This document shows positions 1 to 64,000 of a DNA stretch of 64,000 nt, piece by piece. Position 1 is the stretch's first letter. Every line of letters starts with the position of its first letter. Location of the stretch: the NCBI GenBank assembly GCA_949286835.1, contig CASEDP010000011.1:15750-79749 (forward strand). The letters run 5' to 3'. Made by a program: the position numbers and the translations under genes. The DNA is from an uncultured Clostridia bacterium. GTDB lineage: Bacteria > Bacillota > Clostridia > Christensenellales > Borkfalkiaceae. Under the pieces are notes generated by a model. It ran no database searches. It saw nothing but the letters and a program-made list of their open reading frames with translations, and was not told the origin of the DNA.

Positions 1-811
1 TGTCGGGCATCATAAATGCGTCATATCCGGACGTAGAGCCGTTTACGTCAATCTTGAAGGAGGAAACCTTCTTGTCGCTGCCGACTGCAACGGTGAGCTT
101 GAACGCGCCCGCAACCTGCAGACCCGTGGTGGTTATGCTGTAAGTTACCACGCCGTCGTCGCCGAGGGTATGGGTGGTGTTATATCCGTCGATGTATTGG
201 ATGTAGGAATATCCCTCATAGGGGTTAGGAGCAATCTCTTCGCCGAGTATCTGGCTCTTAATGAAATCTATGGAGGTGTTTACGCAGTTGGTGACAGCCG
301 TCATAGACATCGTCGCGCCTCCCGTGAGGTTGGCGTTCTTTAAGTCGGAAACGTCGTAAGCCTCGCCGTCGACATAGTTTTCGCTGTAGAAGTTGAACGC
401 GCCCGAAGGGATCTTGTTAATATAGGTCTCGCCCTGGGTGCTTTCGATTATTACGTTTCCTATGCCGCCTACGGCATTGTTGTCAATCTTTACGACTACC
501 CAGCAGGTAACGGTGCCGGCAAAACCGCCAACGCCCGTGGCGTTCACAAGGTAATTTCCGTCATCAGTCACCTTGTATGCGGAGTTTATCGAACCCTTGT
601 CAAATGAGGTTTCTACTTCGGAAAGGTCAACCTCTTCGGTGGTTACGCTCTTACCGTAAATCTTGCTTATAACTCTGTCAAACTTTTCCTGATCGGTGAC
701 ATAGAACAGCGAATTGCATATCGTCAGCAGTATGCCGCAAACAAGCATAATGGCAAGGAGTACGGCAATGCACTTGAATGCCGTGCCTTTAAAAAATTGT
801 TTTACAGACAT
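1..811 (-). CDS. rnfG: RnfG, electron transport complex subunit G (partial, runs off left edge)
   Basis: Membrane-anchored flavoprotein subunit of the Rnf complex, which couples ferredoxin:NAD+ electron transfer to ion pumping. The frame is open from the ATG at 811 to base 1 (270 residues, no stop). An N-terminal hydrophobic segment (about residues 12-37) is followed by an extracytoplasmic FMN_bind domain. The motif TGGATMS has Thr167 where the family links FMN covalently. After about residue 205 the chain continues with a segment resembling the start of a second FMN_bind domain, which the edge truncates. The ATG follows the rnfD stop directly (TAAATG), so translation is probably coupled. The C-R-D-G order matches rnfCDGEAB; rnfE, A and B should lie left of the window. 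Confidence 0.88.
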   Translation of the reverse strand, partial: MSVKQFFKGTAFKCIAVLLAIMLVCGILLTICNSLFYVTDQEKFDRVISKIYGKSVTTEEVDLSEVETSFDKGSINSAYKVTDDGNYLVNATGVGGFAGTVTCWVVVKIDNNAVGGIGNVIIESTQGETYINKIPSGAFNFYSENYVDGEAYDVSDLKNANLTGGATMSMTAVTNCVNTSIDFIKSQILGEEIAPNPYEGYSYIQYIDGYNTTHTLGDDGVVTYSITTTGLQVAGAFKLTVAVGSDKKVSSFKIDVNGSTSGYDAFMMPD

Positions 812-1858
812 TTATTTGCCCTCCTTTACCGCTTTTTCTCTCTTGAAGCCGAAAGGCTTTCTTATGATGTACTTGTCGATGAGGGGAACAAAGAGGTTCA
901 TAATGAGTATTACGAAGGAAACGACCTCAATGCCCGTAAGATATCTGAGAAGCGAAGTCAGCACTGCAAGGCAGACATAGTAGACAATCTGTCCGTAGAC
1001 GCCTTTGGGTGAGGTAACATAGTCTGTAGCCATAAATATCGCGCCGAACAGAAGTCCGCCGGAAAGCGCGAACGAAGGGAAGAGCGATATGTCAAAGCTT
1101 GCCGTCGCGCCCTCTTCGGGGATAGCCGCAAAGCACACCGAAAGGAATGCCGAGAGAACTACGTAGAGGAGGGGCTGCCACCACTTGATGACCTTTCTTA
1201 CGCAGAGGTAGACATAGCCGACGAGCAGCGCAATCTTGCAGGTTTCGCCTATGCAGCCCGCAAGACCCGTGCCGAGCAGCAGGTCTACAAAGCTCATAGC
1301 GTCGCCGTTGCCCTTCAGAAGTCCGCCCGAAAGATATGTTGCGCCCGTAGTAATCTCGCTTGCGTTGATGGCGTCGAAGTTGGGGGCAATCCACGTTCCG
1401 ACGGAGGCAAAGCTTATGAATATGAAAATTCTGCCCATACAGGCGGGGTTTACAAGGTTCTTGCCGGTGCCGCCGAATACCATCTTGACGATAGCTATTG
1501 CGAATATCGCGCCGATGAGAATTTCATACCACTTCACTGCGGAGGGAACTATCAGCGCAAGGATTAAACCCGAAACGATTGAGGTATAGTCAAACTGTTT
1601 CCACCAGCTCTTGCAGACTGCCGCGGCGTTCCTGCACTTGTCCTTAAAGCCGCCCTTTTCGATGAAGAAGTAAACAAACTCCGTAGCCACGGCGCCGAGC
1701 ACTGCGGTAATCTCCAGAATGAACGCGTCCACACCGAAGAAGACAATTCCGCAGATTGCGGCGGGAAGAAGCGCGATTATGACGTCGAGCATTATGCCCT
1801 TTGTCGTGCGCCTTGATTTGACATGGGGAGGAGTGGATATTACTATGCTGTTATCCAT
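812..1858 (-). CDS. rnfD: RnfD, electron transport complex subunit D
   Basis: Integral membrane subunit of the Rnf complex, 348 residues, the usual family length. Several hydrophobic helices are visible, beginning near residues 22-42. Two family signatures can be read: a GGTGKNLVNPA block at 129-139 and TGAT at 171-174, where Thr174 is the expected covalent FMN attachment site. The start lies immediately after the rnfC stop (rnfC ends at 1859, rnfD starts at 1858) and the stop abuts rnfG, so rnfC, rnfD and rnfG are one transcript with coupled translation. Confidence 0.95.
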   Translation of the reverse strand: MDNSIVISTPPHVKSRRTTKGIMLDVIIALLPAAICGIVFFGVDAFILEITAVLGAVATEFVYFFIEKGGFKDKCRNAAAVCKSWWKQFDYTSIVSGLILALIVPSAVKWYEILIGAIFAIAIVKMVFGGTGKNLVNPACMGRIFIFISFASVGTWIAPNFDAINASEITTGATYLSGGLLKGNGDAMSFVDLLLGTGLAGCIGETCKIALLVGYVYLCVRKVIKWWQPLLYVVLSAFLSVCFAAIPEEGATASFDISLFPSFALSGGLLFGAIFMATDYVTSPKGVYGQIVYYVCLAVLTSLLRYLTGIEVVSFVILIMNLFVPLIDKYIIRKPFGFKREKAVKEGK

Positions 1859-3166
1859 TTATTTGCCTCCTTTCTTTGCGGCTGCCCTCACTGCCGCCTT
1901 AGTCTTTCTTATCGCCTGGATTAAAGGCCTCTTTGCGGGGCAGACATATTCACACGCGCCGCACTCTATGCAGCACATCGTGTTGCCGAGCTTAGCTGCC
2001 GTTTCAAAGTCGCCCGCAGCCGAATAGAAGGCCGTATTCATCGGCATCAGGTGCATAGGGCAGACGTCCGCGCACTTGCCGCAGTTGAGGCAGGCGGTGG
2101 GCTCTTCCGCATCAGCTTCGTCCTTGGCAAGGAGAAGTATGCCCGAAGTAGTCTTGTGGGTATATACGTCGTATGTGGCAACGGCAACGCCCGTCATAGG
2201 ACCGCCGAGAACTGCCTTTTGGGGCGCCCCGCTCTCGCCGCCGCAATATTCGACTATGTTCTTTACGGGCGTTCCAACCTTAACCCAGAGGTTTTTGGGC
2301 GTTGCAACCGCCCCGCCCGATACGGTAAGCACTCTCTCATAGAGCGGCTTGCCCAGCTCTACCGCCTGGCATACAGCATATGCCGTCGCAACGTTCTGCA
2401 CGACTACGCCGCTGTCTGCGGGCAGCTTGCCTATGCCGACCTTTCTTCCCGTAGTGACGTAGATGAGGTGCTTTTCGCTGCCCATCGGGTACTGCTTCCT
2501 GAGGATAACGGGCTGAATATCGTCAAATGCCTCGAACGCGGCAATGGCGTCGGGCTTGTTTGCCTCTATGCCGATTATAATCTTGTCCACGCCGAGCGCC
2601 TTTGCGATGTATCTCGCGCCGCGCGCAATCTCATCGGTGTTTTCAAGCATCAGTCTGTGGTCGCAGGTGAGGTAGGGTTCGCACTCCGCGCCGTTGAGGA
2701 TGAGGGTGTCCACAGGCGTTCTGGGTGCAACCTTGACCGCCGTGGGGAAGCCCGCTCCGCCCAGACCTACTATGCCGCAATCTCTTATCCTTGCTTTGAT
2801 TGCCTCCGCCGTGGCGTCTTTGAGAGGGGGGAGATAGCTCTTTTCGCCCTTTCCGTCGCCCTTGATGATGACGAACTTCTCCTTCCCGCAGGCGCAGTCA
2901 AGCTCTTTTATGTCCGTAACTTCGCCCGAAATGCTGGCGAATACGTCGGAAGAGATGGCACCGTCTGCCCTGGCGATGAGTTCGCCCTCTTTAACTTTCT
3001 GTCCCTTTTCGACAATGCAAGTTGCGGGTTTGCCCAGCGACTGGCAGAGTGAAATATACACTTCCGCAGGGTCGGGCATTACCTCGCACGGGCAGTTGCA
3101 CGCAAGCGACTTCTTGTCTTTCACGTGTATGCCTGCAAAAAAGGACTTTGCTTTAATTGCTTTCAA
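1859..3166 (-). CDS. rnfC: RnfC, electron transport complex subunit C
   Basis: Peripheral NADH/FMN and iron-sulfur subunit of Rnf, 435 residues. A glycine-rich GLGGAGFPT block near 134-142 matches the nucleotide-binding region shared with NuoF. Two ferredoxin-type 4Fe-4S motifs lie near the C terminus: Cys359/362/365/369 and Cys399/402/405/409. The N-terminal region also carries extra cysteines (residues 23, 25, 27, 41, 50) of unknown role. It is followed without a gap by rnfD, and is preceded by the Gx transporter gene on the same strand with a 30-nt gap. Confidence 0.96.
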   Translation of the reverse strand: MKAIKAKSFFAGIHVKDKKSLACNCPCEVMPDPAEVYISLCQSLGKPATCIVEKGQKVKEGELIARADGAISSDVFASISGEVTDIKELDCACGKEKFVIIKGDGKGEKSYLPPLKDATAEAIKARIRDCGIVGLGGAGFPTAVKVAPRTPVDTLILNGAECEPYLTCDHRLMLENTDEIARGARYIAKALGVDKIIIGIEANKPDAIAAFEAFDDIQPVILRKQYPMGSEKHLIYVTTGRKVGIGKLPADSGVVVQNVATAYAVCQAVELGKPLYERVLTVSGGAVATPKNLWVKVGTPVKNIVEYCGGESGAPQKAVLGGPMTGVAVATYDVYTHKTTSGILLLAKDEADAEEPTACLNCGKCADVCPMHLMPMNTAFYSAAGDFETAAKLGNTMCCIECGACEYVCPAKRPLIQAIRKTKAAVRAAAKKGGK

Positions 3167-3196
3167 AACAAAACCTCCTTCAAGAGTTTAATTGGT

Positions 3197-3766
3197 TTAA
3201 GTTTCCGCCTTGTCCTCGGCTTCGACCTTTTTATGCTTGACCCCAAGCGCCCGTTCAAAGACGCTTAAAGGCACTTGCCTTATCAAAAGCCAGACCACCG
3301 CGCCTATGAACGCGCCGGAAATTATGCCGATGAGTATGAAATACGGCATATAAAAGACGGCGGCGGGGGTCTGGGAAACGCCTATATAAACGGCGTTCTG
3401 CGTTATGTTATGGCACACCGCGCCCATTACGCTGACCGCGATGATGCTCAGATTGGGAAATACTACGTATACGAGCAGCGAACTTATCGCCATAGACACC
3501 ATTCCGCCCGTAAAGGAGTACATCAGGGCGGAGACGTTGCCCGCAAATACCGCGCCGAGCAGCGTCCTGATTGCTACAATGATAAACGCCTCTATCGGAG
3601 AGTAAATTATCAGCGCGGCAAACGAAAAGGTGTTTGAAAGTCCGAGTTTTGCTCCCGGTATGATAAGAGGCGGAAATAAATTCTCTATAAGAAACATTAT
3701 AAGGCTCAGCGCCGTGAGCAGCGCGAGCACCGCAATTTTTTTTGCAAGAAAAAACCTTTCCTTCAT
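3197..3766 (-). CDS. Gx transporter family membrane protein
   Basis: Hydrophobic protein of 189 residues with about five or six membrane segments. It resembles the Gx transporter family (formerly labelled heptaprenyl diphosphate synthase component I), integral membrane proteins of uncertain substrate related to ECF-type S components. It is the first gene of the rnf transcription unit here, 30 nt before rnfC, which suggests a link to flavin supply or redox metabolism (inference). The ATG at 3766 has no Shine-Dalgarno sequence and lies 8 nt after a good -10 box, so the message may be leaderless. Confidence 0.85.
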   Translation of the reverse strand: MKERFFLAKKIAVLALLTALSLIMFLIENLFPPLIIPGAKLGLSNTFSFAALIIYSPIEAFIIVAIRTLLGAVFAGNVSALMYSFTGGMVSMAISSLLVYVVFPNLSIIAVSVMGAVCHNITQNAVYIGVSQTPAAVFYMPYFILIGIISGAFIGAVVWLLIRQVPLSVFERALGVKHKKVEAEDKAET

Positions 3767-3774
3767 ATGTCATT

Positions 3775-3803
3775 ATTATATACTAATAATTGCGATTAGT
3801 AAA
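3775..3803 (-). promoter_or_regulatory. Sigma-A type promoter of the Gx-rnfCDG operon
   Basis: On the minus strand TTTACT (3803-3798) and TATAAT (3780-3775) are separated by 17 bp. The predicted start point is about 3768, only one or two bases before the ATG at 3766. Confidence 0.7.
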
Positions 3804-3877
3804 TATTTTTTGCGCCCTCAAATGATAAAAAATGCCTTTATAATCAAAATTTTTTCAGTGAAATTACAAAAACGCGG

Positions 3878-3906
3878 TTGACAAATCGGACTGCGGGCGC
3901 AATGAT
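3878..3906 (+). promoter_or_regulatory. Promoter of the padR operon
   Basis: TTGACA at 3878-3883 and AATGAT at 3901-3906 with a 17-bp spacer. The -35 is perfect and the -10 is weak. The -10 borders a perfect inverted repeat, so repression by the encoded regulator is plausible. Confidence 0.55.
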
Positions 3907-3909
3907 ATA

Positions 3910-3947
3910 AATACATAGATATCCGATGTATTGATAATCTATGTATT
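3910..3947. promoter_or_regulatory. Inverted-repeat operator upstream of padR
   Basis: Perfect 11-bp inverted repeat AATACATAGAT (3910-3920) and ATCTATGTATT (3937-3947) with a 16-bp spacer. A third half-site ATGTAT lies between the arms at 3926-3931, so three ATACAT/ATGTAT half-sites recur every 15 bp. PadR proteins bind ATGT/ACAT-like palindromes, and position just after the promoter suggests autorepression. The link to this PadR is inferred. Confidence 0.65.
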
Positions 3948-3965
3948 CAAGGGAGGGGTGCGGAT

Positions 3966-4313
3966 ATGAAATTCAGCAAGGAACTTGTAAAGGGAAGTAC
4001 GGCGATGCTCGTTTTAAGCGTGCTGTCGGGCGGCGCGATGTACGGCTATCAGATAATCAAGGAACTCGGGGCGGCGTCGGAAGACGCTTTCAGCCTCAAC
4101 GAGGGCACGCTCTATCCCATACTGCACGCCCTGGAGGAGGAAAAGTATCTGGAGGCGTATTGGGAGGAGAGCGCGTCGGCGCGCAAGCGCAGATATTACA
4201 GAATAACCGAAAGGGGAATAAAGGAGCTCGAAAGGCAGAAAACCGAGTGGAAGGAATTTTCGGCGGCGGTTGGAAAGGTGCTCGGGGGAACGCGGTATGC
4301 AAAGGAGGGATGA
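3966..4313 (+). CDS. PadR family transcriptional regulator
   Basis: DNA-binding regulator of 115 residues, typical of the short PadR subfamily. The N-terminal winged helix covers about residues 10-85, with the YGYQIIKEL block and the EGTLYPILHALEEEKYLE wing region characteristic of PadR. A short C-terminal helix would dimerise. The start has a strong GGGAGGGG ribosome site. The 3' end overlaps the next gene by 17 nt, a standard pairing of PadR with a HAAS/permease-prefix membrane protein. Confidence 0.93.
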   Translation: MKFSKELVKGSTAMLVLSVLSGGAMYGYQIIKELGAASEDAFSLNEGTLYPILHALEEEKYLEAYWEESASARKRRYYRITERGIKELERQKTEWKEFSAAVGKVLGGTRYAKEG

Positions 4314-5028
4314 ATTTCTCGACAAGGCGTGTTCGGGCATACGCGACCGCCGCACCCGCCTCGGCGTGAGGGAGGAACTGTCGTCGCATATCGACGACAA
4401 GGCGGAGGACTATGTGCTGTATGGCTGTTCGGCGGAAGAGGCGGAAGACAAGGCAATTTCGGATATGAGCGACGCGACGAAACTTATGCGGGAACTTGCC
4501 GAAGTGCACTCATTTTTTCCTCTGAAGCGGTTTAAAAATTCCCTAGTGCTGTTCGCAGTCGGTTTTATTATGGTCAGCCTGTATATAGATGTCGGTATCT
4601 TTGACGAAGTATGCGCCGTCGTCGGCAATATGGCAATGCTCGTCGCCTGCTTCAATCTGGCGGGCTGTAACCGATTGCTCTTCGCGGCGTTCGCGCTCTC
4701 GGTCGCAGGTTATGCGGCAATGACGGCGGGCTGGGCTATATCCTCGTTCCCGTATTCAGCGGAAGGGGCGGCGTTAAACGTTGCAGTAATAATCGTCGGC
4801 GTCATAATTTCGTGCATACGTATGTATGTTTTCGGGTACGGAATAGCGCAATTTTCACAAGGGAAAGCGGCGGAGCGCGCAAGACGAATAGGCTGGATTT
4901 ACCTTTTCGCTTGCGCCCTTATCTGCGTCACTTGTTTCGTTCCCGACATTATATGGCTGACCTTCGAGGGCGGCTGGCGAATGCTCAACGGGTACGGAAA
5001 CGGCGTGGCGGTGCCCGAACGCGGCTGA
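4297..5028 (+). CDS. Membrane protein with N-terminal permease-prefix/HAAS-like domain (PadR partner)
   Basis: 243 residues from the ATG at 4297, which overlaps padR and has a GGGGGA ribosome site; an upstream TTG at 4270 is less likely. Residues 1-70 are charged and helical and resemble the HAAS or permease prefix domain 1 found beside PadR regulators. Residues about 85-230 hold five or six hydrophobic segments. The exact function is unknown. Inference: a membrane sensor or transporter component controlled together with PadR. Confidence 0.75.
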   Translation: MQRRDEFLDKACSGIRDRRTRLGVREELSSHIDDKAEDYVLYGCSAEEAEDKAISDMSDATKLMRELAEVHSFFPLKRFKNSLVLFAVGFIMVSLYIDVGIFDEVCAVVGNMAMLVACFNLAGCNRLLFAAFALSVAGYAAMTAGWAISSFPYSAEGAALNVAVIIVGVIISCIRMYVFGYGIAQFSQGKAAERARRIGWIYLFACALICVTCFVPDIIWLTFEGGWRMLNGYGNGVAVPERG

Positions 5029-5051
5029 AAGTGAGCCCGCAATGCAATTAG

Positions 5052-5093
5052 TACCGCCGCCGTGGAGGACGGAAGCTGTTCTCCGCGGCGGTA
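5052..5093 (+). terminator. Possible terminator after the padR operon
   Basis: GC-rich inverted repeat (TACCGCCGC ... GCGGCGGTA, with an inner GTGGAG/CTCCGC pairing) just after the stop at 5028. No U-tract follows directly, so it may be a weak terminator. Confidence 0.45.
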
Positions 5094-5127
5094 TTTCTTA
5101 TGTGATAATTTTTTCACTCTGCCCGTG

Positions 5128-5156
5128 TTGACAAATGCTGCGCAAGGGAATATAAT
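5128..5156 (+). promoter_or_regulatory. Consensus promoter of the M18 aminopeptidase gene
   Basis: Perfect TTGACA (5128-5133) and perfect TATAAT (5151-5156), 17-bp spacer, 23 nt upstream of the ATG at 5180. This predicts strong constitutive expression. Confidence 0.88.
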
Positions 5157-5179
5157 ATCCGACGGAGGCAAAAGAAAAT

Positions 5180-6544
5180 ATGAATTACGAATATAAGAGA
5201 AAGAACATTTACAAGGAAGCGGACGAGGCTGCGCTTAAAGAGATAGACGCCTATGCGGAGGAATACAAGAAGTTCCTCTATGCATCCAAGACCGAAAGGG
5301 GCGCGGCGGCAACCGCAAAAAAACTTGCCGAGGCTAAGGGATATAAGCCCTTCACCTTCGGCGATAAGATTAAGGCGGGCGACAAACTCTACTTCATCAA
5401 CAGGGACAAGAACATCTTCCTGATGAGGATAGGCAAAAACGACCTTGAAAAGCGCGGCATAAAGATTATGGTCGCGCACGTCGACAGCCCCCGTCTCGAT
5501 TTAAAGCCCAACCCTCTCTTCGAGGAGGGCGGCATAAGCTTCTTAAAGACGCACTACTACGGCGGCATCAAGAAGTATCAGTGGACGACGATACCCCTCG
5601 CCCTGCACGGCGTGGTGATGCTGCCCGGCGGCAAGAAGCTCGACGTGTGCGTCGGCGAAGAGGAGAGCGACCCCATATTCTATATCACCGACCTTCTTCC
5701 CCATCTCTCGCAGGAGCAGAACACAAAGCCCCTCGGCACGGCAATCCAGGGCGAAAACCTCAATGCGGTGATCGGCACCATACCCGACAAGGAAGAGGAG
5801 AAGGATGCAGTCAAGGCGGCGGTTTTAAAGCTTCTTCACGACAAGTACGGCATTACAGAAGTCGACTTCGAGACGAGCGAACTGTGCTTCGTGCCTGCGG
5901 GCAAGCCCAGGGACGTCGGCTTCGACAGGTCGCTCATCTCGGCATACGGCCACGACGACAAGGTGTGCGCATATCCCGAAATGACGGCGCTCTTCGACTG
6001 CGACAGCGACGATACGATAATCTCCGTGTTTGCCGACAAGGAGGAAACGGGCAGCCAGGGAGTGACGGGTATGCAGTCAAGGGTCATTCTGGATGTGCTG
6101 GACAGCATATGCGCGTCGCTTGGCGCAAATCCCATAGTAGTCAGATATAAGTCTATGTGCATCTCCGCGGACGTCACCGCGGCATACGATCCCGCATATG
6201 CCGACGTATACGAAAAGCGCAACTCGTCATACATCAACTGCGGCGCATCTCTCACAAAATACCACGGCGCAAGGGGTAAGTCGTCCACCAACGACGCCAA
6301 TGCCGAAACGGTGGGGTACCTGCGCGACGTGTTCGACAAGGCGGGGGTAATCTGGCAGACGGGCGAGCTCGGCAAAATAGACGTCGGCGGCGGCGGAACG
6401 GTCGCAATGTACATCGCCAACCTCGGCATAGATACCTGCGACATCGGCGTTCCCGTGCTCTCTATGCACGCCCCCTACGAGGTAATCTCCAAGGCGGACC
6501 TCTATTCTATGCATCTCGCTATGAAGGCGTTCTGCGAGGCGTAA
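5180..6544 (+). CDS. M18 family aminopeptidase
   Basis: Zinc aminopeptidase of 454 residues, cytoplasmic, removing N-terminal residues from peptides. Metal-ligand and catalytic blocks are visible: VAHVDSPRLDL (HxD), DKEETGSQG (the paired Glu), a YGHDD block and the C-terminal SMHAPYE (His ligand). Length matches the family. The ATG has a GGAGG ribosome site and a consensus promoter. It is a single-gene unit ending at a strong hairpin. Confidence 0.93.
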   Translation: MNYEYKRKNIYKEADEAALKEIDAYAEEYKKFLYASKTERGAAATAKKLAEAKGYKPFTFGDKIKAGDKLYFINRDKNIFLMRIGKNDLEKRGIKIMVAHVDSPRLDLKPNPLFEEGGISFLKTHYYGGIKKYQWTTIPLALHGVVMLPGGKKLDVCVGEEESDPIFYITDLLPHLSQEQNTKPLGTAIQGENLNAVIGTIPDKEEEKDAVKAAVLKLLHDKYGITEVDFETSELCFVPAGKPRDVGFDRSLISAYGHDDKVCAYPEMTALFDCDSDDTIISVFADKEETGSQGVTGMQSRVILDVLDSICASLGANPIVVRYKSMCISADVTAAYDPAYADVYEKRNSSYINCGASLTKYHGARGKSSTNDANAETVGYLRDVFDKAGVIWQTGELGKIDVGGGGTVAMYIANLGIDTCDIGVPVLSMHAPYEVISKADLYSMHLAMKAFCEA

Positions 6545-6570
6545 AAATAAAATATCAAGGCAAAACAATG

Positions 6571-6598
6571 CAGCCCGCGCTCTGTTGAGCGCGGGCTG
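6571..6598. terminator. Bidirectional terminator between convergent genes
   Basis: Perfect 12-bp stem CAGCCCGCGCTC / GAGCGCGGGCTG with a 4-nt loop, between the M18 gene (+) and the small membrane protein ending at 6610 (-). Confidence 0.75.
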
Positions 6599-6609
6599 TC
6601 GTCATATAT

Positions 6610-6972
6610 TCAGTCCTTGAAAATTGCCTTTATCAGCAGTGTGAATACAAAAGTTGCGACGGCGCCAATGAACGCGAGGAAAATCTTGTACGCAATGTCC
6701 CGACGCCTGCGCTTTGCAGAGCGTATCTTCTCAATTCCGTCGGGGCGCAGCGAGATGACGTACATTCTCTCGCCTCGCCGTTCGGAGGTTATCACGTCCA
6801 CATATCCGCCCGACTGCAGCGCGTCGAGGGCGCTTTCCACCCGTTCGGTCGTGTTGTCGCCGTCCGTCGGCATTATGCTCATAATGTCCAAAGGGGATAC
6901 AAGGCAGCCGTTGTCGCCGTCGCACAGTGCAAAGACGGCGTTCATAACTCTGTGTTCATAGCGGGAGAGCAT
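6610..6972 (-). CDS. Small protein: winged-helix-like domain plus C-terminal membrane anchor
   Basis: 120 residues, no family recognised. Residues 1-75 have the helix-helix-wing pattern of a winged helix (EHRVMNAVFAL, then SALDALQSGGYVDV, then a strand after ERRGERMYVISL). A basic run KRRRR (about 88-92) precedes one membrane helix (about 96-117). It sits 3 nt after its upstream neighbour, which has the same layout with a different sequence. Inference: a pair of cytoplasm-facing membrane-tethered proteins. Confidence 0.6.
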   Translation of the reverse strand: MLSRYEHRVMNAVFALCDGDNGCLVSPLDIMSIMPTDGDNTTERVESALDALQSGGYVDVITSERRGERMYVISLRPDGIEKIRSAKRRRRDIAYKIFLAFIGAVATFVFTLLIKAIFKD

Positions 6973-6975
6973 AGT

Positions 6976-7347
6976 CTATAAAAGCCCTCCTATCAGCGCG
7001 AGTATGCCGCCGCCCAGCGCCCCGCCGAAAAATGCTGCGGCAAAGACGGCCAGCGCAAATGTCTTTTTGCGTGCAGGGCAGACGGTGGAGGCGGGGTCCG
7101 GCGCGTTCTGCTCGGGCTCGGCGGGGACGAATGGCTTTAAATATGCAAGGCAGAATGCCGAACCGCGCGCGTACCTCACGTCTATGCACCCCTCGGAAGA
7201 GAGCCTTGTCAGCGCCGCTTCGAGGGCGTCGCGGTTTCTCTCGTCCTCGGGAAAGACTTCAAGCAGCTCGTCCTCGTAAAAGACGCAATATTTTCCCGAA
7301 CTCACTTCGGCAAACTTGTCGCACAGCGCGCAGTAAATCTCGTCCAT
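6976..7347 (-). CDS. Small protein: winged-helix-like domain plus C-terminal membrane segment
   Basis: 123 residues, no family recognised. Residues 1-70 resemble a winged helix (DALEAALTRLSSEGCIDVRYARGSAF). A proline- and alanine-rich linker follows and a glycine/alanine-rich membrane segment (about 97-121) ends the chain. Same architecture as the next gene downstream (6610-6972), and the two are almost contiguous, so they are probably distant paralogues made from one transcript. Confidence 0.6.
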   Translation of the reverse strand: MDEIYCALCDKFAEVSSGKYCVFYEDELLEVFPEDERNRDALEAALTRLSSEGCIDVRYARGSAFCLAYLKPFVPAEPEQNAPDPASTVCPARKKTFALAVFAAAFFGGALGGGILALIGGLL

Positions 7348-7538
7348 TTGCTATTTAATTTGGGCGATATTCAACTTTTTATGCGCCTTGCCGCCCGCTC
7401 GTGGTACGATTATAATGTAGGCGTACAGCCGTTTTTATGTCCGCCGGCCGCGCCTGACGATATCTTTTCAGACGACGGGGTTCCGCAATCAGACCTGCTC
7501 CGCTCGCCCGCGTCTTGGCAGTTCGCGTCAGCCTGAAC

Positions 7539-8105
7539 TTATTTGCCCGCTCCGCCCGTCATCAGGGAAATTCCGATTATGACTATCGCAATCGCCGCAA
7601 TCATAACGGCATAGCAGGCATAACGCAATATTTTGCAGGCGGCAAATTCCCCGCGGCGCTTCTGCGCGTTGAGAAAGCTTACGCCCGCAAGTTCGGCGAG
7701 CATACTTATGAACAGCAGCGTCGTGCCGTTGTCCCGTACCGCAAAGGAGAGCGAGAACAGCACAAGCCCCGCGACGAACGCGCCCAGCGCAATGAAAAAG
7801 TACAGTTTGTCGCCGCTCTCGGGCTTCCCGTCGGAGGCGGGTTCGTTGCCCGCTAAGCCCTTGCCTTCGTCTTTCTTTTTGCCGTCTGCGGAAATCTTTG
7901 CGCCGTCATTTGCGCCCTTGCCGTTGCACCCTTCGGCAGAGGGGCTTGCGCAATCCGCTTTGCCCTCGTCGTTGCCCTCGACGGAGGGGGTCGAGCCTGT
8001 AAAAATTCCGCCGTCCCCGTCCTGCCTTTTAAGGCTGTTTCCCGCCGTCAGGTAGTCGTTTTGCTCCTTGCCGTCCGCGTCAATGTCTGTCCTTTCGTCG
8101 TTCAT
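7539..8105 (-). CDS. Hypothetical membrane protein with disordered acidic N-terminal half
   Basis: 188 residues, unrecognised. The first 100 residues are low complexity (Gly, Asp, Glu, Lys, Ser) and probably disordered in the cytoplasm. The remainder has three hydrophobic segments (about 104-122, 129-142, 160-184). Its start overlaps the stop of rqcH by 4 nt, so the two are translationally coupled. No function can be assigned. Confidence 0.65.
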   Translation of the reverse strand: MNDERTDIDADGKEQNDYLTAGNSLKRQDGDGGIFTGSTPSVEGNDEGKADCASPSAEGCNGKGANDGAKISADGKKKDEGKGLAGNEPASDGKPESGDKLYFFIALGAFVAGLVLFSLSFAVRDNGTTLLFISMLAELAGVSFLNAQKRRGEFAACKILRYACYAVMIAAIAIVIIGISLMTGGAGK

Positions 8106-9778
8106 ATTTCATTCCTTTCCCCGGCGTGCGCATCGGGCGTGACGAGAATGGTTTTCTGCTGCGTATAGGTCACAAATCCCGCGTTCGCTCCGGAGGGTTT
8201 TTTTACAAATTTTCTGCGCGTATAGTCGATTGCCGTCTTGTCGCTCTGCCTCGCCTCGGAGTAGTATGCGCACACCTCCGCGGCAAACTTAATCGCCCTG
8301 TCGGTCGGCTGTCTGCCGCCCGCAATTATGGCGACGTGACTGGAGTGGTACGCCTTTGCGTGCAGCCAAAAATCGTCGTCCGAAAGGCTTCTCACAAGTC
8401 TGTCGTTCTGCACGTTGTTGCGCCCGCAAAGTATCTCGAACCCGTCGCACTCGTACTGTCTGAACGGCAGCGGCGCGTCCTTTGCCTTTTTCCCCTTTTT
8501 ATTGCCCTCGTCGGGCAGCAGCGAGAGGGAGACGAGTTCCTGCTCGATGCCCGTTAAATCGGGCATATCTTCGGACGAATTGAGCGCAACCTCTATCGAA
8601 TTGAGGTAAAACAACTTTTCGGAAAGTTCGGCTTTCTGCTCGCCGAGGGCGGTCGCCGTGCGCTTGAGTTTTGCGTATTTTTTGTAATATTTCTGCGCGT
8701 TCTGCGCGGGCGTCAGACGTGTGTCGAGCTCAATTTTTACTGTCCTGCATTCGGGGTCGTAGTAGTTGACCGCCTCAAGCGTCCTGTCGCCCCGACGGAC
8801 GGCATAGATGTTGGAGGTGATCAGCTCGCCCTTGAGCTTTACGTCCTCCATAGAGGCGCATTCGGCAAGCTTGTTCTCAATCTGCCCCAGCCACTTTTCG
8901 GTCTTTTTGAGAGAGGAGGAGAGGGCAGAGGCAAGCTTTCTCTTCTTGTCGGCAAACAGCCTTTCGCCCACGCAGTGGTCGTAGTACGCCGCCTGCGCCC
9001 CGAGCAGGGTGGGGTAGCTGATTTTATCGCCGCCCGCGCACCTCGCCTTAAAGTCTGCGGGCTTGCCGCCCGCAAGGGTGACGCAGGGCGAAAGCTCGCC
9101 GCCCGTCACGTATTCATATACTTCGTCGGCGGTTATGTCCTCGCCGTACTCCGCAACCATATCAGCCGCGGTGGTGAGCGCAATGCCCGCAACCCTGTCG
9201 GCTATGAACTTCGCCGCGTCGCCGTGCCCGCCTTCAAAAAGCGCGTTCAGCGCGCGCCTGTCGAAGGGGTCTGCCTTGTCCTGCTTTTCGGGCAGGGCAT
9301 ATCTCGCCCCGCTCATCGTAATTCTCTTTGCGTTGTTCTCCAGCGAGGCGACCTTCATCGCCCCGACGATTATTCCGTCCTTTGTCAGCACGGCGTTGGA
9401 GTATTTGCCCATAATTTCAAGGTACAGCCGCATATCCGTCGTCTCGAACTCCGAAAAGCACTTCAGGTCAAAGGCGATGACCCTCTCGAAGCCTATCTGC
9501 GAGATTGCGGTAATCTGCGCATTCTGCAGGTGTTTGCGGAGCAGCATACAGAAGTTCGGCGCGACCTTGGGGTTGGGCACTTCGCGCTTTTCCGCGGCGC
9601 TTATCCTGCAATATTTTGCCGAAAGACAAATATCAAGTTTAACCGTGCCGTTTAAGGTGTATATTAAAAGGGAGAGCCAGTCTTTTTCCGGCTGGTTTAT
9701 CCTTGAAATCTTGCCTCCGACGAATTCGCGGGCAAGCTCTTTCGAGATATGTCTTAAGGTATAGGCGTCCTGCGGCAT
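8102..9778 (-). CDS. rqcH: Rqc2/RqcH-type NFACT protein
   Basis: Ribosome-associated quality-control factor that, in bacteria, recruits alanyl-tRNA to stalled 50S subunits to add C-terminal alanine tails. 558 residues from the ATG at 9778, chosen because AGGA lies 8 nt before it; the ATG at 9793 has no ribosome site. It has the NFACT-N start (MPQDAYTLRHISKEL), a central coiled-coil region (about residues 280-400) and a C-terminal NFACT-R domain with DDFWLHAKAYHSSHV. Formerly annotated as fibronectin-binding protein. Confidence 0.92.
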   Translation of the reverse strand: MPQDAYTLRHISKELAREFVGGKISRINQPEKDWLSLLIYTLNGTVKLDICLSAKYCRISAAEKREVPNPKVAPNFCMLLRKHLQNAQITAISQIGFERVIAFDLKCFSEFETTDMRLYLEIMGKYSNAVLTKDGIIVGAMKVASLENNAKRITMSGARYALPEKQDKADPFDRRALNALFEGGHGDAAKFIADRVAGIALTTAADMVAEYGEDITADEVYEYVTGGELSPCVTLAGGKPADFKARCAGGDKISYPTLLGAQAAYYDHCVGERLFADKKRKLASALSSSLKKTEKWLGQIENKLAECASMEDVKLKGELITSNIYAVRRGDRTLEAVNYYDPECRTVKIELDTRLTPAQNAQKYYKKYAKLKRTATALGEQKAELSEKLFYLNSIEVALNSSEDMPDLTGIEQELVSLSLLPDEGNKKGKKAKDAPLPFRQYECDGFEILCGRNNVQNDRLVRSLSDDDFWLHAKAYHSSHVAIIAGGRQPTDRAIKFAAEVCAYYSEARQSDKTAIDYTRRKFVKKPSGANAGFVTYTQQKTILVTPDAHAGERNEI

Positions 9779-9809
9779 AGTAACCGTCCTCATTTTTTTA
9801 GCTTAACTA

Positions 9810-9838
9810 ATTATACGGCAAAAAAATTGAAAAGTAAA
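9810..9838 (-). promoter_or_regulatory. Promoter of rqcH
   Basis: Minus strand TTTACT (9838-9833), 17-bp spacer, TATAAT (9815-9810), about 32 nt before the ATG at 9778. Confidence 0.7.
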
Positions 9839-9860
9839 TTGATAACGCCTTCAAAAACGC

Positions 9861-9889
9861 TTTTCAAAATAAAAGTATTGTGATAAAAT
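9861..9889 (+). promoter_or_regulatory. Likely promoter of tig
   Basis: TTTTCA (9861-9866), 17-bp spacer and TAAAAT (9884-9889) preceded by an extended-minus-10 TG at 9881-9882. Divergent from the rqcH promoter. Confidence 0.5.
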
Positions 9890-9935
9890 ACTATCCGTAA
9901 TAAAATAAATTGTATTATTCAATCAGGAGAAGACA

Positions 9936-11228
9936 ATGAACTACACACAGGCAGCAGCAGAAAAGAGCACTGTAAAACTTACCATCACCTTTACGGGTGA
10001 AGAGTGGAAAGCGGCAATCGACAAGGCATACGCAAGGACGAGGGGCAAGTATTCCGTGCCCGGCTTCAGAAAGGGCAAGGCTCCCAAGTCGGTAGTTGAA
10101 AATTATTACGGAAAGGGCGTATTCTTCGACGAGGCGTTCAACATTCTCTATTCCGAGCACTATCCCGCAATAATCGAAAAGGAAAAGGATAATTTCACGG
10201 TCGTCGGCGACCCCGAACTCGCAGTCGAGGATATGAGCGAGGACAAAATCGTTCTCACCGCCGTGGTACCCGTCAAGCCCGAAATAAAAATCGGCGCCTA
10301 TAAGGGTTTAGAAATCAAGAAGTTTGAATATAATGTATCCGACGAGGACGTGCAGAAGGAAGTCGGAAAGATTGCCGAAAGAGACGCAAAGACGGTTGAA
10401 GTTACCGACCGTCCCGCAAAGAGCGGCGACACCGTGAACATCGACTTCTCCGGCTCCGTAGACGGCGAAAAGTTCGCAGGCGGCACGGCGGAGGGCTATG
10501 ACCTCGAGCTCGGCAGCGGTTCCTTCATTCCCGGATTTGAAGATCAGGTTGCAGGTATGAGCATCGGCGAGGAAAAGGATATCGTCGTAAGGTTCCCCGC
10601 AGACTATCAGGCAGAAAACCTCAAGGATAAGGACGCAACCTTCCACATCAAGCTCCACTCAATCAAGGGCAAGGAGCTTCCCGAACTCACCGACGAGTAC
10701 GTAAAGAAGCACACCGGCAGCGAGACGCTGGCAGACTATACCGCAAAGGTAAAGGAGCGCCTTGAAAAGCAGGCAGAGGCAAGGGGCAGGGACCAGACCG
10801 AAAACAGCATACTCGAAGCTATCTCCAAGACCGTAGAGGCTGAAATTCCCCAGGCTATGATAGAGACCGAGATCGACGGCATAGTAAGAGATTTCTCCAA
10901 CAGGCTTATGTACCAGGGGCTCAAGCTCGAGGACTATATCAAGTATATGGGTCAGACTATGGAGCAGTTCCGCTCGCAGTTTGCCCAGCAGGCTAAGGCA
11001 AGGGTTATCTCCCAGCTCGTAATCGAAAAGATAATCAGGGACGAAAAAATAACCGCAACCGACGAAGAAGTTGACGAGAAGGTCGCTTCCCAGGCAAAGG
11101 AAATCGAAAAGGACGTCGAGGAATACAAGAAGACCATCGACCCCAGACAGCTCAGCTATATCAGAAACGATATAATAATCACCAAGCTCTTCGACTTCCT
11201 CACTGCCAACAACAACCTCGTTAAATAA
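9936..11228 (+). CDS. tig: Trigger factor, ribosome-bound chaperone
   Basis: 430-residue trigger factor with the usual order: N-terminal ribosome-binding domain (signature about GFRKGKAPKSVVE, residues 44-56), a central FKBP-type peptidyl-prolyl isomerase domain (about 155-240) and a C-terminal helical chaperone domain. The ribosome site AGGAGA precedes the ATG. It heads the tig-clpP-clpX-lon-engB cluster, which pairs nascent-chain folding with proteolysis. Confidence 0.97.
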   Translation: MNYTQAAAEKSTVKLTITFTGEEWKAAIDKAYARTRGKYSVPGFRKGKAPKSVVENYYGKGVFFDEAFNILYSEHYPAIIEKEKDNFTVVGDPELAVEDMSEDKIVLTAVVPVKPEIKIGAYKGLEIKKFEYNVSDEDVQKEVGKIAERDAKTVEVTDRPAKSGDTVNIDFSGSVDGEKFAGGTAEGYDLELGSGSFIPGFEDQVAGMSIGEEKDIVVRFPADYQAENLKDKDATFHIKLHSIKGKELPELTDEYVKKHTGSETLADYTAKVKERLEKQAEARGRDQTENSILEAISKTVEAEIPQAMIETEIDGIVRDFSNRLMYQGLKLEDYIKYMGQTMEQFRSQFAQQAKARVISQLVIEKIIRDEKITATDEEVDEKVASQAKEIEKDVEEYKKTIDPRQLSYIRNDIIITKLFDFLTANNNLVK

Positions 11229-11245
11229 TTAAAGAAAAATGCGTC

Positions 11246-11277
11246 GGGCGGCTGAAATACTTTCTTTCAGACCGCCC
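11246..11277 (+). terminator. Hairpin between tig and clpP
   Basis: Stem GGGCGGCTGAAA / TTTCAGACCGCCC with a short loop and only a weak T-rich tail (CTAATTT). Probably a partial terminator or mRNA processing/stability element. Confidence 0.5.
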
Positions 11278-11318
11278 TCTAATTTAAAAATTGCCGCTCT
11301 GCGGTAAAAGGAGTTGAA

Positions 11319-11915
11319 ATGTCAGTCGAAAAGGGAGCACTCATACCCTATATCGTCGAACAGACGTCGAGGGGCGAACGTTCTTACGATATCTACTCAA
11401 GACTTTTAGAGGACAGAATTATTTTCTTAAGCGGCGAAATCGACGACGCTGTGGCAAACACCGTCGTCGCGCAGCTCATCTATCTGGAGGCGAAGGACCC
11501 CTCCAAGGACATATCGCTTTACATCAACAGCCCCGGCGGCTCGGTTTCGGCAGGGCTTGCAATCTACGACACGATGAACTACATCAAGTGCGACGTATCG
11601 ACGATCTGCATAGGAATGGCGGCGAGTATGGGCGCGTTCCTGCTCTCCAGCGGCGCCAGGGGCAAGAGATACGCCCTCCCCAACAGCGAGATTATGATAC
11701 ACCAGCCTCTCGGCGGCGCTCAGGGTCAGGCAAGCGACATAAAGATTGCCGCGGAGCACATTTTAAAGACGCGCGAAAAGCTCAATAAAATTCTCGCGCA
11801 GAACAGCGGGAAGAGCGTCGAGCAGATTGCTCTCGACACGGACAGGGACAATTTCCTCTCCGCAAACGAGGCGCTGGAATACGGGCTCATAGATAAAGTA
11901 TTCGTAAAGAGATAA
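11319..11915 (+). CDS. clpP: ATP-dependent Clp protease proteolytic subunit ClpP
   Basis: 198-residue serine protease that forms the tetradecameric barrel used by ClpX. The catalytic triad is readable: Ser103 in [10 protein letters not shown], His128 in IMIHQPLGG and Asp177 (consensus position in TDRDNFLSA). Oligomerisation and substrate-handle regions look normal. An AAAGGAG ribosome site precedes the ATG. clpX follows 65 nt later on the same strand. Confidence 0.97.
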
Positions 11916-11980
11916 TTGCCGCAAAAATCGGCAATAATAATTACTGCGGCCGCAAAACGCGGTCAGAGTAGGGAGTTTGA

Positions 11981-13213
11981 ATGAAAGATAATCATAGGTT
12001 TTGTTCGTTCTGCGGCAAGCCGGAGGACCTCGTAAAGAAGCTCATTGCAGGACAGAACGGTGCATACATCTGCGACGAGTGCGTCGAAATCTGCGGAGAT
12101 ATGATAAAGGATGCGGAGACTGCGGAAGATACCGCGCCTGTGCCCCTCAAAAAGCCCTCCGAGATAAAGGCAGAGCTCGACAGGTACATCGTCGGTCAGG
12201 ACGAGGCGAAGAAAGTTCTCTCTGTTGCGGTCTACAACCACTATAAGCGCATAAACCATCTCGCAAAGGAGGACGGCGACCTCGGCGACGTTGAGATTGA
12301 AAAGAGCAATATTCTGCTCCTCGGTCCCACGGGCTGCGGCAAGACGCTGCTCGCGCGGACGCTGGCGAAGATACTCAACGTGCCCTTCGCCACCACCGAC
12401 GCCACGACGCTTACGGAGGCGGGCTATGTCGGCGAGGATGTCGAAAATATCCTCTTGAAGCTCATACAGAACGCCGACTATAACGTAGAGCGCGCCCAGA
12501 GGGGCATAATCTACATCGATGAGATAGACAAAATCGCAAGAAAGGGCGAGAACGTATCCATCACGCGCGACGTTTCGGGCGAGGGCGTTCAGCAGGCTCT
12601 TTTGAAGATAATCGAAAGCACTGTCGCCAACGTACCCCCGCAGGGCGGCAGAAAGCATCCCCAGCAGGAATGTCTGAGAATTGACACGACCAACATTCTC
12701 TTCATCTGCGGCGGCGCGTTTGTCGGGCTCGATAAAATCGTGCAGGCAAGGAAGGACACTTCCTCCCTCGGCTTCGGCGGCGACGTAAAGACGGAGGACA
12801 ACGACGTTTATAAGTCGCTGGAGGACGTAAAGCCGCAGGATCTGACCAAATTCGGCTTAATTCCCGAATTTGTCGGCAGGGTTCCCATCGTCGTGGCGCT
12901 CCATCCTCTCGATGAAAACGCCCTCGTCAACATTCTCACCAAGCCCCAGAACGCAATAATCAAGCAGTACCAGAAGCTCATCGCAATGGACGGCGTAAAG
13001 CTCACGGTGGAGGACGAGGCGGTCAGGGAAATCGCCCGCACGGCTATAAAGCTCAAGACGGGCGCGAGGGGTCTCCGCACCATAATAGAGGGCTTTATGA
13101 CCTCGGTGATGTACAAAATTCCGTCGGAGGCGGACGTCGAAGAGGTCGTCGTCACGCGGGACTGCATAACCGACAGGGCGGAACCCATAATAATTTACAA
13201 AAAAAGCGCATAA
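11981..13213 (+). CDS. clpX: ATP-dependent unfoldase ClpX
   Basis: 410 residues, AAA+ partner of ClpP. The N-terminal zinc-binding domain has Cys8, Cys11, Cys31 and Cys34. Walker A is GPTGCGKT (115-122) and Walker B is [10 protein letters not shown] (near 178-187). The RKHP and sensor regions are intact. Length and order after clpP match Firmicutes. Confidence 0.97.
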
Positions 13214-13229
13214 AAAACGCTGCGTGACG

Positions 13230-13252
13230 GGGGAAGCGGAAACGGCTTCCCC
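13230..13252 (+). terminator. Hairpin between clpX and lon
   Basis: GGGGAAGC / GCTTCCCC stem with a 7-nt loop, followed by TTTGT. A possible weak terminator. Confidence 0.5.
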
Positions 13253-13295
13253 TTTGTCGTAGCAGGGCAAAAACTCCGCGTTTAAAGGAGGCAAA

Positions 13296-15617
13296 ATGTC
13301 AGAAGAAAACAAATTCCTGCCCATCGTACCCTTAAAGGGCAGGGTGATATATCCGTACACGACCGTAACTATTGACGTCGGCAGGCTGATTTCGCTCAAC
13401 GCCGTCAAGGCGGCAATCGACAAGGGCAAGACCTTCGTCGCCGTCGCGCAGCGCGACGAAAATAAGGAAGATGTCGGCGAAGGCGACCTCTACAGATACG
13501 GCACGGTGTTCTCCATTCAGCGCATAGCCAACCTGCCTTCCAACCGCATAAGGATAACGGGCAAGGGGCTCTATGCCGTCAGGATAGCCGCCGTCTACAA
13601 TCAGGAAGGCTGTATGTTCGCCATAGCCGAACCCGCCCCCGCAGAGGTGGGCGAGCCGGAGCTGGAGGAGGCATACTTCCGCACTTCGCGCTATGCGATA
13701 TCCCAGATAATCACCTCGGCGCCCAACCGCACGGTAAGCGACGAACTCGCGTCCACGGTAAACAACACCGAAAACAAGGAGGAGTTCATTTATTGCGCGG
13801 CGGAGGCGATAAAACAGCCCGTAGAAAGAAAACAGTCGCTCCTCGAGGCGGTCAAGCTAGTCGAAAAGTTTTCCATACTCTACAACAAGATGCTCAGCGA
13901 GGAACTTGAAATTATCAAGTTAGAGCGCAAGATTAGCGCCACGGTAAAGCAGAACATAGAAAAGGGGCAGAAGGATTTTTACCTGAGGGAGCAGCTCAAG
14001 GCGATACACGGCGAGCTCGGCGACGACGAGAACGAAAAGATAGAGCTCGAAGAGAAGATAAAGGCAAAGGGTATGCCGAAAGAGGTAGAGGAAAAGGCGC
14101 TCAAGGAGCTGTCGAAGATGTCAAGAATGCAGACCTCCTCGCCCGACTATAACGTGCTCCGCGGCTATATAGAGTGGCTTTTGGACCTCGAGTGGACTAA
14201 AAAGACGGAGGACACCCAAAAGCTGTCCGACGCCGTAGCCATTCTCAACGAGGACCACTACGGGCTCGAAAAGGTCAAGGAGAGAATTACCGAATATCTC
14301 GCCGTGCTCAAGCTTACGGACGGAATGAACGCGCCCATACTCTGCCTTGTCGGTCCCCCGGGCGTCGGCAAGACGTCGATAGCTACCTCGGTTGCGAGGG
14401 CGCTCGGCAGGAACTTCGTCCGTATGAGCCTCGGCGGCGTCAGGGACGAGGCGGAAATAAGGGGGCACAGAAAGACTTATGTCGGCGCAATGCCGGGCAG
14501 AATAATCGCGGCAATAAAAAACGCGGGCTGCACTAACCCCGTGTTCCTCCTCGACGAGATAGACAAGCTGTCCTCGGACGCCGTTCACGGCGACCCGTCA
14601 AGCGCGCTTTTAGAGGTTCTGGACCCCGCGCAGAATTCGACTTTCAGGGACAGATATCTCGAAGTGCCTTACGACCTTTCAAAGGTGCTCTTCATAACGA
14701 CGGCGAACGACGCCTCCACGATACCCGCGCCCCTTCTCGACAGAATGGAGATAATAGAGCTTTCGGGCTATACGGGCGAAGAAAAGAGGGAGATTGCCAA
14801 GCGCTATCTCGTGCCCAAAAAGGTAAAGGCGAACGGGCTTTCAGGGGAGGAGATAACCTTCGAGGACGGCGCGATAGACGCCATATGCCAGGGCTACACG
14901 CGCGAAGCGGGCGTCAGAAATCTTGAAAGGAAGATCGACGCGGTATGCCGCAAGGTCGCCGTCGGCAAGGCGGACGGGAAAGAGGTAAAAGTCACCGTAA
15001 CCGCCGAAAACGTAGCCGACTATCTCGGCGCTCCCCGCTATGAAAAGGGGGACGAGCTGCCCGAAGGCAATATGGTCGGCGCGGCGACGGGGCTGGCGTG
15101 GACTGCGGTCGGCGGAACTACGCTGACGATAGAGGTCTCCACAATGCACGGCAAGGGCGAAATAGTGCTTACGGGCAAGCTCGGCGACGTGATGAAGGAG
15201 AGCGCGCGGGCGGCAATCAGCTATATACGTTCGCACGCGGGCGCATACGGACTGTCCGACGAGAGCTTTGAAAACACCGATATCCACGTGCACGTGCCCG
15301 AGGGCGCAACGCCAAAGGACGGACCGAGCGCGGGCATAACTATGGCAACGGCAATACTTTCGGCATTCACGCATAAGGAAGTCAGGCGCGACGTCGCAAT
15401 GACGGGCGAAATTACGCTGCGCGGCAGGGTGCTGCCCATAGGCGGACTAAAGGAAAAATCGCTCGCCGCGTACAGGATAGGCGTAAAGGACGTAATCATT
15501 CCAAAGGACAACGTAAAGGATCTGGAGGAAGTGCCCGAAGTCGTCAGGGACGGCGTAAATTTCATACCCGTCACGACCGTGGACGAGGTATTCAGAAACG
15601 CGATAGTCGGCATATAG
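13296..15617 (+). CDS. lon: ATP-dependent protease Lon (LonA type)
   Basis: 773-residue LonA: N-terminal substrate-binding LON domain, long helical linker, AAA+ module with GPPGVGKTS and a C-terminal S16 protease domain. The catalytic dyad is Ser678 in PKDGPSAG and Lys721 in GGLKEKSLAA. A strong AAAGGAGG site precedes the ATG. engB follows 21 nt later, as in other Firmicutes. Confidence 0.97.
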   Translation: MSEENKFLPIVPLKGRVIYPYTTVTIDVGRLISLNAVKAAIDKGKTFVAVAQRDENKEDVGEGDLYRYGTVFSIQRIANLPSNRIRITGKGLYAVRIAAVYNQEGCMFAIAEPAPAEVGEPELEEAYFRTSRYAISQIITSAPNRTVSDELASTVNNTENKEEFIYCAAEAIKQPVERKQSLLEAVKLVEKFSILYNKMLSEELEIIKLERKISATVKQNIEKGQKDFYLREQLKAIHGELGDDENEKIELEEKIKAKGMPKEVEEKALKELSKMSRMQTSSPDYNVLRGYIEWLLDLEWTKKTEDTQKLSDAVAILNEDHYGLEKVKERITEYLAVLKLTDGMNAPILCLVGPPGVGKTSIATSVARALGRNFVRMSLGGVRDEAEIRGHRKTYVGAMPGRIIAAIKNAGCTNPVFLLDEIDKLSSDAVHGDPSSALLEVLDPAQNSTFRDRYLEVPYDLSKVLFITTANDASTIPAPLLDRMEIIELSGYTGEEKREIAKRYLVPKKVKANGLSGEEITFEDGAIDAICQGYTREAGVRNLERKIDAVCRKVAVGKADGKEVKVTVTAENVADYLGAPRYEKGDELPEGNMVGAATGLAWTAVGGTTLTIEVSTMHGKGEIVLTGKLGDVMKESARAAISYIRSHAGAYGLSDESFENTDIHVHVPEGATPKDGPSAGITMATAILSAFTHKEVRRDVAMTGEITLRGRVLPIGGLKEKSLAAYRIGVKDVIIPKDNVKDLEEVPEVVRDGVNFIPVTTVDEVFRNAIVGI

Positions 15618-15638
15618 TACGGGGGCAATTTTATAATT

Positions 15639-16238
15639 ATGTTAAAAATTACCAACGCAAAATTCATCACCAGCGCGGCGTCGAAGTCGCAGTTCATAAC
15701 GTCGGAAAAGCCGATAATCGCCGTCAGCGGCAAATCCAACGTCGGCAAGAGTTCGTTCATAAACGCTTTGGCGGGGCAGAAGAAGCTTGCCAGGGTCTCG
15801 CAGGAGCCGGGCAGGACGCGGCTCATAAACTACTTCGACTTCGGGCAATTCATTCTCGCCGACCTTCCGGGCTACGGCTACGCAAGGGTGAGCAAGGCGG
15901 AAAAGGCAAAGTGGGCGCAGCTCCTCGACGATTTTTTCAAAGTAGGCGGCGCAAAGCACGTCATAGCGCTCTGCGATATCCGTCACGAGCCGACGGAGGA
16001 CGACAGGCTTATGGTCGACTTTATGTATTCTACGCTTATGCCATTCAACATAGTGGCGACCAAGGCGGACAAGCTCTCCCGCGCGCAGCAGTACAGGGCG
16101 CTCTCCGTCATAGCCGCGGCGTATAAGTGCGGGCGCGGCGACATTATTGCCACCTCCGCGCAGACGGGTCAGGGGCTCGACAGAGTGCGGGAGGAGATTG
16201 AAAAGGTAATCTCCGTCAACTCTTGCGACGCTCCGTGA
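15639..16238 (+). CDS. engB: Ribosome biogenesis GTP-binding protein EngB/YsxC
   Basis: 199-residue TrmE-Era-EngA-EngB-family GTPase needed for late 50S subunit assembly. Motifs: G1 GKSNVGKSS, G2 around RTRLINYF, G3 DLPGYG, G4 TKAD and G5 ATSAQTG. It directly follows lon and has a GGGGGC ribosome site. Downstream is a long gap before the surface-protein locus. Confidence 0.95.
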   Translation: MLKITNAKFITSAASKSQFITSEKPIIAVSGKSNVGKSSFINALAGQKKLARVSQEPGRTRLINYFDFGQFILADLPGYGYARVSKAEKAKWAQLLDDFFKVGGAKHVIALCDIRHEPTEDDRLMVDFMYSTLMPFNIVATKADKLSRAQQYRALSVIAAAYKCGRGDIIATSAQTGQGLDRVREEIEKVISVNSCDAP

Positions 16239-16591
16239 TTATATAGGTGCGGGCGGGCACTTACAGCCTGCCGACCGCGGCTTGCCAAGATTTTTCGGTT
16301 ATGGCAATGCTGCGCAAATCATAGTTTTTTTTAACCGAATACATATTTGGCTTAAGTCGTTCATCGGCTTTAACTCAGGGCGCCGACAACACGCGTGTTG
16401 TCGGCGCCCTTTTTCTGCCCTTTTTCACCTCTTAACTCAATCCCAAAAGCTAAACTCAAACCAACTCTAAAACCAACCCAAAAACCAACCCCGAAACCAA
16501 CCCGTGAACCAACCCCGAAACCAACCCGTGAACCAACCCCGAAACCAACCCCGAAACCAACCCGTGAACCAACCCCGAAACCAACCTGTGA
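16239..16591. other. Intergenic gap between engB and the surface-protein reading frame
   Basis: About 350 bp without a convincing gene. It holds a GC-rich patch just after engB (16248-16283), an AT-rich stretch, a perfect terminator palindrome (16377-16414) and most of a 12-bp tandem repeat array (about 16458-16624). Neither a promoter nor a signal-peptide-coding start for the downstream frame is visible. Confidence 0.6.
16377..16414 (+). terminator. Strong terminator palindrome, copy 1
   Basis: Perfect 17-bp inverted repeat, arms 16377-16393 and 16394-16410, containing GGCGCCGACAACAC and its complement, followed by a T run to 16414. Nearly the same palindrome recurs at 20367-20406, on the other side of the surface-protein gene. 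Confidence 0.8.
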
Positions 16592-16624
16592 ACCAACCCC
16601 GAAACAGACCCAAAAACCAACCCC
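16458..16624 (+). repeat. 12-bp tandem repeat array
   Basis: About 13 degenerate copies of a 12-bp unit alternating AACCAACCCCGA and AACCAACCCGTG. The unit length preserves reading frame: one frame reads PTPK/PTRE repeats and another NQPR/NQPV repeats. Unlike CRISPR there are no spacers. It lies at the point where the downstream surface-protein frame loses its 5' end (in-frame TGA at 16589-16591). Confidence 0.85.
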
Positions 16625-19600
16625 CCGAACCGACCTTCAGCCAGCCGCCGAAACCGCCCCGAAAGCGAGCTCTACGAAGTCACCGAAAACGACGGCGGAA
16701 AGGATGTCGGAAGCTATACCGTCACATTAAAGCTCGTCAATGCGGACGACTATCTGTGGTATGACGGCTCTGTCGTCGACAGTGCGGAATATATCTGCCG
16801 CTGGACGATAACTCAGGCGGTCTACGGCACCGATTACACCGTCACCAATCCCGTCTATGACGGCGAATACGTCTACGACAATACGGGCAAGCTTCCCACG
16901 CAGCACGCAGTGATAACGTTTAACGGCGGTTCTCAGATTTCGGGAGGAGATTATTACGATCTTCTCATCGCGCCCGTGCGCTACGCATATGCAAAGGTAA
17001 ACAGCGTCGACGACATACCTCAACCTGCGGACTTCGTATATGACAGACCCGTCGCGGCGGGTATCTATAAGGTGGTCGCGTTTGTTCCCGCAACCGTCAA
17101 CTATACCGAAGGTTATAACCTTGAGGATATAGCTGTTCTCATAATTCAGAAGGCGGATTATGATATGAGCGGCATAAGCCTTGCGGACGGCGAAGAGTTC
17201 ACGTTCGACGGCACGGCGCACAGTCCTCTTCTCGAGGGAACGCTTCCCGCAGGTCTCGACAATGTGCGCGCAGAGATAGAAGGGTATGTCTACGCGCTGG
17301 CGGACGGCACCGCGGTAGAGGGTGCGATAAGCGCGGGCACGTACACGGTAACGGTCACGTTCAGGACAACCAGCCCCAACTATAACGTGCCTCAGCCCAT
17401 CTCCGCACAGTTCGTAATCAATGCCAGAAAGCTCACTTCGGACGACGTGCATTGGGAGAGCGGAGAGTTCACCTATAACGGTACCAACCAGTCCGCAAGC
17501 GTAAAGGCATATTACCTCGACGCAGGCGGAGAGAGGGTATATCTCGAACTCAGCATAACCAGCTTCACTCCCGCAGGAGGCGCAGGCGCGTCGACGCTTT
17601 CCGAACAGTTTGTCAATGCCGGCACGTATGTATTCACAATCAGCAGTGTCGACAATCCCGACTACGTGTTCGAGAGCGCGCAGACGCTCACCCTCGTAAT
17701 GGCGCAGAGCAGCATAACCGTACAGCTCGGCACCATAGAGGGCGTCTACAGCGGCGCCGAACCCACGGACGTTGCGGATATCGCCGTGACGGCCGTCGGC
17801 AACTACTATGACGACGACCTCGGCATCGCCTTCGCAAAGCAGAAGGGCACATCTGTCGGCAGCTATGCGGTGACAATCGACGGCTGGAACAACTATAACT
17901 ACATAATAACCAATGCCGAGTATGCGGTCGGAACTTATAAGATAGTTCCCAAGACGCTTACAGTCGGTATCTCGGTAAATGCAGACCTCACCTACAACAA
18001 TTCTTCTAAAGATGCAACCTGGAGCATAGACGCCGCTCAGTTCGTACAGGGCGAAGGTATAGGTGATGTGGCGGTCGCCTTCGTATATGAAGGTACGGCA
18101 AACGACGGAACGACCTGGCACAGCACTCAGGCGCCCGTCAAGGCAGGCAACTATACGGTGCGTGCCGTGCTCACGGCGGCAAACTATGATATGGCGTCCG
18201 CCGAACCCGTGGCGTTCACAATCGCCCGCGCAAAGGTGGCTATGCCCACGCTCGCAGACAGCGGCAAGCAGACCGTAACCAGCGTAGAGACGGGAGAGGT
18301 GCAGACGGTAGTCCTCAACGGCTTCGACTCCCGCGTGATGGGCGTCACCAGCAATGCGCTTTCCGGTCTCGTCGTAGACGACAAGGGCAATTTCTCGCTC
18401 ACCGCAAGCGCAATCGGCGAATATTCCGTGACGGTATATCTCAAGGATACCGACAACTACGAGTGGTCGGATATCGAGGCGACTGAACCAGGCGCGCCCG
18501 CAGTGACGGACATTGCGCTCACCTGGACGGTCGAGGAGGCAATACAGTCCATACTCTGGCTCATCATCACTCTGGCTTGTCTGTTGGCGGTCGAGATAGT
18601 CTTTCTCATAGTCGCTGTGCGCCGCAGAAAGACGGCTGACGGTCCCGATGATGACGGTGCGCCCTTCAAGGACGATACCGTCGGCGGCGGTTCGGCAGAC
18701 GAACAGCCCGAAGAAGAGGCAACTTCGGAGGATAACCCCGAAGCGCAGCCCGAAAATGAAGATACATCCGAAGGCGAGCCGAAAGACGGCTCGCCAAAGG
18801 GTGGCAACAAGATGTATTCGTTTGCGCCGCTCGGCTTACTGTTGGCGGTGCCTATGGGGCAGATAGTTGCGGCGTCGGTGCTCGGCGCGGCGTGCGCGGT
18901 TGTGGGCGTATGTATAATCGTCGCGCTGGTGCGTTCCCGCAAGCGCGCAGAGCAGCAGGAAGAAACGCCAGAAGAGCAGCCGGCAATCGTGTTCGAGCCT
19001 ATCGAACAGCCCGTCGAGGAACCCGTTGAGGAGCCTGCGGAAGAACCCGCCGAAGAACCTGCAGAAGAACCTGCGGAAGAATCCGCCGAAGAACCCGTCG
19101 AGGAACCCGTCGAGGAACCTGCCGAAGAGCCTGCGGAAGAACACGTCGAGGAACCTGCCGAGGAACCCGTCGAAGAGCCTGCTCCCGCAGAAGAACCCGT
19201 TGAAGAGCCCGAGCCCCTGCCCGCAGTTGTCGAAGAGGAGATTGCCGCGGCGGAGGAAGAGCCCGAAGAAGAGGACGACGATGACGACGATGAACCTCTG
19301 TCCTTCGAAGAGGAGGATATCGACGTGGTCATTCCGGAGGGAACGGACGGCATACGCAAGATATACATTCGCTACGAATTCAGCTTCCGCGCCCGCCTCA
19401 TTCAGGCGTCGCCGGAAGTCAAGGCGCGCTATATCGAATTTATCAACGAGGCGGCAGCCTACGAAGGGCTTAAGTCCAACATAAGCTGGAAGCAGGAGCG
19501 CCTCTACAAGGGCAGAAATACTGCGGCATACCTGCTGTTCAAGGGCAAAAAGCTGTGCGTTGCGTTCGCGCTCGACCCCAAGGACTATGCCGAAACAAAA

Positions 19601-20317
19601 TACCGCGGCATAGACGTGTCGGAGGTAAAGCGCTTTGCAAGGACGCCGCTGCTTCTCAAGATAACCTCTCAGCGCCGACTGCGCTATGCAAAGCATCTGC
19701 TTGCCGACGTATGCGCAAAATACGGTCTCAAAAAGGGCGAAGTGCCCAAGAACGACATAATAATCGAGTACCGCACCACCGAAGAACTTATCGCCGACAA
19801 GCTTGTAAGGGTGTTCACCAGCGGCGAAATCGACGAAAATACCCAGGTGGAAAAGGTGGATATCCTGTCGCTCATACGCGACCAGATAACTATGAAGGAG
19901 GCTAGGACGGCGCTCTCCGACGAGAGTGCGGAAGCGCTTGTCGAGGACGTCGACATTCCCGAGGAGCTTCCTGCGGAGCCCGAAGAGCAGGAAGAACTGC
20001 CCGTATCCGAGGACGAAGAGCCCAAGCCGCGCAAGGTTGCCGAAAAGAAGCCCGTTGCAATCTACAAGGCGGGCAAGAGCAAACGCGGCACAATCAATAT
20101 CGACACGCTGTCCAAGGCATTCGCGCCGAACGACGTCATCAATATAGAGGTGCTCAAAGAAAGGGGAATGTTGCCCAAGAAGGTAATGGAATATAAGGTG
20201 CTCGCGCGCGGAATGCTCAACAAGCCGCTCATCGTCGAGGCGAACGAGTTCTCGCTCGACGCCGTCAAGATGATAGTGCTTACGGGCGGCAAAGTGCGCC
20301 GAATACACAGGCTGTAA
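16592..20317 (+). CDS. Surface/membrane protein: MBG-like repeats, two membrane regions, acidic EEP repeats and uL15-like C-terminal domain; 5' end missing
   Basis: The frame is open from 16592 to the TAA at 20317, but its first possible start is a GTG at 16910, inside a domain, and no signal peptide is seen. The true N terminus therefore seems lost or frameshifted at the repeat array. Counting from 16910 (1135 residues): several MBG/YDG-like beta modules of about 80-90 residues with recurring GTYTVTV / AGNYTVRA ends (1-540), a membrane helix followed by RRRK (about 544-574), an acidic linker, a second hydrophobic region (634-680) followed by RSRKR, an acidic EEP[AV] repeat (about 700-777), an unassigned globular domain (about 812-965) and a C-terminal segment (about 1060-1135) resembling the end of ribosomal protein uL15 (NIDTL..., [21 protein letters not shown]). 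Charge pattern predicts repeats outside and the uL15-like part inside. Confidence 0.75.
19009..19245 (+). repeat. EEPA/EEPV coding repeat
   Basis: Degenerate tandem repeat of roughly 12 nt (GAAGAACCTGCG / GAGGAACCCGTC) encoding about 18 EEP[AV] units. It forms an acidic, proline-rich, probably extended cytoplasmic linker in the uL15-like protein. Confidence 0.85.
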
Positions 20318-20319
20318 AT

Positions 20320-20360
20320 AAAAAAGGGCGGTCCTGCCGTATGGCTGGGCTGCCTTTTTG
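20320..20360 (+). terminator. First terminator after the uL15-like protein gene
   Basis: AAAAAAGGGCGG pairs imperfectly with CTGCCTTTTT just after the stop codon and ends in a T run. It precedes a second, much stronger palindrome. Confidence 0.55.
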
Positions 20361-20366
20361 CAACGG

Positions 20367-20412
20367 AAAGGGGGCGCCGACAACACTTGTTGTCGGCGCC
20401 CCCTTTATTTTT
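20367..20412. terminator. Strong terminator palindrome, copy 2
   Basis: Perfect 19-bp stem (20367-20385 and 20388-20406) with a 2-nt centre, containing GGGCGCCGACAACA and its complement, then ATTTTT. It shares its core with the palindrome at 16377-16410, so the same hairpin brackets the surface-protein locus. Confidence 0.8.
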
Positions 20413-20622
20413 CACAATGATTAAATTTATAAAGAAAGAGCGACTGCCCTCAACTTGCAGAGCGGCAGTTTCCCTGCGCTCAGAAATAGTTGCGGCTTGA
20501 GCCCGAATTGCCGCAAAGACGACCGCAAACAGTTGACTTACAGACGAAAATCAACTCAAACAGCCGCAAAGACGACCGCAAACAGCCCAGCGCAGCCGCA
20601 AAATAACCGCAAAAGTGCAAAG
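20413..20622. repeat. Intergenic stretch with 23-bp direct repeats
   Basis: Two identical 23-bp copies beginning GCCGCAAAGACGACCGCAAA (20510-20532 and 20563-20585) with related CCGCAAA fragments up to 20611. No gene is supported here; a short reading frame through it is an extension of the neighbouring zinc-ribbon region in another frame. Confidence 0.6.
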
Positions 20623-21624
20623 TTATAGCTTTTTGCCGCACTCGGGGCAGAACTTTGCACTCGGGGCGAGTTCCGCTCCGCACTCGGGGCAGGTGCGCTT
20701 TACGGTAGAGCCGCATTCGGGGCAGAATTTTGCGTTTGCGGGCAGGGTTGCTCCGCACGCGGAGCATCTGTTTCCGCCACTCTGCGAAAAGCCCTCGCCT
20801 ATCTCCTTGCCTATGTCCGCGCCTAGCCCCAGCCCTATGCCCGCGCCCACGACCGAGCCCGCCATTCCGGGGTTTTTCGCCGCCTCTACAATGGCGTCGG
20901 CGCGCGCTATGCGGGTATAGATGTCGGCGTTGTCGCGCAGCAGACCGAGGCGAGCGTTCTCGTCAATCGCCTTTTCCACCTCGCTCGGCAGCGAAATGCT
21001 CTCAATGTTGAACGACGTCAGCTCCAGCCCGAACTTTAAAAAGCTGTCAGCCATATTTTTCAGCACGGCAGCCGAAAGTTCCATAAGGTTTGCGGAGAGG
21101 TCGGCAATGTCCGTATTGCTCGAACCTATCGCGTCGGACATGCCCATCACAAGCAGAGAGCGGATATAGTCCTCGACGTCCGCGGTGGTAAAGGAGCGGC
21201 GTGTGCCCGAAAGCTCTTTTAATAGTTTTGCGGCGTTGTTGACCTTAAAGGAATATGTGCCGTAGCCGCGCACCCTCACGGCGCCGAGCCTGGCGTCCTT
21301 TATTATTACGGGCGTCGCCGTGCCCCACTTGTGCTTGACGAACTGTTTTGTGGAGATGAAGTATATGTCCGACTTGAAGGGCGACTCGAAGGCGTACGCC
21401 CAGTGCAAAAGTGCGGTGAGTATGGGCAGGGTATCGGTGTTCAGCGTGTACATTCCGGGCGTAAATATGTCGGCTATGTTGCCCTTATCGCAGAAAACGC
21501 AGACCTGACCTTCGCGCACGGTGAGCTTGGTGCCCCACTTGACAACGCTCTTGCGGGTGTCGAATTTATGCAATATTTCATTCGGCGCTTCTTCCGTCCA
21601 TTGGACGATGTCTAATAAAGACAT
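20623..21624 (-). CDS. SPFH domain protein with C-terminal double zinc ribbon
   Basis: 333 residues from the ATG at 21624, which has a perfect GGAGGTA ribosome site; upstream in-frame starts lie in the promoter region. Residues about 10-250 form an SPFH/Band 7-like domain of the YdjI/'virion core' type (start SLLDIVQWTEEAPNEILHKF). A glycine-rich segment (about 255-285) follows. The end has four CxxC knuckles (CSACG, CPECG, CPECG, CPECG), i.e. two zinc ribbons. Likely a membrane-associated scaffold; the partner is unknown. It is divergent from another zinc-ribbon protein. Confidence 0.85.
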   Translation of the reverse strand: MSLLDIVQWTEEAPNEILHKFDTRKSVVKWGTKLTVREGQVCVFCDKGNIADIFTPGMYTLNTDTLPILTALLHWAYAFESPFKSDIYFISTKQFVKHKWGTATPVIIKDARLGAVRVRGYGTYSFKVNNAAKLLKELSGTRRSFTTADVEDYIRSLLVMGMSDAIGSSNTDIADLSANLMELSAAVLKNMADSFLKFGLELTSFNIESISLPSEVEKAIDENARLGLLRDNADIYTRIARADAIVEAAKNPGMAGSVVGAGIGLGLGADIGKEIGEGFSQSGGNRCSACGATLPANAKFCPECGSTVKRTCPECGAELAPSAKFCPECGKKL

Positions 21625-21671
21625 AAAAAATACCTCCGTGCCGCGCATAGCGGCAATTACTTTACATCCCG

Positions 21672-21700
21672 ATTTTACCATAAAGGCGCGGGGCTGTCAA
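21672..21700 (-). promoter_or_regulatory. Promoter of the SPFH gene
   Basis: Minus strand TTGACA (21700-21695), 17-bp spacer, TAAAAT (21677-21672). The roughly 45-nt leader contains a small GCCGC/GCGGC hairpin. Confidence 0.75.
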
Positions 21701-21716
21701 TAGCGGGACTTTGCTG

Positions 21717-21745
21717 TTGACAAACGGCGGCGCCGGACGTATAAT
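21717..21745 (+). promoter_or_regulatory. Perfect consensus promoter directly abutting a start codon
   Basis: TTGACA (21717-21722), 17-bp spacer and TATAAT (21740-21745). The ATG at 21752 is exactly where transcription would start, predicting a leaderless mRNA. It is back to back with the SPFH promoter. Confidence 0.85.
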
Positions 21746-21751
21746 TAGGGT

Positions 21752-22255
21752 ATGAAAGAGGTAAACAGATACGTAAATGCAATGCTGATAACGGCGATAG
21801 CGCTGACAGTGATGTTTGTCTGCGGCATACCTATGATAATACTCGGGGCTGGCAACAAGATATATGCCGTAATGGGCATAGGCATAGCCTTCACCGCGAT
21901 AGGCTTTTACGGTATGCCGATAGGCTGGGTGTTCTATGCCAACAACCTTGCGGTAAGGCGCGTCGTCATTGCCGTCGCGGAGGAAAATCTCCTCACCGTG
22001 CAGGAAATTTCCGCCCAACTGACTATGGGCGAGCCGAATGTCAGGGCGTGCCTCGACAAGGCGTTCAACAAGGGCTTTTTAAAGGGGTATAAGCGCAGGG
22101 GCGACGTAATAACCCTAAACGACAACGTACCCGAAAATTGGCGCGAAAAGGTTGCGGAGTGCCCCAATTGCGGCGCAAAGTTTACATATACGTCATCGGG
22201 CGCGCGCTGCCCGTACTGCAATTCGCCCGTAAAGGAAGAGGGCGAAAGTAACTGA
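21752..22255 (+). CDS. Membrane protein with winged-helix-like middle and C-terminal zinc ribbon
   Basis: 167 residues, no named family recognised. Two membrane helices (about 10-31 and 38-62) are followed by a winged-helix-like stretch (about 70-118: LTVQEISAQLTMGEPNVRACLDKAFNKGFLKGY) and a zinc ribbon (CPNC at 137-140, CPYC at 152-155). It lacks a Shine-Dalgarno sequence, and the ATG coincides with the predicted transcription start. It is divergently paired with the SPFH/zinc-ribbon gene, so the two products may work together (inference). Confidence 0.75.
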   Translation: MKEVNRYVNAMLITAIALTVMFVCGIPMIILGAGNKIYAVMGIGIAFTAIGFYGMPIGWVFYANNLAVRRVVIAVAEENLLTVQEISAQLTMGEPNVRACLDKAFNKGFLKGYKRRGDVITLNDNVPENWREKVAECPNCGAKFTYTSSGARCPYCNSPVKEEGESN

Positions 22256-22271
22256 ACAGGTAAAGACAAAG

Positions 22272-22304
22272 GCGCCGCGGCGAAAATTTTTTTCGCCGCG
22301 GCGC
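22272..22304. terminator. Bidirectional terminator between convergent genes
   Basis: GCGCCGCGGCGAAA paired with TTTCGCCGCGGCGC, with A/T runs flanking the loop, between genes ending at 22255 (+) and 22348 (-). Confidence 0.75.
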
Positions 22305-22347
22305 TCTGCTGTTTTGGGAAAAGTAGTGTTTCGGTGTGCGCTATAGA

Positions 22348-23001
22348 TTATACGGCGGCACCTTCAATGACGGGTATGCCGTACTTTTCAGCGTCTGCCG
22401 CAGGGATATACAGCCATTGTTCGGGTCCCGTATCGCGCATAAGCGTGTTGCAGTGTTTGTATTTCGTAATATACATCAGCGTCCAGTGCAAATCGCCGAC
22501 GCACCCGCCTAAGTGCAGGGCAAATACGGCGCCTGCAATCACGCCGTAATAGGGAGAAACAAACCACAGCCCGACGGTCAGGCACAAAAAGATTATCGTA
22601 AAAACCGAAAACGGCATTATTAGAGCAGCTATCGAAGCTTTTTTGCGCACATAGATATCCGGAACGCCGCAGAAAGCTACCGTCAGGGTAAGTCCGAAAG
22701 TCAGTTTCTGACCTGTAAAATATTTATAGGTAACTCCGTGTGTGAGTTCGTGCAGAATTATATATAAAATATAGACGAGGCAGCCTGCCATCAGCGCAAT
22801 CAGGAAATTGCCGTCTGATTGAATTCCGCCGTTATTACCCATAGACGCGCACAATATTAGTAAGGGTAAAATTATCATCAGAGGGACAAAGGACAACAGA
22901 CTATAGATTATTATTATTTTTCTGTCGCGCTTAGCGTCAACGTGTTTGACAAGTACATAGCCTTCAGGTAAGGCGTGTTCAAAATTATCCGACTTGTTCA
23001 T
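22348..23001 (-). CDS. DUF3267 domain membrane protein (putative zinc metalloprotease)
   Basis: 217 residues with about four or five membrane segments. The zincin motif HELTH (His84, Glu85, His88) lies at the end of a membrane helix, followed by GVTYKYFTGQKLTFG, as in the DUF3267 family of predicted intramembrane zinc peptidases. Substrate unknown. It has its own promoter upstream and ends at a shared bidirectional terminator. Confidence 0.85.
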   Translation of the reverse strand: MNKSDNFEHALPEGYVLVKHVDAKRDRKIIIIYSLLSFVPLMIILPLLILCASMGNNGGIQSDGNFLIALMAGCLVYILYIILHELTHGVTYKYFTGQKLTFGLTLTVAFCGVPDIYVRKKASIAALIMPFSVFTIIFLCLTVGLWFVSPYYGVIAGAVFALHLGGCVGDLHWTLMYITKYKHCNTLMRDTGPEQWLYIPAADAEKYGIPVIEGAAV

Positions 23002-23325
23002 TTTGAAATTCTCCGATTGTATTGTCGTTGGTGCTTATCGAAGATAATATAGCATAAAATGCAGGACTTTTCAAGCATAATTGGAAAATATAGTCGTTGA
23101 GTGACTTATATAATGAAAACACCGCAACGGTGAGAGAGGAGGTGTATTTTGGCGGGCTTTCAAGCCCGCCAAAGCGTCGTTCGCAGAGAATTGCGCAACC
23201 TGCAAATTTCAATAGAGCTCGTCTGCTCGCACGTAAGGAGCGGAGCGACGGAATAGCGATTGCTGCGCGTTGCGCCAATCGCGTCACCACCGAAAGCCTC
23301 GGGTTTCGAGCGACTGCCTCGTTTG
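23002..23325. other. Intergenic region between the DUF3267 gene and the tRNA cluster
   Basis: No gene supported. It holds the DUF3267 promoter (23046-23074), a perfect 11-bp hairpin TTGGCGGGCTT / AAGCCCGCCAA (23149-23172) and a looser GCGATTG ... CAATCGC inverted repeat (near 23255-23282). Open frames here run antisense through the tRNA genes and are not credible. Confidence 0.6.
23046..23074 (-). promoter_or_regulatory. Promoter of the DUF3267 gene
   Basis: Minus strand TTGAAA (23074-23069), 17-bp spacer, TATATT (23051-23046), about 45 nt upstream of the ATG at 23001. Confidence 0.7.
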
Positions 23326-23371
23326 CACCACGAAAAACACCACAACAAAAGTTGTGGTGTTTTTCGTGGTG
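23326..23371 (-). terminator. Long perfect palindrome at the end of the tRNA operon
   Basis: Perfect 21-bp inverted repeat (arms 23326-23346 and 23351-23371, 4-nt loop). The arm next to tRNA-Tyr includes its discriminator base and encoded CCA end, so the palindrome mirrors the tRNA 3' terminus. It probably terminates the tRNA transcript, although the T run lies inside the stem. Confidence 0.6.
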
Positions 23372-23451
23372 GGAGGAGGTGGATTCGAACCACCGAAGTC
23401 GGAGACGTCAGATTTACAGTCTGATGCATTTGGCCACTCTGCAATCCGCCC
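23367..23451 (-). tRNA. tRNA-Tyr (GTA)
   Basis: Cloverleaf with long variable arm on the minus strand, anticodon GTA in CTGTAAA, T arm GGTGG-TTCGAAT-CCACC and encoded CCA. The acceptor stem GGGCGGA / TCCTCCC has a C4-U69 mismatch. Fifth and last of the tRNA cluster. Confidence 0.95.
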
Positions 23452-23495
23452 ATTCATATTGAATTCAAACTGCCGTATTCAGCAGGAATATTTTC

Positions 23496-23571
23496 TGGAG
23501 CTGGTGACTGGAATCGAACCCGCAACCTGCTGATTACAAATCAGCTGCTCTGCCAGTTGAGCTACACCAGC
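23496..23571 (-). tRNA. tRNA-Thr (TGT)
   Basis: Minus-strand cloverleaf with anticodon TGT, acceptor GCTGGTG / CACCAGC, discriminator T and encoded CCA. Fourth gene of the tRNA operon. Confidence 0.95.
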
Positions 23572-23593
23572 AAAACCGCTTAAAGTTTTTAAG

Positions 23594-23669
23594 TGGTGCC
23601 TTGGGGTGGAATCGAACCGCCGACATATGGATTTTCAGTCCACCGCTCTACCATCTGAGCTACCAAGGC
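23594..23669 (-). tRNA. tRNA-Phe (GAA)
   Basis: Minus-strand cloverleaf with anticodon GAA in loop CTGAAAA, acceptor GCCTTGG / CCAAGGC, discriminator A and encoded CCA. Third gene of the operon. Confidence 0.95.
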
Positions 23670-23709
23670 ATATTTAAGCGCCTTAAAAATCGGCGCTTAA
23701 AAAATATTA

Positions 23710-23786
23710 TGGCGACCCGAAACGGGCTCGAACCGTCGACCTCCAGCGTGACAGGCTGGCGCTCTAACCAACTGAGCTATCGGGCC
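23710..23786 (-). tRNA. tRNA-Asp (GTC)
   Basis: Minus-strand cloverleaf with anticodon GTC in loop CTGTCAC, acceptor GGCCCGA / TCGGGTC (one G-U pair), discriminator G as expected for Asp, encoded CCA. Second gene of the operon. Confidence 0.95.
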
Positions 23787-23808
23787 ATAAATATTAAACA
23801 AAATTGAG

Positions 23809-23885
23809 TGGTGGGCCTTCACGGACTCGAACCGCGGACCGATCGGTTATGAGCCGACTGCTCTAACCAACTGAGCTAAAGGCCC
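23809..23885 (-). tRNA. tRNA-Met (CAT), probably elongator
   Basis: Minus-strand cloverleaf with anticodon CAT, acceptor GGGCCTT / AAGGCCC, discriminator A, encoded CCA. The paired first acceptor base pair argues against initiator tRNA. A lysidine-modified Ile tRNA with CAT cannot be fully excluded by eye. First gene of the operon. Confidence 0.9.
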
Positions 23886-24197
23886 TTGAAAGCTTGCGCT
23901 TTAAGTCGCACGGCGCTTACCGCCGCAACGCTTGTATATAATAATATAACCAGACTTTTTTGTCAAGCATTTTTTATAGAAATTATTTATTTTTTTATAT
24001 AGTTTTTTTGCGCCCTTAAAACCGCGCAAAACGGGCAATTTGCCCCTCTTTTCGTCGGCTTTCCGCCATATCTTGCGGTATGGCGGAGGTGTGTTTTGCA
24101 AAGAGCTTTTCGGCAATTTAATCCAAAAAACCCCGCAATTTGTCAGATTTTCCGTCGCGTGACATAGTAATATTTTATAAAAACGAAGGTAACGGAT
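23886..24197. other. Intergenic region between tRNA operon and spoIIA operon
   Basis: About 310 bp with no gene. It carries the tRNA promoter (23938-23966), AT-rich DNA and a 9-bp hairpin TCCGCCATA / TATGGCGGA (24062-24070, 24079-24087). The spoIIA operon is normally driven by sigma-H, but no convincing sigma-H promoter was identified by eye. Confidence 0.5.
23938..23966 (-). promoter_or_regulatory. Promoter of the tRNA operon
   Basis: Minus strand TTGACA (23966-23961), 17-bp spacer, TATTAT (23943-23938), about 50 nt before tRNA-Met. Confidence 0.8.
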
Positions 24198-24509
24198 ATG
24201 GTGGTCAGATACGGTGTCGCGGGCGGCAGCCTGCACATTAAACTTATAGGTGAAATGGATGAGTGCTCTGCATCTTCCGTAAGGGAGAAGTGCGACGCAA
24301 TCATCGACGGCAACCTGTCGGTAAAGAGCATAATAATAAACCTCTCCGAAGTGGCGTTTATGGATTCGACGGGGATAGGTTTTCTAATCGGCAGATATAA
24401 AAAGGCGCAACGTCTACATATTCCGCTGTACGTTCAGTCGCCTAACCTTGCGGCGGACAAGATATTGAATATTAGCGGTATATATAACCTTATACCAAAG
24501 GCGGAATGA
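24198..24509 (+). CDS. spoIIAA: SpoIIAA, anti-sigma F factor antagonist
   Basis: 103-residue STAS-domain protein that frees sigma-F by displacing SpoIIAB at the start of forespore development. The conserved DSTGIG block carries Ser57, the residue phosphorylated by SpoIIAB in this family. First gene of the tightly packed spoIIAA-spoIIAB-sigF operon, which identifies it more firmly than sequence alone. Confidence 0.93.
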   Translation: MVVRYGVAGGSLHIKLIGEMDECSASSVREKCDAIIDGNLSVKSIIINLSEVAFMDSTGIGFLIGRYKKAQRLHIPLYVQSPNLAADKILNISGIYNLIPKAE

Positions 24510-24510
24510 T

Positions 24511-24948
24511 ATGACAAAGAACTATTTAAAACTTCAATTCTATTCACTTGCGCGCAACCAGGCATTTGCGCGCGACGCCGTTGCGGCGTTCTTCCTGGAG
24601 CTCAATCCCACGCTTTCCGACCTGTCCGACGTAAAGACGGCGGTTTCGGAAGCCGTCACGAACTGCACCGTGCACGCATACAGGGGCAACCTCGGCATAA
24701 TTACGGTGGAGTGCGAGATAGAGGACGACAGCCTACATATAAAGGTCAGCGACACGGGCAGGGGCATTGCCGACGTAGAACAGGCAATCCAGCCCTTTTT
24801 CACGACGCTGCCCGACGACGAGCGCTCCGGTATGGGATTTACCATAATGCAGACGTTTATGGATGAATTCAGGGTAAATTCCGTTGAGGGGGAGGGCACC
24901 GTAGTCTATATGGTAAAGAGCTTCAAAACGGAAGTGGAGAATGTTTGA
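24511..24948 (+). CDS. spoIIAB: SpoIIAB, anti-sigma F factor and serine kinase
   Basis: 145-residue GHKL-type ATPase that binds sigma-F and phosphorylates SpoIIAA. It shows the N box (SEAVTNCTVHAY) and the G1/G2 boxes (VSDTGRGI, DERSGMGFTIMQTFMD). The ATG is one base after the spoIIAA stop, and the 3' end overlaps sigF by 8 nt, so the operon is translationally coupled. Confidence 0.95.
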   Translation: MTKNYLKLQFYSLARNQAFARDAVAAFFLELNPTLSDLSDVKTAVSEAVTNCTVHAYRGNLGIITVECEIEDDSLHIKVSDTGRGIADVEQAIQPFFTTLPDDERSGMGFTIMQTFMDEFRVNSVEGEGTVVYMVKSFKTEVENV

Positions 24949-25666
24949 TGCAGAAAAGACCGCGCAACTTATAAGGCTTGCCAAGGCGGGGGAGGAGAGC
25001 GCCAAGGAGAGCCTGCTCATAGAAAACACCAATCTGATAAAGTCGATAGTAAGGCGATATCTCAACAAGGGCGTCGAATACGACGACCTCTTTCAGCTTG
25101 CGAGTATGGGGCTTTTGAAGGCGATAAACGGCTTTGACGAGAGTTACGGCGTCAGGTTTTCAACCTATGCCGTACCGATGATTTCGGGCGAGATAAAGCG
25201 TTTTATGCGCGACGACGGCAGCATCAAGGTCTCACGCGCGATAAAGGCGGCTGCAAAGGAGATAAACGCCTTCGTCGACGAATATTCGTCCGAACACGGC
25301 GCCCAGCCTTCGATAAAGACGATAGCCGAACAATTCAGTATTCCCGAAAGCGAGGTCGTGTTCACTATGGGCTCCTCGCATATGCCCGTCTCCATCTACG
25401 CGCAGAGCGACTATAAGGACGACAAATCGCAGTACCTCCTCGACAAACTCCCCGTAGAGGACGGACAGGAGGATATGATAGACAAGCTCGAGCTGCGCGC
25501 GGCGATAGGCGAGCTCGGCGAACGCGACAAAAAGGTCATAATGCTGAGGTATTTCAGGGATATGACGCAGAGCGAAGTCGCCTCTATGATGGGTATATCT
25601 CAGGTGCAGGTCAGCAGGATAGAGACGCGCATAATGGAGGGGTTCAGAAAGAAACTTACTGGCTGA
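24941..25666 (+). CDS. sigF: RNA polymerase sigma factor SigF (forespore)
   Basis: 241-residue sigma-70-family factor with region 2 (EYDDLFQLASMGLLKAINGFD), region 3 and region 4 helix-turn-helix (MTQSEVASMMGISQVQVSRIE). Position after spoIIAA and spoIIAB identifies sigma-F, the first forespore-specific sigma factor. A hairpin follows the stop. Confidence 0.95.
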   Translation: MFDAEKTAQLIRLAKAGEESAKESLLIENTNLIKSIVRRYLNKGVEYDDLFQLASMGLLKAINGFDESYGVRFSTYAVPMISGEIKRFMRDDGSIKVSRAIKAAAKEINAFVDEYSSEHGAQPSIKTIAEQFSIPESEVVFTMGSSHMPVSIYAQSDYKDDKSQYLLDKLPVEDGQEDMIDKLELRAAIGELGERDKKVIMLRYFRDMTQSEVASMMGISQVQVSRIETRIMEGFRKKLTG

Positions 25667-25704
25667 GCCCGCCTTAAAATACAGAATAATCAGGCATACG
25701 CATA

Positions 25705-25730
25705 CAGGGGGCGGAAAATTCCGCCCCCTG
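25705..25730 (+). terminator. Hairpin after sigF
   Basis: Perfect 12-bp stem CAGGGGGCGGAA / TTCCGCCCCCTG, 2-nt loop, no U-tract. Confidence 0.6.
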
Positions 25731-25759
25731 CGCGCGCATTTACGTATATAAAATAGTGC

Positions 25760-25788
25760 TTTACAAACGCGCGCCGCGGTGGTATAAT
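25760..25788 (+). promoter_or_regulatory. Promoter of the aminotransferase gene
   Basis: TTTACA (25760-25765), 17-bp spacer, TATAAT (25783-25788); about 20-nt leader with GAGGTG before the ATG at 25815. Confidence 0.8.
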
Positions 25789-25814
25789 CTGCCTTGTACA
25801 ATGCGAGGTGTAAT

Positions 25815-27005
25815 ATGTTAAACCAGACAAACGTAAAACTCGGCAAGGTCCGCTCGGCGATAAGGGAGCTGTTTGAATACGGCAAAAAGCGCAAGGCGGA
25901 GATAGGGGAAGAGAACGTGTTCGACTTTTCGCTCGGCAATCCCTCCGTGCCCGCGCCCGAAGAGGTGAAAAGCGAACTTATGCGGCTCGTAAGCCAGAGC
26001 GACCCCGTGTTTCTGCACGGCTATACCTCGGCGCAGGGCGACTATTCCGTCAGGAAGGCGCTTTCGGACAGCGTAAATTCCCGCTTCGGCACGCGCCTTA
26101 CAGCCGACTCTCTGTATATGACCTGCGGCGCGGCGGCTTCGCTTACCATAACGCTCAACGCGCTTGTCAACGTCGGCGACGAGGTGATAACCTTTGCGCC
26201 CTTTTTCCCCGAATACTCGGTATTTTCGGCGCACGCGGGCGCAAAACTCGTCGCGGTTAAGAGCGACCCGCTCACCTTTCAGCCCGACCTCGCGGCATTT
26301 CAAAGCGCTCTCTCGGAAAAGACTAAGGCAGTGATAATCAACTCGCCCAACAATCCCAGCGGTGTGGTGTATTCGGCGCATACAGTACAAGCGCTCGCCG
26401 ATATATTGAGGGAACACGAAAAAAAGACGGGCAACGCCGTCTATCTCGTCTCTGACGAGCCGTACAGAGAGCTCGTGTTCGACGACTGCACGCAAGTGCC
26501 TTACATAATGAACCATTACGCCCGTTCGATAGTCTGCTATTCCTATTCCAAGAGCCTTTCTCTGCCCGGCGAGAGGATAGGCTATATCGCCGTCAACAAC
26601 GAAATGGAGGAGTTCGGCGAGGTCTATGCGGGCATATGCGGCGCGGGCAGGGCGCTCGGCTATGTGTGCGCGCCCAACCTCTTCCAGCAGCTCGTAAAGG
26701 CGGTCGAGGGCAGGACGGCGGATATATCGGTGTATAAGCGCAACAGGGATATCCTATGCGGGGCGTTGACCGAATACGGCTATACGGTTGTAAAACCGGA
26801 CGGCGCATTCTATCTGTTCGTCAGGGCGCTCGAGGACGATGCCGAAAAATTTGCGGAGAAGGCGAGGGAGTACGAACTGCTGCTCGTTCCCTCAAATTCG
26901 TTCGGGGTAAAGGGGTATGTCCGCATCTCTTACTGCGTCGATACCGCTATGATAGAGCGCGCTCTTCCCGCGTTCAGAAAACTTGCGGCGAGCTATAAAT
27001 CATAA
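25815..27005 (+). CDS. Class I/II PLP-dependent aminotransferase
   Basis: 396 residues from the ATG at 25815, preferred over an upstream TTG (25794) because GAGGTG lies 4 nt before it. Aspartate-aminotransferase fold: NSPNNPSG for substrate carboxylate, SDEPYREL, PLP-binding Lys246 in YSKSLSLPGERIGY and the C-terminal RISYC arginine. Substrate cannot be told from sequence; the YSKSLSLPGERIGY type is common in broad-range amino acid aminotransferases. It stands alone, convergent with argH. Confidence 0.88.
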   Translation: MLNQTNVKLGKVRSAIRELFEYGKKRKAEIGEENVFDFSLGNPSVPAPEEVKSELMRLVSQSDPVFLHGYTSAQGDYSVRKALSDSVNSRFGTRLTADSLYMTCGAAASLTITLNALVNVGDEVITFAPFFPEYSVFSAHAGAKLVAVKSDPLTFQPDLAAFQSALSEKTKAVIINSPNNPSGVVYSAHTVQALADILREHEKKTGNAVYLVSDEPYRELVFDDCTQVPYIMNHYARSIVCYSYSKSLSLPGERIGYIAVNNEMEEFGEVYAGICGAGRALGYVCAPNLFQQLVKAVEGRTADISVYKRNRDILCGALTEYGYTVVKPDGAFYLFVRALEDDAEKFAEKAREYELLLVPSNSFGVKGYVRISYCVDTAMIERALPAFRKLAASYKS

Positions 27006-27011
27006 TGTAAA

Positions 27012-27046
27012 AGCGCCCCTTTGCGCTTGATTTGCGCAAGGGGGCT
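27012..27046. terminator. Bidirectional hairpin between aminotransferase and argH
   Basis: Near-perfect stem AGCGCCCCTTTGCGC / GCGCAAGGGGGCT with a 7-nt loop between convergent genes. Confidence 0.65.
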
Positions 27047-27071
27047 GAGTTCACATCACATAATTACTTAA

Positions 27072-28451
27072 TCAGTCCGCGTATTTTTTAAGGCGCTTTT
27101 TGAGGCTTCTTATCTCCTCTTTTACATATGCGGAGGAGGCGCCGCCAAAGCTCGTCCTCGCGTCGGCACACGCCTTGCCCTTCACGACCTCGGTGATGTC
27201 GTCGCCGAACACGCCGTCAAACGTGCGGTATTCGTCGGCGGTCATATTCTGCAGCGTCCTGCCGTTCTCTATGCACCAGCGCACAATTTTGCCCGTAACC
27301 GAATGCGCGGTGCGGAAGGGTATGCCCTTCTTTGCCATATAGTCGGCGACGTCCGTCGCGCAGCAGAACTCGCTCTCGGCGGCTTTTGCCATCTTTCTCG
27401 GCTTATAGGAGATTGCAATGAGCATTTCCGCCATTATGTCGAGGCAGTTTATGACCTGCTTTTCGGCGTCGAAGAAGCCCTCTTTGTCCTCCTGCAGATC
27501 CTTGTCGTATGCGAGGGGTATGCCCTTGACCGTCGTCAGAAGCGCCATAAGGTGACCGTAAACCCTGCCCGTCTTGCCGCGCATCAGTTCGGCAATGTCG
27601 GGGTTTTTCTTCTGCGGCATTATGGAAGAGCCCGTCGAGTACGCGTCGGAAATCTCAAAGAAGCCGAACTCCTCCGTGGTGTACAGAATTATGTCCTCGC
27701 ACAGTCTGGAAAGGTGAGCCATTACGAGCGAGGCGTCGAAGAGATATTCGAGTATGAAATCTCTGTCCGAAACGCCGTCGAGAGAGTTTTCGCAGGGGCG
27801 GTCAAATTCGAGGAGCGTGCAGGTTATATCCCTGTCTATGGGGTAGGATGTGCCCGCAAGCGCGCCGCTGCCGAGGGGCATAACGTTAGCGCGCTCTCTC
27901 GAGGAGGCGACTCTCTCCGCGTCGCGCATAAACATTTCGGCATATGCGTTGAAGAAGTGACCCGCGCACATAGGCTGTGCCTTTCTCAGGTGCGTATAGC
28001 CGGGCATAATGTACTTTACGCCCTCCGTCGCCTTGACGATAAGCGAATTTACAATGCCGACAAGGCTGGCTTTAAGCTGGTCGTAGGCGCCCCTTACGTA
28101 CAGGCGCATATCGGTGGCAACCTGGTCGTTGCGGCTCCTTGCGGTGTGCAGTTTTTTGCCCGCGTCGCCTATGCGCTTTACAAGTTCGTTTTCGACGAAG
28201 GAGTGAATGTCCTCCGCGCCGACTATTTCCAGCTTGCCCTCGGCAATGTCGCCTGCAATCGAGTTCAGCCCGTCGCAGATTGTCTTTGCCTCGTCCAGCG
28301 AGATTATGCCGCAGTTTCCCAGCATAGTCGCGTGCGCGAGGGAGGCGGTGATATCCACCGCCCAGAGCTGCCTGTCAAAGGGCAGGGAGTCGTTGAATAG
28401 GTCGGCATTTTTTGCCGTAGGCGCGTCAAAGCGTCCTTCCCAGAGTTTCAT
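27072..28451 (-). CDS. argH: Argininosuccinate lyase
   Basis: 459-residue enzyme that splits argininosuccinate into arginine and fumarate, last step of arginine synthesis. The family signature GSSIMPQKKNPD is intact, as are the TARSRNDQ and LHTARSRND blocks. No argG or other arg gene is adjacent. Transcription starts from a promoter that overlaps the ruvC promoter. Confidence 0.97.
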   Translation of the reverse strand: MKLWEGRFDAPTAKNADLFNDSLPFDRQLWAVDITASLAHATMLGNCGIISLDEAKTICDGLNSIAGDIAEGKLEIVGAEDIHSFVENELVKRIGDAGKKLHTARSRNDQVATDMRLYVRGAYDQLKASLVGIVNSLIVKATEGVKYIMPGYTHLRKAQPMCAGHFFNAYAEMFMRDAERVASSRERANVMPLGSGALAGTSYPIDRDITCTLLEFDRPCENSLDGVSDRDFILEYLFDASLVMAHLSRLCEDIILYTTEEFGFFEISDAYSTGSSIMPQKKNPDIAELMRGKTGRVYGHLMALLTTVKGIPLAYDKDLQEDKEGFFDAEKQVINCLDIMAEMLIAISYKPRKMAKAAESEFCCATDVADYMAKKGIPFRTAHSVTGKIVRWCIENGRTLQNMTADEYRTFDGVFGDDITEVVKGKACADARTSFGGASSAYVKEEIRSLKKRLKKYAD

Positions 28452-28476
28452 AACTATTTTATTCCTTTTAAATAAA

Positions 28477-28506
28477 TTGACTTGATTGTGTAAATTATAG
28501 TATAAT
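28477..28506 (+). promoter_or_regulatory. Promoter of ruvC (overlaps argH promoter)
   Basis: TTGACT (28477-28482), 18-bp spacer and TATAAT (28501-28506). The -35 is inside the left arm of a perfect 13-bp inverted repeat (28475-28487 / 28517-28529). Confidence 0.75.
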
Positions 28507-28527
28507 CTAAAGAGTTAATCAAGTCAA
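28499..28527 (-). promoter_or_regulatory. Promoter of argH (overlaps ruvC promoter)
   Basis: Minus strand TTGACT (28527-28522), 17-bp spacer, TATACT (28504-28499). Its -10 shares four bases with the ruvC -10, and its -35 is in the right arm of the inverted repeat, so the two promoters cannot be occupied at once. Confidence 0.75.
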
Positions 28528-28579
28528 TTGCGGATATTTGGTCAAATTTATGGCGCGCCGCAGCGCATTTCGGAAAAAA

Positions 28580-29077
28580 ATGATAATCTTAGGCATAGAC
28601 CCGGGGTTCGGCACTATGGGCTTCGGGGTGATAGAAAAGAGGAATAACGGCGATACGGTGCCCGTCGACTACGGCGTGGTCACCACCCCGAAAGATGAAA
28701 CTTTCCCCGTCCGCTTAGCAATGCTGGAGGAGGGGCTTAACCGCATATATGCCAAATTCAAGCCGGAGGAGATTGCCGTAGAGGAGCTGTTTTTCTCCAA
28801 GAACGTCACCACGGGCATACAGGTCGCCCACGCCAGGGGTGTAATACTCGTGTCGGCAATCAAGTATTGCGGCAGGCTGTTTGAATATACCCCAAACGAG
28901 ATAAAGCAGGCGCTTACGGGATACGGCAAGGCGGACAAGGTACAGATGATGCACGTCGTCACTTCCCTTCTGCATCTCAACAAAATACCCCGTCCCGACG
29001 ACGCGGCGGACGCGCTCGCCGTCGCGCTCTGCCACGCGCACACCTCGCGCTTCGGCAGACTGTACGGAATTAAGTAA
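28580..29077 (+). CDS. ruvC: Crossover junction endodeoxyribonuclease RuvC
   Basis: Holliday-junction resolvase, 165 residues from the ATG at 28580 (MIILGIDPG), the family's normal start; earlier in-frame starts at 28538 and 28550 would add a basic tail. Acidic catalytic residues are Asp7, Glu68, Asp141 and Asp144. Separated from ruvA by an unusual 600-bp repeat region rather than the normal short gap. Confidence 0.95.
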   Translation: MIILGIDPGFGTMGFGVIEKRNNGDTVPVDYGVVTTPKDETFPVRLAMLEEGLNRIYAKFKPEEIAVEELFFSKNVTTGIQVAHARGVILVSAIKYCGRLFEYTPNEIKQALTGYGKADKVQMMHVVTSLLHLNKIPRPDDAADALAVALCHAHTSRFGRLYGIK

Positions 29078-29673
29078 ACAGACGAGTTTTCATTGCTCGT
29101 TGAGAGATAGAGCCCCCAAAACTCGTCAAATTTGTTTTTGCCACCATAAAACAAATTTACGAAAACAACTCAACGGCGCAAGCAGGGTTTCCCTGCGCCA
29201 GCGCACTCAATTAGTCGCTTGCGACCTCAGTAGGTGAAGGCGGCGCAACTAAATAAATGGAGAGCACTAGGGGTTGCGCCGCCGAGGACGAGGGCGGATT
29301 TTTCAAAACGTGCCTCGGCTTGGCACATTTTGCCGACCGAGATAAGTCCGACACAACAGGTCGTGTCGGACGGTGACCGAGCAAGGCGTTGCCATTGCGC
29401 CTTGCGAGAAAGAGCCGCTCAACCTTGTCAAATTTGTTTTCGTCACCAGAAAACAAATTTACGAAACATAATTTACGGCGCAAGCAAAACCACGCTTTTG
29501 CGCAAGCGCACCACATTTGTGGCTCCGCCACCTCAGCGGTGTGAATTACCGCGACTTCTCATAATCGAGAGCACTTTAAACGTCGCGGCAAGAGCGGCAG
29601 AGCCGCTCAAACTCGTCAAATTTGTTTTCGTCACCAGAAAACAAATTTACGAAAAGAACATTAAGGAAATATT
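29078..29673 (+). repeat. Array of structured intergenic repeats between ruvC and ruvA
   Basis: About 600 bp with no credible gene. A 40-bp core holding the hairpin AAATTTGTTTT / AAAACAAATTT occurs three times (29125-29164, 29427-29466, 29615-29654), each preceded by AGAGCC. After the first two copies come GGCGCAAGC and CCTCAG boxes, then a GC stem around a conserved GAGAGCACT loop (stems GGCGGCGCAAC/GGTTGCGCCGCC and CCGCGAC/GTCGCGG, i.e. different sequence, same pairing). A further stem TCCGACAC/GTGTCGGA lies at 29347-29370. The units look like copies of a structured element. Confidence 0.75.
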
Positions 29674-30273
29674 ATGATTGGCTATTTAAAGGGTAAAGTT
29701 CTTAAAATCTATACCGACTATGCAATTGTCGTCGTAGGCGGAGTGGGGTACGAAGTGTACTGTTCGGGCTCTGCGTTCTCAAAGATGACGGAGGGGGCGG
29801 AGGTCGAACTCTACACCTATATGCAGGTCAGCGAAGCGAACGGAATATCTCTCTACGGCTTTGCGACCGAGCAGGAAAAGGCGACATTTTTAAAGCTCAT
29901 TTCAATTTCGGGCGTCGGACCCAAGATGGGCATATCCGTGCTCACCTATATGAGCGTCAACGACTTTGCCGCGGCTGTCGCAACGGGCGACATAAAGCGC
30001 CTTTCTTCCGTAAAGGGGCTCGGCAAAAAGACGGCGGAGAGGATAATACTTGAGCTCAGGGACAAGATGGCTCTCCCCGCGGATATCGGCGGCAAGGTGG
30101 CGGCGGAAAGCCTGCCCCGCGCAGCCGTTTCGTCGGGCGACGAAGACGCCGTCGTCGCGCTTATGAGCTGGGGCTATTCCCGTGCGGAGGCGGAAAGGGC
30201 AATCGCAAGGGCAAAGTCGGAGGGCGCAGCCACTCTCGAGGACATTATTTTTGCGGCAATCAAGGGAATGTAA
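29674..30273 (+). CDS. ruvA: Holliday junction branch migration protein RuvA
   Basis: 199-residue junction-binding subunit that loads RuvB. N-terminal OB domain (MIGYLKGKVLKI), helix-hairpin-helix motifs (ISGVGPKMGI and VKGLGKKTAERI) and a C-terminal RuvB-contact domain (ALMSWGYSRAEAERAI). ruvB starts 3 nt after the stop. Confidence 0.96.
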   Translation: MIGYLKGKVLKIYTDYAIVVVGGVGYEVYCSGSAFSKMTEGAEVELYTYMQVSEANGISLYGFATEQEKATFLKLISISGVGPKMGISVLTYMSVNDFAAAVATGDIKRLSSVKGLGKKTAERIILELRDKMALPADIGGKVAAESLPRAAVSSGDEDAVVALMSWGYSRAEAERAIARAKSEGAATLEDIIFAAIKGM

Positions 30274-30276
30274 GCT

Positions 30277-31341
30277 ATGTTTTTTGATGATATTGACGGT
30301 GAAGAATACGGCGAGGACAGGCTGGTGACGAGCACTAAGGGCGAATACGACGCAGAGGAAAACGCGCTGCGTCCCAAATCGCTCGAAGGCTATGTCGGAC
30401 AGTGCAAGGTCAAGGACAATCTGACGGTATATATGAACGCCGCCAAAAAGAGGGGGGAACCGTTGGAGCACGTTCTTCTGTACGGTGCTCCCGGTCTCGG
30501 CAAGACGACGCTCGCGCACATAATCGCAAACGAGATGGGCGGGCAACTGAGGATGACGAGCGCGCCCGCAATAGAGCGCAGCGGCGACCTTGCGGCAATA
30601 CTCACCAACTTAAACGAAGGCGACGTGCTGTTCATCGACGAAATTCACAGGCTTAACCACAGCGTGGAGGAGATACTCTACTCCGCGATGGAGGATTATG
30701 CGCTCGACATAATCGTGGGCAAGGGTCCCAGCGCAAGGAATATACGTTTTTCGCTGAAAAAATTCACGCTTATCGGCGCGACCACCAAGGCGGGAATGAT
30801 AGCCAACCCATTAAGGGACAGGTTCGGCATAGTCTGCCGTCTGGAAATGTATACCCCTTCGGAGCTCGAAGAGATAGTCACCCGCAGCGCAAGGACGCTG
30901 GACATTGCCATTGACAAGGACGCCGCGCGGGAAATTTCTACCCGTTCCCGCGGCACGCCGAGAATTGCCAACAGACTTTTGAAGAGAGTGAGAGATTTCT
31001 CCACGGTCAACGGCAACCAGACAGTCACGCTCAAGGATGCTAAGTTCGCCCTCTCGAGAATGGAGATAGATGAGCTCGGGCTGGACGAAACCGACCGCAA
31101 CCTTCTCCGCGCTATGATAGAGAAGTTTGACGGCAAGCCCGTCGGGCTGGACACTCTCGCCGCAACCGTAAACGAGGACAGCGGCACGATAGAGGACGTG
31201 TACGAGCCCTATCTTCTCCAGCTCGGCTTCATTGCAAGGACGCCGAGGGGCAGAATGATACTTCGCGGCGGCTACGAACATCTCGGATATAAGCCTTCCG
31301 AGGAGCAGAAAAAGCAGATTACGCTGTTCGACAAGGACTGA
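30277..31341 (+). CDS. ruvB: Holliday junction helicase RuvB
   Basis: 354-residue AAA+ motor of branch migration. It shows the N-terminal [12 protein letters not shown] block, Walker [10 protein letters not shown], Walker [10 protein letters not shown], sensor 1 and the C-terminal winged helix. Three nt downstream of ruvA and five nt upstream of queA, so one transcript. Confidence 0.97.
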
Positions 31342-31346
31342 ACAAG

Positions 31347-32381
31347 ATGTCAGAAGTGAGATACAAAAAGAGCGATTTTTATTACGACCTGCCCCCCGAA
31401 CAGATTGCGCAGACGCCTGCCGAGCCGAGGGACAGTTCCCGCCTCTTTGTCTATGACAGGGAGAGGGATAAAGTTGAACACAGAATATTCCGCGACGTCA
31501 CCGACTATCTCAAGGCGGGCGACGTGCTGGTCATAAACAACACAAAGGTGCTCCCTGCAAGGCTGTACGCCCATACGGAGCACGGCGGACTTATCGAAAT
31601 ACTCCTCTTAAAGCGCCTCGAAAGGGACAAGTGGGAGGTGCTCGCAAAGCCGGGCAAGAAGTGCGCGATAGGCAAGAGCTTTAAAATAGGCGACAAGCTC
31701 TCCTTCACCGTCGAGGGCATAACCGACAGCGGCGAGAGGATAATTAACTTTGCCTACGACGGCGTATTTGAAAATATATTGGAGGAGGTCGGCTCTATGC
31801 CCCTTCCGCCTTATATCAAGGAAAAGCTCAAGGACAAGGACAGATACCAGACGGTATATGCCAAGACCGACGGCTCTGCCGCGGCGCCCACGGCGGGTCT
31901 GCACTTTACGCCCGAACTGCTCAAAAAAATACGCGATATGGGCGTGGAGATTGTCGAAGTGCTCCTTCACGTCGGGCTGGGCACGTTCCGCCCCGTCAAG
32001 GAGGACATAATAACCGACCATAAGATGCACGGAGAATATTATGAGGTAAGCGAGCAGGCGGCCGCCGCCCTCAACAGGGCAAAGGCGGAGGGCAGGCGAG
32101 TAATCGCCGTCGGTACGACCTCCGTGCGCACTCTCGAAAGCGCCACGGGCGAGGACGGCGTAGTCCGCGCGGGCAGCGGCGAAACCTATATCTTCATCTA
32201 CCCGCCCTATAAGTTCAGGTGCGTCGACGCGCTGATTACCAACTTCCACCTTCCCGAAAGCACTTTGGTAATGCTCGTCGCCGCCTTAGTCGGCAGGGAA
32301 AAGATATTAAGTCTATATAAGACGGCGGTGGATGAGAAGTATAGGTTCTTTTCCTTCGGTGACGCTATGTTTATAATATAA
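31347..32381 (+). CDS. queA: S-adenosylmethionine:tRNA ribosyltransferase-isomerase QueA
   Basis: 344-residue enzyme that converts 7-aminomethyl-7-deazaguanine in tRNA to epoxyqueuosine. Start DFYYDLPPEQIAQTPAEPRDSSRL and the later blocks APTAGLHFT and GTTSVRTLES are family signatures. Part of the common ruvAB-queA-tgt order, but separated from tgt by 435 bp of repeats. Confidence 0.97.
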   Translation: MSEVRYKKSDFYYDLPPEQIAQTPAEPRDSSRLFVYDRERDKVEHRIFRDVTDYLKAGDVLVINNTKVLPARLYAHTEHGGLIEILLLKRLERDKWEVLAKPGKKCAIGKSFKIGDKLSFTVEGITDSGERIINFAYDGVFENILEEVGSMPLPPYIKEKLKDKDRYQTVYAKTDGSAAAPTAGLHFTPELLKKIRDMGVEIVEVLLHVGLGTFRPVKEDIITDHKMHGEYYEVSEQAAAALNRAKAEGRRVIAVGTTSVRTLESATGEDGVVRAGSGETYIFIYPPYKFRCVDALITNFHLPESTLVMLVAALVGREKILSLYKTAVDEKYRFFSFGDAMFII

Positions 32382-33938
<1,557 letters not shown>

Positions 33939-33994
33939 ATGTGTGCAAACAAGATGAAAATGTCGTGTAAAGTTATATACGATTAAAAAATTAC

Positions 33995-34023
33995 TTGCCA
34001 AAGACGGCGTTCAATGCTATACT
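33995..34023 (+). promoter_or_regulatory. Promoter of yajC
   Basis: TTGCCA (33995-34000), 17-bp spacer, TATACT (34018-34023). The leader contains a 14-bp direct repeat AACAAGTAAAAATT (34027-34040, 34045-34058). Confidence 0.7.
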
Positions 34024-34076
34024 TTTAACAAGTAAAAATTGCTTAACAAGTAAAAATTTAACGGAGAATATAAATA

Positions 34077-34511
34077 ATGTCAGCAATTCTTTCAGTATTA
34101 TTGGCAGACGAGGCGCAGAATAACAACGGTTGGCTGTCCTATGTGCTCATAGGCGCGCTCGTTGTCGTGCTCATCGGTTCAATGGTAATAATGAACCGCC
34201 GCAACAAGAAGCGCCAGCAGGAAGCCGAAGACTTAATCAACGCCGTAAAGCCCGGCAACAAGGTCAAGACGATAGGCGGCGTATGCGGCATAGTCGTCGA
34301 AGTTGACCCCGAAGAGAACACCTTCGTGCTCGAGACGGGCAGTGAAACGAGCGGCAAGTGCTATATGAAGTTTGACCGTCAGGCTATCCTTCAGAGCGAC
34401 GCAGTCGTCGAAAAGGCTCAGGTTGAGGGCAAGAAAGAGGAGACCGCAGACGAACAGCCTGCAGAAGCTCCCGCGTCCGAAGAGGCAAAGTCCGAAGAAA
34501 AGCCCGAATAA
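34077..34511 (+). CDS. yajC: YajC, preprotein translocase accessory subunit
   Basis: 144 residues with a single N-terminal membrane helix (about 21-39), then the MNRRNKKRQQEAEDLINAVKPGNKVKTIGGVCGIV region typical of YajC. The C-terminal 35 residues are acidic and Ala/Pro/Glu rich, longer than the usual family end. It acts beside SecDF, which lies 2.2 kb downstream here. Confidence 0.93.
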   Translation: MSAILSVLLADEAQNNNGWLSYVLIGALVVVLIGSMVIMNRRNKKRQQEAEDLINAVKPGNKVKTIGGVCGIVVEVDPEENTFVLETGSETSGKCYMKFDRQAILQSDAVVEKAQVEGKKEETADEQPAEAPASEEAKSEEKPE

Positions 34512-34542
34512 TGACGGGCGTCCGAAAGTCATAGAAATCAAT

Positions 34543-34580
34543 CCCTCCGCATATATGTATTGCATAGGCGGAGGGTTTTT
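34543..34580 (+). terminator. Terminator/attenuator hairpin containing the next gene's ribosome site
   Basis: CCCTCCGC (34543-34550) pairs with GCGGAGGG (34568-34575), followed by TTTTT (34576-34580). GGAGGG in the right arm is the Shine-Dalgarno sequence for the ATG at 34584, so folding would both stop transcription and hide the ribosome site. Confidence 0.75.
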
Positions 34581-34583
34581 CAT

Positions 34584-34952
34584 ATGCGCAGGGACATTTT
34601 GTTTCAGATTTTAAAGGCAGCGGTGGCGGCGGTCGTATTCGCGCTGCTGTTCGTTCTGGCGTTCACGCTGATAATTCAGCTCTTTTCTGTCGGCGACGGG
34701 GCAATAAAGCCCGTCAACCAGGTATTCAAGATAATCTGCCTTGCACTGGGCTGCATTATCTTCATCCGCGGGGAAAAGGGGCTCGTCAAGGGCGCGCTTG
34801 CGGGGCTTATATACATAGTTGCGACGTATCTTCTTTTCGGCGCCTTTGCGGGCGATCTTGCCGTCGGCTGGCTTCAGCTTGCGGAGCTTGCGCTGGGCGT
34901 GTTTGCCGGCGGCATTGCGGGAATAATTGCCGTCAACATAAAAAAAGTCTGA
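34584..34952 (+). CDS. TIGR04086-type small membrane protein
   Basis: 122 residues from the ATG at 34584 (GGAGGG 8 nt upstream); the longer frame from 34560 starts inside a hairpin. Four membrane helices (about 9-36, 44-58, 65-85, 94-115). Length, hydrophobicity and location just after yajC fit the TIGR04086 family of Firmicutes membrane proteins of unknown function, often found beside yajC and the SCIFF genes. Confidence 0.75.
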   Translation: MRRDILFQILKAAVAAVVFALLFVLAFTLIIQLFSVGDGAIKPVNQVFKIICLALGCIIFIRGEKGLVKGALAGLIYIVATYLLFGAFAGDLAVGWLQLAELALGVFAGGIAGIIAVNIKKV

Positions 34953-34958
34953 AAACGC

Positions 34959-34987
34959 TTGATTTTTGCGCCGTTGTATTTTATAAT
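34959..34987 (+). promoter_or_regulatory. Promoter of the SCIFF operon
   Basis: TTGATT (34959-34964), 17-bp spacer, TATAAT (34982-34987), then AAGGAG before the ATG at 35024. Confidence 0.75.
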
Positions 34988-35023
34988 GGATAAAAACAAG
35001 AGCACGCAAGGAGATTTATAATT

Positions 35024-35182
35024 ATGATTAAGACCATAGCTAAACCTGCAGAAAAGAAGATAACGGGCTGCGGCGAATGCAGAAGCACCTGCCAGTCGGC
35101 CTGCAAGACGAGCTGCACAGTCGGCAACCAGAGCTGCGAGAGAATTACCAGGGAAGAAAATCCCGAAAAGTCGGCAAAGTAA
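35024..35182 (+). CDS. scfA: SCIFF ranthipeptide precursor (six cysteines in forty-five residues)
   Basis: 52-residue peptide with cysteines at 16, 19, 23, 27, 31 and 38. The core GCGECRSTCQSACKTSC and the TVGNQSCE tail match the near-universal clostridial SCIFF peptide, in which a radical SAM enzyme installs thioether links to Cys. The leader (MIKTIAKPAEKKITG) is also typical. AAGGAG precedes the ATG. Its maturase follows directly. The biological role of the mature peptide is still unclear. Confidence 0.96.
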   Translation: MIKTIAKPAEKKITGCGECRSTCQSACKTSCTVGNQSCERITREENPEKSAK

Positions 35183-35205
35183 TTGCCCGCAAAGTCAATA
35201 ACTTG

Positions 35206-35243
35206 AATTAAAAGGAGCAGGCGTTTGTCTCTGCTCCTTAATT
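35206..35243 (+). promoter_or_regulatory. Hairpin between SCIFF peptide and maturase
   Basis: AATTAAAAGGAGCAG (35206-35220) pairs with CTGCTCCTTAATT (35231-35243), with a two-A bulge and 10-nt loop. The left arm holds AAGGAG, the only good ribosome site for the maturase, placed for the TTG at 35225 in the loop. It could limit maturase translation relative to the peptide. Confidence 0.65.
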
Positions 35244-35251
35244 ACTGTATT

Positions 35252-36580
35252 ATGGTTCACGTTTTCAGATATAAAGAGTACAACTACATCTACGATTCGG
35301 GCAGCGGAAGCCTGCACGAATGTGACGACAAGACATATGCCTACCTTGCTTACAAGTTGGGCGAAAGCGATGTGAAGCCCGACCTTACATCAGAGGAGAT
35401 AAAGGGCATAGAGGGCGATATAAAGTCGCTCGAGGACGCGGGACTTCTCTTCAAAGAGGAGGTAAAGACGCACCCCGCAAAGTCGGGCGAAGTCAAGGCG
35501 CTCTGCATACACATCTGCCACGACTGCAATCTCCGCTGCCGCTATTGCTTCGCCGACGAGGGCGCATATCATTCCGAAAGGGAGTTTATGAGCGAGGAGA
35601 CGGCTAAAAAGGCGATAGATTTCCTCATCTCCAACAGCGGCAACAGAAAGGTATTGGAAGTCGACTTCTTCGGCGGCGAACCCCTGATGTGCCTGCAGAC
35701 AATCAAGAACGTCGTGGCATATGCCAGGGCGGAGGCGGCAAAGGTCGGCAAGAAGTTCCTCTTCACCACCACGACCAACGCCCTCCTTCTCGACGACGAC
35801 GCGATAGAGTTCTTCAACGCCGAAATGGAAAACGTCGTCCTCTCCCTCGACGGCAGAAAGGAAGTGCACGACGCAATAAGAAAGACCAAAAACGGCAAGG
35901 GCAGCTTCGACTACGTCATCGAGAACATAAAGAAGTTCGTAAAATCGCGCGGGGACAAGCACTACTACGTCAGGGGCACCTTCACGGCTAAAAATCTCGA
36001 CTTCTCCAGGGACGTATTGTTCCTCGCAGACAACGGCTTCGACAGCATATCTATGGAGCCCGTCGTCACCGACATAGACGACTTGGCGATAAAGGAGGAG
36101 CACCTTCCCGCAATACTGCAGGAATACGAAAATCTCTGCGACGAATACCTTGCAAGATATGAAAGGGGAGAGGGCTTCAACTTCTTCCACTTCAACGTCG
36201 ACCTCGAAGGCGGACCCTGCCTTTCCAAGCGGGTATCGGCCTGCGGCGCGGGCAACGAATATTTTTCGGTTGCGCCCAACGGCGACATCTATCCCTGTCA
36301 CCAGTTCGTCGGCGACAAAAAGTTCCTGATGGGCAACGTGTACGAGGGCAAGCTCAACTCTTCCATAAGGTCGCAGTTTGCCGAAAACTGCCTGTTCACA
36401 AGGCAAAAGTGCGGCGATTGCTTTGCCAAATTCATATGCAGCGGCGGGTGCAGCGCCAACAACTATCACTTTGAAGCCGATATGAATAAACCCTACGGCG
36501 TCACCTGTGCGATGATGAAAAAGCGCATAGAATGCGGTATGCACGTCTATGCGCGGAAAAATGCGTTAAAAAATAGCTGA
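35252..36580 (+). CDS. scfB: SCIFF radical SAM maturase
   Basis: 442 residues from the ATG at 35252, where family proteins begin (MVHVFRYKEYNYIYDSGSG); an in-frame TTG at 35225 has the better ribosome site and would add nine residues. The radical SAM cluster is Cys92, Cys96 and Cys99 (CNLRCRYC). A C-terminal SPASM domain with CGAGNEYF, YPCHQFVG and CGDCFAKFICSGGC binds extra Fe-S clusters. It modifies the adjacent six-cysteine peptide. Confidence 0.95.
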   Translation: MVHVFRYKEYNYIYDSGSGSLHECDDKTYAYLAYKLGESDVKPDLTSEEIKGIEGDIKSLEDAGLLFKEEVKTHPAKSGEVKALCIHICHDCNLRCRYCFADEGAYHSEREFMSEETAKKAIDFLISNSGNRKVLEVDFFGGEPLMCLQTIKNVVAYARAEAAKVGKKFLFTTTTNALLLDDDAIEFFNAEMENVVLSLDGRKEVHDAIRKTKNGKGSFDYVIENIKKFVKSRGDKHYYVRGTFTAKNLDFSRDVLFLADNGFDSISMEPVVTDIDDLAIKEEHLPAILQEYENLCDEYLARYERGEGFNFFHFNVDLEGGPCLSKRVSACGAGNEYFSVAPNGDIYPCHQFVGDKKFLMGNVYEGKLNSSIRSQFAENCLFTRQKCGDCFAKFICSGGCSANNYHFEADMNKPYGVTCAMMKKRIECGMHVYARKNALKNS

Positions 36581-36604
36581 TTTTAAAAAAAATTAACATT
36601 ACGC

Positions 36605-36656
36605 GCGGAGTATTATATTTCTTTGATATGAAATTATTTGACTACTCCGCCGTTTT
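36605..36656 (+). terminator. Terminator after the SCIFF maturase
   Basis: GCGGAGTA (36605-36612) pairs with TACTCCGC (36643-36650), followed by CGTTTTTC. Its right arm overlaps the -35 region of the secD promoter. Confidence 0.6.
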
Positions 36657-36666
36657 TCTATATAAT
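36638..36666 (+). promoter_or_regulatory. Promoter of secDF
   Basis: TTGACT (36638-36643), 17-bp spacer and perfect TATAAT (36661-36666). The leader holds a GC-rich hairpin (about 36692-36719, GGGCG..GCGCGC / GCGCGCGCCC) before a GGAGGG ribosome site. Confidence 0.8.
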
Positions 36667-36737
36667 TGTAGGAGTTATATACATCTCAGGGCGAAGCGCG
36701 CTATGCGCGCGCCCGCAACTAATTAAGGAGGGTCAGG

Positions 36738-38273
36738 ATGAGCAAAGTAAAATCAACCGTAATAACTGTGCTTTTAGTGCTTGCTATTGTGGTTGCGGCA
36801 TTTTTTGCCACTATCTCGTTCCCCGTAGGAGAAATTTACAGGATAAATTCCATCTCGAGCGGTATTCATCTCGGCGCAGACCTCTCCGGCTACGCCTATA
36901 CCACGATATATCCCAAGGGTGTAATCACTGCGGAAGATTTCAGCGGACTTTCGGAAGAGGATGCCGAACACTACGAACTTATCGGCGGCCTGTATGTTGA
37001 CAGGGTCGAATATGACGACGCGGAGCTCGAAGAGCTCAAGGCGGACGTTCAGAGCGACGCGGAAATTCTTGCCGACAGATACGGCAGGAAGGGCTATTCT
37101 TCCTATTCGGTGTCGGTGGAGGACGGGCTGTCCATAAGGATATGCGTGCCCACTAACTTCACTTATGCGTCGTATAACGGCAACGATTCTACAAGCCGCA
37201 GCACCGACCTTTCGGCGGCTACGGCGGCGCTTACAACCATATGTGCCGACGGCAAGATAACGCTCAGGACTACCGATGCTTCGATAGAGCTCACCGACGT
37301 AAGCGGCAACAGCACAACTTACAGCCCCAGAAAGGACGACCTCTACGAGACGGCTCTTGTGGACGGTGCGCACACCTATTCTATTGCAGGCACGGACGAC
37401 GTTTCGGAGTATTTCGAGAGCGTGTCCACGATGACTTTCGGCAACACGACGGCGGTCACGCTCAACTTCACCGAAGAGGGACAGGAGAGCTTTGCAGAGG
37501 TCACGACAAGGGCGGCTTCTTCCGACAGCCAGACGATATATTTCTTTGTCGGCGATACGCAGGTACTCAGCTTCAACTGCACTTCGACGGTCAGCCAGCG
37601 CTCTTTGAGCCTGCAGGCATCGGATAAGGGTTCGGGCGAAAACTCTGCCATAACCCTTCAGTCGGTGGTCGAAGGCAACGTGCTCGGCGTCAACTACGAA
37701 AGCGTTACCAACGTCATAACTTCCACACCCGCGGTGGGCGAAAATGCAGCGCTCTTTATGGGGATAGGCAGCCTTGTGGTGCTTGCGGCACTCATAGTTG
37801 CGTCCGTCATAAGGTATAAGAGGCTGGGCGGCGTAAACGCGCTCATCATACTCATATTTGCCCTCGTAATTGTCTATGCGCTCTATCTTCTCTCCATACA
37901 GACGACTATGTCAGTCGTGCTCTGCGCGTTCATAGGGCTTGCGCTCCTTATGGTCTCCAACGGCGTAGTGTTTACGGAGGTTAAGCGCCTCGTAGCAACG
38001 GGCAGAACGCTGCAGGCTTCCGTCAAAGAGGCATACAAGAACGTGCTTATGACGGTTACGGATACGCACATAGTGCTGCTTGTCGTCTCCATTCTGCTTG
38101 CGGCAGTCGGCGCTGGCGAAGTTGCCGCCTGCGGACTTGTAATGGTGGTCGCAACCGTCGCTTCATATGTACTCTACTGGTTTACAAGGCTTATGTGGTA
38201 CGTCTTGAGCGCGCCCGTAAGGGATAAATTTGCCTTTGCCGGCTTAAAGAGGGTGGTGTACGAAGATGACTAA
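36738..38273 (+). CDS. secD: SecD-like protein translocase subunit (divergent)
   Basis: 511 residues. An N-terminal membrane helix (7-27), an extracytoplasmic P1-type region (about 30-335) and five C-terminal helices are visible, the SecD plan. The usual LGLDLxGG block is degenerate (LGADLSGYAYTT). SecD with SecF uses proton motive force to finish export. It overlaps secF by 8 nt, and yajC is nearby. Identity rests on topology, pairing and partial motifs. Confidence 0.82.
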   Translation: MSKVKSTVITVLLVLAIVVAAFFATISFPVGEIYRINSISSGIHLGADLSGYAYTTIYPKGVITAEDFSGLSEEDAEHYELIGGLYVDRVEYDDAELEELKADVQSDAEILADRYGRKGYSSYSVSVEDGLSIRICVPTNFTYASYNGNDSTSRSTDLSAATAALTTICADGKITLRTTDASIELTDVSGNSTTYSPRKDDLYETALVDGAHTYSIAGTDDVSEYFESVSTMTFGNTTAVTLNFTEEGQESFAEVTTRAASSDSQTIYFFVGDTQVLSFNCTSTVSQRSLSLQASDKGSGENSAITLQSVVEGNVLGVNYESVTNVITSTPAVGENAALFMGIGSLVVLAALIVASVIRYKRLGGVNALIILIFALVIVYALYLLSIQTTMSVVLCAFIGLALLMVSNGVVFTEVKRLVATGRTLQASVKEAYKNVLMTVTDTHIVLLVVSILLAAVGAGEVAACGLVMVVATVASYVLYWFTRLMWYVLSAPVRDKFAFAGLKRVVYEDD

Positions 38274-39237
38274 TAAGATCAAGAACCGCATATTTGTCAT
38301 AATATGTGCGATAGTAATAGTGGCGGGAATGGCAGTCGGCACAGTTTGCCACTTCCTTTTCGGCGGATTTTTCAACTACGGCGGCGAGTTCTCCTCCTAC
38401 AAGAGCGTAGTCGTCACCTACTCAACGGCGGAATATGCCGGCGACAAGAAGGTTGGAGAGCTCAAGTCGACTTGCGACGAAAAGCTCGGCGCGTTCAGCG
38501 CGTACGAGGTAAGCCTCGGCGAAAAGACGACGGGCGGCGAAATAGTCTATAAGTACCCGACATCCGTCAGCAGCGAAGAGCTTTCAAAGGCGGTTGCCGA
38601 CATAAATGCGGTCATCGATACGGATGACAGCGGGCTCAACGTTGCCGTCTTTCACGAGGCGGAAACCTTTGTCGGCGGCTCTAAGGCAATCATCTTCGCG
38701 TCGATAGCAATCGCTTCCGCGGCTGCGTTTGAGTTCATATATTTCGCCTTCCGCTATAAGCTCCGCGCGGCAGTTTCCGCGCTCGTCGGCTGCATAGCAA
38801 ACGTCGGGTTGTTCGTCTCGCTTGCCGCAATCACGCGCCTGCCCGTCGGTACCGACCTCATCGCGCTCGCGGCGGCCGTCGTGCTTCTCACGATGATAGG
38901 CTCGTGCGTGCTCTTCGACAGAGTGAGAAAGAACTTCAAAAACGATGCCTATGCCAAGACCGACAGGTGCGATGTAATAGCAATCTCTGCGGCAGAGAGC
39001 AAAAAAATCAACCTTGTCACGGTAATTGCGCTTGCGCTGCCCGTCGTAGTGCTTGCAATCTGCTCAGTAATCGCGCTCCTGAACCTCACCGTTCTCGCGC
39101 CCTATGCGGCAGCCGTGCTCGCGCTTGTAAGCTGCTGCTACGGCACCGTGTTCGCAATGCCCGCAATTCACTGCGGCGTAGATGCGCTGTTTGCGCGCGC
39201 TGCGGCTAATGCAGAGGCTGATAAGGCTAAATCTTAA
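38266..39237 (+). CDS. secF: SecF-like protein translocase subunit (divergent)
   Basis: 323 residues with an N-terminal helix (about 9-32), a periplasmic-type domain (about 40-140) and five C-terminal helices, as in SecF. The canonical GIDFxGG motif reads YGGEFSSY, so it is divergent. Translation is coupled to secD by the 8-nt overlap. A terminator follows immediately. Confidence 0.8.
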   Translation: MTNKIKNRIFVIICAIVIVAGMAVGTVCHFLFGGFFNYGGEFSSYKSVVVTYSTAEYAGDKKVGELKSTCDEKLGAFSAYEVSLGEKTTGGEIVYKYPTSVSSEELSKAVADINAVIDTDDSGLNVAVFHEAETFVGGSKAIIFASIAIASAAAFEFIYFAFRYKLRAAVSALVGCIANVGLFVSLAAITRLPVGTDLIALAAAVVLLTMIGSCVLFDRVRKNFKNDAYAKTDRCDVIAISAAESKKINLVTVIALALPVVVLAICSVIALLNLTVLAPYAAAVLALVSCCYGTVFAMPAIHCGVDALFARAAANAEADKAKS

Positions 39238-39253
39238 AGACTGAAACGATTAT

Positions 39254-39279
39254 GGGCGGGCACAGACCCCGCCCGTTTT
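39254..39279 (+). terminator. Terminator after secF
   Basis: GGGCGGG (39254-39260) / CCCGCCC (39268-39274) with a 7-nt loop followed by GTTTT. Confidence 0.75.
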
Positions 39280-39295
39280 GCTATTTTTACAAGTT

Positions 39296-41596
39296 GTGAA
39301 AAAAATCAAGAGCGAAGCCGAATTTTCGGCAGAACAACTCAATACAATCGAAGAGCTTGCCGTCGCAACGGGACTGTGCAGGCAGACTGCCGCCATACTC
39401 GTGGCAAGGGGAATTGACAGCCCCGAAAAGGCAGACGTCTTTCTGCACCCCTCGAAAAAACACTTTTTAAGCCCCTTTCTGATGAGCGGAATGTCCGCCG
39501 CGAAGGAGCTCATTACTCTTGCCCGCGACGAGGAGTGGGAGGTCGTCGTCTACGGCGACTATGACGCAGACGGCGTTTCGGCAAGCACGATAATGGTGCG
39601 CTCTCTCGCCGACTTCGGCATATCCGCGCGCGTGTATATTCCCGAACGCCGCAACGGTTACGGGCTCAACGTCGCCTCGATTGACGAGATTTTCGAGGAG
39701 TATTGCCCCCAGCTATTCATAACCGTCGACTGCGGCATCTCCAACGCGGCGGAGGTCGAATACATCAAGGAGCAGGGCGCCGAGGTCATAATAACCGACC
39801 ATCACGAGCTGCCCGCCAGACTTCCAGACTGTATCTGCATAAATCCCAAGATAAAGGACGACTACCCCTACGATAACCTCTGCGGCGCGGGCGTGGCGTT
39901 CAAGGTCGGCTGCGCGCTCAACGGCAGGCGCGCCTATGACTACCTCGACTATGCCGCAATTGCCACCGTGGCGGACAGCGTTCCGCTCACGGGCGAAAAC
40001 CGTGACATAGTCGCTGAAGGGCTAAAGCTCATAAACGAGCATCCCAGAAAAAATTACGCGGAATTTCTGTCGAGGAGCGAAAAGATCACGGCTCAGACGC
40101 TCGCCTTTTCGGTTGCGCCTAAGGTAAACGCCGCGGGGCGAATGGGCGACGCGCTCTCCGCGCTGACGCTCTTTCTGTCGGAGGACGAGCGGGAAATCTA
40201 CGAATATTCGGTAAAACTCGCCTCGTATAACCTTGAAAGGCAGAAATATTGCGACGAGCTGTACGCCTCCGCAAAGGAAAAGATAAGGGAGAAGGGCATA
40301 AACGGCAGGGTCATCGTGCTGTGGGACGAGAGCTGGAATACGGGCTTCGTCGGCATAGTCGCCGCAAGACTGTGCGAGGAGTATTGCCGCCCCGCGCTGC
40401 TGTTCGTCAAGAACGGAGATATGCTCAAGGGCAGCGCGCGCTGCATAGAGGGTGTAAACATCTTTGAAGCTCTCCGTTCGTGCGCGGATATAATTTCGGA
40501 GTTCGGCGGACATTCGCAGGCGGCAGGCGTCAACATTACGGAAGATAAATTGTCCGTTCTCGAAGATCGGCTCAACAGCTATCTTCACGAGAACTATTCT
40601 GCGGAGGCGTTTGCTCCCACGGCATACGTCAGCGGAAAATATGAACAATCCGAAATGCAGAAACTCGTCAGGGAACTTGAAATGCTGGAGCCTTACGGCG
40701 TCGGCAACAAGCGTCCGATGTTCGTTATGGATGCGGAAATGTTGCCTGCAAGAACTCTTAAGCCCGGGTCGCAGCATCTGACGATGCGCGCGAACGGGCT
40801 GGAGATGATGTACTTTTCCGGCATCAGACAGTTGCCAATACTCTCCAGCGCAATTCCCAAAAAGCTCATCTTTGAATACAATCTCTCGACCTTCCGCGGC
40901 AGGGAATATATCAAGGGTTTCATAAGGGACGTCGTGTATGACGGTACCACGCGGCTGCCCGTCGGCGATTATCCCGCAATGGTCGCGCTCAACGCGCTTG
41001 CAGAGCCTCTCGTCAACTGCGCGGTAAGGGAAATTTCCCACTCAATGGCGCAGCGCCTTATAGATGAATGCGGCGAATATGGCACGGTATTTATAGCCTA
41101 CGACAGGGAAACTCTGCGTACGTTCAATCTGAAGAATATAGAACTCAACGTGTTTTATCCTGCGGAGGGCAAGCTGAGCTGCATTGTGCTGCTCGCCCCC
41201 TTTGACGACTGCGATCTGTCCGGCTATGAAAGGGTGGTCTATCTCGACAGTCTGTGTGCGGTTAGGCTGAAAAGTCTTGAGGGCAGAAATGTTCTTGTAT
41301 GCAGAGACCACCCGGGAACGTCTCAGCTTATGCGACTGGCTTCAGACAGGGATACAATGCTCGACGTATTCCGCTCGATAAGCGCCAACTGTGCGCGGTT
41401 CAGCGGAGAAAATGCCATAGATGCCGCGCTCTCGGTGGAAATGGGCTTCAGCGGCAGTCAGATACTCTTTGCAATCAAGGTGTTTGAAGAGCTGGGGTTG
41501 CTCTCTCTGCGTGGCGGCAGGCTTTCGCTTATGCGCGGACTGAAGACGCAGCTTAACAATTCACAGCTATATAATTTTATCTGCTCTATAAAGTGA
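39296..41596 (+). CDS. recJ: Single-stranded-DNA-specific exonuclease RecJ
   Basis: 766 residues if translation starts at the GTG at 39296; the frame opens at a TTG (39278) that lies in the preceding terminator tail, and neither has a clear ribosome site. DHH-family 5'-3' exonuclease with motif I VYGDYDADGVSAST, the TDHHE motif and a DHHA1 domain with GGHSQAAGV. The C-terminal 200 residues are an extra domain typical of Firmicutes RecJ. It overlaps rel. Confidence 0.94.
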   Translation: MKKIKSEAEFSAEQLNTIEELAVATGLCRQTAAILVARGIDSPEKADVFLHPSKKHFLSPFLMSGMSAAKELITLARDEEWEVVVYGDYDADGVSASTIMVRSLADFGISARVYIPERRNGYGLNVASIDEIFEEYCPQLFITVDCGISNAAEVEYIKEQGAEVIITDHHELPARLPDCICINPKIKDDYPYDNLCGAGVAFKVGCALNGRRAYDYLDYAAIATVADSVPLTGENRDIVAEGLKLINEHPRKNYAEFLSRSEKITAQTLAFSVAPKVNAAGRMGDALSALTLFLSEDEREIYEYSVKLASYNLERQKYCDELYASAKEKIREKGINGRVIVLWDESWNTGFVGIVAARLCEEYCRPALLFVKNGDMLKGSARCIEGVNIFEALRSCADIISEFGGHSQAAGVNITEDKLSVLEDRLNSYLHENYSAEAFAPTAYVSGKYEQSEMQKLVRELEMLEPYGVGNKRPMFVMDAEMLPARTLKPGSQHLTMRANGLEMMYFSGIRQLPILSSAIPKKLIFEYNLSTFRGREYIKGFIRDVVYDGTTRLPVGDYPAMVALNALAEPLVNCAVREISHSMAQRLIDECGEYGTVFIAYDRETLRTFNLKNIELNVFYPAEGKLSCIVLLAPFDDCDLSGYERVVYLDSLCAVRLKSLEGRNVLVCRDHPGTSQLMRLASDRDTMLDVFRSISANCARFSGENAIDAALSVEMGFSGSQILFAIKVFEELGLLSLRGGRLSLMRGLKTQLNNSQLYNFICSIK

Positions 41597-41601
41597 AGAA
41601 T

Positions 41602-43734
41602 ATGAAAAGCGTAACAGACAAGATAAACGAGTTATACAGCGAGGCGGACAGAACCTTTCTCATCAAGGCGTACCGCTATGCCGAAAAGATGCACGAAAAT
41701 CAGAAGAGGGCTTCGGGAGAGCCCTATTTCACGCATCCCTGCGCGGTTGCGGAAATTCTGGTGGATTTGGGTCTTGACGCACCCACGGTCGCGGCGGCTT
41801 TTCTGCACGACGTCATAGAGGATACGCCTGCCACGCCGGAGGACATCAAGCGCGAATTCGGCGAGGAGGTATACAATCTCGTCGACGGCGTCACCAAACT
41901 CGACAAGATTAAATTTCAGTCGCACGAGGAGGAGGACGCCGAAAACTTCCGCAAGATATTCGTCGCAATGGCAAAGGACGTCAGGGTCATAATCATAAAG
42001 CTCGCCGACAGGCTTCACAATATGCGTTCGCTCAATTTTCTGTCCAACGAAAGGCAGCAGCGAATTGCAAGGGAAACGCTGGAAATTTTCACGCCGCTCG
42101 CGGGCAGGCTGGGCATATCGCAGATCAAGTGCGAGCTGGAGGACCTCTGCCTCAAATACCTCGACCCCGAATCCTATGAATATCTTGTAAAGAACATCCA
42201 CCAGAAGATTGAAGAGCGCAGGAAGTTCGTCGACACGGTTGTCGCCAAGCTTTCGCAGATGCTTCGTGAAAACAACATCAACGGCGAGGTTTTCGGCAGA
42301 CCCAAGCACTTCTATTCAATCTACCGCAAGATGAAGAACAAGGGGCTGACGCTCGACCAGATTTATGACCTCACGGCGGTCAGGGTCATCGTCGACAAGA
42401 TAGAGGAATGTTACGAAGTTCTCGGCATAATTCATAAACAGTGGAAGCCCGTGCCCGGCAGGATTAAGGACTATATCGCAACGCCCAAGCGCAATATGTA
42501 CCAGTCGCTGCACACGACGGTCGTTACCGATTTCGGGCAATATTTTGAAATCCAGATACGCACCGTAGATATGCACAAGATGGCTGAATACGGCATTGCG
42601 GCTCACTGGAAGTACAAGGAGCAGAAGTCTGGCGAAACCAACTTTGACCAGCGTCTGAGCTGGATAAGGGACGTAATGGACTGGCAGGGCAGTCTGACGA
42701 CATCTAAGGAGTTTGTCGACAGCCTCAAAAAAGATTTATATACGGGCGAACTTCTCGTATTCACGCCGCACGGCAAGGTTATTTCCCTTCCGCTCGACGC
42801 GACGCCCGTCGACTTTGCATATGCCATTCACTCCGAGGTGGGTAACAAGTGCGTCGGCGCAAAGGTCAACGGCAAGATGGTGCCCCTTTCAAGCGTCCTC
42901 AAGACGGGCGACGTCGTCGAAGTTCTCACCGCGACCAATACGAAGGGACCTTCGTGGGACTGGCTCAAGTTCGTAAAGTCGGGCTCTGCAAAGGCAAAGA
43001 TAAGGCAGTTTTTCAAGCACGCGATGAAGGAGGAAAACCGTCAGACGGGCAAGGCAATGCTCGAGGCGGAGGCAAAGCGCAGGGGCTATACTCTCGGCGA
43101 GCTGCTCACCGACGAGGCATTCAAAAAGCTTTCAGAAAAGCTTGTCTACACTTCTGTCGACGAAATGCTTGCATCTGTCGGCTACGGCGCGGTAAGCGTA
43201 AACCAGATAATCTATAAACTCATAGACTACCGCCGCAGGGAACAGCCGCTGCAACTTCCAAAAGTCGAGGCGGAAAAGTTAAAGCACACCCCCGCGGGCA
43301 GCGTCTCCGTAAAGGGTATGGAGGGGCTTTTAGTGCGCTTTGCGCACTGTTGCAACCCCGTTCCGGGCGACGACATAGTCGGTTTCATCTCGCGCGGCAG
43401 GGGCGTAATCGTCCACCGCAAGGACTGCCCCAACTTAAAGGACTATGACGCCGCGCGCATTCAGCCTGCAAGCTGGACGGGCGATGCGGAGCAGGGCTTC
43501 CTCGCGGGGATAAAGATAATCGCCACCGACGACAGCGGACTTACGGCGTTCATAACAATGGAAATTTCCTCTATGCAGCTCTATATGACGCAGATTAACG
43601 GCAGGGTGGGCAAGGACGGCAAGGCAGTGTTCGACATCTCCGTCAAGCTCAACAAGCTGTCCGACCTCGACCTTCTCATCAAGCATCTCAAGAAGGACAG
43701 CCGAATAATAGACGTATTCAGGACGACAAACTGA
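41602..43734 (+). CDS. rel: Bifunctional (p)ppGpp synthetase/hydrolase Rel
   Basis: 710 residues from the ATG at 41602; a GTG at 41593 overlapping the recJ stop is possible. Order: HD hydrolase (His69-Asp70 in FLHDVIED), RelA/SpoT synthetase (HFYSIYRKM, YDLTAVRVIV), TGS (VFTPHGKVISLPLDATPVDFAYAIHS), zinc-finger-like region (HCCNPVPGDDIVGF) and C-terminal ACT. Intact HD and synthetase motifs indicate both activities. Its stop overlaps the next start as TGATG. Confidence 0.96.
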   Translation: MKSVTDKINELYSEADRTFLIKAYRYAEKMHENQKRASGEPYFTHPCAVAEILVDLGLDAPTVAAAFLHDVIEDTPATPEDIKREFGEEVYNLVDGVTKLDKIKFQSHEEEDAENFRKIFVAMAKDVRVIIIKLADRLHNMRSLNFLSNERQQRIARETLEIFTPLAGRLGISQIKCELEDLCLKYLDPESYEYLVKNIHQKIEERRKFVDTVVAKLSQMLRENNINGEVFGRPKHFYSIYRKMKNKGLTLDQIYDLTAVRVIVDKIEECYEVLGIIHKQWKPVPGRIKDYIATPKRNMYQSLHTTVVTDFGQYFEIQIRTVDMHKMAEYGIAAHWKYKEQKSGETNFDQRLSWIRDVMDWQGSLTTSKEFVDSLKKDLYTGELLVFTPHGKVISLPLDATPVDFAYAIHSEVGNKCVGAKVNGKMVPLSSVLKTGDVVEVLTATNTKGPSWDWLKFVKSGSAKAKIRQFFKHAMKEENRQTGKAMLEAEAKRRGYTLGELLTDEAFKKLSEKLVYTSVDEMLASVGYGAVSVNQIIYKLIDYRRREQPLQLPKVEAEKLKHTPAGSVSVKGMEGLLVRFAHCCNPVPGDDIVGFISRGRGVIVHRKDCPNLKDYDAARIQPASWTGDAEQGFLAGIKIIATDDSGLTAFITMEISSMQLYMTQINGRVGKDGKAVFDISVKLNKLSDLDLLIKHLKKDSRIIDVFRTTN

Positions 43735-44339
43735 TGAAAGTATATAAAATCTACCCCAAGGGCTTTGCCTGCAACAGCTATGCCGTCACAGAGGACGGAA
43801 AAAACTGCATACTCGTCGACTGCGGGCAGGAGCGCGTGCTCGGCGAATGTCGCCGCCTGGGGCTCAACCCCGTCGCGGTGCTTCTTACCCACGGCCACTA
43901 TGACCATATCGGCGGATGCGGCGAACTTTTCGGCGCGGGCGCAGAGATATTCTGCGGAAAGGGCGAGGATGCGCTCATCTTCTCGGACGCCAACCGCGCC
44001 ATATTCCACGGCATAACCATACCGCGCTTTGAGATTGCGCGCACGCTCAATGACGGCGAAAAGCTCTCGCTTGTCGGGCTGGACATAGAGGTCGTCGCAA
44101 CCCCGGGTCACACGGCGGGCGGCGTTTCGTATATCATAGGCGACGCGCTCTTCACCGGCGATACGCTCTTCTTCGAGAGCGTCGGCAGAACCGATCTCGA
44201 GACGGGCAGTGCCGTTCAGCTCATAAATTCTGTAAAGAAGCTCTATTCTCTCGGCGGCGACTACAAGGTTTATTGCGGTCACGGCGAGGACACCTCTCTC
44301 GGCTACGAGCGCGAATTCAACCCCTATGTGAGGATGTGA
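43734..44339 (+). CDS. MBL-fold metallohydrolase (glyoxalase II-like)
   Basis: 201-residue metallo-beta-lactamase-fold hydrolase. Metal ligands: THGHYDH, TPGHTAG, FTGDTLF and the C-terminal GHGEDT. Short single-domain proteins of this type between rel and hemZ are common in Clostridia; the substrate is unknown. Both its ends overlap neighbours by one base (TGATG), so translation of rel, this gene and hemZ is chained. Confidence 0.92.
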   Translation: MKVYKIYPKGFACNSYAVTEDGKNCILVDCGQERVLGECRRLGLNPVAVLLTHGHYDHIGGCGELFGAGAEIFCGKGEDALIFSDANRAIFHGITIPRFEIARTLNDGEKLSLVGLDIEVVATPGHTAGGVSYIIGDALFTGDTLFFESVGRTDLETGSAVQLINSVKKLYSLGGDYKVYCGHGEDTSLGYEREFNPYVRM

Positions 44340-45712
44340 TGTTTGCGTACATCAACTGTCAATGGCTCGAGGCGGAGGTAATGGACGTCATACGGCTTTT
44401 CGGCGCGGAGGGAGAGACATTCGGGCACTATTTCAACTATTCGGGCGGAAAGTACTTCAATTCGATAGAGTACGGCGACAGGTTTTTCGACTTTGAAAAC
44501 TATGCCGATACGCTCGACGAGGTGGAGTTCAGACGCTACGCCAAGCGGTTTGCAAAGCTGGCGTTTTACTCGGTGCTCTCCGCAGCAAAGGGCGTAAAAT
44601 TCCCCTACGGCGCGCTTACGGGCATAAGACCGACAAAGCTCGCCTATCAGGAGCTCGCCGCAGGGCGCGACTTTAAGGAGCTTTTCAGGACGATGGGCGT
44701 TTCCGAAGAGAACATTGCCCACGTTGCCGAGGTCATTGAGACGCAGAAGGAGGCGTATGACGATTGCGGCGGACAGGATTTGTTCGTTTCTCTTCCGTTC
44801 TGCCCTACAAAGTGCGAATACTGCTCATTCATCACTGCGCCCATATCAAAGACGGCGCACCTTGTCGACGGCTACATAGACTGTCTGGAGCGCGAACTTG
44901 CCTCCGTAAAGGGAATAATGACCCGCCCGAAGAGCATATACGTCGGCGGCGGCACGCCATTTGCAATCTCCGAAAGCCGGCTTGAAAGGGTGCTCGCGGC
45001 AATAAAGTCTCTCGGGCTCGAGGGCGTCGAATACACCGTGGAGGCGGGTCGGCCGGACACCTTCACCCGCGCCAAGTTGCAGCTCTTGAAGGATTACGGC
45101 GTCAGCCGCATATGCGTAAATCCCCAGTCGTTCATCGACGGCACGCTCGTAAAGATAGGCAGAAAGCATACGGCAAAGCAGACCCTCGAAGCGTACGAAA
45201 TGACAAGGGAGTACGGCTTCGACATAAACATAGACCTCATCGCGGGGCTTGCGGACGAGGGACTTGCAGACTTTGAATATTCGCTTAAGACGGCAATTTC
45301 CCTCGACCCGGCAAACATAACCGTCCACACGCTCTCGCTCAAGGCGGGCGCAAAGCTCAAGGAGGAGGTTACTCGCTTAAACGTCAACGGCATAGGCGAG
45401 ATGATTACCCTTTCGCGCAGACTTCTCAAAGAGGCTGGTTATGTGCCCTACTATATGTACAGGCAGAAGTATCAGGCGGGCGGATGGGAAAACTGCGGCT
45501 GGTGCAAGCCGGGCAAGGTAAACGTCTATAATGTAGATGTAATGGAGGAGCGTGCAGACAACGTTGCGGTCGGAGCAAACGCCATCTCCAAGCGAGTATT
45601 TTCGGATGAGGAGCGCATAGAGCGCTATGCGTCGCCCAAAGATATACCAACATATATAGCCAAACTCGATAAAATAATTGAAGAGAGAACTAAACTGTTC
45701 TCTGAAGAATAA
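44339..45712 (+). CDS. hemZ: Radical SAM coproporphyrinogen dehydrogenase HemZ
   Basis: 457 residues from the ATG at 44339, which overlaps the preceding stop (TGATG). Radical SAM site Cys155, Cys159, Cys162 (CPTKCEYC), YVGGGTPFA block and HemN-like EAGRPDT segment. About 150 residues precede the radical SAM core, as in HemZ. Family assignment is oxygen-independent coproporphyrinogen III dehydrogenase, though HemN-like proteins can have other roles and no other heme gene is nearby. Confidence 0.88.
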   Translation: MFAYINCQWLEAEVMDVIRLFGAEGETFGHYFNYSGGKYFNSIEYGDRFFDFENYADTLDEVEFRRYAKRFAKLAFYSVLSAAKGVKFPYGALTGIRPTKLAYQELAAGRDFKELFRTMGVSEENIAHVAEVIETQKEAYDDCGGQDLFVSLPFCPTKCEYCSFITAPISKTAHLVDGYIDCLERELASVKGIMTRPKSIYVGGGTPFAISESRLERVLAAIKSLGLEGVEYTVEAGRPDTFTRAKLQLLKDYGVSRICVNPQSFIDGTLVKIGRKHTAKQTLEAYEMTREYGFDINIDLIAGLADEGLADFEYSLKTAISLDPANITVHTLSLKAGAKLKEEVTRLNVNGIGEMITLSRRLLKEAGYVPYYMYRQKYQAGGWENCGWCKPGKVNVYNVDVMEERADNVAVGANAISKRVFSDEERIERYASPKDIPTYIAKLDKIIEERTKLFSEE

Positions 45713-45714
45713 AA

Positions 45715-45746
45715 ATAACAGCCGCGCCAACAGGCGCGGCTGTTAT
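45715..45746. terminator. Bidirectional terminator after hemZ
   Basis: Perfect 14-bp stem ATAACAGCCGCGCC / GGCGCGGCTGTTAT with a 4-nt loop between convergent genes; T-rich on the plus side. Confidence 0.8.
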
Positions 45747-45754
45747 GTTTTGTA

Positions 45755-46690
45755 CTATGCAAGCAGATAAGCAACTGCCATAGCTGCGGTGGCTATGATT
45801 AAACCTAACGATATAACCGTAAAAAATATTCTCAGACCTCTTTTGTGTATCAGTTTTGACAGTGCAAACGCAATCAGCGATGGTGCAAGCGTGGGCAGTA
45901 AGTTGTAAAGCCCTCCGTCGTTTGAATAGTATATGAATGCTGAACCTGCAAGCGAGGCTATGAGAAGTAAAGTATGTAAAATATGCAGAATTAAATTATT
46001 TCTCTTTGTCGACCTCTCGTTTTTCGGCGTTTTAAGGGTGAAATCGAGCTCTAAATTCTGTTCTTTCTGTAACATATCCTTAGGTGTAATCCAGCCTAAG
46101 CGGAAGTTTGTCGTTTCGCCCTTTTTGTCGGCTACAGTGGTGAATATTTTCCACGAATAGTAGTCGAAATGTTCGCTTGTGGGTACAAATCTGTAATCGT
46201 TCACCCTGCATGACTGCATATTCATATTTAAAGCCGAAAGTTGTTGGGAGCAATAGTTCTCGGCAACTTTTTTTGCTACGTTGGCGGCGCTCAGTTCTCC
46301 GTAGCTCTGCAAAGTAAAAGCGCTTGTCTGGTATGAGCTGTACCCGTAATGGTTTTCTGCAATCCTTGCAGGTTGTTCGTCGCCAGACACCAAAAATACG
46401 TGGTGAGTGGAGCTTACCACATCGTTCATTGTGCGCCTTACATAGCTGCCGTCATCGTATCGCCTGAAACCCTCTGCGGTGCAGTTGATTTCAAGATACC
46501 CTATACATACTTCAGCGTGCAGAAGTTCTGTCGAAATATCTTCCTCTTTGAGGTTTTTCAGTCTTTCGACAAGCTCGGCATTTTTTGTTAGTTGCTTTGC
46601 CTTGAATGTCTCAAGTCTGACTTTTACCGCCTTTATTATGTCGGATGAGGTAAAAGTAAGTTCGGGAACGGTTTTGTCTTTTTCGTCCAT
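45755..46690 (-). CDS. Hypothetical membrane protein with soluble N-terminal region
   Basis: 311 residues, no family recognised. About 230 hydrophilic residues precede three C-terminal membrane helices (about 235-252, 262-280, 288-310). Codons are more AT-rich than in flanking genes, which may indicate a lineage-specific or transferred gene. A good promoter and AAAGGAG precede the ATG. It is divergent from a small Xre regulator, which may control it (inference). Confidence 0.65.
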   Translation of the reverse strand: MDEKDKTVPELTFTSSDIIKAVKVRLETFKAKQLTKNAELVERLKNLKEEDISTELLHAEVCIGYLEINCTAEGFRRYDDGSYVRRTMNDVVSSTHHVFLVSGDEQPARIAENHYGYSSYQTSAFTLQSYGELSAANVAKKVAENYCSQQLSALNMNMQSCRVNDYRFVPTSEHFDYYSWKIFTTVADKKGETTNFRLGWITPKDMLQKEQNLELDFTLKTPKNERSTKRNNLILHILHTLLLIASLAGSAFIYYSNDGGLYNLLPTLAPSLIAFALSKLIHKRGLRIFFTVISLGLIIATAAMAVAYLLA

Positions 46691-46720
46691 AATTTTCTCC
46701 TTTTATCATATTCTGACAAG

Positions 46721-46750
46721 ATTATAACATTCAAAAAGTTATATAGTCAA
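46721..46750 (-). promoter_or_regulatory. Promoter of the 45755-46690 gene
   Basis: Minus strand TTGACT (46750-46745), 18-bp spacer, TATAAT (46726-46721), about 30 nt before the ATG. Confidence 0.7.
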
Positions 46751-46752
46751 GC

Positions 46753-46800
46753 AAATCACTATTTTAACACAGATATTACAGTGGTGATTTTTGGTAGAAT
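46753..46800. promoter_or_regulatory. Putative Xre operator and -10 box in the divergent region
   Basis: AAATCAC (46753-46759) and GTGATTT (46784-46790) form a 7-bp inverted repeat between the divergent genes. TAGAAT (46795-46800) is placed so that transcription would start at the ATG of the Xre gene (46807); no good -35 is seen. Confidence 0.4.
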
Positions 46801-46806
46801 ACGCTT

Positions 46807-47055
46807 ATGGTACTCAATGAACTTATAGCCGAAAAGCTTGAAACGCTCAGGAAGGAAAGGCATATGGGGGTATATACCCTGTGTTCAAAGGCGGCAATCT
46901 CATACGAAACCTATCGCGGAATAAGGATGAAGAAGAATAAGGACATATACCTGCGCACCCTGCTCATCCTTTTAAGGACGCTCGGCGTGACTGCGGAGGA
47001 GTTCTTCTCCGACAGCCGTTTTTCGGACGAGGAGCTGGACATCGACTTCAAATAG
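46807..47055 (+). CDS. Small Xre-type helix-turn-helix regulator
   Basis: 82 residues, Cro/C1-like helix-turn-helix fold (LAEKLETLRKERHMGVYTLCSKAAISYETYRGI, then TLLILLRTLGVTAEEFFS). It lacks a Shine-Dalgarno sequence, and the ATG sits 6 nt after a TAGAAT box. Probably controls itself and the divergent membrane-protein gene. Confidence 0.8.
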   Translation: MVLNELIAEKLETLRKERHMGVYTLCSKAAISYETYRGIRMKKNKDIYLRTLLILLRTLGVTAEEFFSDSRFSDEELDIDFK

Positions 47056-47158
47056 CCGTAATTTTTGTGCGGGCTGAGCCGTGTACTCGCAGCAAAGGTA
47101 CTACCCGTGTAAATTTCGTCCCGGACGGGATAATTTTGCAAAAGGTTGCTCAAAACAT

Positions 47159-47187
47159 TTGCATTTTTTTAATAGTTGTGCTAAACT
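47159..47187 (+). promoter_or_regulatory. Possible rpsO promoter
   Basis: TTGCAT (47159-47164), 17-bp spacer, TAAACT (47182-47187), giving a leader of about 80 nt. S15 often regulates itself through its leader; no specific fold was established here. Confidence 0.5.
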
Positions 47188-47275
47188 TATTTTTGTGTTA
47201 CGGATATCTACGCGACGCGATTACTCTACGCTCTGCCTGGATTTCCGCATATAATCAATTCCATATGGAGGATAA

Positions 47276-47536
47276 ATGAAAATGGAAAAGTCTGAAATCA
47301 TTGCAAAGTACGCAACAAAGCCCGGCGACACGGGTTCCCCCGAAGTGCAGATAGCGCTTCTCACCGAGAGGATCAATCACCTCAACGCACACCTTCAGGA
47401 GCATATCCACGACAACCACTCTAGGCGCGGACTTCTGAAAATGGTAGGTCGTCGCCGCGGTCTTTTGGACTATCTCAAGGAAAAGGATATCGAAAGGTAC
47501 CGTGCAATCGTTGCGGCTCTCAATTTAAGAAAGTAA
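47276..47536 (+). CDS. rpsO: 30S ribosomal protein S15
   Basis: 86-residue S15. The [17 protein letters not shown] start and the [23 protein letters not shown] rRNA-binding region are characteristic. GGAGG lies 5 nt before the ATG at 47276; an ATG at 47282 is also possible. Pairing with pnp is widespread. Confidence 0.97.
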
Positions 47537-47540
47537 TGTA

Positions 47541-47581
47541 AAAGGGGCGGGCATAGTGTAACTTTGCGCGCCCTTTTTTTT
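47541..47581 (+). terminator. Terminator between rpsO and pnp
   Basis: AAAGGGGCG pairs with CGCCCTTT around a long loop and ends in an 8-T run. Confidence 0.7.
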
Positions 47582-47646
47582 CATACAATCACCCTGCGAC
47601 GGCGTTGCGGGGAAATAAGTTAAAGGAAGTTAAGGAGTAGTAGTAA

Positions 47647-49752
47647 ATGGCACAGAACGCAAATTACAGAAAGTTTTCCCTTGAAATCGGCGGCAGAGAG
47701 GTCGTAATCGAGACGGGAAAATATGCAGAACAGGCTAACGGCGCGTGCGTTGTCCGTTGCGGCGAAACGGCGGTAATGGTAACGGTATGTATGTCCGCTA
47801 CGCCCAGAGAGGGTATGGATTTCTTCCCCCTTCAGGTTGACTATGAAGAGAAGATGTATTCCATAGGCAAAATTCCCGGCGGCTTCAAGAAGAGAGAGGG
47901 CAGGGCAAGCGACAAGGCAATACTCACAAGCCGCCTCATCGACCGTCCCCTTCGTCCCCTTTTCCCCAAGGGACTTTTCAACGACGTCGTAGTAATCGCG
48001 CAGGCAATGTCGGTTGAACCCGACGTGGCGCCCGAACCCCTCGCAATGATAGGTTCGTCGGTGGCAATCGCAATTTCAGATATTCCCTGGGCAGGACCTA
48101 CCGGTTCTGTCGTGGTCGGAATGGTAGACGGCAAGTATGTCATCAACCCCGACCTCAAGGAGAGGGCAAAGAGCGACATTCACCTCAACCTTGCGGGCAC
48201 TAAGGACGCAATCCTTATGATAGAGGCGGGCGCAAACGAAGTTTCCAACGAGGAAATGGTCGGCGCAATTATGTTCGGTCACGAGGAAATCAAGAAGATC
48301 TGTGCCTATATCGAGGATGTAATCGTTCCCGCAGTCGGCAAGAAGAAGCTCGAAATCGAGCTCTATCACGTTCCCGAAGAGCTCGACAAGGAAGTAAGGG
48401 CATACGCCTCCGAAAAGATAGATTGGGCAATCGACACTTTTGACCGTCAGGAGAGGGAGACCCGCCAGGCTCAGGCAGAGGAAGAGATTTTAGAGCATTT
48501 TGCCGAAATCTATCCCGACAACAAGAGGGAGATAAAGGACAGCATCTACTACCTCACCAAGGAAAAGGTGCGCGCAAAGATATTCGACAAGGGCATCCGT
48601 CCCGACGGCAGAGGTTTAAAGGACGTCCGTCCCATCTGGTGCGAAAGGGGCGTTCTCCCCAGAGTTCACGGTTCGGCAGTGTTCACCAGAGGTCAGACCC
48701 AGACGCTTACGACCTGTACTCTCGGTATGCTCGGCGAGGTTCAGAAGCTCGAAGGGCTCGATGAAGAGACCTACAAGAGGTATATGCATCAGTATAACTT
48801 CCCCGGCTACTGCACGGGCGAGGCAAAGGCTCTCCGTTCCCCCGGCAGAAGGGAGATAGGTCACGGCGCATTGGCTGAAAGGGCGCTCGTTCCCGTCATT
48901 CCCTCCGAGGAGGAGTTCCCCTATGCGATAAGGGTCGTAAACGACATTATGTCCTCCAACGGCTCGTCGTCTATGGCTTCGGTCTGCGGCTCGACAATGG
49001 CGCTTATGGATGCGGGCGTTCCCATCAAGGCACCTGTCGCGGGCGTCGCTATGGGGCTTATCAAGAACCAGGAAACGGGCGAATTCAGGGTGATGACCGA
49101 CATTCAGGGTCTCGAGGACTTCCTCGGCGATATGGACTTCAAGGTTGCGGGCACGATGAAGGGCATCACCGCAATCCAGATGGATATCAAGATCAAAGGC
49201 ATCTCCGAAGAGATAATGCACACGGCAATCAACCAGGCAAACGAGGGCAGGCAGTTCATACTGTCCAAGATGCTCGAGTGCGTTCCCGAAGTTGCTCCCC
49301 AGCTCTCCGTATATGCTCCCAAGATTATAAGCTTTGAAATCGACCCCGACAAGATCGGCGACGTCATCGGCAAGCAGGGCTGTGTAATCAAGAAGATTAT
49401 GGAGGAGACGGGCACCGAAATCGAGTTCAACGACGACGACAGCGGCAGGGGCTACATCTCCACGACAGGTCCCATCGAGAACGCAGAGAGGGCAAAGGGC
49501 ATCATTCTGTCGATAGCGCACGACCCCGAAGTCGGCGATATGTTCATCGGCACGGTCGTAAGAACCATTGCAATCGGCGCGTTTGTAGAATTTGCACCCG
49601 GCAAGGACGGTATGATACACATCTCCAAGCTCTCCAACAAGAGGGTTGAAAAGGTAGAGGACGTCGTCAAAGTCGGCGACACCGTAAAGGTGGAAATTAT
49701 CAAGATCGGCGACAAGGGCGTTGACTTAAAGCTCCTCGAAAAGCTCTCTTAA
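47647..49752 (+). CDS. pnp: Polynucleotide phosphorylase
   Basis: 701-residue phosphorolytic 3'-5' exoribonuclease. Two RNase PH domains are separated by a helical domain, followed by KH (KIGDVIGKQGCVIKKI) and S1 (GDMFIGTVVRTIAIGAFVEFAPGKDGMIHIS) domains. The chain ends right after S1, without the tail seen in some bacteria. A strong terminator follows. Confidence 0.97.
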   Translation: MAQNANYRKFSLEIGGREVVIETGKYAEQANGACVVRCGETAVMVTVCMSATPREGMDFFPLQVDYEEKMYSIGKIPGGFKKREGRASDKAILTSRLIDRPLRPLFPKGLFNDVVVIAQAMSVEPDVAPEPLAMIGSSVAIAISDIPWAGPTGSVVVGMVDGKYVINPDLKERAKSDIHLNLAGTKDAILMIEAGANEVSNEEMVGAIMFGHEEIKKICAYIEDVIVPAVGKKKLEIELYHVPEELDKEVRAYASEKIDWAIDTFDRQERETRQAQAEEEILEHFAEIYPDNKREIKDSIYYLTKEKVRAKIFDKGIRPDGRGLKDVRPIWCERGVLPRVHGSAVFTRGQTQTLTTCTLGMLGEVQKLEGLDEETYKRYMHQYNFPGYCTGEAKALRSPGRREIGHGALAERALVPVIPSEEEFPYAIRVVNDIMSSNGSSSMASVCGSTMALMDAGVPIKAPVAGVAMGLIKNQETGEFRVMTDIQGLEDFLGDMDFKVAGTMKGITAIQMDIKIKGISEEIMHTAINQANEGRQFILSKMLECVPEVAPQLSVYAPKIISFEIDPDKIGDVIGKQGCVIKKIMEETGTEIEFNDDDSGRGYISTTGPIENAERAKGIILSIAHDPEVGDMFIGTVVRTIAIGAFVEFAPGKDGMIHISKLSNKRVEKVEDVVKVGDTVKVEIIKIGDKGVDLKLLEKLS

Positions 49753-49799
49753 CGCGCTTAAAATTCAGTTGAAAATCCAGCCATAAGGCAAGGCGGTAC

Positions 49800-49838
49800 G
49801 CCGCCCCGACCGAATTTCGGTCGGGGCGGCATTTTTTC
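49800..49838 (+). terminator. Strong terminator after pnp
   Basis: Perfect 15-bp arms GCCGCCCCGACCGAA / TTCGGTCGGGGCGGC followed by ATTTTTT. Confidence 0.9.
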
Positions 49839-50013
49839 TTAAAAGGTGATTTTTTTAAAGATACGTATATTCGTTTTTTGCGCCAAACGCCGTTCGTTTT
49901 GGACAATTTTCAATCTGTTTTGCACACATTCTTCCCGATTTCAGCGGAAGGAAAAGAAGCTTTTCAAAGGTCTTTTCCGAACACTTTTGTCCGCCTTGCT
50001 TTTCGGCGCTAAG

Positions 50014-50721
50014 TCACTTTTTGAGGTTTGAAAGATAGCTCACGGCGCCCTTGAAAATGGCATACGCCACGGCGCGCTGATAGCTCTCTTCGCCGAGCAG
50101 TCTGTCGTCCTCGGAGTTGGAGAGGAAGCCGCACTCGACAATGACGGAGGGGCTCTCCGTGCACTTTAGCATATAGTAATCGCCGATGAGCGCGGAGTTC
50201 TTCGCCCCGCATTTTTCCATAGCGTTGAGCTCTGCCTGAATGTTTGCGGCGAGCGCGGTGGAAGAGGCGCTGGACTTGGAATAGAACACCGTGCCGCCGC
50301 GGCGGGAGGGCAGAGGACAGAAGTTCTGGTGAACGGAAATGACCATATCTGCGTCATAGTTCTCGATAATCTTTTTCCGCGCCTCCATATCTCTCTTTTT
50401 AAAGCCGGCGGAGGTGTTGCCGTACAGTCCGGACTGCGTCGTTCTCGTCATTATGCAGTTGAAGCCGGCGGCGGCAAACTGCCCTCTTAAAAATCGGGAA
50501 ATGGCAAGGTTGATGTCGGCCTCGTCGTTGCCCGTCACAATGCCCTGCACGCCGTTGTCGATGCCGCCGTGCCCTGCGTCGACGACAATCGTCGGCATAT
50601 CGGGGTTGAGCGTCGTGCTCGCCGCCGAGGCAAAACCCGCAAGCGTGCCTAAGGAAATCGCTGCGGTAATAAGAATGCTTAAAGCTATGATGAAACTTTT
50701 TCTTACAAACAAGGTTTTCAC
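50014..50721 (-). CDS. cwlD: N-acetylmuramoyl-L-alanine amidase, CwlD type
   Basis: 235-residue exported amidase: signal peptide (about 1-33, cut near ASA), then an Amidase_3 domain. Zinc and catalytic blocks are VDAGHGGID, an N-terminal Glu (NDEADINL), SVHQNF and VECGFLSN. Size and single-domain layout match CwlD, which helps make muramic-delta-lactam in the spore cortex and is needed for germination. Assignment to CwlD over other amidases rests on length and sporulation context. The adjacent 49839-50013 shows no gene. Confidence 0.88.
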   Translation of the reverse strand: MKTLFVRKSFIIALSILITAAISLGTLAGFASAASTTLNPDMPTIVVDAGHGGIDNGVQGIVTGNDEADINLAISRFLRGQFAAAGFNCIMTRTTQSGLYGNTSAGFKKRDMEARKKIIENYDADMVISVHQNFCPLPSRRGGTVFYSKSSASSTALAANIQAELNAMEKCGAKNSALIGDYYMLKCTESPSVIVECGFLSNSEDDRLLGEESYQRAVAYAIFKGAVSYLSNLKK

Positions 50722-50740
50722 GCTATATAGTATTGATTTC

Positions 50741-50769
50741 TTGATTTTTTTATGCCTGGGTGATATAAT
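50741..50769 (+). promoter_or_regulatory. Promoter of the mrnC-rlmB-sigH operon
   Basis: TTGATT (50741-50746), 17-bp spacer, perfect TATAAT (50764-50769). Confidence 0.75.
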
Positions 50770-50806
50770 ATACTAAATAATAATGCATATTTTTCGGCGG
50801 TGAAAT

Positions 50807-51202
50807 TTGTTCGGATTATTTTCAAAGATGGACGCAGACAAGGCAAGGCAGCTCAGCCCCGTGACGCTGGCATTCGTCGGCGACGCCGTATATTCGCTCT
50901 ATATCCGACAGAGAGAGGTAGAGAGCGCGGATATGCGCCCCGCGGAGCTGCAGAAGCGCACTTCGGCGCTCGTCTCTGCAACGGGACAGAGCGAGCTTTT
51001 AATGCGCATAGAGGGTGCGTTTACGGAGGAAGAAGCGGCCGTATATCACCGCGGCAGAAACGCAAAAAAGGCGACAAAGAGCAAGAATGCCTCCGTCGCG
51101 GACTATAACCGCTCCACGGGTTTCGAGGCAGTGCTCGGCTATCTCTACCTTACGGGGCGGTATGAGAGAATATCTCAGCTTATAGAGGGGGATAATTTAT
51201 GA
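50807..51202 (+). CDS. mrnC: Mini-ribonuclease III
   Basis: 131-residue RNase III-like nuclease without a double-stranded-RNA-binding domain, which matures 23S rRNA in Bacillus. The LSPVTLAFVGDAVYSLYIRQ block carries the catalytic Asp. The start is probably the TTG at 50807 (GGCGGTG upstream); an ATG at 50828 lacks a ribosome site. The 3' end overlaps rlmB by 4 nt. Confidence 0.92.
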   Translation: MFGLFSKMDADKARQLSPVTLAFVGDAVYSLYIRQREVESADMRPAELQKRTSALVSATGQSELLMRIEGAFTEEEAAVYHRGRNAKKATKSKNASVADYNRSTGFEAVLGYLYLTGRYERISQLIEGDNL

Positions 51203-51918
51203 AGACGGAGGGCAGGAATGCCGTAACCGAGCTGTTAAAGACGGACAAGACCGTCGAAAAGATAATGCTCGAAAAGAATGCTCAGGGTTCGCTGGGCAGA
51301 ATTTTTGCAGAGGCAAGAAAGAAGGGAATAAGGGTGCAGTTCGTCGATAAAAAGGTGCTCGACAAGGAGAGCGCGACGGGGCACCACCAGGGCGTCATCG
51401 CCGTCGCCACCGACTTTAAATACTGCTCTCTCGACGAGATAATCTCCTCTAAGGGGGAAAAGGGCGGCTTTGTCGTGCTCTGCGACGGCATAGAGGACGT
51501 GCACAACCTCGGCTCGGTCATAAGGGTTGCGGAGTGCACGGGTGCCGACGGCGTCGTAATACCCTCGACAAACTCTGCAAGCGTAACGGAGGCGGTCGTC
51601 CGCATCTCTGCGGGCGCGGCAAACCACGTAAGGGTGGCGAAGGTAAATTCGCTCAACCGCGCCGTAGACGAGCTCATGAAGGCGGGCTATTGGCTGTACG
51701 CGCTCGAAGCCGACGGACAGAGCATATATTCCGCCGACCTTTCGGGCAACGTTGCGCTCGTTGTCGGCGGCGAGGACAGCGGCGTAAAGCACCTCACGCG
51801 CGAAAAGTGCGACTTTGTGCTCTCTCTTCCGATGTGCGGCAAGGTAAATTCGCTGAATGCGTCCGTCGCGCTCGGCGTGGCGGCATACGAAGTACTCAGA
51901 AAGAGGCTTGAAAAGTGA
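51199..51918 (+). CDS. rlmB: 23S rRNA (guanosine-2'-O-)-methyltransferase RlmB
   Basis: 239-residue SPOUT methyltransferase of the TrmH family. N-terminal L30e-like substrate domain, then motif 1 DVHNLGSVIRVAECTGADGVV, motif 2 around LVVGGEDSGV and motif 3 LPMCGKVNSLNASVALGVAAYE with the trefoil knot. It overlaps mrnC upstream and sigH downstream by 4 nt. Confidence 0.95.
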   Translation: MKTEGRNAVTELLKTDKTVEKIMLEKNAQGSLGRIFAEARKKGIRVQFVDKKVLDKESATGHHQGVIAVATDFKYCSLDEIISSKGEKGGFVVLCDGIEDVHNLGSVIRVAECTGADGVVIPSTNSASVTEAVVRISAGAANHVRVAKVNSLNRAVDELMKAGYWLYALEADGQSIYSADLSGNVALVVGGEDSGVKHLTREKCDFVLSLPMCGKVNSLNASVALGVAAYEVLRKRLEK

Positions 51919-52481
51919 GTTCGCCCCTTTCAGACGAACAGCTCGTCGCGGCGTTTCACGACGGCGACAAGGACGCGTGCGAGGAGATACTCTCACGCTA
52001 TAAGAACAGGGTGTTGTCCGTAGCAAGGCGGTTTTTTCTGTCCGGTGGCGATGCCGAAGATCTCGTGCAGGAGGGTATGTGCGGGCTGTATTCGGCGATT
52101 GTCGGCTTTTCGGGCGATACGGGTTTTTCGGCGTATGCCAACGCCTGCATCAAAAACCGCATAGTCGACGCGGTAAAGCGCAGCTACAACAGCAAAAACG
52201 CGGCTATGAACGGCTTTCTGCAGCTCTCCGACGAGGGGGACGAGGCAATCTCCGACAATGCCAGCCCCGAAGAGCAGATAATCTTCAGCGAGGCTAAGAG
52301 CGAGATGATGGAAAAGATGATCGGCGCGCTGTCAGACTTCGAGTACAGGGCAATCTGTATGTATATAGACGGCGCGACCCTTCCCGAAATTTCGGGCGCG
52401 ATGGGCAAGACGTACAAGCAGACGGACAACGCCATTTCCCGCGCAAAGAACAAACTTCGTGCGCTGCTCGGAGAAAAGTGA
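51915..52481 (+). CDS. sigH: RNA polymerase sigma factor SigH
   Basis: 188-residue sigma-70-family factor starting at a GTG that overlaps the rlmB stop. Region 2 (DAEDLVQEGMCGLYSAIVGFSGD) and region 4 (LPEISGAMGKTYKQTDNAISRAKNKLR) are clear. The mrnC-rlmB-sigH order is that of Bacillus (minus yacP), which supports sigma-H, the transition-state and early-sporulation factor that normally drives spoIIA. Confidence 0.93.
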   Translation: MSSPLSDEQLVAAFHDGDKDACEEILSRYKNRVLSVARRFFLSGGDAEDLVQEGMCGLYSAIVGFSGDTGFSAYANACIKNRIVDAVKRSYNSKNAAMNGFLQLSDEGDEAISDNASPEEQIIFSEAKSEMMEKMIGALSDFEYRAICMYIDGATLPEISGAMGKTYKQTDNAISRAKNKLRALLGEK

Positions 52482-52580
52482 AATTCGCGGCGGCGGACGG
52501 TAAGGAAAGGGCGTCGCGGCGAAGTCGGGTAAATATAATAAACAAAATCAGCAAACATAAATTGACATTCGGGGGCAAAG

Positions 52581-54317
52581 ATGGCATATCTTGCATTTTA
52601 CCGCACATTCCGCCCGACCGCGTTCGACGAGGTGGTCAGGCAGGAACACATAGTCAGAATACTCAGAAACCAGATAGAGAGCGACAAGATAGGTCACGCC
52701 TATCTCTTCTGCGGACCGAGGGGCACGGGCAAGACGACGCTCGCCAAGATATTTGCCAGGGCAATAAACTGCCAGAGCCCCGTCAACGGTTCTCCCTGCG
52801 GAAAATGCGCGACCTGCAGGGCACTTGCAAGCGGCGCCGCGCTCGACATCTCCGAAATAGACGCCGCGTCCAACAACGGCGTCGACGAGATGAGGGATTT
52901 AAGGGAAAAGGTTCAATATCCCCCCGTAAACGGCAGGTACAAGGTATATATCATAGACGAAGTGCATATGCTCACACAGTCGGCGTTCAATGCCGTCTTA
53001 AAGACGCTTGAAGAGCCGCCCGCACACGCGGTGTTCATTCTCGCCACGACAGAGCCGCAGAAAATACCCGCTACCATACTTTCAAGATGTATGCGCTTCG
53101 ACTTCAAGCTCATTCCCCAGTCCGACCTCGAACAGCTCATAAAGAGCGTATTCGACCGCACGGGCAAGGAGTACGAAGAGGAGGCGGTCGCGGCGATAGC
53201 GCGCGCTGGCAACGGCAGCGCGAGGGACAGTCTGTCTATTGCCGATATGTGCGCCTCTTATTCGCAGGGCAAGCTCACCTATGACGACGTGAACGCAGTT
53301 CTCGGCAAGGCAGATTTTCAGGCAATCGGCGAAATAGCCTCGGCTATAGTCAGCCGGAACGCAGGCGAAGCGCTCACCCTGTGCGAGCAGGTGCTCTCCA
53401 CGGGCAAGGGCGTGGGCGTGCTTCTGCGCGACCTCCTCAGCTATTTCAACAGCCTTGCAATAGCCAAGATGTGCCGAGGTTCGGATAAGATACTCAACCT
53501 TCCCGCCGAAAAATATGCCGCACTCAAGGCGGTTGCGGACGGCGCGGACGGTCACTCGATATTGAGGGCGACGGAGATACTCTCTTCGACAGAGGGTGCG
53601 CTCCGCTATGCCGTCGACGGCGCGATAACGCTCGAAAACGCCATAATAAAGGCGGCGATGCCGCAGGCGGACTATGACATAGAGGCATTGCTGTCGCGCA
53701 TAGCCGCACTCGAAAAGGCGGTAAAAGAGGGCGTAAAAGTCACCGTGAAGGCGGCTCAGGCTCAGGCAAACGCCGCGCAGCCCGTTCGCCGCACCGATGT
53801 TGCGCCCGTAACAGCAAGTACTTCGGCGGCTGCCGAAAAGCTTAAGGTCGGGCTGTCCCCTTCCGAAGAACCTTCGCCCTTCGCTGTGCAGGGGGAGAGA
53901 AGCGCGCCTTCTCAGCGCGCGCAGGCAGAGACGTCCTCTCAGGGCAGTCTGTTCGAAGGCGCAGCGCCCGTTCAGCCCGCGGCGATAGGCTCTCTGTCGG
54001 AGGCAGACAAGGCGACGCTCTTCGGCAGGTTCATAAAGCTGTTCAGGACGACAAGGCGCAACGCGGTGCTCTTTACGCTGTGCTGCGACCTCGAAAGCTC
54101 GTTCGAGGGCGACACTTTCATACTCTCCACCCCCGTAGAGGCGGTCTACAAGTCGCTCAACAGAGAGGACAACAGGGCATTCATAGCGGAGACCTTAAAG
54201 ACTTTGGGCGTGTTTGAATATGAAATCCGATTAAAGCCCAGGGGCGAAGACAAGTACGAAAAGGCAGTAAACGAACTCAAACGCAATTTCAGCGGAACGG
54301 ATATAACCATCAAGTAA
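52581..54317 (+). CDS. dnaX: DNA polymerase III subunits gamma and tau
   Basis: 578-residue clamp-loader ATPase. Walker A is GPRGTGKT (45-52), zinc site Cys64/73/76/79, DEVHML Walker B and SRC arginine-finger region. Residues about 385-460 are an Ala/Pro/Gln-rich linker, then a C-terminal domain to contact polymerase. No obvious frameshift site was identified. It heads a dnaX-ybaB-recR unit. Confidence 0.96.
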   Translation: MAYLAFYRTFRPTAFDEVVRQEHIVRILRNQIESDKIGHAYLFCGPRGTGKTTLAKIFARAINCQSPVNGSPCGKCATCRALASGAALDISEIDAASNNGVDEMRDLREKVQYPPVNGRYKVYIIDEVHMLTQSAFNAVLKTLEEPPAHAVFILATTEPQKIPATILSRCMRFDFKLIPQSDLEQLIKSVFDRTGKEYEEEAVAAIARAGNGSARDSLSIADMCASYSQGKLTYDDVNAVLGKADFQAIGEIASAIVSRNAGEALTLCEQVLSTGKGVGVLLRDLLSYFNSLAIAKMCRGSDKILNLPAEKYAALKAVADGADGHSILRATEILSSTEGALRYAVDGAITLENAIIKAAMPQADYDIEALLSRIAALEKAVKEGVKVTVKAAQAQANAAQPVRRTDVAPVTASTSAAAEKLKVGLSPSEEPSPFAVQGERSAPSQRAQAETSSQGSLFEGAAPVQPAAIGSLSEADKATLFGRFIKLFRTTRRNAVLFTLCCDLESSFEGDTFILSTPVEAVYKSLNREDNRAFIAETLKTLGVFEYEIRLKPRGEDKYEKAVNELKRNFSGTDITIK

Positions 54318-54336
54318 TCAAGCGAGGTAAGAAAAT

Positions 54337-54693
54337 ATGGCAGGTTTCAGGGGCGGCGCAGGCAATATGCAGAATATGATGAAGCAGGCGCAGAAGATAC
54401 AGGAACAGATGGGCAAGGCCGAAGAAGAGCTGGAGGAGATGGAAGTCCTCGGCTTTTCGGGCGGCGGCGAAGAGGGCGACGAAACGGTAGTCGTCTATAT
54501 GAACGGTAAAAAAGTCATAAACGGCATAGAGTTCGGCAGCAAGATTTCCGAAATGGTCGACCTCTCCGACGAGGACGACGTCGAAATGCTCGAAGACCTC
54601 CTTATGGCGGCGATAAACGACGGCTACAAGAAGGCGGACGAGGCGTATAAGGAGAAGATGGGCGCGTTCGGCAAGCTCGGCGGTCTCATTTAA
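54337..54693 (+). CDS. ybaB: YbaB/EbfC family nucleoid-associated protein
   Basis: 118-residue DNA-binding protein with a Gly/Met/Gln-rich start (FRGGAGNMQNMMKQAQKIQEQM) and the ALNDGYKKADE-like C-terminal helix (here AAINDGYKKADEAYKEKMG). Position between dnaX and recR is near universal. Confidence 0.95.
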   Translation: MAGFRGGAGNMQNMMKQAQKIQEQMGKAEEELEEMEVLGFSGGGEEGDETVVVYMNGKKVINGIEFGSKISEMVDLSDEDDVEMLEDLLMAAINDGYKKADEAYKEKMGAFGKLGGLI

Positions 54694-54711
54694 GGGACGG
54701 GAAGGACATCT

Positions 54712-55302
54712 ATGGATACTTTCATAGAGCCGATAGGCAGGCTGATAAACGAGTTCACAAAGCTCCCCGGCGTCGGCAAAAAGACGGCGCAGAGATATGC
54801 CTATAAGATAATTGATATGTCGCGTGAAGAGGCGGCGTCATTCGCGCAGAGCATACTCGACTGCAAGCGCAAGGTGCGCTATTGCTCGGTATGCGGCAAC
54901 TTTTCGGAGGAGGAAACCTGCGAAATCTGCCAAAAGCGCGAGCCGACGGTCGTCTGCGTTGTCAAGGAGCCGAAGGACGTCGTCGCAATGGAAAAACTGC
55001 GCGAGTTCAAGGGCGTCTATCACGTCCTGCACGGGGTAATTTCTCCTATGGACGGCATAGGTCCCAACGACATCAGGATAAAGGAGCTGCTTGCAAGGAT
55101 TGACGACAGGGTGACGGAGGTGATAATCGCCACCAATCCCGACGTCGAGGGCGACGCTACGGCGCTGTACATTGCAAAGCTCTTAAAGCCGCTGGGTGTA
55201 AAGGTGACGCGCCTCGCGCACGGCATACCCATAGGCGGCGAGATAGAGTATACCGACGAGGTAACTCTTTCCCGCGCGTTTCTTGAAAGAAAGCAGATTT
55301 GA
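54712..55302 (+). CDS. recR: Recombination mediator RecR
   Basis: 196 residues: helix-hairpin-helix ([13 protein letters not shown]), four-cysteine zinc finger (Cys58, 61, 70, 73) and Toprim domain ([16 protein letters not shown] ... [16 protein letters not shown]). Acts with RecFO in gap repair. Confidence 0.96.
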
Positions 55303-55322
55303 CATTTTTTCGGAGGTAATCT

Positions 55323-56312
55323 ATGAACATTACCGTACTCGGTTGCGGCAGGTGGGGTTCTTTCATCGCCTGGTACCAGGCAACCGTATTAAAGAACAAC
55401 GTAACGCTCTACGGAGAAGAGGGCAGACCCGCTTATGACGTCCTCAGGGAGACCGGCAGGAACGAATATGTGAAGCTCGACAAGAGCATAACGCTGACCT
55501 CCGACCTCGGCTATGCGCTCGGCGCCGGCGACGTCATAATAATTTCCATAAGCTCCCAGGCTCTGCGCGAGTTTATGCAGAAGGTAATAAAGCACCCCGT
55601 CGCGGACAAGACTTTCGTGCTCTGTATGAAGGGTATAGAGGAAGGCACGGGCAAGCGACTTTCGGAGGTGCTCACCGAAAGCGGAATAAAGGGCGACCAT
55701 ATCGCCGTATGGGTGGGACCCGGGCACATTCAGGCATTTCTCGCGGGCGTGCCGAACTGTATGGTAATTGACAGCACTAACCGCTCGCTCAAGGAGATGC
55801 TTGCAAACAGTTTCAAGTCCAATCTCATTCGCTTCTACTACGGCAACGACATCATAGGTACCGAGGTAGGCGCGGCGGCAAAGAACGTTCTGGGCATTGC
55901 CGCCGGCGTGCTTGACGGAAGCGGATATACAAGCCTTAAGGGACCTCTGATGGCGAGGGGCGCATTCGAGGTAGCCTCGCTCATCAGGGCGATGGGCGGA
56001 AGCTTCAATTCGGCATACGGGCTTGCGCATCTCGGCGACTATGAAACGACGCTATTTTCGCCCTATTCGCACAACAGGGCGTACGGCGAAATGCTCGCCA
56101 GGGGCAAGAAGTTTGAAAAACTTGCGGAGGGCGTTATGACCTCAAAGGCAATGAAGGAGCTGGGCGAAAAATACGGAGTGGAGCTGCCAATAACCGAAGC
56201 GGTATGCGAAGCCTGTTTTTCCAATGAGCCCTTTGACGGGGAAAACGGCTGTATGAGCGTTATTCTCAGGCTTTTTGAACGGCAAACAAAGTCGGAATTT
56301 TATAAAAAATAA
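55323..56312 (+). CDS. gpsA: Glycerol-3-phosphate dehydrogenase-like protein (divergent GpsA)
   Basis: 329 residues. Rossmann motif GCGRWG (7-12), CMKGIE (Lys103), EVGAAAKNVLGIAAG with the expected catalytic Lys187 and a C-terminal 6-phosphogluconate-dehydrogenase-like helical domain identify the GpsA superfamily. The usual SGPSFA block reads VGPGHIQAF (131-139), so it is a divergent branch and substrate specificity is less certain. Same strand as dnaX-ybaB-recR, 20 nt after recR. Confidence 0.8.
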   Translation: MNITVLGCGRWGSFIAWYQATVLKNNVTLYGEEGRPAYDVLRETGRNEYVKLDKSITLTSDLGYALGAGDVIIISISSQALREFMQKVIKHPVADKTFVLCMKGIEEGTGKRLSEVLTESGIKGDHIAVWVGPGHIQAFLAGVPNCMVIDSTNRSLKEMLANSFKSNLIRFYYGNDIIGTEVGAAAKNVLGIAAGVLDGSGYTSLKGPLMARGAFEVASLIRAMGGSFNSAYGLAHLGDYETTLFSPYSHNRAYGEMLARGKKFEKLAEGVMTSKAMKELGEKYGVELPITEAVCEACFSNEPFDGENGCMSVILRLFERQTKSEFYKK

Positions 56313-56323
56313 GTAAAAAATCA

Positions 56324-56352
56324 TTGAAATATGCCCCGCAAGGTATTAAAAT
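56324..56352 (+). promoter_or_regulatory. Promoter of typA
   Basis: TTGAAA (56324-56329), 17-bp spacer, TAAAAT (56347-56352), about 40 nt before the TTG start. Confidence 0.65.
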
Positions 56353-56397
56353 TTACAGTATAAAATTGAGTTTTCATACATATAAGAGGTTCAGGTT

Positions 56398-58230
56398 TTG
56401 ATAAGAGAAGATTTGAGGAATGTAGCAATAATCGCGCACGTCGACCACGGCAAGACGACGCTTGTGGACGCAATGCTCAAGCAGAGCCATACTTTCAGGG
56501 ACAACCAGGCGGTCGAAGACAGGGTTATGGACAGCGGCGATATAGAGAGGGAGAGGGGCATAACCATTCTCGCAAAGAACACGTCGCTCAACTATAAGGG
56601 CGTAAAGATAAACGTCGTCGACACCCCGGGTCACGCCGACTTTTCGGGCGAGGTCGAAAGGGTAATGATGATGGTCAACGGCGTCCTCGTCCTCGTCGAC
56701 GCGGCGGAAGGCCCTATGCCCCAGACGAGGTTCGTTATGCAGAAGGCGCTGGAGATGGGTCACAGACTTATCATAGTCGTAAACAAGATCGACCGCCCCG
56801 ACGCAAGGCTCAACGAGGTGCAGGACGAGATTTTAGAGCTCCTTTTGGAGCTCAACGCCACCGACGAACAGCTTATGTCGCCCGTCGTATGGTGCTCGGG
56901 AAGGAGCGGCACGGCAACGCTCGACTTGAGCGAAGAAGGCAAGGACCTCACCCCGCTCTTCGAGACGATTTTAAGCCACATTCAGCCTATGGAAGTCGAC
57001 GCCGAGGGCCCGACGCAGATACTCTGTTCGTCCATAGACTACAACGACTACGTCGGCAGGATAGGCATAGGCAGAATAGAGAGGGGCGTCGCGCTCGCGG
57101 GGCAGTCCGTTGTGGTGACCAACTACAACAATCCCGATTTAAAGGCGGCGGGCAAGATAGTCAACCTCTACCAGATAGACGGCCTGCAGCGTTCGCCCGT
57201 AGAAAAGGCGATTGCGGGCGACATCGTCTGCTTCTCCGGACTTGAAAAGATAAACATAGGCGACACCGTGTGCGCGGCGGGCTTCCCCGAACCGCACAAA
57301 TTCGTAAAGATAACCGAACCCACCGTCGAGATGACCTTCTCGGTAAACGATTCGCCGTTTGCCGGCAAGGAGGGCAAGTTCGTCACTACGAGGCACCTGC
57401 ACGACAGACTGTTCAGGGAGCTCTTGAGAGACGTCTCCCTGAGGGTAGAGGAGACGGGTTCCGCCGACTCCTACAGGGTATGCGGCAGGGGCGAAATGCA
57501 CCTCTCCATTCTCATAGAGGAGATGCGCAGGGACGGCTATGAGTTCCAGGTTTCCACCCCCAAGGTAATGTACAAGGAAATCGACGGCGTTCTGTGCGAG
57601 CCCGTCGAAAGACTGATAGTCGACGTCCCCGACGACGCTACGGGTGCTGTGTTCCAGAGTATGGGCAACCGCAAGGGCGAGCTTCTGCATATGTCGGCAA
57701 TCGGCACCAGGACGAGGCTGGAATTTCTCATTCCCGCAAGGGGACTTTTCGGCTACAAGTCGGAGTTCCTCACCTCAACCAAGGGCGAGGGTGTAATGAG
57801 CAGCGTATTCTTTGAATATCAGCCCTACAAGGGCGACCTTACGCGCCGCAACACGGGCTCACTCGTCGCGTTTGAAACGGGCGAGGCGGTAACCTACGGC
57901 CTCTTCAACGCGCAGGGCAGGGGCACTCTGTTCATAGGCGCGGGCACGCCCGTGTACGAGGGTATGGTCATAGGCGAAAGCCCCAAGAGCGACGACATTA
58001 ACGTCAACGTGTGCAAGACCAAGCACCTCACCAACACCCGTTCTTCGGCGTCGGACGACGCTTTGAGGCTCATAACCCCCAAGAAGATGATCCTTGAGGA
58101 GTGTCTTGAATTTATCGCCGACGACGAACTTCTCGAAATCACCCCCAAGAACATCCGCATCCGCAAGCGCATACTCGACAGCGAGCTGCGCGCAAAGGCG
58201 GCCGCAAAGGCGAGGAAGGGTCTGCAGTAA
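56398..58230 (+). CDS. typA: Ribosome-associated GTPase TypA/BipA
   Basis: 610-residue translational GTPase. It starts at TTG with AGAGGTTCAGG upstream, and the next residues (IREDLRNVAIIAHVDHGKTT) match family starts. G1 AHVDHGKTT, G2 RGITI, G3 DTPGHADF, G4 NKID. The C-terminal BipA-specific domain is present (GRGTLFIGAGTPVYEGMVIGE). It supports 50S assembly and stress growth. Confidence 0.96.
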   Translation: MIREDLRNVAIIAHVDHGKTTLVDAMLKQSHTFRDNQAVEDRVMDSGDIERERGITILAKNTSLNYKGVKINVVDTPGHADFSGEVERVMMMVNGVLVLVDAAEGPMPQTRFVMQKALEMGHRLIIVVNKIDRPDARLNEVQDEILELLLELNATDEQLMSPVVWCSGRSGTATLDLSEEGKDLTPLFETILSHIQPMEVDAEGPTQILCSSIDYNDYVGRIGIGRIERGVALAGQSVVVTNYNNPDLKAAGKIVNLYQIDGLQRSPVEKAIAGDIVCFSGLEKINIGDTVCAAGFPEPHKFVKITEPTVEMTFSVNDSPFAGKEGKFVTTRHLHDRLFRELLRDVSLRVEETGSADSYRVCGRGEMHLSILIEEMRRDGYEFQVSTPKVMYKEIDGVLCEPVERLIVDVPDDATGAVFQSMGNRKGELLHMSAIGTRTRLEFLIPARGLFGYKSEFLTSTKGEGVMSSVFFEYQPYKGDLTRRNTGSLVAFETGEAVTYGLFNAQGRGTLFIGAGTPVYEGMVIGESPKSDDINVNVCKTKHLTNTRSSASDDALRLITPKKMILEECLEFIADDELLEITPKNIRIRKRILDSELRAKAAAKARKGLQ

Positions 58231-58245
58231 TTTAAGATATATCAT

Positions 58246-58273
58246 GGCGGCAGCTTTTAAGTTGCCGCCTTTT
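58246..58273 (+). terminator. Terminator after typA
   Basis: GGCGGCA (58246-58252) / TGCCGCC (58263-58269) followed by TTTT. Confidence 0.75.
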
Positions 58274-58296
58274 GCGTGCCGTGCGGGGCATTTGTC

Positions 58297-58325
58297 GCAT
58301 ATTTTCACCTCCCGCAAACTATAAT
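58297..58325 (+). promoter_or_regulatory. Possible sigma-E promoter of yabP
   Basis: GCATATT (58297-58303) resembles the sigma-E -35; ACTATAAT (58318-58325) lies 14 bp downstream but fits the sigma-E -10 (CATACAnT) only partly. YabP/YabQ genes are sigma-E dependent in Bacillus. Confidence 0.35.
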
Positions 58326-58350
58326 ATAACAAAAAAACAAGGCGGTGGAT

Positions 58351-58608
58351 ATGGAACAGACGGAACAGCACACAATTTCGGTGGAAAATTTAAAGCGCGT
58401 GGTCGCAACAAAGATAGACAATGTATTGAGCTTTTCGCCCTCGCAACTCGTCCTCGCATATGCGGGCGGCAGAATAGTCATCACGGGCACGGACCTCAAG
58501 ATTACGGCGTTTTCGGGGCAGAGCGGGCAGTTCTCGGCGGTCGGCGCGATAGGCGGCGTGCGCTATGTCGGCAAGGGCGCAACGCTTAAACAGAAGCTGT
58601 TCAGATAG
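58351..58608 (+). CDS. yabP: Sporulation protein YabP
   Basis: 85 residues from the ATG at 58351. YabP/YqfC-like beta-rich fold with HTISVENLKRVVATKIDNVLSFSPSQLVLAY and GGRIVITGTDLKI. Required for spore cortex formation in Bacillus. The stop is one base before the start of yabQ. Confidence 0.9.
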   Translation: MEQTEQHTISVENLKRVVATKIDNVLSFSPSQLVLAYAGGRIVITGTDLKITAFSGQSGQFSAVGAIGGVRYVGKGATLKQKLFR

Positions 58609-58609
58609 T

Positions 58610-58966
58610 ATGCAGCTCTTCATCTTTCTCACCTGTATGCTCGTCGGCGTGTCGTCGGGCGCGGTGTACGACCTTCTCTATGCGGCGCGCATCTTCGTCT
58701 GCGGCACGGACGCGGAGAGGTACACCCTAAAGGACAGAATAATGACTATCGCCTGCGACATAATCTATTTTGTCGTCTTTGCAGCAATGTTCGTATTTAC
58801 CTCCGTGCTCTTTGAATTTTACGAGCTCAGGCTGTATATGCTCGTCGGATGTGCGCTCGGCGCCATAATTTATTTAAAAAGTTTGCATATTATTATTGCA
58901 TTTGCGCTTAAAAAAGTGTATAATATTATAGCTAAAAGAATAAAGCGGAGGAATAGCAATGAATGA
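58610..58966 (+). CDS. yabQ: Sporulation protein YabQ
   Basis: 118 residues from the ATG at 58610, one base after the yabP stop. Four hydrophobic segments; the start MQLFIFLTCMLVGVSSGAVYDLLYAARI matches YabQ. Membrane protein needed for cortex assembly. The 3' end overlaps divIC by 8 nt. Confidence 0.9.
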   Translation: MQLFIFLTCMLVGVSSGAVYDLLYAARIFVCGTDAERYTLKDRIMTIACDIIYFVVFAAMFVFTSVLFEFYELRLYMLVGCALGAIIYLKSLHIIIAFALKKVYNIIAKRIKRRNSNE

Positions 58967-59219
58967 GGAAAAGCGCAACCGCATAATGGCGGCGATTGCG
59001 GTAAACGCGGTAATACTCGTGTTTATCATCGTTGCCGTAATAATCTATCAGATAGTGCAGATATGCGTCCTCTCCGCGCGCAAGAAAGAACTTATGGAAC
59101 AGTACAACGACCTTGCCGTTCAGCTTGAAGAGGACAGCGACTATCTCGAAAGACTTGAAACAGACGAGGATTTCAGGGAAATAATAATCGAGCTCGGCAA
59201 GCTCGAACAGAACAAGTAA
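58959..59219 (+). CDS. divIC: Septum formation initiator, DivIC/FtsB-like
   Basis: 86 residues: short cytoplasmic tail, one membrane helix (about 11-33) and a coiled coil (about 38-70) ending in an FtsB/DivIC-type domain. yabP-yabQ-divIC order is that of Bacillus, which supports DivIC over FtsL. Confidence 0.88.
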   Translation: MNEEKRNRIMAAIAVNAVILVFIIVAVIIYQIVQICVLSARKKELMEQYNDLAVQLEEDSDYLERLETDEDFREIIIELGKLEQNK

Positions 59220-59229
59220 GAGCCGATTT

Positions 59230-60108
59230 ATGAAAATCTGCGCAATAGACATAGGATCCAATTCCGTTCGCCTCTTGATGTGGGCGGACGGAAAAACTTT
59301 ATATAAGAAGATGACGACCACCCGCCTCGGCGAGGGGCTGGACGCAAGCGGCTCTCTTCTGCCGCAGGCAATCAGTCGCACGGCAGAGGCGGTAGCGGCG
59401 TTCGCCGAAGAGGGCAGGGGAGAGAATGCCGACAGAATATGCGCGTTCGGCACGGCGGCGGTGCGCTCCGCAAAGAATTCGCGGGAGTTCGTCGCCGCGG
59501 TAAAGGAGCTCTGCGGCATAGACGTCGACGTGGTCAGCGGCGAAAGAGAGGCGCGTTTAGGACTTTCCGGCGCGCTCGGAATGTCTGACGGCGGCATTGT
59601 CGACGTCGGCGGCGCAAGCACCGAAGTCACCGTAAGGCAGGGCGGGAAGGTGGTTTTCTCGCATAGCTATGACATAGGCACGGTGCGCATCTTCGACGGC
59701 GCTGGGCGCGACATAGACAGAATACGCCGCTTTATAGCGGACAGGCTGTCGCTCGGCGGCGTAAATTTCGGCGGGGTTAAGTTCTGTGCGATAGGCGGCA
59801 CGGCGTCCCGTCTGGGCGCGATAAAAAAAGGACTGAAAGAGTATAAATCTTCAATTATAGACGGCACACAACTGACGGCAGGAGAGGTGGAGGGGTATGC
59901 CGAAGCGCTTACCTCAATGCCCGTCGAAGAGATTGCAAGGACGACCATCTGCGGCAAGTCCGCGGAGGTAGTCGGCGGCGGGGCGGCTCTGCTTGCCGCC
60001 GTGATGAAGGGGCTGGGCATAGGCGAAATAACCGTCTCCGAGAGCGACAATTTAGAGGGTTATGTCGCCGAACTTCTCGGCGGGGAGGCAAAAGATGGGC
60101 GCTGTTAA
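59230..60108 (+). CDS. Ppx/GppA family phosphatase
   Basis: 292-residue ASKHA-fold phosphatase: phosphate loop AIDIGSNSVRLLMW, CAFGTAAVRSAKN, catalytic-type VVSGEREARLGLSGAL and DVGGASTEV. Only the catalytic N-terminal module is present, without the HD-like C-terminal domain of long Ppx. Substrate may be polyphosphate or pppGpp. Its 3' end overlaps the next gene by 14 nt. Confidence 0.9.
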   Translation: MKICAIDIGSNSVRLLMWADGKTLYKKMTTTRLGEGLDASGSLLPQAISRTAEAVAAFAEEGRGENADRICAFGTAAVRSAKNSREFVAAVKELCGIDVDVVSGEREARLGLSGALGMSDGGIVDVGGASTEVTVRQGGKVVFSHSYDIGTVRIFDGAGRDIDRIRRFIADRLSLGGVNFGGVKFCAIGGTASRLGAIKKGLKEYKSSIIDGTQLTAGEVEGYAEALTSMPVEEIARTTICGKSAEVVGGGAALLAAVMKGLGIGEITVSESDNLEGYVAELLGGEAKDGRC

Positions 60109-60862
60109 GGCAAAAATCGCAGGGATATTTTCTCTGCTCGTCGGGCTCGCGCTCGCTGCGTACTGCGGCTATGTATTCTGCGACCGACTGTCGTATTACG
60201 GCTATAACGTCTGGCTGCTTGCGGCGTTCTACGTGCTGACGGTCGTTACATTTTCTGTTGTGTGCGACCTTGTGCACGAGCTCGCGCATTTCGCCGTCGG
60301 CAGGCTGTTGAAAATGGGCACAAAGAAGCCTGAATACAGACCGCTCGGCTCATCCTCCGTAGAGGTCAGCCCGCGCGTCTTTAAAGGACTGCGCGCAAGG
60401 ATGATTGTCACTGCCGCCGCGGGACCGTTTTCAACTCTCTTATTCGTCGCTCTCGGCGTATGCACGCTGGCAATACCCTCTATTCCGCAGGTCTATGTCA
60501 TCGTGCTTCCATACTCGGCGTTTTTATTTCTCTATAACGCCCTGCCCGTCGAATACGCGTGCGGAAAGAGCGACGGGCTGGTCATAAAGGAACTTGTAAA
60601 GTGCGACGACAGCGCGCGCGTTATGCTCGCCGTGCTCAGAGTGCAGGGTATGGTAAATGCGGGTACGTCCCTCAAAGATGTGGACAAATCGCTGCTCTTC
60701 GACCTCCCGCAGCTTGCCGAAGACGACGTCAATTTCATCGTGCTCACGGAGCTGAGATATGAATATTTCAAGGCGCTCGGCGAAGAAGAGGAGGCGGCAA
60801 AATATCTGAAGAGATACGAGGAAATTAAATGTTATCTTCCCGAAGGTTACGGAGATAGATAA
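60095..60862 (+). CDS. M50/site-2-protease-like membrane protein
   Basis: 255 residues from the ATG at 60095 (GGGAGG 7 nt upstream, inside the preceding gene). Zinc motif HELAH (His61, Glu62, His65) in a membrane helix and a second S2P-type motif NALP...DG (Asn148, Pro151, Asp160, Gly161) place it near M50 peptidases. About four membrane helices; the last 75 residues are helical and TPR-like. Substrate unknown. Confidence 0.78.
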   Translation: MGAVKAKIAGIFSLLVGLALAAYCGYVFCDRLSYYGYNVWLLAAFYVLTVVTFSVVCDLVHELAHFAVGRLLKMGTKKPEYRPLGSSSVEVSPRVFKGLRARMIVTAAAGPFSTLLFVALGVCTLAIPSIPQVYVIVLPYSAFLFLYNALPVEYACGKSDGLVIKELVKCDDSARVMLAVLRVQGMVNAGTSLKDVDKSLLFDLPQLAEDDVNFIVLTELRYEYFKALGEEEEAAKYLKRYEEIKCYLPEGYGDR

Positions 60863-60886
60863 CGGGTATAGATAAATATTATAACG

Positions 60887-60914
60887 AAGGGGTCTGCATT
60901 TTCGCAGACCCCTT
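60887..60914. terminator. Bidirectional terminator
   Basis: AAGGGGTCTGC (60887-60897) / GCAGACCCCTT (60904-60914), T-rich after the plus-side arm. On the minus side it directly follows the stop of a possible small gene. Confidence 0.75.
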
Positions 60915-61046
60915 TCAGCTTATTCTGATAAGCCGCGAAAAGCAGTGCGGGCAAATGCCGCCCCACACGGTCGCGCGCGTATCATTTACTTTGGAAAGGC
61001 ACTTTTGACATATATAGATGCGCCCTTCCGACCAATGTTTTTCCAT
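60915..61046 (-). CDS. Possible 43-residue zinc-ribbon protein
   Basis: Minus-strand ATG at 61046 to TGA at 60917-60915 gives MEKHWSEGRIYICQKC followed by a short loop and CPHC. Two CxxC knuckles (Cys13/16, Cys32/35) 15 residues apart form a zinc-ribbon pattern, and a terminator hairpin begins right after the stop. No good promoter or ribosome site was seen. Otherwise the 60915-61111 interval is empty. Confidence 0.45.
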   Translation of the reverse strand: MEKHWSEGRIYICQKCLSKVNDTRATVWGGICPHCFSRLIRIS

Positions 61047-61111
61047 ATGGTTAATATACGCAAAAAAGCCCGTTAAAATTCCCTTCAAGACAAGTATTTT
61101 GTTTCAAAATC

Positions 61112-61140
61112 TTGCGTTATTTCTAATAATATGGTATAAT
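61112..61140 (+). promoter_or_regulatory. Promoter of gyrBA
   Basis: TTGCGT (61112-61117), 17-bp spacer, perfect TATAAT (61135-61140), in an AT-rich stretch; AAGAGG precedes the ATG at 61170. Confidence 0.75.
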
Positions 61141-61169
61141 AAAATAAATAAATTTCAAGAGGTAAAAAT

Positions 61170-63098
61170 ATGCCCGAAAAAGTACAGACCGATTACGATG
61201 CCAACAGCCTTAAGGCTCTTAAAGGACTGGAACCCGTAAGGGAACATCCGGGAATGTATATCGGACCTACCGATGAAAAGGGTCTGCACTGTCTTGTCAG
61301 GGAGGTCATCGACAACTCAATTGACGAGGCGCTTGCAGGCTATTGCAATAAGATAGAAGTGACAATCTCCGCGGAGGGCTACTGCACGGTCAAGGACAAC
61401 GGCAGGGGCATCCCCACGGGCATAAATAAGGAGGAGGGCATCTCGGGCGTAGAGCTCGCGCTGACCAACCTCAACGCGGGCGGCAAGTTCGGCGGCGGCA
61501 ACAAGGCTGGCGGTTATAAAATTTCGTCCGGTCTGCACGGCGTCGGCGTCTCCTGCGTAAACGCCCTTTCGGATACGCTCATTGCCGAGGTATGCCAGCG
61601 CGGGCACAGGTTCCGCCAGGTATATCACTGCGGCGTGCCCGAACACCCCCTCGAAATCATCGGCGACACCGACGAGACGGGCACTTCAATCTGTTTCCAC
61701 CCCGACCCCACGATGTTCGAGACGATAGATTTCAGCTATGAGACGCTCAAGACGCTCCTTCGTGAACTTTCTTACCTCAACAAAGGGCTTACGCTTACGC
61801 TGACCGACTACCGCGACGGCAAAGTAAGGCAGGATACGTTCTGCTACGAGGGCGGCGTAGTTCATTTTATTCAGGATATAAACGAGGGCAAGAACGTGCT
61901 CTTCGCCCAGCCCGTCTACTTTGAGGAGAGCGAGGGCGACGACAAGTTTCTCGAGGTCGCCATTCAGTATAATGACGGCTATTCGGAACAGATTTTTCCC
62001 TTCTCAAACAATATCCGCCAGCCCGACGGCGGCACACACCTCGACGGCTTCAAACAGGCGCTTACAAAGGTAATAAACGACTGCGGGCACAAGCTCAATA
62101 TTTTAAAGGAAAATGACAAACTCTCCGGCGAGGACGTCAGGGAGGGCATAACCGCCGTCGTCTCCGTCAAGATTGCAGACGCGCAGTACGAAAGCCAGAC
62201 CAAGTCCAAACTCTGTTCGACGTATGTAAGGGGCTTCGTGTACAAGGCGGTGGTCGAAAAGTTCGGCACATATCTCGAAGAGCACCCCGCCGAAACGCGC
62301 GAGCTCGTAATGCGCTGCATCACCGCGCAGAGGGCGAGGGACGCGGCAAGGCTGGCAAGGGAAGAGACGAGAAGGAAGGGCGTTTTAGAGAGTACCAAGC
62401 TTCCCGGCAAACTTGCCGACTGTTCGGATAAGCGCCCCGAACTGTGCGAAATCTACATTGTCGAGGGCGACTCGGCAGGCGGCACGGCAAAGCAGGGCAG
62501 GGACAGGCGTTTCCAGGCAATTCTCCCCTTGAGGGGCAAGATACTCAACGTCGAAAAGGTCAGGATCAACCGCGTTCTCGAAAACGAAGAGATCAAGGCG
62601 ATGATTACGGCGTTCGGCTGCGGCATACAGGAAAACTTTGACGAGAGCAAGCTCCGCTATGACCGCATAATCATAATGACCGATGCCGATGTCGACGGCT
62701 CTCATATAAGAATACTTCTTCTCACGTTCTTCTTCCGCTATATGCGTCCGCTCGTCGAAAACGGGCACGTATATGCCGCACAGCCTCCCCTCTATAAGGT
62801 TTCGGGCAAGGGCATAGAGGACACCTATCTCTACGACGACAAAGCGCTTGAAAACTTCCGCGCGGAGCACCCCGACGGCAAGTTCGAGCTGCAGAGGTAT
62901 AAGGGTCTCGGCGAGATGAACAAGGAACAGCTTTGGGAAACGACTATGGATCCCGCAAAGCGCACCCTGGTGAGAATAAACGTAGAGGACGCCGTAGAGG
63001 CGGATAAGATGTTCGCTCTCCTTATGGGCGAACAGCCGGAACTGAGGCGTCAGTTCATCGAAGACAACGCAAAACTCGTCGAAGAGTTGGACGTATAA
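61170..63098 (+). CDS. gyrB: DNA gyrase subunit B
   Basis: 642-residue ATPase subunit. GHKL fold (EVIDNSIDEALAG, DNGRGIP, GGYKISSGLHGVGVS), transducer domain, Toprim (EGDSAGGTAKQGRDR, PLRGKILNVEK, MTDADVDGSHI) and the C-terminal QRYKGLGEMN block are intact. GyrB rather than ParE is supported by the neighbouring gyrA, though a ParE/ParC pair cannot be fully excluded without the rest of the A subunit. Confidence 0.93.
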   Translation: MPEKVQTDYDANSLKALKGLEPVREHPGMYIGPTDEKGLHCLVREVIDNSIDEALAGYCNKIEVTISAEGYCTVKDNGRGIPTGINKEEGISGVELALTNLNAGGKFGGGNKAGGYKISSGLHGVGVSCVNALSDTLIAEVCQRGHRFRQVYHCGVPEHPLEIIGDTDETGTSICFHPDPTMFETIDFSYETLKTLLRELSYLNKGLTLTLTDYRDGKVRQDTFCYEGGVVHFIQDINEGKNVLFAQPVYFEESEGDDKFLEVAIQYNDGYSEQIFPFSNNIRQPDGGTHLDGFKQALTKVINDCGHKLNILKENDKLSGEDVREGITAVVSVKIADAQYESQTKSKLCSTYVRGFVYKAVVEKFGTYLEEHPAETRELVMRCITAQRARDAARLAREETRRKGVLESTKLPGKLADCSDKRPELCEIYIVEGDSAGGTAKQGRDRRFQAILPLRGKILNVEKVRINRVLENEEIKAMITAFGCGIQENFDESKLRYDRIIIMTDADVDGSHIRILLLTFFFRYMRPLVENGHVYAAQPPLYKVSGKGIEDTYLYDDKALENFRAEHPDGKFELQRYKGLGEMNKEQLWETTMDPAKRTLVRINVEDAVEADKMFALLMGEQPELRRQFIEDNAKLVEELDV

Positions 63099-63116
63099 TA
63101 GGGGGACAATACAGAT

Positions 63117-64000
63117 ATGGCAAAGAAACAAACCAGCCCCGAGCTCACCGAAGAGTTTGTTAAAACTCTCGCAATGACAAAAATGCTCGAAGTCGAGGTC
63201 GACGAAGAGCTCAAAAAATCCTTCATAGCGTATGCTATGGCGGTAAACGTATCCAGGGCAATACCCGACATCAGGGACGGTCTTAAGCCCGTCCACAGGC
63301 GTATTCTCTACTCTATGCACGATCTCGGACTTTACAACGACAAGGCGTTCAGAAAGTGCGCGAGAATTGTCGGCGATTGCCTCGGTAAATATCACCCCCA
63401 CGGCGACAGCTCGGTCTATGACGCGCTCGTAAGGCTGGCACAGGATTTCACAATAAATATGCCTCTCGTAGAAGGGCACGGCAACTTCGGCTCTGTCGAC
63501 GGCGACCCCGCCGCGGCGATGAGGTACACGGAGGCAAGGCTCTCCAAGATATCCGCCGAAATGTTGCGCGACCTCGACAAGGAAACGGTTGACTTCTACC
63601 CGACGTTCGACGATACGGGTATGCAGCCGACGGTGCTTCCTTCGCGCTTCCCCAATATGCTCGTCAACGGCTCTGACGGTATAGCCGTCGGTATGGCGAC
63701 CAATATCCCGCCCCATAATCTCGGCGAGGTTATAGACGGCGTCTGCGCGATGATAGACAACCCCGACATAGACATAGACGAGCTTATGCAGTACATTCCC
63801 GCCCCCGACTTCCCCACGGGTGCGCTCATAATGGGCAGGGGCGGCATAAGAAAGGCATACAAGACGGGCAGGGGCAACATAGTCATCCGCTCCCGCTGCG
63901 AGATAGAGGACTATCAGAGCGGCAACCAGACCCGCCAGCGCATAATCGTCACCGAAATTCCCTATCAGGTCAACAAGGCAAAGCTCATAGAGACTATGGC
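63117..64000 (+). CDS. gyrA: DNA gyrase subunit A (partial, runs off right edge)
   Basis: First 294 codons of the cleavage subunit. [29 protein letters not shown], the quinolone-determining region ([21 protein letters not shown]), catalytic Tyr137 in [10 protein letters not shown] and [18 protein letters not shown] are clear. The N terminus is about 15 residues longer than in E. coli. The ATG follows gyrB by 18 nt with a GGGGG site. Confidence 0.94.

Follow-up and report, generated by a model that had tools for sequence, protein, structure and literature searches.

A domain related to the C-terminal part of ribosomal protein uL15, without the rRNA arm of that protein, is the constant C-terminal part of a mostly membrane-anchored protein family, some members of which join it to large surface-type frames, either as one fused gene or as paired genes. 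We give roughly even credence to the view that this tail, likely off the ribosome, is a predicted cytoplasmic docking domain coupling membrane-anchored, often surface-type proteins to an internal partner. The member examined here is an open frame at positions 16592..20317 (+) of the window, that is, the whole 64,000-nucleotide stretch analysed. Searches aimed at the tailed family or at uL15 found no description of the family in the literature covered.

A uL15-related tail that is not the ribosomal protein

The tail lies at the extreme C-terminus of the window protein (20084..20314, +). An earlier note on this DNA had likened the last 75 residues to the end of uL15, and this was borne out by the profile search (PF00828, E 3.8e-13, 50.1 bits against a cut-off of 21.5), by sequence matches to solved uL15 chains (best 8.1e-06) and by structure comparison, in which the tail shared the tertiary fold of the C-terminal domain of uL15. 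A chance resemblance or mis-annotation, unrelated to uL15, would fit the failure to reach the rplO equivalog cut-off of NCBIfam (32.1 bits for the whole ORF and 37.8 for the last 100 residues, cut-off 77.95), but it is refuted by the profile match and the structure comparison and deserves next to no credence.

The tailed protein of the window is nevertheless not the ribosomal protein. The true rplO of the source genome is on another contig (C4), scores 160.3 bits with the NCBIfam model and adjoins secY and ribosomal genes (neighbouring frames read), whereas the window gene follows engB. There are four PF00828 matches in the source genome: rplO and three tailed proteins, namely the window frame, a 454-aa transmembrane (TM) protein on contig C17 and a 403-aa protein without a TM segment on contig C10. 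In a tree, 83 tails separated from rplO (31/31 versus 83/83, support 0.973), the rplO set consisting of the 30 best from 46 class genomes plus the source genome’s own.

The two groups differ at particular residues, numbered here along the fragment 19325-20314. Position 305 is K or R in 26/31 rplO and E in 64/83 tails, position 308 is K or R in 28/31 rplO and D or E in 70/83 tails, position 316 is K in 30/31 rplO and M in all 83 tails, and position 318 is E in 27/31 rplO and V or L in 72/83 tails. The rRNA-arm motif G.KGQ was present in 26/31 rplO versus 0/189 tailed entries (161 distinct tails). K291, K300, A313, I317 and the final GG are retained in the tails, which gain R295, and the median net charge of the tails (+3) does not fall below the +1 of rplO C-domains. 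The PROSITE L15 signature fits 61/83 tails versus 21/31 rplO. Judging by their conservation, K305, K308 and K316 would be rRNA contacts in uL15; the tails would have given up this rRNA-facing side and may have acquired a new, more hydrophobic contact on the last helix. The tail has likely left the ribosome. Compared with the C-terminal domain of uL15 (rplO; PF00828, TIGR01071), it has no N-terminal rRNA arm, its charge is reversed at 305 and 308, its helix reads A.KM[IL], and it is fused to membrane proteins and encoded outside the ribosomal operon.

Three homologues found here (P0024, P0048 and P0050) bear the name ‘uL15 family ribosomal protein’ in NCBI entries from Clostridia MAGs, a name which implies a ribosomal protein, whereas the entries are membrane-anchored or gl-containing tailed proteins (gl, the basic globular domain described below). 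The phrase itself was not found in the literature searched. Passages of the papers naming PF00828 treat the family as a ribosomal marker or place it in ribosomal-protein lists, including use as a single-copy or universal marker (PMC10102025, PMC4303638), and passages of PMC10931766 mention uL15 once, as an spc operon member. With four matches in the source genome and 14 in G141, a genome of the same order, such use as a single-copy marker is a practical concern.

Layout of the window protein

The open frame encodes 1241 residues and a stop, and its 5' end has no start codon; the earliest start listed within it is GTG 16910, giving 1135 aa. Along the + strand it encodes, in order, a beta-repeat ectodomain remnant (16658..18529), a first hydrophobic segment, predicted as TM and followed by RRRK (18530..18631), a second hydrophobic region, possibly a hairpin, which starts from Met741 and is followed by RSRKR (18812..18946), an acidic EEP repeat with a DDDDDD spacer (18971..19342), the basic globular (gl) domain (19352..19816), a helical motif, V..EA....SDE.A..LvE, which accompanies the tail (19874..19954), and the tail itself. 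The beta repeats, the two hydrophobic segments with positive residues behind them, the acidic repeat and the globular domain had all been read from the sequence in the earlier note and were all recovered. The ectodomain remnant is delimited by blastn homology to a relative (L006) and gave a single weak match to MBG_2 (PF18676), below the cut-off (23 bits against 25), which two relatives exceeded (P0006, 45.2 bits; P0007, 25.7 bits). Both hydrophobic segments appeared in a Kyte-Doolittle scan, at residues 647-676 and 743-780, and the EEP tandem repeat spans 19010-19182.

The gl domain was modelled by AF2 with a pLDDT of 94, and fold searches with the model suggest that it may be YjbR/YdhG/MotA-C-like. 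Sequence identity to these YjbR, YdhG (DUF1801), MotA-CTD and frataxin-type domains is 8-15% in the matched chains and 3% in 1kaf. No Pfam family matched the window gl domain at E <= 10, and the Pfam matches among 94 gl members were three to DUF5655 (best E 0.015) and three to YjbR (best E 0.044). The net charge of gl has a median of +10 and ranges from -1 to +20 (83 rows).

The helical motif before the tail outscored the best shuffled control in 159/189 entries, with a profile built from 83 rows which are themselves among the 189; among 71 database proteins 42 passed, and those misses that were inspected resemble the motif by eye. Artefacts from gaps and invariant columns dominated a placement of the motif on the tail by direct coupling (159 sequences, Neff 103), and its output was set aside.

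The window copy is truncated or mis-joined

Upstream of the frame are the genes for ClpX, Lon and YsxC/EngB (NCBIfam), and after engB come a terminator-like GC-rich hairpin with a T run, read directly from the sequence (16378..16414, +), and an array of 13.9 copies of a 12-bp tandem repeat found by Tandem Repeats Finder (16458..16624). The open frame begins within this array, directly behind an in-frame TGA (16589-16591), nucleotide homology to L006 (blastn) starts only at ~16658 while L006 itself extends further upstream, and no signal peptide is encoded in the window frame. These features together indicate that the window copy is 5'-truncated or was mis-joined in assembly. It is accordingly either displaced and 5'-truncated or an assembly mis-join, its surface display is doubtful, and the ectodomain, having no signal peptide, is probably not displayed.

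For the window copy alone, we put at about even the chance of one of two origins: a displaced gene fragment in decay that has no surface role, or a join made across the repeat array in assembly. Such an origin agrees with a frame that has neither start codon nor signal peptide and emerges from a 12-bp repeat, and with two sister genomes (G269 and G696) in which Lon-EngB is followed by the SPFH-like gene with no tailed gene between. It also agrees with the near-identical protein P0007, on a 3761-base contig, in which, by eye, the frame changes within gl and the protein is cut short. Yet the window tail is intact, with the frame open up to its last residue, and P0007 also starts within the same kind of repeat (by eye), which makes a one-off mis-assembly less likely. 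By eye, Met741 (18812) coincides with the start of P0002, a stand-alone relative, and the window copy could still yield a product of ~500 aa from this residue, with the layout of the stand-alone relatives.

The intergenic 12-bp array (AAACCAACCCCG) connects the terminator-like hairpin to the truncated gene, and P0007 reads such a repeat in another frame. A minus-strand protein with two C-terminal zinc ribbons follows the window frame (20623-21681, -); it is called SPFH-like from reading the sequence and had no NCBIfam match.

The gene for EngB, a GTPase of 50S assembly, lies ahead of the tailed gene not only in the window but also in five Anaeroplasmataceae/Mollicutes loci (L023, L024, L025, L028 and L029), at a distance of 28-195 bp in four of the five and 1897 bp in L029. 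This adjacency was considered as evidence for a ribosome link and rejected, because 19 other EngB loci of the genus (~1.5 kb flank) and six longer stretches gave no gl, tail or ectodomain match, because G269 and G696 have EngB next to the SPFH-like gene without a tailed gene, and because the other cases belong to one related lineage.

Family plan and gene arrangement

Of 7993 candidates scored in the protein search, 126 were homologous to the gl-tail region. A scan of named genomes confirmed 338 stretches, and the 80 best among them were analysed as loci. Their titles are mostly of uncultured Clostridia (including Borkfalkia, Gallimonas and Protoclostridium) and Anaeroplasmataceae/Mollicutes. 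One or two gl domains and then the tail is the order in 80/80 of these best loci, in agreement with a conserved domain order, with the tail present by construction since the search patterns were derived from it. The tail match ends 3-14 residues short of the frame end in 82/82 cases (the 80 loci and the source genome’s two other tailed proteins). A hydrophobic segment precedes gl in 73/76 frames not cut by a contig edge, and K+R exceed D+E after the membrane segment in 55 of these 73 and do not in 18. From these positive residues the tail is predicted to face the cytoplasm. The earlier note had placed the uL15-like tail at the cytoplasmic end of a surface protein; its place at the predicted cytoplasmic end of membrane-anchored proteins is supported by these 80 loci, read for topology in a simple way.

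The minimal form, of ~380 aa, has one N-terminal TM segment, an acidic stretch, gl, the motif and the tail. Larger forms are built by fusion or pairing. Frames of at least 1000 aa hold the gl-tail module in 13/80 loci, and in 12/80 a frame of at least 500 aa ends within 100 bp upstream of the tailed gene, so that fusion to, or close pairing with, large surface-type frames was observed in 25/80 loci. A smaller frame lies at this distance in 17 loci, for 34/80 tailed genes the 100 bp upstream hold no end of a same-strand frame, and four are at a contig edge. A TM segment ends nine of the 12 large upstream frames (by eye), the three without one being in L007, L034 and L043. In L008 and L009 the upstream surface-type gene closes with its own TM segment and RRKGRN just before the tailed gene, and the window and L006 hold in one frame the parts which these loci split over two genes. 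Giants of ~3000 aa with signal-like N-termini keep the motif and the tail and have no gl domain, hence motif plus tail is the constant part; a single frame of 5284 aa has all parts, including gl, motif and tail.

Two tailed proteins (L054, L077) have no TM segment and a short hydrophobic-basic start (e.g. MCFFKLFAKKKK), possibly an amphipathic membrane anchor.

Distribution

Within the family, a match at E <= 1e-8 was found in 111/121 genomes (84/89 of good quality). As rplO can reach E 1e-19 with this profile, the matches in G240 (1e-9) and G276 (1e-11) may be rplO only; the other 109 of the 111 have E values of 2e-24 or lower, which rplO was not seen to attain. In the class survey 2/391 genomes were positive (E <= 1e-65) and in the phylum survey 8/398 (E <= 1e-15), where the tailed protein itself occurs in 1/398. 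The seven further phylum matches were discarded as ordinary rplO, being frames of 148-174 aa in which only the tail columns matched. A contig called viral holds one of 14 pattern matches. A gl-gl-tail frame of 1457 aa with an open 5' edge (L196) lies on an IMG/VR contig called viral.

Constant tails on divergent proteins in one genome

Besides one rplO, the genome G141 (~1.6 Mb) contains 13 further PF00828 matches, 14 in all. Five of these 13 tailed proteins were read over 1700-2533 aa (one cut at its N-terminus). Over the last 270 residues each of their ten pairs shows 88-96% identity, while identity is 31-44% in the part from residue 61 to 420 residues before the end, which is mostly ectodomain but includes the TM segments and some of the coiled coil. 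The five (L227-L231) share near-identical C-termini and coiled-coil stretches. The G141 tails diverge from those elsewhere in the family: among the 12 read, A-V-K-M-I occurs in two and A-V-K-L-I in the others, and the L-A-R-G block is lost in all 12, so the tail signature is not universal.

Selection keeps the tail, as seen from dN/dS of ~0.01-0.14 in pairs at least 90% identical. The pairs compared were domains of equal length with 75-99.9% identity, several with saturated dS (-1); examples are L006/L007 (0.012/0.378), L008/L009 (0.019/0.651) and L026/L027 (0.025/0.184).

Docking at the membrane and its rivals

In the preferred reading the tail would act as a shared plug, docking surface-type proteins to a partner inside the cell. 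The changed helix (S..A-V-K-M-I-x-L-T-G-G) may form a new protein contact, perhaps first with the preceding helical motif, and the acidic repeat could be a spacer holding the basic gl domain and the tail off the membrane. Weighing against this reading are the residues, net charge and PROSITE signature that many tails have in common with rplO, the deviating G141 tails, the 34/80 tailed genes with no close same-strand frame upstream and the 18/73 frames with no positive excess behind the membrane segment. We suggest, more tentatively, that in Clostridia and Mollicutes of the gut a ribosomal-protein domain may serve as the shared cytoplasmic plug of a variable surface repertoire, in which a constant gl-uL15 module joins many divergent ectodomains, in one gene or a gene pair, and forms a previously undescribed coupling of surface to cytoplasm.

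In carrying one C-terminal module on proteins that differ elsewhere, the family resembles surface proteins with the C-terminal sorting or anchoring modules PEP-CTERM and LPXTG. Those, however, are short sorting signals, whereas the tail is a folded 75-residue domain, predicted to be cytoplasmic, and we know of no sorting enzyme for it. Mba1/mL45, ribosome receptors of the mitochondrial inner membrane, likewise bring a ribosomal-protein relationship to a membrane, but their fold and lineage differ from those of the tail, whose docking role is a prediction.

If cytoplasmic docking is correct, one of the most conserved folds has moved from the ribosome to a second use, that of an adaptor for surface proteins. 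This would explain database entries now named as ribosomal proteins, offer a handle on the giant surface proteins of uncultured gut bacteria and provide a simple test of how far a ribosomal fold can move from RNA to protein binding.

Tethering of ribosomes or RNA is the main rival to cytoplasmic docking. Ribosome or RNA contact at the membrane was one of two possibilities raised in the earlier note; for the tail itself it is unsupported, because the rRNA arm is missing and two basic positions are mostly acidic; the other, a recycled binding fold, fits better. What points to RNA is the basic gl domain and a gl-bearing coiled-coil protein encoded upstream of RNase J.

One form of tethering is a ribosome dock, in which the tail binds the large subunit or an assembly intermediate, gl adds an RNA contact, and ribosomes making giant exported proteins are held at the membrane. 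The retained uL15 fold, the median gl charge, the 25/80 loci with a fusion or close pairing to large surface-type frames and the giant frames of 2974 and 5284 aa are in keeping with this. We consider it unlikely, since the arm motif is missing in 189/189 tailed entries, most tails have acidic residues at 305 and 308, residues of the helix have become hydrophobic, some giants have no gl domain, and the uL15 site on the mature ribosome is already occupied.

The other is a membrane-tethered RNA-processing scaffold, with the tail making an accessory protein contact while gl binds either RNA or a complex associated with RNase J. In 16/19 loci fetched, the source genome included, the gene immediately upstream of RNase J, on the same strand, encodes a soluble coiled-coil protein ending in gl. 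These 19 were picked from family-survey matches rather than at random, and 11/19 pass at the stricter E <= 1e-20; the RNase J assignment rests on an NCBIfam match to a fragment at 398.8 bits against a cut-off of 400. Along with the basic character of gl, this is the case for a scaffold. Against it, no RNase J match was found in the 80 tailed loci (L005-L084) or in L091-L113, gl is absent from some tailed giants, and the relatives of gl (YjbR, YdhG and frataxin-type) are not uniformly nucleic-acid binders, and we judge it quite improbable.

The gl coiled-coil protein of L087/L132 (contig C10 of the source genome) and L114-L131 has DYDALAEKI-type repeats. At least three of the five G141 proteins have DVDDLAQRV-type repeats, which by eye are like those of the protein upstream of RNase J.
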